In this document: one piece after another, positions 1 through 34,990 of the stretch
Position numbering within the stretch: position 1 is the first letter of the stretch
How the letters are laid out: each line of letters opens with the position of its first letter
DNA from: Tannerellaceae bacterium
GTDB taxonomy: Bacteria; Bacteroidota; Bacteroidia; Bacteroidales; Tannerellaceae
NCBI GenBank assembly: GCA_031259845.1
Contig: JAIRKZ010000015.1
Coordinates: 1-34,990, forward strand
Direction of reading: 5' to 3'
DNA: 34,990 nucleotides
Notes under the pieces: model-generated
Database searches by the model: none
What the model was told of the DNA's origin: nothing
The model's input: the letters and a program-made list of their open reading frames with translations, nothing else
Program-made: the position numbers and the translations under genes

Positions 1-336
1 CAAGTCCGCGCAGAAAGCGTCCAAGCCCGCGCAGAAGGCGTTCAAGTCCGCGCAGAAGGCATCCAAGTCCGCGTCGAAAGCGTCCAAGCCAGTGCAGAAA
101 GCGTTCAAGTCCGTGAGGAAATGGCTCAAGTCTGTGTGGAAATGCCCCGATTCCGTGCGGAAATCGTTTAAATCCGCGCAGAAACGGCCCAATTCCGCAC
201 AGAAACGGCTCAATTCTGTGCGGCAATCGTCTAATTCTGTGCAGAAATGATTTAATTCCGTGCGGCAATCGTCTAATTCCGTGCGGAAATGGCCCGATTC
301 CGTGCGGAAATGGTTCGGTTCTGCGCGGAAATTCCG
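1..336. repeat. 21-bp degenerate tandem repeat array, about 16 units
   Basis: Sixteen consecutive 21-bp units start at 1, 22, 43 and so on to 316; the array runs off the left edge. Later units approximate YAATTCCGTGCGGAAATSGYY. Each later unit carries a small dyad, TTCCG-TG-CGGAA. Units drift gradually from a CAAGTCCGCGCAGAAAGCG form on the left to the TTCCGTGCGGAA form on the right. The complementary strand has one frame open through the whole array, reading as heptads such as DAFCADL and NHFRTEL, but it has no ATG and a stop just outside. There are no spacers, so it is not a CRISPR. Confidence 0.93.
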
Positions 337-403
337 GGTTTTGATGCATCTTTTCCCTGATGCAGCGCGTCTTTTCCTTCAGGTATAAAAGAATTTACTT
401 TAG

Positions 404-1195
404 ATGGAGAATCGTATCTGCAAAATCAAATGGCTGTTATGCGCGATGGCGCTGGTTCCGGCGCTTTGCTTTGCGGAGGAGCCTTTTCATGCGAAGGGGG
501 AGATAGCTTTCCATTCGGGTTATGCCAATATGCCGGGGGGAACGGGCGGGCTTACGTCTCCTGCCGGGAGTTATGAAAGGAAGCTTTGCTCCGGCATTAC
601 GTGGGACGGACGTTACTATCGGCATTTGAAACACGGGGTAAGCGCAGGGGCGCTTTATTCGGGGTTTATGTCTAAGGGCGCGCATGCCGGCGGGTCACAC
701 CGCCTGTATATCCATTACTTTAACAATAGCAAGGTATATGGCAAAGAGCGCAGAGTAACCGGCGGGTGGGCGGGCGGCAACGCAGGCCTTCAGGCGACCT
801 GCCTGCTACATCCGCATTGGGGCGTTTCGGCAGAGGCAGGCTATATTGCCTCGGCTGTGAAAAAGGTGGATATTACGTATCATAACGAAACCATCCGTGT
901 GGAATATCCGTTTATGAAGAAGAAGCTTTTCCTTTTATTTTTCATGCTCCTGGCCGCAAGTTGCGAAGATAAGACGATAGATATAACGGTTCTTCCGGAA
1001 GAGACCACCCATGGCGCCTGTACCTTTGGATGCCTCATAGACGGCTGGGTGTATGTGGGAGGGCGCTATGCCGGCATCATCAGCGGCCGGTTTTGGGGAG
1101 GCAGCATCGCCGAAGGAAGGTTTGATGTGTATTATACCGCCCTCCAGCCTTGCGCTGCGAGCTTTACTTCGCCGCCGTCGCGCCCCGTCATATAA
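404..1195 (+). CDS. Composite ORF: truncated outer-membrane-like protein running into a truncated lipoprotein
   Basis: The first part (residues 1 to about 170) has a signal peptide (KIKWLLCAMALVPALCFAEE) and a Gly/aromatic-rich sequence like a small outer-membrane beta-barrel protein. At residue 171 a second N-terminus begins in the same frame: MKKKLFLLFFMLLAASCEDK, a textbook lipoprotein signal with lipobox AASC (its ATG is at 914). The lipoprotein part then reads TFGCLIDGWVYVGGRY, a style common in Bacteroidales lipoproteins. The tail after about position 1120 overlaps the 3' end of thiL on the other strand by 64 bp and reads as low-complexity sequence (SFTSPPSRPVI), so the lipoprotein is probably truncated too. 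Either the lipoprotein alone (914-1195) is expressed, or the whole ORF is a decayed two-gene fusion. Function unknown. Confidence 0.5.
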   Translation: MENRICKIKWLLCAMALVPALCFAEEPFHAKGEIAFHSGYANMPGGTGGLTSPAGSYERKLCSGITWDGRYYRHLKHGVSAGALYSGFMSKGAHAGGSHRLYIHYFNNSKVYGKERRVTGGWAGGNAGLQATCLLHPHWGVSAEAGYIASAVKKVDITYHNETIRVEYPFMKKKLFLLFFMLLAASCEDKTIDITVLPEETTHGACTFGCLIDGWVYVGGRYAGIISGRFWGGSIAEGRFDVYYTALQPCAASFTSPPSRPVI

Positions 1196-2157
1196 GTTCC
1201 CAGCTCGGGCCGGGTGATATGCCCTATGATATGTATGCCCTTGATGGCGGCTACCCGTTCGTACATGCCGAGGGGGACGGTGAAGAGCAGTTCGTAATCC
1301 TCGCCGCCGTTGAGGGCAGCCGTCGTGAGGTTCATGCCGAACTGTTCGGCCATGGAAGCGGTTTGGAAGTCGATGGGGATGCGTTCCTCGTATATGCGGC
1401 AACCGGCGTTGCTCTCCTTTGCGATGTGGAGCAGCTCGGAGGCCAGGCCGTCTGACACGTCAATCATGGCTGTGGGGATTATACCGGCTTCGCCGAGCAT
1501 CCGGATAATGTCTTTCCGCGCTTCGGGCTTCAGCTGCCGCTCAAGCAGGTATTCCTTTCCCCCGAAATCGGGAACGAAGCCCGTATCGCCCGTAAAGGCC
1601 TGCTTTTCGCGTTCCAGCAATTGCAGGCCCATGTAGGCGGCGCCCAGGTCTCCCGATACGCAAACCAGGTCTGTGTCTTTCGCCCCGCTGCGGTAGACAA
1701 TCCTGTCTTTTTCGCCCTCGCCGATACAGGTAATGCTGATGGTAAGCCCGGTGAGGGAGGCGGAGGTATCACCCCCTACGATGTCTGCCCCGTAGACGGA
1801 ACAGGCCAGTTTGAGGCCGCCGTACAGCTCGTCCAGGTCTTCCACGCAGAAACGTTTGGACAGGCCGATGGATACGGTGATTTGTTTCGGCCTCCCGTTC
1901 ATGGCGTAAATGTCGGAAAAGTTTACTACGGCCGCCTTATAACCCAAGTGTTTCAGCGGCACGTAAGAAAGGTCAAAGTGGATGCCTTCGAGCAGCAGGT
2001 CTGTAGTAACCAGCGTTAGTTTGCTGCCGTACTCCAGCACGGCGGCATCGTCTCCCACGCCTTTGAGCGAGCTTTCGTTCGTGAGGGCAATGCTTTCCGT
2101 CAGGCGGCTAATCAGCCCGAACTCGCCCAGGGCGGCTATTTCTGTTCTCTTTGCCAT
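1132..2157 (-). CDS. thiL: Thiamine-monophosphate kinase ThiL
   Basis: ThiL phosphorylates thiamine monophosphate to thiamine pyrophosphate with ATP, the last step of cofactor synthesis, in the cytoplasm. The 341-residue product has the family hallmarks: the Mg-binding GDDA motif (residues 35-38), VGGDT (127-131) and DVSDG (233-237), plus the LNGGEDYELLF block near the C-terminus. Length is normal. It is the last gene of a minus-strand run sppA-lpxK-thiL, only 5 bp downstream of lpxK, so co-transcription is likely. Its 3' end overlaps the convergent composite ORF. Identification rests on motifs and overall similarity to the AIR synthase-like ThiL family. Confidence 0.95.
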   Translation of the reverse strand: MAKRTEIAALGEFGLISRLTESIALTNESSLKGVGDDAAVLEYGSKLTLVTTDLLLEGIHFDLSYVPLKHLGYKAAVVNFSDIYAMNGRPKQITVSIGLSKRFCVEDLDELYGGLKLACSVYGADIVGGDTSASLTGLTISITCIGEGEKDRIVYRSGAKDTDLVCVSGDLGAAYMGLQLLEREKQAFTGDTGFVPDFGGKEYLLERQLKPEARKDIIRMLGEAGIIPTAMIDVSDGLASELLHIAKESNAGCRIYEERIPIDFQTASMAEQFGMNLTTAALNGGEDYELLFTVPLGMYERVAAIKGIHIIGHITRPELGTYMTGRDGGEVKLAAQGWRAV

Positions 2158-2162
2158 ACGGA

Positions 2163-3266
2163 TTAACGGAGTATGCCGTTACGCTGGATGGTAACGATAT
2201 GGTTTAATACCCGTTTGTCGAACGGCAGGCCGTTTTCCGCTCTGAACTCTACGGCGATGGGCAGGTAATACAGCGCCCCTTTCCACTCATCCGGCAGGGC
2301 CGGGTTTTCCAGCAGCCGTACAGCGTCTTTTTCTGTTGTCAGGATATATTTATCGGCCGGCTGCATCCGCCCGAAGGCTTCATTTATCTTCCGTATATCC
2401 TGCCGGGTGTACTGGTGATGGTCGGGGTAAAGCATTGGCGTTACCCTGGCGGCCTGCCTCTTCACTTCTTCCACGAAACGCTCCGGCGCGGCTATCCCCG
2501 CCAGCAGCAACACCTCGTCGGCCTCCTGTATGGGGCGCTTGCCTGGCGCCTGGCCGCCGTCTGCAAACAGCGGTTCCGGATGGCCATACGTAATATAGGT
2601 AAAATAAATTTCCTGGTGCGCCAGCAGCCCCATCTCGTCTGCTGCGATGCGATAGTCTATCGGCTTGAGTCCTTCCGGGCACTTGGATACGATAACCACG
2701 TCTGCCCGGCGTATCCCTGCCGCCGGCTCGCGCAGGCGCCCTGCCGGCAACAGTTTGTCGCGGTACAGAAAACGGTTATAATCCGTCAGCACGATAGACA
2801 GCGAGGGCGTAACGTAGCGGTGCTGGAAAGCGTCGTCGAGCAAAATCACGTCTGGCCTTTCCCCTTCGGGCAGGGCCGTCAGGGTGCGTATCCCCCGCCG
2901 GCGGTCGCTGTCTACGGCCACCAGTATGCCGGGGAATTTGCGTTTTATCTGAAACGGCTCGTCGCCTATATCCTGGCAACTGCTTTCGCGCCCGGCCAGT
3001 ACATATCCCTTTGTTTCCCGTTTATATCCGCGGCTTAGCACGGCCACTTTATACCTGTCTTTGAGCAGCCGTATGAGGTATTCCACGTGGGGCGTCTTGC
3101 CCGTTCCCCCCGCCGCCAGGTTTCCTACGCTAATCACGGGTACGGCAAATTCTTCCGAAGGCAGCGCCCCCCAGTTGAACAGTTGATTTCGCAGCCTTAC
3201 CCCCGCCCCGTAAACCAGCGCAAGGGGAGTGAGCCAATAGTTTAGTTTAAAAGGATTACCCGTCAT
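2163..3266 (-). CDS. lpxK: Tetraacyldisaccharide 4'-kinase LpxK
   Basis: LpxK transfers phosphate from ATP to the 4' position of the lipid A disaccharide precursor at the inner membrane. A P-loop, GNLAAGGTGKT, lies near residues 48-58, and the N-terminus (FKLNYWLTPLALVYGAGVRLRN) has the hydrophobic membrane-associating start typical of the family. LDDAFQHR and TTEKDAVRL motifs follow. I chose the ATG at 3266 because MTGNPFKLNYW resembles known LpxK starts and leaves 4 bp after the sppA stop. An in-frame ATG at 3290 would add eight residues and overlap sppA. About 367 residues, a normal length. Confidence 0.94.
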   Translation of the reverse strand: MTGNPFKLNYWLTPLALVYGAGVRLRNQLFNWGALPSEEFAVPVISVGNLAAGGTGKTPHVEYLIRLLKDRYKVAVLSRGYKRETKGYVLAGRESSCQDIGDEPFQIKRKFPGILVAVDSDRRRGIRTLTALPEGERPDVILLDDAFQHRYVTPSLSIVLTDYNRFLYRDKLLPAGRLREPAAGIRRADVVIVSKCPEGLKPIDYRIAADEMGLLAHQEIYFTYITYGHPEPLFADGGQAPGKRPIQEADEVLLLAGIAAPERFVEEVKRQAARVTPMLYPDHHQYTRQDIRKINEAFGRMQPADKYILTTEKDAVRLLENPALPDEWKGALYYLPIAVEFRAENGLPFDKRVLNHIVTIQRNGILR

Positions 3267-3270
3267 CGTA

Positions 3271-5037
3271 TTATAAAGGTTCAATATCATAGGGCAGCCT
3301 TGCCAGGATACCCCTGTTCGAGCGGATGTCGTTCAGCTTTTCCAACTGTTTGAACTCTTCGCCCAGCATATTCTTTACGATAGACAGTTTGAGGTCTTCT
3401 AACTGTTTTTCCAGTAAAGAGGTAAAGAAGTCTTTCGATCCCGATACGTGCGTCAGCTCATAGTCTGCCAGCCCGCTTAACCCGGCGGCCGCTTCTATTG
3501 CAGCGTCCAGGCCTCCCAGTTCGTCTACAAGCCCCCGTTCAAACGCCTGTTCGCCCGTCCATACGCGGCCCTGGGCTACCTTGTCTATCTCCTCTTTGGT
3601 CATCCCCCGGCCTTCTGCGCAGCGGCTCAGGAAGGTATCGTAGCCGCGTTCTATGTGCGACTGCATGAGCGCCTTTTCGTCTTCGCGCATCGGGCGCGAC
3701 AGGTCGCCAAAGTCGCCGAAATGATTCGTCTTTACCACGTCGGTCGTTACATCCAGCATCTTGTATAAGCCGGTAGCATTGGGAAACATGCCGAGTATGC
3801 CAATAGAGCCGGTCAACGTATTCCTTTCAGCAACAATCCGGCTGGCTGCGCACGAGATGTAATATCCTCCCGAAGCCGCCACGTTCCCCATCGACACAAC
3901 GAGGGGCTTCGCCTCTTTCATCCGTACTACCTCGTGCCATATCTGGTCTGAAACAAAAGCGCTTCCTCCCGGCGAGTTTACGCGCAGCACCACGGCTTTC
4001 ACCTCGTCGTCTTTATACAGCTTGTTAAGCTCCGCCACCATCTTTTCGGTAATGGCAGAGGCTGTGCTGTAAGGCGTAACAGACGCTTCGGACGTAATCG
4101 TTCCTTCGGCATACAAGACGGCTATCTTGCCCGGTTTCTTTTTACTCTTTTCCTTTACATTGCGCAGCTTGTCTGCGCCGGCCGTTATCAGTTTGTCGCC
4201 TGTTTGCCCGGCCAATTCCTTTACATACGCTTCCACGTCTATCTTGTAGCCAAGCTCGTCTATCAAACCGTATGTAACGGCATTTTCGGCGGCTGATATG
4301 CTCAGCCCCTCGTCGGCAAAGCGGTTTACGTCGGCTACAGACAGCTTCCGCGCCTCCGCGATACCTTCGCAGATATTTCCCCAAATACCGTTCATATAAG
4401 AGGTAAGCTGTTCCCTGTTTTCATCGCTTAACTTATCCAGCATAAACGGCTCCACATAGCTCTTGTAGCTTCCCACCTTAAAGATTTGCATCTCGATACC
4501 CGCCTTTTTCAGGATACCTTTATAGAAGGTGGTTTGCGAAGCAAAGCCAAGCAACTCCACGATTCCCTGCGGATTGAGGTATACCTTGTCGGCCACGGAG
4601 CTAAGGTAATAGCCGCCCTGCATATAGTTATCGGCATAAGCAACGATAAACTTGCCGCTTTCCTTAAAGTCGAGGAGCGCCCGCCGGACGGCGTCTATAT
4701 TGGCCGTTCCGGAACTGAAGAGACCCGATTCGATATAGATACCCTTTACATTGGGTTCGTTCTTTGCCGCTTTGATTGCTTTCAGGATGTCTTTCAAAGA
4801 GAGCTGAGTGGCCGTTTCGCCCATTAACATGGCGAAGGGGTTGTCTTCTGCATTGTCTGCCAAAGAGCCGTTCAGCGATAATTTGAACACCGTATTGGCC
4901 TTGGGGGTATAGGGCGGATTGCTTCCGAGGCTTGCCGCCACGCCGATAAACACAAATGTACCTGCCAGCATAAGTATGCCAATCGCCACAATCATCCCCA
5001 GCGTTGAGGCGAACATCATTTTAAAAAATTGTTTCAT
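3271..5037 (-). CDS. sppA: Signal peptide peptidase SppA, long (67 kDa) type
   Basis: A membrane serine protease with a Ser/Lys dyad that degrades cleaved signal peptides. The 588-residue protein has one N-terminal membrane segment (about 10-36) and two tandem ClpP-like S49 domains. The general-base Lys is K192 in KVGSYKSYVEPF and the nucleophile is S389 in NVAASGGYYISC, matching the positions known in the E. coli enzyme (K209, S409). SPGGSAFVSDQ (355-365) and LTGSIGILG are also present. It is the first gene of sppA-lpxK-thiL. The start at 5037 gives the expected membrane anchor, and a good -7 box lies about 70 bp upstream. Confidence 0.96.
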   Translation of the reverse strand: MKQFFKMMFASTLGMIVAIGILMLAGTFVFIGVAASLGSNPPYTPKANTVFKLSLNGSLADNAEDNPFAMLMGETATQLSLKDILKAIKAAKNEPNVKGIYIESGLFSSGTANIDAVRRALLDFKESGKFIVAYADNYMQGGYYLSSVADKVYLNPQGIVELLGFASQTTFYKGILKKAGIEMQIFKVGSYKSYVEPFMLDKLSDENREQLTSYMNGIWGNICEGIAEARKLSVADVNRFADEGLSISAAENAVTYGLIDELGYKIDVEAYVKELAGQTGDKLITAGADKLRNVKEKSKKKPGKIAVLYAEGTITSEASVTPYSTASAITEKMVAELNKLYKDDEVKAVVLRVNSPGGSAFVSDQIWHEVVRMKEAKPLVVSMGNVAASGGYYISCAASRIVAERNTLTGSIGILGMFPNATGLYKMLDVTTDVVKTNHFGDFGDLSRPMREDEKALMQSHIERGYDTFLSRCAEGRGMTKEEIDKVAQGRVWTGEQAFERGLVDELGGLDAAIEAAAGLSGLADYELTHVSGSKDFFTSLLEKQLEDLKLSIVKNMLGEEFKQLEKLNDIRSNRGILARLPYDIEPL

Positions 5038-5108
5038 TTCAGTTTCATTCTTAGTTATAGTTAAAATCCGAATATCCTGTCTTCACTGTGTAATACAGGA
5101 TTTTGATG

Positions 5109-5116
5109 CAAACATA
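5109..5116 (-). promoter_or_regulatory. Bacteroidetes -7 box for sppA-lpxK-thiL
   Basis: On the minus strand this reads TATGTTTG, an exact match to the Bacteroidetes -7 consensus TAnnTTTG. It would place the start of transcription near 5100, about 60-65 nt before the sppA ATG. I see no good TTTG at the -33 position, so the call rests on one box plus location. It sits just outside the 3' end of the DUF4922 gene. Confidence 0.45.
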
Positions 5117-5132
5117 CGATAATATTTGAATA

Positions 5133-6068
5133 TTACCCTACTTTGAGCTGCGTTAATTCGCCGTTCCCGAAACACACCTGGGTGTAGATGCTGCGAAGCA
5201 AACGGGGGCTTGCCTTCCTGAAATCTTCCTGGCGCGAAGTGATAAAGACGCCTCCTATATCGGCCGCTCCCGGGCTCGACAGGAACTGCTCCTCTCCCCC
5301 GGCAAAATACTGCGAAGGGCGGTGTTTCTTCCTCGGTATCACTTTCAGTATCCATTGCCCCTTTTCATAGTTGCAGAAGATATTCATCATCGGCTCCGCT
5401 TCCCCGCGGGGCGTATCCTGCGCAGCGCACAGCATGGCAAAGAACCGCAACGCTTCTTCCCGGCTGCCCGAAGAGATAACCCATCCGTTCCGCAGGTAAT
5501 TATCCAGCAGGTACAGCCCCGCGTTTGTTCCCTCGCGGATTAACGTTGTTTGAGAGATATCCAATGTATCAATCGGCATATAATTCTTTGTAGCAAGCTG
5601 GAAGTGAAGATGGTCGGGGGCCGAGGCTCCGCTTCGCGGCCCGTTATAAAATACGGTATACGAATGGAGCGCTTCCGCCAGGTCGAGCATATCCCCCAAA
5701 CGTCCCCCAATGGCCTGCCCTGTATGCTGCCGGGCAGGTACGGTGAAATGCTGCGGGAATATGGGGAAAGGATTGCACAGAATGAGGTAGTCTTCCCCGA
5801 AGGGCACAGATACCTGTTCGGCCGGAAGGTTTGCCGGGCAAAGGAAGCACTTCCTTTCCCGTATAGACCGGGCGTCTGTCTTCGCCCCCGACGAAACGAT
5901 GCGCCCGGGGTTAAACTGCACGGTAACAGGCAGCCCGTCAATCTCCAGCGTTTTTATCCGCACCTGCTTAAACAGTTCGTAATTGTCTCTAAGCAAAGGC
6001 CACGATTTTACCTGTTGTATAAACAGTTCGTTCAGCTGCGTTGCTTCAACTTTCTTTTCCTGCGGCAT
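5133..6068 (-). CDS. DUF4922 protein, HIT/GalT-like nucleotidyltransferase or phosphorylase
   Basis: The 311-residue cytoplasmic protein (no signal peptide) has a CFLC pair (C74, C77) early on, HFTVPARQH (H107, H115), and HLHFQ at 153-157. That last motif is the HxHxQ signature of the GalT and Ap4A-phosphorylase branch of the HIT superfamily, where the middle His is the nucleophile that is nucleotidylated. I recognise the layout as DUF4922. The substrate is unknown; a nucleotide-sugar or dinucleotide is the inference from the fold. Its start overlaps the upstream glycosyltransferase by 23 bp, which points to translational coupling and a shared sugar-related pathway. Confidence 0.8.
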   Translation of the reverse strand: MPQEKKVEATQLNELFIQQVKSWPLLRDNYELFKQVRIKTLEIDGLPVTVQFNPGRIVSSGAKTDARSIRERKCFLCPANLPAEQVSVPFGEDYLILCNPFPIFPQHFTVPARQHTGQAIGGRLGDMLDLAEALHSYTVFYNGPRSGASAPDHLHFQLATKNYMPIDTLDISQTTLIREGTNAGLYLLDNYLRNGWVISSGSREEALRFFAMLCAAQDTPRGEAEPMMNIFCNYEKGQWILKVIPRKKHRPSQYFAGGEEQFLSSPGAADIGGVFITSRQEDFRKASPRLLRSIYTQVCFGNGELTQLKVG

Positions 6069-7515
6069 GATTGGCTTTTATACGGGCTTCCAGTTCCCAG
6101 GTTCTGATTTTATCTTTATAGGTATTGTGGCGGTTTATTTCCGTTACGTCCGGCGAGGCATCGGAGTTACCGTCCCAGCGGCGGCAAAGGTACAACACAT
6201 CGTAAATGCGCCCTATCCGGTATTCGCGGCTGATACGCAGCCCCAGCGCATAGTCTTCGCCATAACTGGTATCCGGCAGTTTTATCCTTCTCAAAAGGGG
6301 AGTATAGAAAGCCCTCGGCGCCCCAAGCCCGTTGATACGCAAGGCATTGTTGCGCCCGTTATCCGGCGTCCATTCCTTATGGTCTACAACGCCCGGCGGT
6401 ATCGTTTCCATCCCGAAGCCGGTAGTGCGGTAGGTTCCTGCCACCATGCCGCATTGCTGTTCGTAGAAAGCGTCTACTATCTTCTGCAAGGTATCTTCGC
6501 CGCTGTATACGTCGTCGCTGTCAAGCTGTACGGCAAACTTTCCGCATGCCCGGCAGTGCGCGCCCAGGTTCCAGCATCCCCCGATACCCAGCCCCTTCCG
6601 TTCGGGACGGATGTGGATAATACGTTTGTCGGCAAATGATTCTATTATCCCGGATGTTCCATCCGTAGAATGATTGTCTACAACAATCAGGTTGAAAGGG
6701 AAAGACGTCCGCTGCTTCAATACCGACCGTATAGCGTCTGCAATCGTACGAACCCTGTTCAGTACCGGGATGATAACCGATGCCTCCGTCTGGAAGGTTT
6801 CTTCGTCGAAATCAATTGTTTTAAATACAGGCGCAAGGAAACCGCCCGTCTGTTTCAGGTGTTCGGTGCAAGCCTTTTCCATTTCTACCTGTACATCCCG
6901 GTTTTTGGGGTCTACATAATCGAACTGCCTCTCGCCCGGTTTCCGCGTATCTGTTTCTATTTCCGTATACAGGTATTCGTTGATATGCACCAAAGGAGCT
7001 TTCCGCGAAACCCTCAGCCGCAAGTCGTACAATCCCGCATACCGGTAATCCGCCGGCATGGAAGCAACCGCCTCCTTCAGCGCGCCGCTCCTGTAAAGCA
7101 AAAGAGACCCGAAGTTGAAATCATCCCTCAAACTCCCTTTCTGGTAATCAATTACAGGATGAGGCGTCAGCCTCCCCTCTTTTAATTCATAATAATCGGC
7201 ATACGCCATCCCGGCCGCAGTATCGTCGGCAATCCCGGTCATACGCTCCAAAGCAAACATACCCGGCTCCAGCGCCTCCCGTTTGGTATAAATAAGCGTA
7301 TAATCCGTAGTTGCTCCGGCCGCTATCTCTCTCATCGTACGGGCGCCCCATACATCTTCCGTAAGGAGCATAAAGCAACCGGGAATAGCAACCGCATGCG
7401 GATTGTCAGTCATCAGATAGACAGCATTCGCCATCCCTGATTCATTCAAAGCAGCCACCGTCCGGCGCGTACTCTCCACCTCCCCGTAAGGAATAAAACA
7501 GTTGATACGTTTCAT
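6046..7515 (-). CDS. Glycosyltransferase family 2 protein with two GT-A-like halves
   Basis: The C-terminal half is a classic GT2 domain: SVIIPVLN (about 247-253), LIVVDNHSTDGT (to 287) and the metal/sugar-nucleotide site QLDSDD (330-335), followed by GEDYALGLR. The N-terminal half (1 to about 215) looks like a second, degenerate GT-A fold, with IPYGE at the start and MAYADYYE where an acidic motif would be. About 490 residues. I start at the ATG at 7515 (MKRINCFIPYG; an adjacent ATG is at 7518) rather than a farther ATG at 7614, because a TAnnTTTG promoter box lies at 7546-7553, inside the longer frame. It overlaps the DUF4922 gene. Donor and acceptor are unknown. Confidence 0.85.
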   Translation of the reverse strand: MKRINCFIPYGEVESTRRTVAALNESGMANAVYLMTDNPHAVAIPGCFMLLTEDVWGARTMREIAAGATTDYTLIYTKREALEPGMFALERMTGIADDTAAGMAYADYYELKEGRLTPHPVIDYQKGSLRDDFNFGSLLLYRSGALKEAVASMPADYRYAGLYDLRLRVSRKAPLVHINEYLYTEIETDTRKPGERQFDYVDPKNRDVQVEMEKACTEHLKQTGGFLAPVFKTIDFDEETFQTEASVIIPVLNRVRTIADAIRSVLKQRTSFPFNLIVVDNHSTDGTSGIIESFADKRIIHIRPERKGLGIGGCWNLGAHCRACGKFAVQLDSDDVYSGEDTLQKIVDAFYEQQCGMVAGTYRTTGFGMETIPPGVVDHKEWTPDNGRNNALRINGLGAPRAFYTPLLRRIKLPDTSYGEDYALGLRISREYRIGRIYDVLYLCRRWDGNSDASPDVTEINRHNTYKDKIRTWELEARIKANHAAGKES

Positions 7516-7545
7516 CATTGTTTTTAGTTGCAAAAATTTTAGTTG

Positions 7546-7553
7546 CAAATGTA
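7546..7553 (-). promoter_or_regulatory. -7 box for the glycosyltransferase/DUF4922 pair
   Basis: The minus strand reads TACATTTG, a perfect TAnnTTTG. Transcription would start near 7539, giving a leader of about 24 nt before the ATG at 7515, and this decides the start codon. The -33 element is weak. Confidence 0.5.
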
Positions 7554-7632
7554 TTGAAAAACGGATTACCCGGAAACAACTCAACGGAAAAGAAATCCGC
7601 CCCATCCGCCCCATGAGATGAAGCGAAAGAGG

Positions 7633-8246
7633 CTAAGGTTCGATCCCCAGGATGAGGAGTGGAACAGGTGGATTATTACGTCCGTGCCTCAAAACGTTAT
7701 ACACTTCTCCTTCATAGTATGCAACTCCACTACTCATTTGCGACTGCATTTTTTTTGTCGGTAAAATTTCAATACCCAAATTGATGATTCCTCCCGAATA
7801 AAAAAGTAAATGTTTGACAAACAAGTCGAATGCCACAAATGCGTATTTGCCGAATTGAATTTCCACGGCTATTTGGTCTTTTACAAAATCGGTTTGCTTA
7901 TAGAGGCTATCGGTTCCTTAATTCCATTGGAAATAAGGAAATCTTTTTGCCTGTCGTAAGGTAATGTAAGAAGTTCGGGAAGAAGTCTTCGTTCGGTTGT
8001 GATGTAATAATGATAACGGCTTTCATACCAGCCGATCCGGTTGAATTTATCGTTGAAAACATTGTTTAGCGCAACCGGGCTGTACAGCATTTTGCCGGAC
8101 ATGGTTTTCTCTTTACTTTCTTTTGTAAGAAATTTACCTGCATCAATGCTTTCAACCGTTTCGATAATCTCGTTGTACAATCTTTCGTGGTGAACGATAA
8201 GGTATTCTTCGCCGTTCAGATGTGAATATTTTTGTGCTATTTTCAT
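7633..8246 (-). pseudogene. Type II restriction endonuclease, BglII/BstYI-like, frameshifted
   Basis: Two reading frames together make one nuclease of about 204 residues. The upstream frame (8246-7881) starts MKIAQKYSHLNGEEYL and ends out of frame at SISKPIL. The downstream frame, read back past its first possible start (a GTG at 7866), gives YKQTDFVKDQIAVEIQF and then GKYAFVAFDLFVKHL to the stop at 7633. The spacing D-F-x-K-x4-V-E-x-Q is the same as BglII's catalytic D84...E93-x-Q95. A single-base change around 7897-7905 separates the frames, just before the catalytic Asp codon (7888-7890). It sits 3 bp after the methyltransferase. As read, the nuclease is inactive unless the frame is corrected. 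Confidence 0.8.
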
Positions 8247-8249
8247 CGG

Positions 8250-9251
8250 TCATAATGTATCGTTTGCTATTTTGAGTTGCAGCCATTCCGCCGGTGTTTG
8301 GGATACTTTTTCTTTACCGGTAGGCTGAAATATTTTTTTCGTCATGGGCCGGAATTTCAGGCTTCCCTCCTTAAAACTTTTTATCCTTTGATTGGCTATT
8401 TGGCAGTAGGCTTCCTCTTTTTCTATACCGATTGCATTCCTGTTGTTTTTAATGGCCCCCAACACGGTAGAGCCAACTCCTGCAAAAGGGTCTGCTACCC
8501 AACTATTCTCATTGGTAAGGGCTAAAACGCAACGTTCTACAAGTTCTATGGGAAATTGGCAGGGATGCTCTGTCTTTTCAGGATGATTTGATTTGACATT
8601 GGGTATATCCCATAAGGCGCTGTCCCAATCCTGTTCAAGAATTTCCCAGATGTCACTCGGATTCTTCCCCAGTGGGTTTCCTGAAATCTGCCCTTTTTTT
8701 GGGCCCTTAAAATGTCTTTTACCCGGATATTTGGAAGGTACTCTTACATTGTCGAGATTAAAGATATAATCATCCGTTTTGCTGAACCATAAAATGGTTT
8801 CGTAACGGCCGCTGAAACGGTTACTTGCATGAAGTCCATGTCCGAAATGCCAGATAATCCGGTTTCGCAACTTCAGCCCATGCCGTTTAAAAATCTGATA
8901 ATAATAAATATCAAGTGGAAAAACCTCTCCCTTATCCACAAAGTTTCCTACTTGCCAGCAAAGATTTCCCTTGTCCGAAAGTGTTCTTATAAGTTCCGAG
9001 ATTATTTCTTCCTGCGTTTCAAGATATTTTTCGATACTCATCTTACTCTCGTATGATTTACCGACATTATACGGCGGAGAGGTTAAGACAAGGTCGAATT
9101 TATTGTTGTCCGTTCTTTTGAGTACCGACAAACAGTCTTCATTTTGTATTTCAATATGAAGTTCGGGACTAACGTATTCAAATAAAGTATCTTTTACTTG
9201 CATGTCAATTAAATTATGCGGTAAAGATACTGTTTTTTTTGTTTCCTTCAT
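8250..9251 (-). CDS. DNA methyltransferase of the R-M pair, probably N4-cytosine, beta class
   Basis: It would protect the host's sites from the neighbouring nuclease. Motif IV, TSPPYN (57-62), comes before motif I, DPFAGVGST (254-262), the beta-class order. TSPPY (rather than DPPY) is typical of N4-cytosine enzymes, which also fits BglII and BstYI systems. The ATG at 9251 (MKETKKTVSLPHNLID) gives 333 residues; an ATG at 9203 is also possible. The frame stays open to an ATG at 9455, but that extension does not look like methyltransferase. In another frame just upstream, the minus strand reads KENFIQDLQERAKNEG, perhaps the end of a lost small gene. The first 44 bp or so are duplicated at 13752-13795. 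The gene looks intact. Confidence 0.88.
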   Translation of the reverse strand: MKETKKTVSLPHNLIDMQVKDTLFEYVSPELHIEIQNEDCLSVLKRTDNNKFDLVLTSPPYNVGKSYESKMSIEKYLETQEEIISELIRTLSDKGNLCWQVGNFVDKGEVFPLDIYYYQIFKRHGLKLRNRIIWHFGHGLHASNRFSGRYETILWFSKTDDYIFNLDNVRVPSKYPGKRHFKGPKKGQISGNPLGKNPSDIWEILEQDWDSALWDIPNVKSNHPEKTEHPCQFPIELVERCVLALTNENSWVADPFAGVGSTVLGAIKNNRNAIGIEKEEAYCQIANQRIKSFKEGSLKFRPMTKKIFQPTGKEKVSQTPAEWLQLKIANDTL

Positions 9252-9254
9252 TTT
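9211..9254. repeat. 44-bp exact direct repeat, copy 1
   Basis: Identical base for base to 13752-13795, in the same orientation 4.5 kb away. This copy covers the first codons of the methyltransferase gene (minus strand MKETKKTVSLPHN) and a run of eight T. It marks a rearrangement or duplication of the R-M cassette edge. Confidence 0.95.
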
Positions 9255-9399
9255 TCGCCCGCTCCTGTAAATCCTGGATGAAATTTTCCTTCTGTCTAAA
9301 GAGCAGTATTTTTTCGGATTCCCTTTTATGACAGGAGGAGGGCGCAACGCCGACGGTATACATAGCGCAATCTCCGGATTAAAACAATCGCATACACCC

Positions 9400-9700
9400 T
9401 TAGGTGAATTAAACGGAGAGACATCCGTACGGGTACAAAAAAATAGCCGGAGCATTAGAAAAAGCCAATCTAAAACCCGTTGTGTACAATCACATTAAGA
9501 GCTGGCTTATCACCCATTATGCCGTTGCAGCGGGATTGTTTGCGGGAATCATGAAAGCAAAAGGCGGACAAAATTTTGCAGCAAATTCCTCTATTCTGAA
9601 GGAAACAATATCGCAGACGGGGAAAGATACAATGTTGAAGTTCCCATTCTTAAACAATTGTCGTTGCTTTTTTCATTCGGCTATGCTATAGAGTAAAATT
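9400..9700 (+). pseudogene. Gene fragment, possibly a ketopantoate-reductase-like protein
   Basis: One plus-strand frame reads coherently from about 9418: YKKIAGALEKANLKPVVYN, then HIKSWLITHYAVAAGLFAGI, and ends at a stop near 9691. The HIKSWLITHYA stretch resembles the helical domain of PanE/ApbA-family reductases, but this is recognition by eye only. There is no N-terminal nucleotide-binding domain (no GxGxxG) upstream, and the C-terminus quickly becomes unlike a protein. I take it as debris of a gene cut by rearrangement. Confidence 0.3.
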
Positions 9701-9779
9701 ATGAATAAAGATTATTGTGTAAAGTTATTTTAGTTATTACCCCCAAAACTGTAAACCTGTTCCAGGAAAAATAAACCAT

Positions 9780-9999
9780 TATTGGCTGTTGATGGTACGC
9801 GCCTGGTATTACCGAATCATCCGAGTGTAAAGGAAGAATTTGGCGAACGCGGTTTTGGGCCTCATGCGGACAGCTAACACTCTCTGGCTATTGGTTCGCT
9901 CCGGAGCATGTTCAGGTAGGGGATTTGCTTTTGCTGGACAGAGGTTATCCGCCATCTATGCTCATCCAATTAGATGAAAACCGTAAACATGCCTAACAG
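9780..9999 (+). mobile_element. IS4-family transposase remnant, internally deleted
   Basis: Two fragments in different frames are recognisable. The first (about 9782-9880) reads LAVDGTRLVLPNHPSVKEEF and then GERGFGPHADS, stop, HSLAIGS; a single codon change would remove the stop. The second (about 9900-9996) reads FAPEHVQVGDLLLLDRGYPP. These are the VDGT and LLDRGYP blocks holding the first two catalytic Asp residues of IS4-type DDE transposases. The part between them and the third catalytic Glu are missing. I see no terminal inverted repeats. It lies directly upstream of the TonB receptor fragment, which lacks its N-terminus. Confidence 0.75.
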
Positions 10000-10086
10000 A
10001 TAAATCGCACCAACGCCAACTAAACGGTATTGATTTGTTATTACTCCTGCAGAAAATGGCGACGTATGGCACAGGCAACTAATATA

Positions 10087-11590
10087 CACTCTCTGCTCCT
10101 ATCGGAACAGCAACAATAACAGCCTCGTCTATGGAGTATGAATTTCCCAAAGAGAAACTATCTTTAAAAAAAGGTGAAAATAAAATCATTGATTTTTATC
10201 CACTTAGAAATAAAACGGCTCTCAGTGAAATAACAGTAACTGGAAAAACAAAAGCACAGCAAGTACGCGAGACGCCTTATAATGTAACTGCAATTGACGC
10301 AACCAAACTTCATAATGCGACAACAGACATCAATCAGGTATTGAACAGGACTACAGGCATCAAAATCAGGGAGACCGGAGGAATGGGCTCGGGATTCTCG
10401 TTCTCGCTGAACGGATTCTCCGGCAATCAAGTCCGATTTTTTATTGATGGGATACCGATGGACAATCTGGGTTCATCCTTTCAGATAAATAATATTCCGG
10501 TAAACCTGGCTGAACGGATAGATGTTTATAAAGGCGTTGTGCCTATCAGCTTAGGAGCTGATATTTTAGGAGGAGCCATTAATATAATTACCAACCCGGG
10601 AAAAAAGAATTTTATCGATGCCTCCTATTCTTACGGACCATTTAACACTCATCGCACCTCTGTAAACACAAGTTACACAACCAGGCAAGGCGTTAATTTT
10701 CAACTTAGCGTATCGCAGAATTATTCCGACAATAACTATAAAGTAAATATCGAAGTGGCTGATCTTGTTACAGGCGAATACATCCCAATGAGGGTTAAAC
10801 GCTTTCACGACACTTATCACAACGAAACCGTTATAGCAAAGGCAGGTCTTGTCAATAAGCCTTTTGCAGATATTCTGCAGGCCGGCATCACATTGGGACA
10901 AAATATAAAAGACATACAAACCGGTAATAGAATGTACGAAGTGTACGGTATGCGAATGACGAAAGGAAATATCATAATGCCTTCTGTTCGTTATTCAAAA
11001 AACAACCTGTTTGTAGAAGGACTTGATTTCAATTTAAATGGAAACTGCAATCTGGGTGAAGAACAATCAATAGACACCGTTCCTCGCCAGTATAATTGGC
11101 TGGGAGACTATGTTGTCAACAACTCTTCTGATAGCAGGGGGGTGAAGCAGGTATTGCCACATTATATAATTATAAAAATAACAACGGCCTGTTAATCGCA
11201 AATTTTGATTTTCACAGACTGAAAAATCATACCATTAACTTCAACTACACCTACAATACCTTCAATCGAAAAGGAAAAGACCAACTAAATCCGGATTTGA
11301 TCAGCAATAATATGCCAAAGAAGAATATTAAAAATATTCTGGGACTTAGATATCAGTTCAACCCAAACGAGAGATGGCAAGCAATCGTTTTTATTAAAGA
11401 AATTCTGCAACATAGTACTGCCCCGATCATTCAGGATGACATTTATATTTTAAGGAAAAATGATATTAATAAAACCGGATATGGCTTTGCCGGAACATAT
11501 TGGCCTTTACTGGGATTGCAGATAAAACTATCGTACGAAAAATGTATGCGTCTGCCTGAAAACGAGGAGCTATTTGGTGATGAAGTAATC
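10087..11590 (+). pseudogene. TonB-dependent outer membrane receptor, truncated at both ends and frameshifted
   Basis: The first frame (ATG at 10131, open back to about 10080) begins inside a carboxypeptidase-regulatory-like domain (SAPIGTATITASS), followed by ALSEITVTGK and the plug: NQVLNRTTGIKIRETGGMGS, VRFFIDGIPMD and VYKGVVPISLGADILGGAIN. No signal peptide precedes it. A frameshift near 11160 ends this frame at 11195; the other frame continues the barrel (YNYKNNNGLLIANFDFHRL to LPENEELFGDE). The barrel then stops near 11590, where the sequence changes into the DUF4374 lipoprotein. The last part of the barrel is missing. In its intact form it would import iron chelates or similar ligands; the neighbours fit iron. 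Confidence 0.85.
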
Positions 11591-12636
11591 TGTTCACCAC
11601 AAATTCGGTAACCGAAGGTACGGCAGACCTGTCGCAAGCTACCGAGACCGATGCTTACTCGTTTATTACCCAAAACAATAAAATCTTTGCTGCGGTCTGG
11701 AGTTCGCAAGGGCCGGTCAGTCCTTATGGATTAGACGAAGATGGGAAAATTTCCGTCATAGGAAATAGAGTAAATGCCACAATCGCATCCATCTATGGAT
11801 TATTTGGCGACAATGAATGGATCGGAGGCGGATTCAGCAGCAAGACAAGCCCTCAGGCATCTTTATTCCGATTTGACGCTGTCAATCTGAAAATCGCATT
11901 AAGTAAAACAATTGACATGAGCATAGCTGCTCTGGAGGACGAATGGCCGGACAGGAACGGTGTATTTCAGGTCGATAATGACAAACTGTATATCCCTTAT
12001 GAGTTGTTTAAAACCGATGGAAGCGGTAGCACACAATTCCGTGATAGTTCATGGATCATGGTCGTATCATATCCGGAGTTGGAATACCGTCAAATAATCA
12101 GAGACGGAAGAAGTAGTTCTATCGGATGTTATTTCGGAATGCAAGGCATTCAGCAGGTTGACGATAAAGACATTTATACATGGTCAACGGCTATTAACTC
12201 AAAAAATCCTTCAGCTGTAATGAGAATCAAGCAAGGAAAAGATGAATTCGATACAAGCTATTTCTTCAATGTAGAAGAAAAAACCGGAGGATGGAAAATA
12301 AATCGTGCTGATTATATCAGCGGTTACAAATTCCTCGCCTCTTTCCATCAGAACAACGAGCAGGCAGCTCTCTGGCAAGGCCGAGCGAAACTTGCAATTG
12401 TCGATGTGAAAGAAGAATCGGTTACCTGGATAACAGGTGTTCCCGAACATACGGAGATGGCTTATAAACATAAAGTATATGTAGAAAAAGACAAAAAAAC
12501 AGTTCATTACGTTTTCAAGGACGATGATAACCAACTTTTTGTCTATAACATAGACGTAGCCTCGGCAACCGGCAAAAAAGGACTTGAGTTCGTAGGCATG
12601 TCCGATATCACAACCATCTCAAAACTATCATATTAA
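11587..12636 (+). pseudogene. DUF4374 lipoprotein lacking its N-terminus
   Basis: One frame is open from 11584 to the stop at 12636. It begins abruptly with NLFTTNSVTEGTADLSQATE, with no signal peptide or lipobox, because the start was deleted together with the end of the TonB receptor gene. The rest is the repetitive, beta-propeller-like body typical of DUF4374 proteins, which sit next to TonB receptors and PepSY or reductase genes in Bacteroidetes iron-uptake loci. The first in-frame ATG (11917) would make a 239-residue cytoplasmic remnant, probably without function. A strong terminator follows. Confidence 0.7.
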
Positions 12637-12652
12637 TAGTTTAAACAAAATC

Positions 12653-12694
12653 AAATAAATTAGGTGGTAATACAACGACCTCCTAATTTATTTT
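12653..12694 (+). terminator. Rho-independent terminator after the DUF4374 gene
   Basis: A 12-bp perfect inverted repeat (AAATAAATTAGG and CCTAATTTATTT) with further pairing GGT/ACC inside, ending in T-rich sequence. It lies 17 bp after the stop. Confidence 0.75.
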
Positions 12695-12782
12695 AAATTA
12701 TTGCTGCAGGAAATTCCAATAGTTCGTCATAAAAACAATCAAATGGCTGAAAAAGGAATATAGAACTAACAACAAAATCATC

Positions 12783-13619
12783 ATGGCAATATTACTATTT
12801 GACTTGCTTACTTTTTTAATGGACTATGTTCCATTGCTTACCTCCGTGGCGGTTGTCGCGGCGTTTTTCCTCCTTTTTTCGAAATCAATAGAAAAGCATA
12901 CAACAGCATATTACATTATTTTCGGCATTCCTTTTGTCCTGTCTTTGATTCAGTTCATCTTCGCACTAACGAAAATCACGACTTTCAGTTTCTACAAAAC
13001 TCCCATCGTGGGTAACATTATGGGCGTCAACGGACACATGGCAGTCTTCGGCTTTCCTTTGCTGATTGTCATCATGTATATTGGCGCACTCAATACAAAA
13101 AATACGGCCATACGCAAACTGATGAGCATACGCAAAGAAATGTCCATCATATCGGGATTTCCTGTACTGACACATGCTTTGGTGCGCGTCACATACACGT
13201 TTCCGCATGCGCTTAAATATTTCACGAATCATTCCGGCTATATTGCCGAAAACGACTGGATAAAAAACGATTTAGCCGCAGTATTGAGCAATTTCGGATA
13301 TGTTCTCGGCGTTGTGATGACGGCTCTTTTCCTTGTGCTGTGGGTGACATCGTTCGATTCCGTTCGCAGGAAAATGGGCGGACGGTCATGGAAGAAAGTG
13401 CAACGATGGTCGTATGCGCTCTATGCGATGTTATTCATCCATTCCATCACACTGCATTTGGGATGGCTCATCAATAGCGGTTTCAAAGACAGCGCTTATG
13501 CGACGAAAGAAATTATCGGCATCACATCTACTGTGCTGATTTTCCTTTCCTACCTGATTCTCCGTCTGCGGAAAGCAACTGATTTTTTTATTCATCATAA
13601 TTCTACTTTAACAGATTAA
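12783..13619 (+). CDS. Ferric reductase-like transmembrane protein
   Basis: The 278-residue membrane protein has about seven hydrophobic segments. Histidines suited to heme binding lie in membrane segments: H85 (NGHMAVFGF), H131 (LTHALVR), H142, H220 and H225 (IHSITLHLGW). The block SVRRKMGGRSWKKVQRWSYA before the last helices is typical of the ferric reductase-like/MsrQ/YedZ domain. It probably passes electrons across the inner membrane. There is no FAD/NAD domain, so a separate electron donor is implied. It follows the TonB/DUF4374 pair after a terminator, which suggests an iron-uptake locus, and it is the only intact member of that locus. Confidence 0.75.
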   Translation: MAILLFDLLTFLMDYVPLLTSVAVVAAFFLLFSKSIEKHTTAYYIIFGIPFVLSLIQFIFALTKITTFSFYKTPIVGNIMGVNGHMAVFGFPLLIVIMYIGALNTKNTAIRKLMSIRKEMSIISGFPVLTHALVRVTYTFPHALKYFTNHSGYIAENDWIKNDLAAVLSNFGYVLGVVMTALFLVLWVTSFDSVRRKMGGRSWKKVQRWSYALYAMLFIHSITLHLGWLINSGFKDSAYATKEIIGITSTVLIFLSYLILRLRKATDFFIHHNSTLTD

Positions 13620-13759
13620 AAAAAGATAATAAAAATCAACCGTTGTCTATACAACGGCTTACCGTTAATTAATATTAAATAGCAGTGTTTGTATGGAGAA
13701 GTTGCCTTTTTTTGCATCTTAACTGATACGTGATATTACTAATAAGGAATAAAATTATG
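13610..13759. repeat. About 150-bp imperfect direct repeat, copy 1
   Basis: It matches 16333-16480 along its whole length (roughly 80 percent by eye, with a near-identical core CCGTTAATTAATATTAAATAG). Copy 2 is the upstream region of the META lipoprotein gene and ends at its ATG. Here the same region ends at an orphan ATG (13757-13759) and joins the 44-bp methyltransferase repeat. It also includes a hairpin CCGTTGT-CTAT-ACAACGG that copy 2 lacks. Confidence 0.9.
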
Positions 13760-13795
13760 CGGTAAAGATACTGTTTTTTTTGTTTCCTTCATTTT
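13752..13795. repeat. 44-bp exact direct repeat, copy 2 (orphan methyltransferase start)
   Basis: Identical to 9211-9254. On the minus strand it gives ATG and the codons MKETKKTVSLPHN, followed by FIPY and a stop, so it is only the start of the methyltransferase gene. It lies 10 bp after the stop of the beta-propeller remnant on the same strand. Confidence 0.95.
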
Positions 13796-13805
13796 GGCAG
13801 GAACG

Positions 13806-14160
13806 CTATTTTATCAGCATAATCACCGGGTTGGATTCTTCGTTTAATGTGGCGGCTATTTCTTTGAGGCGGCCTTTGAGCTTTCCTTTCCCGTAATCTT
13901 CAATCAGATCGGCAGCTTGTAAAGACAGGCAGGCTGCTATTTCGGGATTTATGACAGGGATTGAGTTGTGGATATTTACGGGTCTTTTCCTCTTTGTCGT
14001 ACATTAAATGAGTTGACGGGAACCACTCTTTACTCACGTCAACTTCTTTCTTTACCGCATCCATGAAATAATAACGACCGGTAATAAAGACTTGGGAAAA
14101 GAGCTTCCGTAAACCAAGGAGGTAATTCCTTGAATTGTTCCGGGGGAAGACCGGTCAGCG
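13806..14160 (-). pseudogene. C-terminal remnant of a probable 6-bladed beta-propeller protein
   Basis: One minus-strand frame, too broken to appear as a long ORF, ends with the sequence INPEIAACLSLQAADLIEDY, then GKGKLKGRLKEIAATLNEES and NPVIMLIK, stop at 13806-13808. The ending DN/SNPVIMLIK after RLKEIA is how many Bacteroidales 6-bladed beta-propeller (BF3377-like) lipoproteins end. Farther upstream, other frames read GRYYFMDAVKKEVDVSKEWF and EQFKELPPWFTEALFPSLYY, which I cannot place firmly. At least two frameshifts separate these pieces. Product assignment is tentative. Confidence 0.45.
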
Positions 14161-14169
14161 AACGGAAGC

Positions 14170-15170
14170 CGGGCCGTTTTTACAATATGCTCCTATCTGG
14201 GCTTATTGGCTGACAGATTTTAAGGAATTAGCGTTTTCAGGTGACGGGCGTTTTATGCGAACAGGGTGGAATTGGAGGGCGATTTCGATTGTTTTCGTAA
14301 TCAAATGAGGCTTTATTGAGTGTTTGGCGAGAGGGTTTCAGCAAAACATGGCGGAGTCTTGAGGAAAAGATTATGATGCTTTTGCAAAAGCATTGTGATT
14401 TCTTTACAAAAACAGTACAATGGTTTGGTAAAGACATCACAATAAAAAATCGGAAGGCTCGAAAGCAACCGGAAAAATGGCTTTTAAAGGCTCGAAATGG
14501 AGCTAAAACAACTGTTTTTTCCCGCTGTTTTGTTGGGCAAACAGATAGCAAATGGCTGCTTTTTGCTTTGTTTTATACCTGTTCCGGATTGGTTGACGCA
14601 CATATAGTCAATACTTCCTTTCTTTTCATGTTATTTTGTCAAAAGGTAAGCGCCAAATACAGCGTGTTTTCAGGAGCAACCTCGGGTTGGAGTACAAATA
14701 AGCGAAACAAGGAGGGGTTAAAATATTAAAATGACAGAATGATAAAATAGCAAAATGATAGAAGCGTTGGTTTTAATGATCTTCTTTTTACCGCTTTCTT
14801 CTTCTGTTCTGAATATATTTGCCTGTTCTTTCTATCGCTCTTTTCAACCTCAAAAAGATAGGAGAACTACACAAAGATAACGCATTATTACTTTTTGATT
14901 CAACAAAATATTATTACCTTTATGACAGTAAAAAAACAACAGCCTCAAGGACTTGGGGCGAAAGCCCCTTCTACGGTGTTACGGACACAAAATTAGCCGG
15001 ATTTTCTCCTATTATTCCTACTCTTTTATTTTCAAATAGTTACAACTACCTTTTTTCTCCCTGAATCGCTGTATTAACTTAACTCAATAATAAATAATCT
15101 TAATTAATCTAAAGAACGTATATGAAATGCTTTGGATTGCCTACATTTACGCCGTAATTAAAAATTAGTA
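14170..15170. other. About 1 kb with no convincing gene; palindromic region inside
   Basis: The longest open frame (plus, 14316-14729, TTG start, MSVWREGFSKTWRSLEEK) and a smaller one (14819-15064, also TTG) have no domain, signal or family I recognise, and compositions that look non-coding. The stretch contains an 18-bp perfect palindrome (14376-14393), a 16-bp inverted repeat with one mismatch (14392-14407 and 14428-14443), a short direct repeat AAGGCTCGAAA, and a small AATGATA-type repetition near 14728-14762. Confidence 0.5.
14376..14443. repeat. Nested palindrome and inverted repeat
   Basis: ATGCTTTTGCAAAAGCAT (14376-14393) is a perfect 18-bp palindrome. It is followed directly by 16-bp arms at 14392-14407 (ATTGTGATTTCTTTAC) and 14428-14443 (GTAAAGACATCACAAT), complementary except at one position, with a 20-nt spacer. 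It could be a structured RNA element, a binding site, or the end of a dead mobile element. Confidence 0.8.
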
Positions 15171-15179
15171 TCGTTTTTT

Positions 15180-15728
15180 ATTAATAAAAAGTTTTTTGTA
15201 TCAGTTCTTACAGTTTCTCTTATTTTTACATCTTGTTCAAATAATAACGAAGACGTATTATCTCCTAAAAAAGAAATCATCTATGAGGTAAGTATTGCTT
15301 CTCCTATTGATGTTGAAAAACTTCTTTCGAGTTCAGAAGTAGAAGTAGAAGTACCTGTAAATATTGTTGCAATATCGTCAAAAGGTATTAAAACAAAAGC
15401 AGTAGTAGAAGAAATTATACCTGCAAATGCAGTATTGACACATAGAAGAGGAACTGCTCAATTATTTTTTTCTTCTTTCTATGGAGCAATGCTTACAGAT
15501 GTATATACATTATCTATTACGGTTAATTATGGTTATGGACAATGGGTAAGCGGACACAATGGCGTTGACACAGGATATGCGCCATCTGGTTCTGTTACAA
15601 ATAAATTGACACAGAAAGCGGTACAAAAAGTGATTAATTCAAGTAGTGGATCGTGGACTTTTAGCACATCAGCTTATTATCCATTATCCAACTATTTAGG
15701 CCAGGTAAGTTCTGCCTGTAAGAAATGA
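15180..15728 (+). CDS. Small lipoprotein of unknown function without a standard start codon
   Basis: The frame encodes a clear lipoprotein signal, NKKFFVSVLTVSLIFTSC, with lipobox FTSC, then a mature part rich in Val/Ser/Glu and a C-terminal half with TLSITVNYGYGQWVSGHNG and Tyr/Ser-rich sequence, ending SSACKK. The codon where Met is expected is ATT (15180-15182). There is no ATG, GTG or TTG between the upstream in-frame stop and the signal peptide; the next ATG (15489) would lose the signal, as would a TTG at 15435. Either ATT is used as a rare start, or an ATG mutated and the gene is silent. About 182 residues. Downstream is a strong terminator. Confidence 0.6.
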   Translation: MNKKFFVSVLTVSLIFTSCSNNNEDVLSPKKEIIYEVSIASPIDVEKLLSSSEVEVEVPVNIVAISSKGIKTKAVVEEIIPANAVLTHRRGTAQLFFSSFYGAMLTDVYTLSITVNYGYGQWVSGHNGVDTGYAPSGSVTNKLTQKAVQKVINSSSGSWTFSTSAYYPLSNYLGQVSSACKK

Positions 15729-15797
15729 TATCCTTGTCACTCTAGTCGTTTAAAATTGTATTATACTTGGATTGATGGAAATAAATAATTATTCAGG

Positions 15798-15846
15798 TCA
15801 CATAGTTGTTATTGAAAAATAACAGCTATGTGATTTTTGTTTTTTT
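15798..15846 (+). terminator. Strong Rho-independent terminator
   Basis: TCACATAGTTGTTATT, loop GAAA, AATAACAGCTATGTGA (one G-T pair), then TTTTTGTTTTTTT. It sits 70 bp after the lipoprotein stop and just before the next gene. Confidence 0.92.
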
Positions 15847-15851
15847 ATGTT

Positions 15852-16343
15852 ATGAATGCAGTAATAAAATTTAATTTGTTATTATTTTTGATGATATTGT
15901 TGCAATGTTGTCAAGATGAAAATGATGATGTAATAATAGAGGATCAATCTCAAAAAGATAACGTAAAAGTACGCTATGAAGTGTTTTATGACAGATCAGA
16001 CGTGTTTGATTTGTCAATTATATTTACAGATGGAAATTCATTCTATAATTTTGAGAAAGGCTATTATGATAATACAGATATGGTAAAATTCATTGATCGG
16101 ATAGATGGGACGTCTTGGAAATACGAAATGGAAGTAAACAGAGGCGCTGTTTTATTTGTTGGGGCTAGTGTGGTATCGAAGAAAGGATTGTCTGCAACAG
16201 GCCCTTCAACCATACAGTTGAGTATATATGTTGAAGATAAATTAGTTAAATATAATGAGGAATATATTCATGCAAGGTGTGAATATCTTTATGGCGTAAA
16301 GAAACAAATTGAAAAATATTATTTTTATTCGATAACAGATTGA
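15852..16343 (+). CDS. Hypothetical lipoprotein
   Basis: The 163-residue protein begins MNAVIKFNLLLFLMILLQCC, a lipoprotein-like signal with Cys at 19 or 20, followed by a very acidic stretch (QDENDDVIIEDQ) and then a beta-rich domain (VRYEVFYDRSDVFDLSIIFT, QLSIYVEDKLV). I do not recognise the family; small extracytoplasmic beta-sandwich lipoproteins look like this. I use the ATG at 15852, since the upstream frame extension (TTG at 15837) lies in the terminator T-run. AT-rich like its neighbours. Its stop is followed at once by the 150-bp repeat that precedes the META gene. Confidence 0.6.
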   Translation: MNAVIKFNLLLFLMILLQCCQDENDDVIIEDQSQKDNVKVRYEVFYDRSDVFDLSIIFTDGNSFYNFEKGYYDNTDMVKFIDRIDGTSWKYEMEVNRGAVLFVGASVVSKKGLSATGPSTIQLSIYVEDKLVKYNEEYIHARCEYLYGVKKQIEKYYFYSITD

Positions 16344-16480
16344 AAAAGAGAATAAAAACCAACCGTTGTTTATTAGCGATTTGCCGTTAATTAATATTAA
16401 ATAGTAATGTTTACATGAATAAGTTGCCTTCCTTTGTGTCTTAACAGACACGTGATATTGCTAAATGAAATAAAATTATG
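16333..16480. repeat. About 150-bp imperfect direct repeat, copy 2 (leader of the META gene)
   Basis: The counterpart of 13610-13759. It spans the region between the lipoprotein stop and the META ATG and so should hold that gene's promoter. A candidate -7 box is TTCCTTTG (7 of 8 to TAnnTTTG) near 16428-16435. The other copy has TTTTTTTG there. Confidence 0.88.
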
Positions 16481-16930
16481 AAGAGAGTATTATTTTTAAC
16501 AATCGTACTGGTTGGTTTGGTTTTGGCCGGATGTAAATCAAAGAAAGCGGCGATGAGTACATTAGCCGGTCTGGATGGCGAATGGAATATTGTAGAGATG
16601 AATGGCGCCAAACTGAATCCGGAAGAAACGAAACAACTAATGGTATTTGATGTAAACGGTAAAACACTATCCGGTAATGCAGGCTGCAACCGTATGTCGG
16701 GCAAAATAGACTATGATGCATCGCAGGAAAAAAACGTCCGCTTTTCCCGGATAATCGCTACCCGTATGGCCTGCATGGATATGCGTTACGAAGACGAATT
16801 ATTAAAAACGCTGGATAGGGTAGTCCGTTTTGACAAAGAAGAAGGAGGTAGCACGAAAACCTCCGAATCGTTTGCCTTTTATGGAACAGACGGCAGTAAA
16901 TTGATCGTTATCGAAAAGAAGCTCCGGTAA
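16478..16930 (+). CDS. META domain lipoprotein (HslJ-like)
   Basis: The 150-residue protein starts with a lipoprotein signal, MKRVLFLTIVLVGLVLAGC (lipobox LAGC, C19). It then has one META domain with LDGEWNIVEMNGAKL, the signature GNAGCNRMSGKI (about 66-78) and ATRMACMD, as in HslJ of E. coli. Members are periplasmic or outer-membrane lipoproteins linked with stress or heat-shock resistance; the exact role here is unknown. It converges on the hsp20 gene with a shared terminator hairpin. Confidence 0.88.
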   Translation: MKRVLFLTIVLVGLVLAGCKSKKAAMSTLAGLDGEWNIVEMNGAKLNPEETKQLMVFDVNGKTLSGNAGCNRMSGKIDYDASQEKNVRFSRIIATRMACMDMRYEDELLKTLDRVVRFDKEEGGSTKTSESFAFYGTDGSKLIVIEKKLR

Positions 16931-16964
16931 GGTACTCCCCCCTCTTTCTCTCTCTGCGTTAATG

Positions 16965-17003
16965 AAAGAGGCTATCCCGCTTCTATGGCGAGACAGCCTC
17001 TTT
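16965..17003. terminator. Hairpin between convergent META and hsp20 genes
   Basis: AAAGAGGCTATCCCGC and GCGAGACAGCCTCTTT pair over 16 bp (two G-T pairs on one strand) around a 7-nt loop. The position between two converging stops suggests a bidirectional terminator. The T-runs are short. Confidence 0.7.
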
Positions 17004-17014
17004 ATGCAACGGAC

Positions 17015-17446
17015 TTATTCTACTTCAATTGTTTTCATATTGGCCTTGAGCCTGTTCTCGTCGAGTTTAGGGATGGAAAGATTCAGCACCCCATGTTCCA
17101 CTTTAGCCTGGATTCTGTCTTTATCCGCATCGTTGGGAAGAATCATCCGCTGTTCGAATTTGCTGTATGAAAATTCCCTCCTCAGATAACGTGTTTCTTT
17201 GTTCTCTTTAACATTTTCCAGTTTTTTCTCCATAGAAATGACTAAATTGTTGTCTTCGTCAAAATGGATTGAAAAATCGTCTTTCGTCATTCCTGCAGCA
17301 GCGACCTCAATCTTGTACATTTCTTTCGATTCACTGATGTTGATGGCTGGAGCCGTTGCGTTTGTTCTAAACATCCAATCAGTATTGAATAAATCATTGA
17401 ACACATCAGGCGCCCAGTTCTGGCCTCTTCTAACAATACTATTCAT
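17015..17446 (-). CDS. Hsp20/alpha-crystallin family small heat shock protein
   Basis: An ATP-independent chaperone that holds unfolding proteins in the cytoplasm. The 143-residue protein has a short N-terminal arm (WAPDVFNDLFNTDW), the alpha-crystallin domain (about 30-125) with VAAAGMTKDDFSIHFDEDN and YLRREFSYSKFEQRMILP, the conserved A-x-x-x-x-G-V-L motif (AKVEHGVLNLSIPK), and a basic tail. A strong Shine-Dalgarno, GGAGG at 17455-17459, lies 8 nt before the ATG, which is unusual here and fixes the start. The single-gene layout is typical. Confidence 0.93.
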   Translation of the reverse strand: MNSIVRRGQNWAPDVFNDLFNTDWMFRTNATAPAINISESKEMYKIEVAAAGMTKDDFSIHFDEDNNLVISMEKKLENVKENKETRYLRREFSYSKFEQRMILPNDADKDRIQAKVEHGVLNLSIPKLDENRLKANMKTIEVE

Positions 17447-17454
17447 AATTTAAA

Positions 17455-17459
17455 CCTCC
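17455..17459 (-). promoter_or_regulatory. Strong Shine-Dalgarno of hsp20
   Basis: GGAGG on the minus strand, 8 nt before the ATG. Other genes in the window start without such a signal. Confidence 0.7.
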
Positions 17460-17609
17460 ATTAATTAAATGATTAAACAATTAATTCTACGAAAGTAAAA
17501 ATACAAACTATATGCCAATACTGTATGTCAGCATTATACGGTCATTTTTTCTGCCGGATATGACAATTTTGCATTTTGTCTTTTTAAGGTTATTTCCGCA
17601 TAGATTTGG

Positions 17610-18785
17610 TTAGTCATAGTCTCTATACAAGAGGTATTTTTTGCGGAGGGCTTTGTATTCGGTTAGTTCTTGTTGCCACGTAGCGCGAATGTCGTCTTCG
17701 CTCATACCGAGGATAATTTGGCGGCGCAGTTCTTTTGTGCCGGCTAATAAGTCGAACCATTCGGGGCGGGTGAAGAAGAAAGCCTGGTCGTTTCCTGCTT
17801 TTTTGTAGAAATCGAAAAGGAATTGAAGGGAGAGCCCTCCTTCAAAAGGATATTCGCGCAGGTCTGTGCCGTAACAGGTTTTGTCTTTTTGTAACGGGTT
17901 CGTATCGAATCCGGGTAATGATTTGGGCGTGAAGGTAAACGAACCGTATTTTTCGTCAGGATAGCCTATCGCCTGGAAAGGGAAACAGGTTCCCCTGCCA
18001 ATGCTGAATGGCGTTGCTTCAAAGAAACATAAAGAGGGGTACAGGCGGACAGACTGGTCGTTGGGAAGGTTTGGCGATGGTTTTACGGGAAGCCGGTAAG
18101 GGTCGCCGTGCGCCCAGTTCAGCAGGGTTACAACCTGAAGCTTGCATTTGATTCCGTTGGCAAGCCAACCTTCCTGATTGATCATCTGCGCCAGCTCGCC
18201 GACCGTTAATCCGTGAAGTATGGGGATAGGGTCTACTCCTACAAACGATTCAAAGCCCTTTTTACGGATAGGGCCGTCTACAAAGTCGTTGGGATTGGGG
18301 CGGTCTAATACAATAAAACCTACATTATTTTCGGCGCATGCTTCCATTACGTAGTGCATCGTACTGATATAGGTATAATAACGGGCGCCGACGTCTTGAA
18401 TATCGAATACAACCGCGTCCAGCCCTTTTAACTGGGAAGGCGTGGGTTTATGGTTTTTCCCGTAGATAGATATAATCGGGATGCCGGTCTTCTTATCCCG
18501 GCTGTCTTTTATTTTTTCGCCGGCGTCGGCCGTACCCCGGAAACCATGTTCGGGCGCCAACACTTTTTTTACCGGAATTCCCCGGCTTACGAATGTATCC
18601 AGCAGATGTGTGTTTGTTTTCTCCAATACAGACGTCTGGTTTATCACCAAACCTACCCGTTTATCTTTTAATAATCCGGCAATTACATCCATTCGTTCGG
18701 CGCCCGTAACGAATGAACCGGCAGACTGGCTCCAGCCTGTGCGGCACAAAAACAAACAGCTTGCTAATAAAATAATCCTCGTCAT
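17610..18785 (-). CDS. namZ: Exo-beta-N-acetylmuramidase NamZ (DUF1343)
   Basis: NamZ enzymes remove terminal MurNAc from the non-reducing end of peptidoglycan fragments, feeding cell-wall recycling; this role is known for the YbbC and Tannerella members. The 391-residue protein has a signal peptide (about 1-20, ending GWSQS), so it acts in the periplasm. Family blocks present: GLVINQTSVL, KVLAPEHGFRG (with the conserved Glu, residues 75-84), FDIQDVGARYYTYI, LDRPNP and PSPNLP. Length is typical. It is divergent from the HD-LptD gene with facing promoters. Confidence 0.9.
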   Translation of the reverse strand: MTRIILLASCLFLCRTGWSQSAGSFVTGAERMDVIAGLLKDKRVGLVINQTSVLEKTNTHLLDTFVSRGIPVKKVLAPEHGFRGTADAGEKIKDSRDKKTGIPIISIYGKNHKPTPSQLKGLDAVVFDIQDVGARYYTYISTMHYVMEACAENNVGFIVLDRPNPNDFVDGPIRKKGFESFVGVDPIPILHGLTVGELAQMINQEGWLANGIKCKLQVVTLLNWAHGDPYRLPVKPSPNLPNDQSVRLYPSLCFFEATPFSIGRGTCFPFQAIGYPDEKYGSFTFTPKSLPGFDTNPLQKDKTCYGTDLREYPFEGGLSLQFLFDFYKKAGNDQAFFFTRPEWFDLLAGTKELRRQIILGMSEDDIRATWQQELTEYKALRKKYLLYRDYD

Positions 18786-18815
18786 TTATAAAGCCTTCCT
18801 TTCAGTCATCATGAA

Positions 18816-18852
18816 CAAATGTAGCAAAAATCCGGATCATTCATTACATTTG
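18816..18852. promoter_or_regulatory. Divergent -7 boxes for namZ and the HD-lptD gene
   Basis: CAAATGTA at 18816-18823 is TACATTTG on the minus strand (toward namZ). TACATTTG at 18845-18852 faces the HD-lptD gene. Both match TAnnTTTG exactly and mirror each other across 21 bp. The second places transcription near 18859, which favours the ATG at 18874. Matching -33 boxes are poor. Confidence 0.55.
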
Positions 18853-18873
18853 TATCGGCAAATCTTGTTGTAT

Positions 18874-21800
18874 ATGGATAAAAGGATGAATCCGGTAGAT
18901 ATTATATCCCGCTATTATGACGTTGAGACTGATGCTTACCGGATATTAGTGGCTCATAGCCGTAATGTTACGGATAAAGCGTTGGCAATAGCTCGTGAAC
19001 ATCCGGAGATGAACCTCGATACGGTTTTCATTAGCGAAGCGGCCATGCTGCATGATATCGGAATGTTTATGTGCGATGCTCCGGAAATAGACTGCCATGG
19101 GGAGGCTGATTATATATGCCATGGATATCTGGGAGCCGAGTTGATACGTAAAGAAGGATATCCCCGCCATGCGCTTGTTTGTGAACGCCATACAGGGGCG
19201 GGAATATCCGAAAAAGAAATAATAGAGCGAAGCCTTCCGTTGCCTCGTCGCGATATGCTTCCGGTATCAATGGAAGAACAATTAATTTGCTTTGCCGATA
19301 AATTTTACAGTAAAACAACATTGGATAAGGAAAAGTCAATAAGCAAAATAAAAAAAGGCCTCTCCAAGTATGGAGAGGCGGGCCTTTTACGCTTTGAGCA
19401 TTGGTGTAAACTCTTTTATATAACAACCTTAATCCTTCTGGCCGGAAGCCTGCCTTTGCAGGCGCAGGAGATGGCGCCGCCGGTAGCGGCAGAAGACAGC
19501 GTTATGTTTTCCGATACGGTTCCCCGGAAGAGTACATTGGAGGCTCAGGTAACGTATACGGCGTCGGACTCTATCATCATGACGGCCGGTAACTGGGCTT
19601 ACCTTTATGGAAAAGGAGACGTGAAATACCAACAAATCGAACTGGAAGCCGAAATAATAGAGATGAATATGGATAGCAGCTTAATCTTTGCTAAATTTGG
19701 GCTCGATTCAATAGGCGAAGAATTCGGATACCCCCTGTTTAAAGACGGCGGGCAAGAATATGAATCCAAAACCATGCGATACAATTTCAAGTCGAAGAAG
19801 GGCTATATAACCGACGTTCTTACACAGCAGGGAGAGGGGTATGTAACCGCCACACGCACCAAAAAGCTGGAGGGCGATATCCTCAATATGGCCGACGGAC
19901 GCTATACTACTTGCGACGAACACGATCATCCCCATTTCTATATCCAGATGACCCGGGCGAAGGTTCGCCCGAAAAAGGATATTGTTACCGGCCCTGTTTA
20001 TCTGGTAATAGCAGATGTTCCTTTGTATCCTTTAGGGCTTCCTTTCGCTTTTTTCCCTTTTTCCGATAAATACTCGTCCGGCGTCCTGTTCCCTTCTTTT
20101 GGCGACGAATCTACCAGGGGGTTCTACCTGCGCGACGCAGGATATTATTTTGCCATGAATGATTATGCAGACTTGGCGTTGACAGGAGAATTATATACAA
20201 AAGGTTCGTGGGGAGTAACCGCCCGTTCCAATTATAGAAAGAGATATAAATACTCGGGAAGTTTTAATGCCAATTACTTAGTAACGCGATTGGGCGATAA
20301 AGGCTTGTCCGACTATAGCTTATCAAAAGACTTTAAATTGAACTGGTCGCATAGCCAGGACGCTAAATCAAACCCTTTCCGTACAATCTCCGCCAGCGTA
20401 AACTTTGCCACCAGCAGTTATGACAGGAATAATATCCAGGGAATGTACGGGGCTTCGTCTACCCAGAATACAAAAGGATCGAGCATCAATATCACCCAGC
20501 GCTTCCCCAACAGCCCGTTTAGCCTTTCGGGCACTGCCAACTTGAACCAGGTGCAGCGGGATACGACTCTGTCTGTTACCTTTCCCGATATTACGGCGAC
20601 AATGAGCCGCATCTTTCCCTTTAAACGTAAGAATGCGGTAGGCTCTGAGCGCTGGTATGAGAAAATCTCCATGAGTTATTCAGGCTATCTGAGGAATAGT
20701 ATTACAACAAAAGAATACAAATTCTTTCAATCGAATATTATCAGGGACTGGAAGAATGGTATGCAACACCAGATACCGGTAGGCGCTACATTCAGCATAT
20801 TCAATTACGTCAACATTTCGCCTAACGTTAGTTATACGGAAAGATGGTATACCAATAAAATAGAGAAAGAGTATGACGTGCAGAAAGACCAATTGGTAGT
20901 AAGCGATACTATCTACGGTTTTAACCGGGTTTATAACTATAATGCGTCTGTTTCCGCTTCAACCACGCTCTATGGAATGTTCCAGCCGCTGGGCTTTCTC
21001 CGGAAATGGGTAAAAACGATCCGGCACAGGATGGACCCGTCGGTAAGCGTTGGTTTTACTCCCGACTTCGGCAACCGCAGATATGGTTTTTATAAAGAAT
21101 ACAGGTATTTAGACGCGCGGGGAGAAGAAAAAACGGTATTTTATTCGCCTTTCGAAAACGGCATGTTTGGCGTGCCGGGACAAGGCAAACAAGGCAATAT
21201 CAGCTTTAGCCTCGATAATAATATTGAAGCAAAAGTAGCCTCGGACAAAGATTCTACGGGAGTAAAGAAAATGAGCCTTATTGACAAGCTCGCGTTTTCC
21301 ATGAGCCACAACCTGATTGCAGACTCTTTCAAATGGAGTGATTTGAATGCGAACCTGCGTTTAAAACTAACGAAGAGTTATTCGATAAATCTGAACGGCG
21401 TGTTTGATACATATACCTATGAAACTTCTCAGAATGCAAACGGCGTATGGTCTCACCGGAAAGTAGACAGGTTACGTATCCGGGCGGGAAAAGGCGTCGG
21501 ACGTTTAAAAAGTACCGGCACCAGTTTCTCCTATACGCTTAATAACGAAACGTTTAAAAAAGGTTTGCTGGGGCGGATGTTCGGCCATTCGGACAGCGAT
21601 ACGGAAGAAGAACCATCCACAGACGATACGGAAGGAACGGAAACGCTTGACCAGATAGACCGGTACGGGGAAAACCAAAGTTTGGTGCCCGAAGAAAGTA
21701 CAGGCGGCGGGCGGTTGAGAGGCAGGAAAAAAGATACAAGCGGAGAGGCCGACCCGGATGGTTATTGGGTTAACGCTTTCCCCTGGAGCTTTTCATTTAA

Positions 21801-22134
21801 CTATAGCCTGAACCTCGGCTATGGCGATTTCAATTATATGAAGAAAGAATATAATTATAAATTGACGCATGCCTTAAGTTTCAGCGGGAATATACAGCCA
21901 ACAAAGAACTGGCGCCTTAACTTCAATGCCACGTATGATTTCGATATGAATAAGATATCTTACTTCACATGTAATTTAACGCGAAACTTACATTGTTTCA
22001 ATATGACAGCCAGTTTTATCCCGGTAGGCCCGTATAAATCCTATTCTTTTTCCATAGCCGTAAGTTCTTCTTTATTAAAAGACCTTAAGTACGACCGGAG
22101 AAGTAATTACAGGGAAGGGCAACAATGGTATTAA
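18874..22134 (+). CDS. lptD: HD-domain phosphohydrolase fused in frame to LPS-assembly protein LptD
   Basis: Residues 1-181 form a complete HD-domain hydrolase: H28 (LVAHSRN), HD at 60-61 (AMLHDIGMF), H106 and D142 (CFADKFYSK). Residues 182-198, YITTLILLAGSLPLQAQ, look like a signal peptide with cleavage after QAQ. The rest, to residue 1086, is Bacteroidetes-type LptD: an OstA-like N-terminal part (GNWAYLYGKGDVKYQQIELE), then PLGLPFAFFPFSDKYSSGVL and a long Tyr/Asn-rich beta-barrel with an acidic insert near 900-960. LptD places LPS in the outer leaflet. HD and lptD would be expected as separate genes; here no stop lies between them, and no in-frame start precedes the LptD signal. I start at 18874 because of the promoter box; 18886 is also possible. 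Confidence 0.85.
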   Translation: MDKRMNPVDIISRYYDVETDAYRILVAHSRNVTDKALAIAREHPEMNLDTVFISEAAMLHDIGMFMCDAPEIDCHGEADYICHGYLGAELIRKEGYPRHALVCERHTGAGISEKEIIERSLPLPRRDMLPVSMEEQLICFADKFYSKTTLDKEKSISKIKKGLSKYGEAGLLRFEHWCKLFYITTLILLAGSLPLQAQEMAPPVAAEDSVMFSDTVPRKSTLEAQVTYTASDSIIMTAGNWAYLYGKGDVKYQQIELEAEIIEMNMDSSLIFAKFGLDSIGEEFGYPLFKDGGQEYESKTMRYNFKSKKGYITDVLTQQGEGYVTATRTKKLEGDILNMADGRYTTCDEHDHPHFYIQMTRAKVRPKKDIVTGPVYLVIADVPLYPLGLPFAFFPFSDKYSSGVLFPSFGDESTRGFYLRDAGYYFAMNDYADLALTGELYTKGSWGVTARSNYRKRYKYSGSFNANYLVTRLGDKGLSDYSLSKDFKLNWSHSQDAKSNPFRTISASVNFATSSYDRNNIQGMYGASSTQNTKGSSINITQRFPNSPFSLSGTANLNQVQRDTTLSVTFPDITATMSRIFPFKRKNAVGSERWYEKISMSYSGYLRNSITTKEYKFFQSNIIRDWKNGMQHQIPVGATFSIFNYVNISPNVSYTERWYTNKIEKEYDVQKDQLVVSDTIYGFNRVYNYNASVSASTTLYGMFQPLGFLRKWVKTIRHRMDPSVSVGFTPDFGNRRYGFYKEYRYLDARGEEKTVFYSPFENGMFGVPGQGKQGNISFSLDNNIEAKVASDKDSTGVKKMSLIDKLAFSMSHNLIADSFKWSDLNANLRLKLTKSYSINLNGVFDTYTYETSQNANGVWSHRKVDRLRIRAGKGVGRLKSTGTSFSYTLNNETFKKGLLGRMFGHSDSDTEEEPSTDDTEGTETLDQIDRYGENQSLVPEESTGGGRLRGRKKDTSGEADPDGYWVNAFPWSFSFNYSLNLGYGDFNYMKKEYNYKLTHALSFSGNIQPTKNWRLNFNATYDFDMNKISYFTCNLTRNLHCFNMTASFIPVGPYKSYSFSIAVSSSLLKDLKYDRRSNYREGQQWY

Positions 22135-22135
22135 T

Positions 22136-22798
22136 TTACCAGTCAACAGGCGACTGCCCGCTTGCAACGAGGTAGTCGTTTGCCTTGCTGAAATGCTTAT
22201 TGCCAAAGAACCCCCGGTGGGCGGATAAGGGCGACGGGTGCGGAGACGTTAGAATTAAATTACGGTTCTTATCAATAAAGTCCCCTTTCTTTTGCGCATA
22301 AGACCCCCATAAAATATACACAATATGGCTACGTGATTCGGCCAGCCGGTGAATTACAGCGTCGGTAAATGTTTCCCACCCTTTATTCTGATGCGAACCT
22401 GCCTGATGGGCGCGGACTGTTAATGTGGCGTTGAGCAAAAGAACGCCCTGTCTTGCCCAGCGCGTTAAATCGCCGGTTGCAGGAATGGGCTTTTGCAGGT
22501 CGCTTTTAATTTCCTGAAAAATATTGATCAGAGAAGGAGGAAAGCGAACGCCCTCTTTCACAGAGAAGCAAAGCCCATGCGCTTGCCCCGGTTCATGGTA
22601 AGGGTCTTGCCCCAAAATAACAACCTTCACCTTATCAAAAGGGCAATACTCAAAAGCGCTGAAAATAGCAGGACCCGCAGGATAAACAACGCCCTGCCGG
22701 TACTCCTGCCGTACAAAATCAATTAATAGCCTGAAATAATCTTTCTCAAATTCGGGAGCTAACTGCTCTTTCCAACTTTGTTCGATTTTTACATCCAT
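22136..22798 (-). CDS. ung: Uracil-DNA glycosylase, family 1
   Basis: Ung removes uracil from DNA, starting base-excision repair. The 220-residue protein has the water-activating motif GQDPYH (63-68, catalytic D65), the uracil-pocket LLLNATLTV, and the leucine-loop HPSPLSAHRGF (from 187). Length is typical. Its ATG is 5 bp after the asnA stop on the same strand, so it is probably transcribed from the asnA promoter. Confidence 0.97.
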   Translation of the reverse strand: MDVKIEQSWKEQLAPEFEKDYFRLLIDFVRQEYRQGVVYPAGPAIFSAFEYCPFDKVKVVILGQDPYHEPGQAHGLCFSVKEGVRFPPSLINIFQEIKSDLQKPIPATGDLTRWARQGVLLLNATLTVRAHQAGSHQNKGWETFTDAVIHRLAESRSHIVYILWGSYAQKKGDFIDKNRNLILTSPHPSPLSAHRGFFGNKHFSKANDYLVASGQSPVDW

Positions 22799-22803
22799 CT
22801 TGT

Positions 22804-23841
22804 TTATATTAATGACATTCCTGCTTCTTTTGCCTTTTTGCGCATATCATCCGGCCAGATGCTTGCCTGTATCTCTCCAATATGCGCTTTCCGCAGGTAA
22901 AACATACATAAACGACTTTGCCCGATGCCTCCTCCAATACTCTGCGGCAGTTCTCCATTCAACAATCGTTTATGGAAATACAATTCTTTGCGGCTTGCTT
23001 CACCTGTGAGGTCCAACTGCCTGAGTAAAGCCTCTTTATTTACGCGTATCCCCATAGACGACAGTTCCATGGCGTGGCCAAGTATATGGTTCCATACGAA
23101 TAAGTCGCCATTCAGCCCGATTTTACCATCGGGTGTGCGGGTAGACCAGTCGTCGTAGTCGGGAGCCCGTCCGTCATGTTTCTCGCCATTACTTAGTTTG
23201 CCGCCTATTCCAATGATAAATATGGCGCCATATTCTTTGGTGATAGCATCTTCGCGTTGCTTTGGCGTAAAGGCAGGATATTTCTGCAACAAGTCTTCTG
23301 CATGGATAAAGGAAATCTTCTGGGGCAGAATCGGTTTTATTTCAGGAAACATCTCATAAACCATATATTCCGTACGTACCATGGCCGCATAAATCCGGCA
23401 AACAATCTCCTTAAGAAAATCAATCGTACGTTCTTCTTCCTTCATGATACGTTCCCAATCCCACTGGTCTACATATAAAGAATGTAAATTTCCGAGTTCC
23501 TCATCCGAGCGAATCGCGTTCATATCCGTATAAATGCCATATCCTTCTTCAATTCCGTAATCGGCCAATGTGAGGCGTTTCCATTTAGCCAATGAATGAA
23601 CGATCTCCGCCTGGGAATCGCTTAAATCTTTGATAGGGAATGTAACGGCTCGTTCCACTCCATTCAGATCATCGTTGATACCCATCCCTTTTAATACGAA
23701 TAACGGAGCGGTAACGCGTCTCAATCGCAGTTCCGAAGAAAGATTTTGCTGGAAGAAGTCTTTAATCTTTTTAATACCCAATTCTGTTTGGGAAAGATTT
23801 AGCGAGGCATTATATCCAGCAGGTGTGATAAGGTAACTCAT
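22804..23841 (-). CDS. asnA: Aspartate-ammonia ligase (asparagine synthetase A)
   Basis: AsnA makes asparagine from aspartate, ammonia and ATP, and is built like a class II aminoacyl-tRNA synthetase. The product starts MSYLITPAGYNASLNLSQTE and shows FVLKGMGINDDLNGVERAV, SLYVDQWDWE, FIIGIGGKLSNG and the C-terminal class II motif 3-like SIGGGIGQSRLCMFYL. 345 residues from the ATG at 23841. A longer frame opens at 23883, but that ATG falls inside the promoter -7 box (23881-23888). Co-transcribed with ung. Confidence 0.96.
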   Translation of the reverse strand: MSYLITPAGYNASLNLSQTELGIKKIKDFFQQNLSSELRLRRVTAPLFVLKGMGINDDLNGVERAVTFPIKDLSDSQAEIVHSLAKWKRLTLADYGIEEGYGIYTDMNAIRSDEELGNLHSLYVDQWDWERIMKEEERTIDFLKEIVCRIYAAMVRTEYMVYEMFPEIKPILPQKISFIHAEDLLQKYPAFTPKQREDAITKEYGAIFIIGIGGKLSNGEKHDGRAPDYDDWSTRTPDGKIGLNGDLFVWNHILGHAMELSSMGIRVNKEALLRQLDLTGEASRKELYFHKRLLNGELPQSIGGGIGQSRLCMFYLRKAHIGEIQASIWPDDMRKKAKEAGMSLI

Positions 23842-23880
23842 AATGTTTTGCAGTATTTTATGTATATAAATTATGTGCGG

Positions 23881-23910
23881 CAAAAATAGCGATTAATAAA
23901 AAAACAGCAA
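23881..23910 (-). promoter_or_regulatory. Promoter of asnA-ung
   Basis: On the minus strand: TTG at 23908-23910 (-33), 19 bp, then TATTTTTG at 23881-23888 (-7, exact TAnnTTTG). It gives a leader of about 30 nt before the ATG at 23841. Confidence 0.7.
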
Positions 23911-24030
23911 GCATTTTTCTTTCTTTTTATTGCAAAATGATACCTGAAAAGAAAGAAACCCTTTCAAAATGATTTGTACGAGTCTGTCGGTAAAGCATAT
24001 AGAATACACAAAAAGTCTTAGTGCAAAGAA

Positions 24031-24062
24031 TTTGTTTTACTGAGAGATTATACCTACTTTTG
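24031..24062 (+). promoter_or_regulatory. Promoter of tRNA-Arg
   Basis: TTTG at 24031-24034, 20 bp, then TACTTTTG at 24055-24062: both Bacteroidetes boxes are exact. The tRNA starts 10 bp further on. This is the clearest promoter in the window. Confidence 0.88.
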
Positions 24063-24071
24063 CACAGTCTT

Positions 24072-24144
24072 GGCCTGGTAGCTTAGTGAATAGAGCGTCA
24101 GATTCCGGTTCTGAAGGTCGTGGGTTTGAGTCCCACCCGGGTCA
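24072..24144 (+). tRNA. tRNA-Arg (anticodon CCG)
   Basis: A 73-nt cloverleaf. The acceptor stem GGCCTGG/CCGGGTC contains two G-U pairs. The D stem is GCTT/GAGC, the anticodon stem TCAGA/TCTGA with loop TTCCGGT (anticodon CCG), and the T stem GTGGG/CCCAC with loop TTTGAGT; the discriminator is A. CCA is not encoded. Unusual: the D-loop reads AGTGAATA (G19 is A) and the T-loop has T at position 56 in place of C, a matched swap of a normally invariant tertiary pair. It has its own promoter and terminator. Confidence 0.93.
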
Positions 24145-24165
24145 CAATTTAATATCTTTTTGCAT

Positions 24166-24207
24166 TTAGGCGGCATTCCGTAAGGGGTGTCGCCTAACGT
24201 GTTTTTT
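24166..24207 (+). terminator. Terminator of tRNA-Arg
   Basis: TTAGGCGGCATTCC, loop GTAA, GGGGTGTCGCCTAA, shortly followed by GTTTTTT. The 14-bp stem includes G-U pairs. Confidence 0.85.
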
Positions 24208-24271
24208 AACATCTGAATGTAGGGAACAAACCTGCATTCAGGGAAAAATACACCGCATTCTAAATAATCAC

Positions 24272-24279
24272 TATCTTTG
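24272..24279 (+). promoter_or_regulatory. Candidate -7 box of fkp
   Basis: TATCTTTG matches TAnnTTTG exactly, 69 bp before the fkp ATG. I see no TTTG at -33. A small hairpin ACGGAG-TATTT-CTCCGT (24304-24320) lies in the resulting leader. Confidence 0.45.
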
Positions 24280-24347
24280 CCGCTGAAATATACCGAATCG
24301 CATACGGAGTATTTCTCCGTTTAATGGCATGAACACTGTTATAATAT

Positions 24348-27203
24348 ATGAAGAAATTACTTTCACTGCCGGCTAATCTGGCGGAGTGTTTCCACGAATT
24401 GAGAGGCGTGGCGGAAGATGAATGGTTTTGCACTTCCGATCCGCAAGGGGAGCGGATAGGGTCGGGGGGCGGAACGGCGTGGCTCCTTGAAGCCTGTTAC
24501 CGTAAGGAGAATGGCGCTGCGGCGGATAAGCGCACTTTTGCCGCGTGGCTGGCCGGAGAGAAACGGCTGTTGCTTCATGCCGGCGGGCAGAGCCGGCGTT
24601 TGCCTGCCTATGCTCCGGCGGGGAAGATACTTACCCCCGTACCGGTATTCAGGTGGGCCAGGGGGCAGCGGCTCTCGCAAGACCTTTTATCGCTGCAACT
24701 TCCTTTATATACGAAGATAATGGACAGGGCGCCGGCTTCGTGTCATACCCTGATAGCCAGCGGCGATGTATATATCCGTTCTACCAGGCCCCTTCAGGCT
24801 ATTCCCGAGGCGGATGTGGTGTGTTACGGTTTGTGGGCCGACCCGGTTTTGGCTACGCATCACGGCGTGTTCCTTTCGAACAGGGAGAGGCCGGGGCGGC
24901 TTGATTTTATGCTGCAAAAGCCGTCTCTCGGACAGTTGGCGGCGCTTGCCCGGACGCATCTTTTCCTGATGGACACAGGTATCTGGCTGTTGAGCGACAG
25001 GGCTGTGGAGTTATTGATAAAACGTTCGTATTCCGCCGACGGGCAATCGCTCAGGATGTATGACCTTTATGCCGGGTTTGGCTTGTCTCTGGGCGAAAAT
25101 CCCCGGACGGCAGACGAAGAGCTGGGCGCGCTCACTGTTGCTATCCTTCCCCTCGAGGGGGGAGAGTTTTATCATTACGGCACGGGGCGCGAATTGATAT
25201 CTTCTACCCTGGCCGTTCAGAACCTTGTGTGCGACCAGCGCGTTATCATGCAGCGCAAGGTGAAGCCTCACCCGGCCATGTTTGTACAGAACGCCGCGAT
25301 ACAGATTCCGCTTACCTCGGCCAATTCGGAATTGTGGGTGGAAAACAGTTGTATCGGGAAGCGCTGGTCTATCACCCACAGCCATATCCTGACAGGTATC
25401 CCCGAAAATGACTGGGCGCTTTCGTTGCCTCCCGGCGTTTGTATAGACGTTGTGCCCGTAGGGCTCGGTGATTGGGCGATACGCCCTTACGGCATGGACG
25501 ACGCCTTCAGGGGGATGATGGATGACGGGGGTACTTCGTTTATGAACAAGCCGGTTACTGCCTGGTTTGCCGAAAGGGGATTGCCGCCGGCCGCCGAAGG
25601 GCAGGATATACAGGACTATCCTTTGTTTCCCGTGGCGGACGACCTGGAGGCGGCAGGCGAATTGCTGCGCTGGATGATAGATTCGCCGGGGGATGCGTGT
25701 GCAGGGGAGGCGTGGCGGAAGGCGCGCAGAATGTCGGCTACCGAAATAACCAACCGGGCCAGCCTCCTCCGCCTGGAGGAGCAACGGAGGAGGTTTCGTG
25801 CGAAGAACTGGCCGCTCCTGGCTGCAAACCATGAACAAAGCGTCTTTTACCAGCTCGACCTGGCCGATGCCGCCGCCGAGCATGCCGCCTTGCGCCTTCC
25901 GCTGCCTGCGCCTCTTCCGGGCGATGCGGCGCTGATGAAGCGTATACATAACAGGATGTTCCGCGCCCGGGCGATGCAGCTGTGGGGGGATGATTATCTG
26001 GCGGAGCAGGGCGAGGCCTTCTCGCTCCTGCGCAGCGGGCTGGTGGAAACGATGGCGAACAGGCGGCAGTCTCCCCGCCTCGACGTCTTTGCCGACCAGA
26101 TTGTGTGGGGGCGCAGTCCGGTGCGTATAGACCTGGCCGGCGGGTGGACAGACACGCCTCCCTATTGCCTTTATTCGGGCGGAAGCGTGGTAAATGTGGC
26201 CATTGAGTTAAACGGGCAGCCCCCTTTGCAGGCGTATGTGAAGCCGTGCGGGCAGTTCAGAATCATCCTTCGCTCCATCGACCTGGGGGCAAGGGAAGAG
26301 ATTGCCGCCTGGGACGAATTGCGGAGCTTCGACAAGGTGCGTTCTCCTTTTTCCATACCGAAGGCTGCGCTGTCACTGGCCGGCTTTTTACCCGAGTTTG
26401 CCGCGGAGCCTTTCCGTTCGCTGGAAGAACAGCTCAAGGCCTTTGGCAGCGGTATTGAACTTACGCTCCTCTCTGCCGTACCTGCCGGGTCGGGCCTGGG
26501 TACGAGTTCTATCCTTGCCGCCACGGTATTGGGGGCGCTTTCCAGCTTCTGCGGCCTCGCCTGGGATAAGAACGAGATTGGCAACCGTGCGCTTATCCTT
26601 GAACAGCTCCTCACCACCGGCGGCGGCTGGCAAGACCAGTATGGCGGCATCCTGCATGGCCTCAAGCTGCTGCAAACGGAAGAAGGCTTTTCCCAAAGCC
26701 CGCTTGTGCGCTGGCTGCCCGACTATCTCTTTACCGATACGGCCTACCGCCCCTGCCATCTTCTCTACTATACCGGCATCACCCGCACGGCGAAAGATAT
26801 TCTGGCCGAAATCGTACGCGGCATGTTCCTCAACGAAGGCCGTCGCCTGTCCCTCTTAGGCGACATGAAGGCCCACGCGCTCGATATGTACGAAGCCATC
26901 CAGTGCGGAAACTTTGACGCCTACGGCCGTCTTGCCGGCAAAACCTGGGAACAGAATAAAGCCATCGACCCCGGCGCCACCCTGCCCGCCGTGGAAGAAA
27001 TAATATCCCTCGTAAAAGACTACTCCTTAGGCTATAAACTCCCCGGCGCAGGCGGAGGGGGCTACCTCTACATCATAGCCAAAGACCCGCAGGCCTCAGG
27101 GCATATACGGCGGATACTTTCCACCTCGCCCCTCCGCCGCCCGAACGCCCGCCTGGTAGACATGTCGCTCTCTCGCACCGGACTACAGATAAGCCGTTCG
27201 TAA
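24348..27203 (+). CDS. fkp: Bifunctional fucokinase/GDP-fucose pyrophosphorylase Fkp
   Basis: Fkp turns free L-fucose into L-fucose-1-phosphate and then GDP-fucose, used in Bacteroidales to fucosylate surface polysaccharides and glycoproteins. The 951-residue protein has an N-terminal pyrophosphorylase half with the nucleotide-binding HAGGQSRRLPAYAPAGK (77-93) and a beta-helix middle. The C-terminal GHMP kinase has VRIDLAGGWTDTPPY (592-606), the ATP loop PAGSGLGTSS (from 712) and LPGAGGGGYL (898-907). Length is that of known Fkp (about 950). It is GC-rich and single, with a tandem array right after its stop. Confidence 0.97.
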   Translation: MKKLLSLPANLAECFHELRGVAEDEWFCTSDPQGERIGSGGGTAWLLEACYRKENGAAADKRTFAAWLAGEKRLLLHAGGQSRRLPAYAPAGKILTPVPVFRWARGQRLSQDLLSLQLPLYTKIMDRAPASCHTLIASGDVYIRSTRPLQAIPEADVVCYGLWADPVLATHHGVFLSNRERPGRLDFMLQKPSLGQLAALARTHLFLMDTGIWLLSDRAVELLIKRSYSADGQSLRMYDLYAGFGLSLGENPRTADEELGALTVAILPLEGGEFYHYGTGRELISSTLAVQNLVCDQRVIMQRKVKPHPAMFVQNAAIQIPLTSANSELWVENSCIGKRWSITHSHILTGIPENDWALSLPPGVCIDVVPVGLGDWAIRPYGMDDAFRGMMDDGGTSFMNKPVTAWFAERGLPPAAEGQDIQDYPLFPVADDLEAAGELLRWMIDSPGDACAGEAWRKARRMSATEITNRASLLRLEEQRRRFRAKNWPLLAANHEQSVFYQLDLADAAAEHAALRLPLPAPLPGDAALMKRIHNRMFRARAMQLWGDDYLAEQGEAFSLLRSGLVETMANRRQSPRLDVFADQIVWGRSPVRIDLAGGWTDTPPYCLYSGGSVVNVAIELNGQPPLQAYVKPCGQFRIILRSIDLGAREEIAAWDELRSFDKVRSPFSIPKAALSLAGFLPEFAAEPFRSLEEQLKAFGSGIELTLLSAVPAGSGLGTSSILAATVLGALSSFCGLAWDKNEIGNRALILEQLLTTGGGWQDQYGGILHGLKLLQTEEGFSQSPLVRWLPDYLFTDTAYRPCHLLYYTGITRTAKDILAEIVRGMFLNEGRRLSLLGDMKAHALDMYEAIQCGNFDAYGRLAGKTWEQNKAIDPGATLPAVEEIISLVKDYSLGYKLPGAGGGGYLYIIAKDPQASGHIRRILSTSPLRRPNARLVDMSLSRTGLQISRS

Positions 27204-27216
27204 AAGGGCGCGACAG

Positions 27217-27374
27217 AGCGAGCCCCGACGTCGCGATCGAGCGAGCCCCGACGTCGCGATCAAGCGAGCCCCGTCGTCGCGATCGAGCGAGCCCCGACGT
27301 CGCGATCAAGCGAGCCCCGTCGTCGCGATCAAGCGAGCCCCGTGGTCGCGATCGAGCGAGCCTCGTGGTGGCGA
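27217..27374. repeat. 23-bp tandem repeat array, about 7 units
   Basis: The AGCCCCG landmark recurs at 27221, 27244, 27267, 27290, 27313, 27336 and 27359, exactly 23 bp apart. The unit is about GCGAGCCCCGACGTCGCGATCGA, with variation mainly at A/T/G after CCCCG and at GA/AA at the end. It holds palindromes: CGACGTCG in some units, TCGCGA in most, CGATCG in some. It lies between the converging fkp and rseP genes. A period of 23 does not keep frame, so it is not a coding repeat. Confidence 0.95.
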
Positions 27375-27407
27375 CGCACATATTCCGGGGGGGGCGTCTC
27401 TCTCCGG

Positions 27408-28733
27408 TTACTTAAAGATAAAGCGGAAGAGGTCGTTGCCGTTGGCGTAGATTAATAAGCCGAACAGAAGCAGCATGCCTGTTATCTGTGCGTATTCGAG
27501 GAATTTATCGCTCGGCTTCCTGCGGGTGATTACTTCGTAGAAGAGGAACATTACATGCCCCCCGTCGAGCGCCGGGATGGGGAGGATGTTCATAAAGGCG
27601 AGGATGATGGAAAGGAAAGCGGTGGTTATCCAGAAGGAACGCCAGTCCCACAGGGGGGGGAATAAACTGCCTATCGCCCCGAAACCGCCCAGGCTGGAAG
27701 CGCCTTCTTTGGTGAATACGTATTTCATGTCGCCCACGTATCCTTTCAGGGTGTTAACGCCTAAAAGGATACCGGCCGGGAAGGAGGCCAGAAATCCATA
27801 GCTGGTAGTTACGGCGGCGTAAATCTGGTCGGGCGAAAGGGTGTAGACGCCCAGTTTGCCCAGTGAATCAAGCCTTACCTGCGCCGTTTGCTCAATGCCG
27901 TCGCGGTAAAAGCCAATCGTTACCTCCCGGTTCTTTTTTTCGCTGAGTAGCGCGCTTACATCGTAAAAGGTGGGAGCAGGCTTGCTGTCTACAGACACAA
28001 TGCTGTCTTTGGGCTGCAAGCCGGCCAGTGCGGCGGGAACCTCGTTGCCGGCAAGCCTGTCTATAATCATGGGGAAACGTATGGAGGCAAAGCCCTGCTT
28101 GTCTCGTAATACGCGCTGCATCATGTCTCCCGGTATGGGGATAACGGTTTCCGTTCCGTTGCGAAGCACCGTTACGCTCGCAGCGCCGGCCACTGCCCGC
28201 AGCGCGTCTGCCCCGAAACGTTCCAGCTTCACCCCGCCGGCGCTTAAAAGGATGTCGCCGTCTTCAAAGCCTGCCTCGTGGAAGGTATCGCTGTAGTCCA
28301 TCCCCATCTTCATGTTTTCAAGCGGAAGATACCTGTCTCCCCAGGCAAAGAGCACCATTGAGTAGATAAACAGGGCCAGCAGGAAGTTGAACAGCACGCC
28401 GCCCACCATAATGAGCAAACGTTTCCCCGCCGGCCTGGAACGGAACTCCCAGGGCTGCGGGGGTTGCGCCAGCTGTTCCCTGTCCATGCTTTCGTCTATC
28501 ATGCCCGATATTTTACAGTAGCCGCCCAGGGGAAGCCACCCGATGCCATACTCGGTTTCGCCGCTTTTGGACTTGTAGCGGAATAAAGCAAACCAGGGGT
28601 CGAAGAATAAATAAAACTTCTCTACCCTCACCTTAAAGATACGGGCAAAAAGGAAATGCCCCGCCTCGTGAACAACTACTAATACGGATAAGCTCAGTAT
28701 GAGCTGCAATGCTCTTATCAAAAATGTTTCCAT
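27408..28733 (-). CDS. rseP: RIP metalloprotease RseP (site-2 protease)
   Basis: An inner-membrane zinc protease that cuts membrane-embedded substrates, such as anti-sigma factors or signal peptide remnants. The zinc site HEAGH is at 22-26 in the first membrane helix; the second zinc ligand motif, NILPIPALDGGH, is at 382-393. Periplasmic PDZ-like parts lie between (FEDGDILLSAGG; LQPKDSIVSVDSKP). 441 residues, normal for Bacteroidetes. It is 28 bp downstream of dxr, the last gene of that run. Confidence 0.96.
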   Translation of the reverse strand: METFLIRALQLILSLSVLVVVHEAGHFLFARIFKVRVEKFYLFFDPWFALFRYKSKSGETEYGIGWLPLGGYCKISGMIDESMDREQLAQPPQPWEFRSRPAGKRLLIMVGGVLFNFLLALFIYSMVLFAWGDRYLPLENMKMGMDYSDTFHEAGFEDGDILLSAGGVKLERFGADALRAVAGAASVTVLRNGTETVIPIPGDMMQRVLRDKQGFASIRFPMIIDRLAGNEVPAALAGLQPKDSIVSVDSKPAPTFYDVSALLSEKKNREVTIGFYRDGIEQTAQVRLDSLGKLGVYTLSPDQIYAAVTTSYGFLASFPAGILLGVNTLKGYVGDMKYVFTKEGASSLGGFGAIGSLFPPLWDWRSFWITTAFLSIILAFMNILPIPALDGGHVMFLFYEVITRRKPSDKFLEYAQITGMLLLFGLLIYANGNDLFRFIFK

Positions 28734-28761
28734 TCGTTTGTACTTCTGTTTTTAATTGGTT

Positions 28762-29910
28762 TTATATAAATCCGGAGGCTATGCTCCGGGCTTCGGCATC
28801 CGTTTGTACATAATCCTCGTACGAAGGACTGGCAATAAAGGATGCTTTCTGCATAGTCTTTTCTATTATATCGCTCATCTGCAAAAAGCCGGTATCTTCG
28901 CCAAGGAAGGCCGCTACGGCTATTTCATTGGCGGCATTCAGGATGCAGGGCATATTCCCTCCCTTGCGGATGGCCTCGAAAGCGAACGGCAGGTTGCGGA
29001 AGCGCCCGCCGTCCGGCTCTTCAAACGTGAGCGTATTGTACAGGTTGAAATCAAGCCGGGGCGCTTTGCTCTTTAAGCGTTCCGGATACGAAAAGGCATA
29101 ACGGATAGGCAGCTTCATGTCCGGGATGCCTAATTGCGCCATAACAGCGCCGTCTTCAAACTGTACCATCGAATGGATAACGGATTGCGGATGCACCACT
29201 ATCTCAATCTGCTCCGGCAACACGCCGAACAGCCACTTCGCTTCAATCATCTCAAAGCCCTTATTCATCATGCTGGCCGAGTCTATAGTCACTTTGGCCC
29301 CCATCGTCCAGTTGGGATGCCTTAACGCCTGCGCTTTCGTTACGCCGGCCAGTTCCTCTATCGAGAGGGTGCGGAACGGCCCGCCCGAAGCCGTCAGTAT
29401 TATCTTCTCCACAGGATTGCCCCACTCTCCCGCCAGGCATTGGAAGATGGCGGAATGTTCGGAGTCTACCGGCAATAGCGGCGCCTTATGCTGACGGGCA
29501 AGCGACGTAACAAGCTCTCCGGCCACCACCAGTGTTTCCTTATTGGCCAGCGCAATGGCTTTACCTGCTTTAATGGCGGCTATAACAGGCTTCAAACCGG
29601 CATACCCCACCATGGCCGTCAATACCATATCCACCGGCCCGGCCTCCGCTACCTGGGCAATAGCCTCTGCGCCTGCCCATACCTTTACAGGCAGGCCGGC
29701 CAGCGCTTCTTTCAGCCGGGGATATTTATCTTCGTTGGCTATAACAACCATTTCCGGCATAAACCTCCGGGCCTGTTCTATTAATAAATCCACCTGGTTA
29801 TTGGCCGTTAAGGCATATACCTCGAAACGGCCGGGATGTTCGTTTACCACCTCCAGCGCCTGTGTCCCGATAGAACCGGTTGAACCTAATATGGCTAATT
29901 TACGCTTCAT
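28762..29910 (-). CDS. dxr: 1-deoxy-D-xylulose-5-phosphate reductoisomerase
   Basis: Dxr converts DXP to MEP with NADPH, the committing step of the non-mevalonate isoprenoid pathway. The 382-residue protein has the nucleotide-binding GSTGSIG (9-15), ALANKETLVVAGE, the metal/substrate site LLPVDSEHSA, and TASGGPFR and NKGFEMIEA blocks. It lies 3 bp after the M23 peptidase gene and before rseP, a gene order familiar in Bacteroidales. Confidence 0.97.
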   Translation of the reverse strand: MKRKLAILGSTGSIGTQALEVVNEHPGRFEVYALTANNQVDLLIEQARRFMPEMVVIANEDKYPRLKEALAGLPVKVWAGAEAIAQVAEAGPVDMVLTAMVGYAGLKPVIAAIKAGKAIALANKETLVVAGELVTSLARQHKAPLLPVDSEHSAIFQCLAGEWGNPVEKIILTASGGPFRTLSIEELAGVTKAQALRHPNWTMGAKVTIDSASMMNKGFEMIEAKWLFGVLPEQIEIVVHPQSVIHSMVQFEDGAVMAQLGIPDMKLPIRYAFSYPERLKSKAPRLDFNLYNTLTFEEPDGGRFRNLPFAFEAIRKGGNMPCILNAANEIAVAAFLGEDTGFLQMSDIIEKTMQKASFIASPSYEDYVQTDAEARSIASGFI

Positions 29911-29913
29911 AAA

Positions 29914-30786
29914 TCAGAACACGATGTAATCTTCGGGATTAACGGGGCTTCCCTTCTGCCATAATTCAAAATGCAGGTGCGGGCCGGTAGAAAGGCTGCC
30001 GGTATTACCTACCAAAGCAATGGCTTCGCCTGCCGTTACCGGGTCGCCCATCTTCTTTAGCAGCAGTTCGTTGTGCTTATAGATAGAAACGAATCCGTTC
30101 TTATGCTGAAGCTGTATAACGTTTCCATACTGCGGGTCGAAACCGGTGAATATAACCGTCCCGTCCAGCGCAGCCAATACGCTTTCTTTCGGCGCCGCTA
30201 CCACATCTACCCCATAATGGCGTATGTCTGCTTCATAGTGGGCGGATACAATCCCATTGACCGGCTTGTAGAAAAAGACGGCATCCGTAGGGGTATGATT
30301 CGGATTTAATGTGGTAAGGTTATATTTCTCTTCTTCCTCGAACGTGCGCACAAATTCCTCTTCTTTCCGGGAACGGGGAATTTCATAGTTCGCATGGGCA
30401 TGGGCGAGCGAGTCAATTTCGCGAATAGAGTCTAAAGGCATTGTGCCGGTTAATAATCCGGCTACATTCTCCAGGTAAAGCGAATGGATATCCAATATTC
30501 TTTCCAGGGAATCGGCGCGGAGGGCCGTCTGCATAATCTCCTTCCGTACTTCCACATCCAGGTATCCGGGCAGGTAGTTACGTATGGGAGTAGTAATAAT
30601 GATGAGCGAAGTGATGGTGATAAGGATGAGCGCAAATACAGCGAAAACATAAACGGCCGTGAGCCGCGACATACGAAACGACCAGACTTCCTCTAATGTC
30701 CCTTCATTAAAGAAAGAAAGTTTGTATTTAAACCGCATCCGGTACCAGAATGACTTGGCCCCTTTTTTATTTTGTTTCGCTGCCAT
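29914..30786 (-). CDS. M23 family peptidase (membrane-anchored LytM domain)
   Basis: A cell-wall endopeptidase by domain. The 290-residue protein has a basic cytoplasmic start (about 1-40), one membrane helix (about 43-66), a periplasmic linker that looks coiled-coil, and a C-terminal LytM domain. Zinc and catalytic residues are complete: H190-xxx-D194 (HYGVD), H238 and H270-x-H272 (GPHLHFEL), so it is probably active rather than an EnvC-like activator. The ATG at 30786 has a good promoter behind it (30803-30833). Likely co-transcribed with dxr and rseP. Confidence 0.92.
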   Translation of the reverse strand: MAAKQNKKGAKSFWYRMRFKYKLSFFNEGTLEEVWSFRMSRLTAVYVFAVFALILITITSLIIITTPIRNYLPGYLDVEVRKEIMQTALRADSLERILDIHSLYLENVAGLLTGTMPLDSIREIDSLAHAHANYEIPRSRKEEEFVRTFEEEEKYNLTTLNPNHTPTDAVFFYKPVNGIVSAHYEADIRHYGVDVVAAPKESVLAALDGTVIFTGFDPQYGNVIQLQHKNGFVSIYKHNELLLKKMGDPVTAGEAIALVGNTGSLSTGPHLHFELWQKGSPVNPEDYIVF

Positions 30787-30802
30787 AATTGTGTATAAAA
30801 CG

Positions 30803-30833
30803 CAAAAGTAGTAAAAACCGTATCCCGGCGAAA
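30803..30833 (-). promoter_or_regulatory. Promoter before the M23 peptidase-dxr-rseP run
   Basis: The minus strand reads TTTC at about 30830-30833 (-33, one mismatch to TTTG), 19 bp, then TACTTTTG at 30803-30810 (exact -7). Confidence 0.55.
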
Positions 30834-30856
30834 TGAGTTTACGCTTATTAACGTTT

Positions 30857-31378
30857 CTATAAATCTAATAAACCATCCGGCAATTCAACGTTCAGCTGCC
30901 TGCTGCCATGATCTGCCGACAGTATCAGTTCTTCGGCAGCCGGCATCAGCAGTTCATTATCTTCATGGTTAATTACGAACAATATGTTGAGGGTGCTTTC
31001 GTCTATATCTATTATTTCGCCCAATAAACCGTGTACCGTATCAACTACCCTGTATCCGATAAAACGGCTCCAGGTTAACGGTTCATCGCCATAATCCGCC
31101 ACAACTTCCGGCGGACAAAAGACTTCCCGGTTTGTAAACTCGCGGGCCGCCTCGTCCGAATCAACGTTTTCCAGCTTAACGAAGAGGGTTGTATCAGACT
31201 TGTAACGGTATTCTTCAAGATAGAAAGGAACCAGAATACCGTCTGTTTCGCAGATAATATAAGGTTCGTCCCATTCGTCAAACGAAACGTCGGCGGACAG
31301 TATAAGATTAATATCTCCTTTGATGCCGTGAGGTTTGGCAAAATGGCCTACAGATACGATGTCTTCTTTTTTTATCAT
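30857..31378 (-). CDS. rimM: Ribosome maturation factor RimM
   Basis: RimM helps assemble the head of the 30S subunit by binding S19. The 173-residue protein has the N-terminal RimM barrel (VGHFAKPHGIKGDINLIL, about 11-28), EFTNREVFCP, and a C-terminal PRC-barrel (VVDTVHGLLGEIIDID; NELLMPAAEELI). Length is normal. It follows murA by 16 bp on the same strand. Confidence 0.95.
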   Translation of the reverse strand: MIKKEDIVSVGHFAKPHGIKGDINLILSADVSFDEWDEPYIICETDGILVPFYLEEYRYKSDTTLFVKLENVDSDEAAREFTNREVFCPPEVVADYGDEPLTWSRFIGYRVVDTVHGLLGEIIDIDESTLNILFVINHEDNELLMPAAEELILSADHGSRQLNVELPDGLLDL

Positions 31379-31394
31379 GTGTAAATGAAGTAGT

Positions 31395-32699
31395 TCAGAG
31401 GCGCGTTATGCGTGCTCCTATGTTATTCAGCCTTACGTCTATATTCTGGTAGCCACGGCTTATTTGTTCGATGTTATGGATACGGCTGGTTCCCTCGGCG
31501 CTCATGGCAGCGATAAGTAAGGCTATGCCGGCCCGGATGTCGGGCGACGTCATCGTTGCCCCGCGAAGTTTAAAGCGGTTTCCCAGTCCTATCACCGTAG
31601 CGCGGTGGGGGTCGCATAGAATAATCCGGGCGCCCATATCAATAAGTTTATCCACAAAGAACAGGCGGCTTTCAAACATCTTCTGATGAATCAACACGCT
31701 TCCTGCGGCCTGTGTGGCAACTACCAGCAGCACGCTCAGCAAGTCGGGCGTAAGGCCCGGCCAGGGAGCGTCGGCAATCGTCATAATGGAGCCGTCTATA
31801 AATGTTTCTATCTCATACCCCGTATGGGTGGGGATATGAATGTCGTCTCCCTGTTTCTCTACCGTGATACCTAATCGCCTGAACGATTCGGGGATGATGC
31901 CCAGCTGTCCGTAGCCGGTATTTTTAATCGTAATATCCGAAGCCGTCATGGCTGCCATCCCGATGAAACTTCCTATCTCAATCATGTCCGGAAGAATCGT
32001 ATGCGTTGTGCCGCCAAGCGAATCAACTCCTTCGATGGTAAGCAGGTTGGAGCCTACGCCCGATATGTGGGCTCCCATACGGTTCAGCATTGCCGATAAT
32101 TGTTGCAGATAAGGCTCGCAGGCGGCGTTGTAAATAGTTGTTTTCCCTTCTGCCAGCACGGAGGCCATCAGGATATTGGCTGTTCCGGTAACAGAGGCTT
32201 CATCCAGCAACATATAAGCTCCTTTCAGCCGGCCGGCTTCTATCTCATAAATATGCCGTTCGGAATCATACCGGAAAGAAGCTCCCAGCTTCTGTATTCC
32301 TGCAAAATGGGTATCTAAGCGCCTCCGTCCAATCTTGTCGCCGCCCGGCTTGGGTATCAATGCTTTACCGAAGCGCGCCACCAAAGGCCCTACAATCATG
32401 ACCGAACCCCGGAGCGAGGCGCTTTTGCGTAGAAAGTCATCGGTATATAGATAGTCGATAGCTACTTCGTCTGCCTGAAAAACATACGTATCGGGCGATA
32501 ACCGTTCTACTTTCACCCGCAAATCGCGTAAAAGCTGAATGAGGTTATTAACGTCTAATATATCGGGGATATTATGAATAATAACTTTTCCGGGCGTAAG
32601 CAATACGGCGCAAATCACTTCCAGCGCTTCATTCTTTGCCCCCTGGGGAACAATCTCGCCGGATAATCTGTAACCGCCTTCTATAACGAACGAACTCAT
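31395..32699 (-). CDS. murA: UDP-N-acetylglucosamine 1-carboxyvinyltransferase MurA
   Basis: MurA adds enolpyruvate from PEP to UDP-GlcNAc, the first step of peptidoglycan precursor synthesis. The 434-residue protein has the substrate Lys K22 (QGAKNEAL), the active loop PKPGGDKIGRRRLDTH (117-131), and APWPGLTPDL (311-320). The loop Cys found in most MurA enzymes (Cys115 in E. coli) is Asp here (D121), a change known to keep activity and give fosfomycin insensitivity. Its start overlaps the DUF4290 stop by 4 bp (ATGA type), so translation is coupled. Confidence 0.96.
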   Translation of the reverse strand: MSSFVIEGGYRLSGEIVPQGAKNEALEVICAVLLTPGKVIIHNIPDILDVNNLIQLLRDLRVKVERLSPDTYVFQADEVAIDYLYTDDFLRKSASLRGSVMIVGPLVARFGKALIPKPGGDKIGRRRLDTHFAGIQKLGASFRYDSERHIYEIEAGRLKGAYMLLDEASVTGTANILMASVLAEGKTTIYNAACEPYLQQLSAMLNRMGAHISGVGSNLLTIEGVDSLGGTTHTILPDMIEIGSFIGMAAMTASDITIKNTGYGQLGIIPESFRRLGITVEKQGDDIHIPTHTGYEIETFIDGSIMTIADAPWPGLTPDLLSVLLVVATQAAGSVLIHQKMFESRLFFVDKLIDMGARIILCDPHRATVIGLGNRFKLRGATMTSPDIRAGIALLIAAMSAEGTSRIHNIEQISRGYQNIDVRLNNIGARITRL

Positions 32700-33319
32700 C
32701 TGTTTTTCCGGGAATGATTTTTCTTTCCGCTAGTATTGTTATTATTGCCGGTGTTATTGCTTTTTGCCAGAATATCCCGGCTTTCGGTAAGTTTATATTC
32801 TGCTTCGTTCAATACAATTTTACCTTGCGATAATTCGTCGAGGTCTTTAAATATCTTCCGGTCGTCTACCGACTCTTTGTTCCAGCTGAGGAAAGCCCTT
32901 TTCATCTGGTTGGCCAATAGCTTTATCAATTGGTCTCTTTCGCCTCCTGCTTCCATCTCGTTTGCTTTTTTTATCATCAGTTCCAATGTTCTGCCATAGT
33001 GTTTGTAGCGAATACGGGCATTGCTATATGGAATACGGGGAGGTTTGCTGTATAAATTTTCTTTTTTAATCACTTCATAAGGATAATTAATATCCAGTTT
33101 AAAGTCGGCCATAATAGCCAGATGATCCCACAAGATGTGCTTAAAATCATTAACGTCGCGCAGATGGGGAAACATATTTCCCATTATGTTAATGATTGTG
33201 CCGGCGCAACGCTGGCGTTCCTCCCTCTTGGGAATCGCAGTGCAATAATCAACCATGTTTTGGATGTTGCGGCCATACTCCGGCAAGGCCAGCCTGTTCA
33301 GTTCGGTATTATAAATCAT
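32696..33319 (-). CDS. DUF4290 domain protein
   Basis: The 207-residue cytoplasmic protein begins MIYNTELNRLALPEYGRNIQ, characteristic of the Bacteroidetes DUF4290 family, with helical sequence (MVDYCTAIPKREERQRCAGT; LWDHLAIMADFKLDINYPYE) and an Asn/Lys/Ser-rich disordered tail (from about 180). Function unknown. It regularly sits just before murA, as here. I start at 33319, not the ATG at 33358, because a -7 box lies at 33346-33353 within the longer frame. Confidence 0.88.
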   Translation of the reverse strand: MIYNTELNRLALPEYGRNIQNMVDYCTAIPKREERQRCAGTIINIMGNMFPHLRDVNDFKHILWDHLAIMADFKLDINYPYEVIKKENLYSKPPRIPYSNARIRYKHYGRTLELMIKKANEMEAGGERDQLIKLLANQMKRAFLSWNKESVDDRKIFKDLDELSQGKIVLNEAEYKLTESRDILAKSNNTGNNNNTSGKKNHSRKNR

Positions 33320-33345
33320 TCTGTATGTTGGATTGTTTGAATGCG

Positions 33346-33353
33346 CAAAGTTA
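33346..33353 (-). promoter_or_regulatory. -7 box for DUF4290-murA-rimM
   Basis: The minus strand reads TAACTTTG, an exact TAnnTTTG, 27 bp before the ATG at 33319. No clear -33 box. Confidence 0.5.
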
Positions 33354-33385
33354 CACAATTTATTGTAATGTCCTATTATAATGAA

Positions 33386-34399
33386 TTAAAGAATAGGCTC
33401 CCAGCCCGGTTCGCAGGTTCGTTTCCACAGGGCCTGGCCTTCCGGGCTGTTGAGGATATGCCCGCTGGAAGGGTCGACGGCCGGTACGCCAGGCGATATT
33501 GCCCAATTGTACCCATGTTGTGCTCTTGTGCAATTCGGCTATATCTGCGCCTGGTAGCTTATTGTCTCTGATGGCATCCAGGAAGTTCTGTATGTGAGGC
33601 GTATCAAGGTTAGCGCTTGGGCTTGACGTATCGCGCCCGTCGATAACCTCTTTTGAATCGGTTTCCCTGATTAATTTGTTGTCCGGGTCGTACACCCTGA
33701 AGCCATTGTGCCCGGTATGCATGGCTCCCGCCTCGCCGTAGAAGATAACGCCCCGGTCGGCGCCTTCCGAACTTACGTTGGTAGGGAAGTCTACGCCCAG
33801 CCCCCAGCGTATTACGTCTATTTCATGCGTCCCGTTGTTTAACGCTTCGCCGGTTCCCCAATGCCAGAACCAATGCCAATTGTAATGAACCAGGTTGTCG
33901 CGGTAGGCGCGCCTTGGAGCCGGGTCTTGCCACAAATCGAAATCAAGACCTGTACAATCCGGTTGTATTTGCGTGCTGCGGCAATGCTTAATTCGCCTTC
34001 TCCCGGACTATGGCTACATGGTTTTTCCACATAAACATGTTTTCCCGCCTGGCAAGCCATGATGGTGGCCGGGGCATGCCAATGGTCGGGAGCGGTAACC
34101 AGTATGGCGTCAATATCTTTGTTTTCAAGTATCTTGCGAATATCCTTTTCTGCTTTAGGATTGCCCCCCCCGCCTGTTTTACGGGATTCATTCCCTTTCC
34201 CAAGGCATTGTGTTCCACGTCTTTGATACGCTGAAAATTACCCGCCATGCCGGCGCCCCTTCCGTTTGTACCCATTACGGCCATGGCAAACCGTTCGTTA
34301 GCCCCCACAATGTTAGCATAGCTTTTGGCGCTGAATGTTAATCCACCCAACGTCATCCCCAGCCTGTTTAATAAAACTTCTTCTTGATGTGTTTTTCAT
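33386..34399 (-). pseudogene. Gfo/Idh/MocA family oxidoreductase, multiply broken, Tat-type leader
   Basis: The intact start would be the ATG at 34397-34399: MKNTSRRSFIKQAG, a twin-arginine leader, then one extra base near 34357, then MTLGGLTFSAKSYANIVGAN and AMAVMGTNGRG in the next frame. A run of eight C (34167-34174) breaks the frame again. Then come DAILVTAPDHWHAPATIMAC and HVYVEKPCSHSPGEGE, which jumps at NRIVQ straight to LDFDLWQDPAPRRAYRDNLV, losing about 50 residues. HWFWHWGTGEALNNGTHEID follows, then another in-frame loss after TNVSS. A last frameshift restores HILNSPEGQALWKR and GWEPIL, stop at 33386. A periplasmic sugar oxidoreductase or glycosidase-like ancestor is likely. Confidence 0.88.
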
Positions 34400-34725
34400 A
34401 TCGTTATTACTATATTAAATGTTTCGGAAAGATACGATTGTCTCCGTAATCCGGCAAAAGAAAATATTCCCGTTTTTTTCACCCATCTTCAAAACGTTTC
34501 TTTTTATACTTCATGCGGTAAGCTTTTACGCATTAACGCGGGAGGGAATTGGGGCGCATCCCCCGCCAGGGCCGGGAACCGGGCTTTCTGCTGCAAGTCT
34601 TCCTCCTCCCTGCGCTCGTCGTCGGTCGTCCCTGCGCTCGTCGTCCGGGCTTTCCGCTGCAATCCCTTGCGCGGACTATTGCGGACTTCGCCCAAGCCTT
34701 TCCTGTTTGTCTGCATAGCCACGGG
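34400..34725. other. No gene seen; short direct repeats
   Basis: Open frames here on both strands are Arg/Pro/Ala-rich and look like chance. The segment CCCTGCGCTCGTCGTC occurs twice close together (about 34609-34645), and GGGCTTTCYGCTGCAA occurs twice (about 34580 and 34648), a hint of repeat activity next to the following array. Confidence 0.5.
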
Positions 34726-34990
34726 GTCGACAGCAAGGCCCGGTGAGTCGACAGCAAGGCCCGGTGAGTCTACATCGAAGCCCGGTCAGTCTACAACAAA
34801 GCCCGGTGAGTCTACAACAAGGCTCTGTCAGTCGACAACAAGGCTCTGTCAGTCGACAGCAAGGCCCGGTGAGTCTACATCGAAGCCCGGTGAGTCGACA
34901 ACAAGGCCCGGTGAGTCGTCAACAAAGCCCGGTGGGTCGACATCCAGGCTCGGTGGGTCAACCCCCAAGTCTGGTGGGTCAACCCCCAAG
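34726..34990. repeat. 21-bp tandem repeat array, at least 12 units
   Basis: Units start at 34726, 34747, 34768 and so on every 21 bp until the window ends. The unit is about GTCGACAACAAGGCCCGGTGA, with variation GTCGAC/GTCTAC, AACA/AGCA/ATCG and GTGA/GTCA; the last units drift to GTCAACCCCCAAGTCTGGTGG. The core GTCGAC is palindromic. The complementary frame VDSPGLA is interrupted by TGA wherever the unit ends in GGTCA, so it is not a coding repeat as it stands. Confidence 0.94.

Follow-up and report, generated by a model that had tools for sequence, protein, structure and literature searches.

LptD is the outer-membrane protein that installs lipopolysaccharide. Membrane proteins of the ToxR/CadC type carry a cytoplasmic DNA-binding domain and a single N-in segment, with no signal peptidase cut for export. 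In RsiP and RsiV, the cytoplasmic part is N-terminal. According to PMC8844934, cleavage of RsiV and of RsiP, a single-pass anti-sigma factor, begins with a signal peptidase cut, which precedes that by the site-2 protease. The signal peptidase I of Bacteroidota follows a Q-rule, with Q at +1 behind an A at -1 (PMC5837995). A search of the literature on Bacteroides and Bacteroidetes, judged by title and over a few wordings, found nothing on a tie between lptD and HD genes or on an HD-LptD fusion.

The locus described here lies in the window, a stretch of 34,990 nucleotides from a Tannerellaceae genome (G000), and encodes an HD hydrolase, a signal-peptide-like segment, and LptD in a single frame (Table 1).

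An HD hydrolase and LptD in one reading frame

The frame stays open from 5' of position 18874 to its TAA, and a Pfam profile search places matches to both PF01966 and PF19838 within it. The first-pass annotation had read HD as running without a stop into a signal-like segment and a full LptD, and so it does. The chain starts at 18874 or at ATG 18886, the latter being the start used by aligned relatives; the residues spanning the HD-LptD joint are RFEHWCKLFYITT.

Table 1. Features of the fused gene and its surroundings (window coordinates)
Feature	Position	Strand	Basis or remark
NamZ exo-beta-N-acetylmuramidase, divergent neighbour	17610..18785	-	PF07075, PF20732
TAnnTTTG-like box, TACATTTG	18845..18852	+	41 nt before HD start 18886; also in L003, L004
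HD-LptD fused ORF	18874..22134	+	1086 aa, TAA at 22132-22134
HD/HDIG hydrolase part, residues 1-181, ending ...HWCKLF	18874..19416	+	PF01966, TIGR00277 HDIG, ligands, AlphaFold
Out-of-frame reading MERRAFYALSIGVNSFI, then stop	19370..19423	+	Judged a by-product of HD codons
Signal-peptide-like segment YITTLILLAGSLPLQA, residues 182-197	19417..19464	+	Aligns with h-/c-region of unfused lptD signal
Predicted signal peptidase I site A197/Q198 (LQA/QE)	19462..19467	+	Q-rule, AQ conserved
LptD, predicted mature residues 198-1086	19465..22131	+	PF19838; stop 22132-22134
Uracil-DNA glycosylase, convergent neighbour	22136..22798	-	PF03167

Both halves are recognizable by profile. Within the whole fused protein, PF01966 matches residues 27-144 (E 1.4e-6; 29 bits against a cut-off of 22), and the HD part by itself scores 33.7 bits against the same cut-off. 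It also matches the HDIG profile TIGR00277. Its score of 56.1 bits with TIGR00295 falls under the curated cut-off of 172.35 and marks a distant relative only. The metal ligands named at first pass (H28; H60-D61; H106; and D142) are present, and do not vary across the HD alignment (42 rows). The LptD half matches all of PF19838 (LptD_2; profile positions 1-464 of 464) across residues 370-847, with E 4.3e-171 and a score of 570 bits, where the cut-off is 22.5.

The AlphaFold model of the HD part has a mean pLDDT per ten residues of 83-96 over residues 11-180, except for 74 at residues 71-80. Its best structural matches include PgpH, YqeK-like, and HD-GYP proteins; GppA/Ppx and glycyl-tRNA synthetase also match at similar Z (8.4-11.2 overall). 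Nucleotide phosphohydrolases are thus among the proteins that the predicted structure resembles, with Z values in a middling range, but fold likeness alone assigns no substrate; the first-pass link between nucleotide signalling and lipopolysaccharide export stays a hypothesis. A PDB sequence search with HD found nothing at E 0.01 (single protein) or 1e-5 (alignment).

Elsewhere in the window are a gene for an SppA-like S49 peptidase (3271-5037, minus strand), which overlaps lpxK (2163-3290, minus strand) by 20 nt, and a 354-residue frame (10131-11195, plus strand) that contains the Plug domain of a TonB-dependent receptor and no other. The latter is probably a broken or shortened receptor.

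Junctions in the genus were compared, as the first-pass annotation had proposed, and the fusion proved to recur. LptD matches are present in 17 of the 18 genus genomes searched, in three arrangements: fused to HD (five genomes); separate from a neighbouring HD gene (nine); and without HD upstream (three). The last are G003, G014, and G015 (loci L013, L016, and L017), which show no HD motif within 1.5 kb upstream of lptD. Two of the fused proteins, in G009 and G017, align with that of the window as single alignments over residues 1-1086 (94% and 93% identity); these two genomes and G000 make up clade A. The other two, in G010 and G006, are 61-68% identical to the window, depending on the part compared. 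Matching one-frame fusions in G009 and G017, with similar ones in G010 and G006, place the arrangement beyond chance. The in-frame HD-LptD fusion is real; faulty assembly and the slip of a single base do not account for it.

A named collection of genomes provided 80 LptD loci: 58 with a separate HD upstream; 19 without HD by pattern (one of them cut by a contig edge); and three fused, which are those of G017, G006, and G010 already counted above. Across the Tannerellaceae, LptD was matched in 115 of 123 genomes searched, a few having LptD in part or none listed. Beyond the genus, none of 20 junctions read is fused. In 18, a stop in the lptD frame separates HD from lptD; L038 (G109) has HD in a different frame from lptD; and no HD is seen in the stretch read for L039 (G083). 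The junctions read are those of the 19 genomes with an LptD open frame longer than 1050 residues, plus G109 (1028 residues); shorter frames have no room for both domains. (Open-frame length misleads where HD and LptD share a frame; for G001, the figures are 934 and 1131 residues.)

At the level of the order, 378 of 393 genomes have an LptD match and, among the matches listed, only the window has an open frame longer than 1002 residues. In a sample of 159 genomes of the order, 50 have a member of the HD family; of these 50, the window alone has a long frame, the others reaching at most 369 residues. Comparison of coordinates in this sample places HD next to lptD in G182, G145, G190, G229, G143, and G256, and about 8 kb away from it in at least one genome, G231. 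The HD-LptD fusion is recurrent but, among the rows inspected, confined to a single genus of the Tannerellaceae; further cases may exist elsewhere.

Anatomy and origins of the joint

The fused and unfused loci differ in the distance from the last F of HD (in KLF, RIF, or ELF) to the Q of the AQ pair: 48 nt in clade A (three loci); 45 nt in L014 and L015, the fused loci of G010 and G006; and 138-148 nt in nine unfused HD-bearing loci, where the spacing spans all three frames. The fused loci lack the HD stop (an unfused HD may end, for example, ...KLFLGE, then stop) and the sequence between the two genes, and on the lptD side both its ATG and the n-region of its signal.

A further difference concerns a promoter-like box. 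All 12 unfused genus loci have TAnnTTTG, which we take to be the Bacteroidota promoter box consensus, 32-39 nt 5' of the lptD ATG (11 by script, with L013 added after correction of its lptD start). Base shuffles of the 11 scripted loci yield the box in 2-8% of cases. In the five fused loci, the 120 nt 5' of the segment contain no such box. A similar one stands 41 nt before the HD start in each of the clade A loci. In L014 and L015, TAnnTTTG was not found in the 150 nt 5' of HD, and an upstream open stretch terminates 14-24 nt before HD; on both counts, the fused gene there probably follows another gene in one transcript. The lptD genes in L013, L016, and L017, the loci with no HD motif upstream, retain their box.

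At least two separate events, and perhaps three, produced the fusion, always at this joint. On the LptD tree, the fused state requires two changes, and the AU test rejects a single origin (the five fused rows held together) with LptD (p 6e-8), with HD (p 0.009), and with the joint HD and LptD data (p 2e-61). Whether G010 and G006 share one event is less clear-cut. The LptD tree pairs them (support 89/89), whereas unfused G005 groups with G006 in the HD tree (96/93; 13 rows, G016 left out) and in the joint tree (78/78). A clade of G010 and G006 is not rejected by the joint data (AU p 0.33), and their fusions may be one event or two. The natural direction of change would be gain, from separate genes, given that the separate arrangement is the commoner one (58 of 80 loci) and that no other family genome among the 20 read is fused. 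(The third codon positions of LptD are GC-rich in L014, 0.77, and L015, 0.80, and likewise in unfused G005, 0.76; the window value is 0.52.)

Within clade A, the protein sequence of the HD half changes slowly. Its dN/dS values for the three pairs are 0.145, 0.120, and 0.110 by NG86 (LptD: 0.105, 0.115, and 0.116), and 0.175, 0.179, and 0.136 by YN00 (LptD: 0.170, 0.182, and 0.187). The HD half is under purifying selection in these pairs and is not decaying. For G010 and G006, the HD value of 0.10 (NG86) comes at a dS of 2.5, where synonymous sites are near saturation, and is little informative.

Why the genes were joined is a question apart from how the product works. It may be that tolerated deletions joined them with no function of the joining itself, the HD enzyme working unchanged, and we regard the chances of this explanation, which is compatible with the mechanism proposed below, as evenly balanced. 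HD and lptD are such close neighbours, in the 58 loci just cited, that a small in-frame deletion is enough, and fusion is seen in five genomes only. That the same joint arose two or three times points the other way. So does selection on both halves across clade A, although this is also expected if HD simply goes on working.

A predicted route of export

The fused LptD retains the h- and c-regions of a Sec-type signal, as judged by alignment with the signal peptides of unfused relatives, but in an internal position behind 181 residues. AQ stands at the cut position in all five fused loci and in all nine unfused HD-bearing genus loci measured. The best 12-residue Kyte-Doolittle mean of the segment is 2.14 in clade A, and 2.75 and 2.59 in the other two fused proteins; unfused lptD signals range from 2.01 to 2.95 (11 scored; L017 unscored), so that the clade A value is within this range but near its low end. 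Ahead of the segment, the fused loci encode two to four basic residues (K/R) and one or two acidic ones (D/E). The AlphaFold model continues the last HD helix (residues 168-191) into the segment, but from residue 185 on pLDDT is below 50. The first-pass idea that signal peptidase could release the HD domain is plausible and would agree with the Q-rule.

These features suggest an account that, taken whole, we consider probable: a fusion born of deletion; a single precursor; an internal signal; export through Sec; and cleavage by signal peptidase I. The deletion, of about 100 nt, would have taken out the HD stop together with the promoter-like box, ATG, and signal n-region of lptD, putting the last helix of a near-complete HD domain directly onto the hydrophobic core of the LptD signal. 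The product would be a precursor of 1086 residues, a single chain. Transcription of the gene would begin from the promoter-like box before HD in clade A, and probably from a more distant point upstream in G010 and G006. HD would fold in the cytoplasm, and residues 182-197 would work as a type II (N-in) signal, with Sec exporting the LptD part. Signal peptidase I would then cleave at A197/Q198, and LptD would proceed to the outer membrane. The cut HD part might remain tethered by a short membrane helix or be freed by intramembrane proteases. We infer one-chain translation, topology, export, cleavage, and the fate of HD from the sequences.

All five fused genomes have genes for Peptidase_S26, the signal peptidase I family, and for RseP-like proteins. 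Against the account, outer-membrane proteins do not usually have a folded domain of 180 residues ahead of a cleavable signal; the low clade A hydrophobicity, the acidic residues before the segment, and the lack of a box before HD in L014 and L015 also weigh against it. (G000 has two genes resembling RseP or site-2 protease, 58% identical, at window 27408-28733 on the minus strand and at C185:4161-5474, L120. Each of the four other fused genomes has one above cut-off; the extra gene in G000 may be a paralogue or contamination.)

The main rival is internal initiation, in which LptD would be made mainly from an in-frame start within HD and have a long n-region, and the full-length chain would serve as HD enzyme or be degraded. 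Candidate starts exist: all five fused loci retain an ATG at -54 (in codons from the segment), to which clade A adds TTG (-32) and ATG (-49), and L015 a GTG (-44). Nevertheless, we think this route unlikely. No fused locus has an in-frame ATG, GTG, or TTG within the 31 codons 5' of the segment, and the nearest candidate varies: TTG at -32 in clade A; ATG at -54 in L014; and GTG at -44 in L015. Most of the unfused HD proteins in the genus likewise have Met at -54 (Leu in L006 and L008), so that this residue is no mark of fusion. Moreover, internal initiation needs no joint in the HD frame, yet all five joints are in frame while unfused loci span three frames, an argument that is weak with two or three events. 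The window has the three upstream codons of clade A, a TTG inside the segment, and an in-frame ATG (19471) 3' of it; as read at first pass, an ordinary, separate lptD start is lacking.

An assembly or sequencing artefact, in which a small deletion error joined two separate genes, is most improbable: the window genome is a draft (3.66 Mb in 204 contigs, 87% complete), but the same joint occurs in three genomes that differ by about 0.2-0.4 at synonymous sites, an equally placed joint occurs in two more, and no fused genome has a further LptD_2 match. We give as little credence to a one-base slip or programmed frameshift from ATG 19370, yielding a separate LptD with the signal MERRAFYAL...: this ATG and its short frame are found in all three clade A genomes, but they overlie HD Tyr-Gly codons and are absent from the two other fused loci, and none of 12 unfused genus relatives starts lptD there. 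ATG 19370 was accordingly rejected as the lptD start. The first-pass suggestion that a single base could restore a separate lptD fails on two points: the lptD ATG of unfused relatives lies in the stretch of about 100 nt missing from the fused genomes; and the fusion is common to several separately assembled genomes.

Meaning and comparison with known systems

Returning to the single exported precursor, a stronger hypothesis adds a function: that fusion was repeatedly selected because it ties one cytoplasmic HD to each LptD through Sec, with HD activity reporting or adjusting export. We find this decidedly doubtful. If true, HD would be held at the inner membrane until the signal peptidase cut, linking a cytoplasmic metabolite to lipopolysaccharide assembly.

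The proposed route would itself make this a natural outer-membrane beta-barrel exported behind a folded cytoplasmic enzyme by way of an internal signal, and raises the question of how far Sec and signal peptidase tolerate very long n-regions. What appears to be the sole LptD copy is at stake: each of the five fused genomes has one LptD_2 match, although all are drafts (58-90% complete), so that a second lptD could be absent from the assemblies. The repeated origin is a natural experiment. The fusion also hints that lptD and the conserved HD gene beside it may be linked.

Ordinary Bacteroidota LptD and the fused one share a full LptD_2 match, the usual C-terminus, and a Q-rule signal end; the fused LptD differs in that it has neither its own start nor its own signal n-region, and in the 181-residue HD that stands in frame before its signal core. 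The nearest relatives of the HD half are the separate small HDIG hydrolases encoded beside lptD in Tannerellaceae and some other Bacteroidales. The HD half shares 62-77% identity with the separate HD proteins in the alignment (37 rows) and keeps the ligands, but it ends two or three residues early and, having no stop, runs on into LptD.

With proteins of the ToxR/CadC type, the predicted precursor shares a cytoplasmic domain ahead of an N-in segment; here, that domain is HD rather than DNA-binding. With RsiV and RsiP (PMC8844934), it would share a cytoplasmic part, one membrane segment, and a signal peptidase cut on the outside. No sequence kinship is claimed. RsiV and RsiP exemplify triggered cleavage of anti-sigma factors in Gram-positives, whereas the cut predicted here would free an outer-membrane protein.
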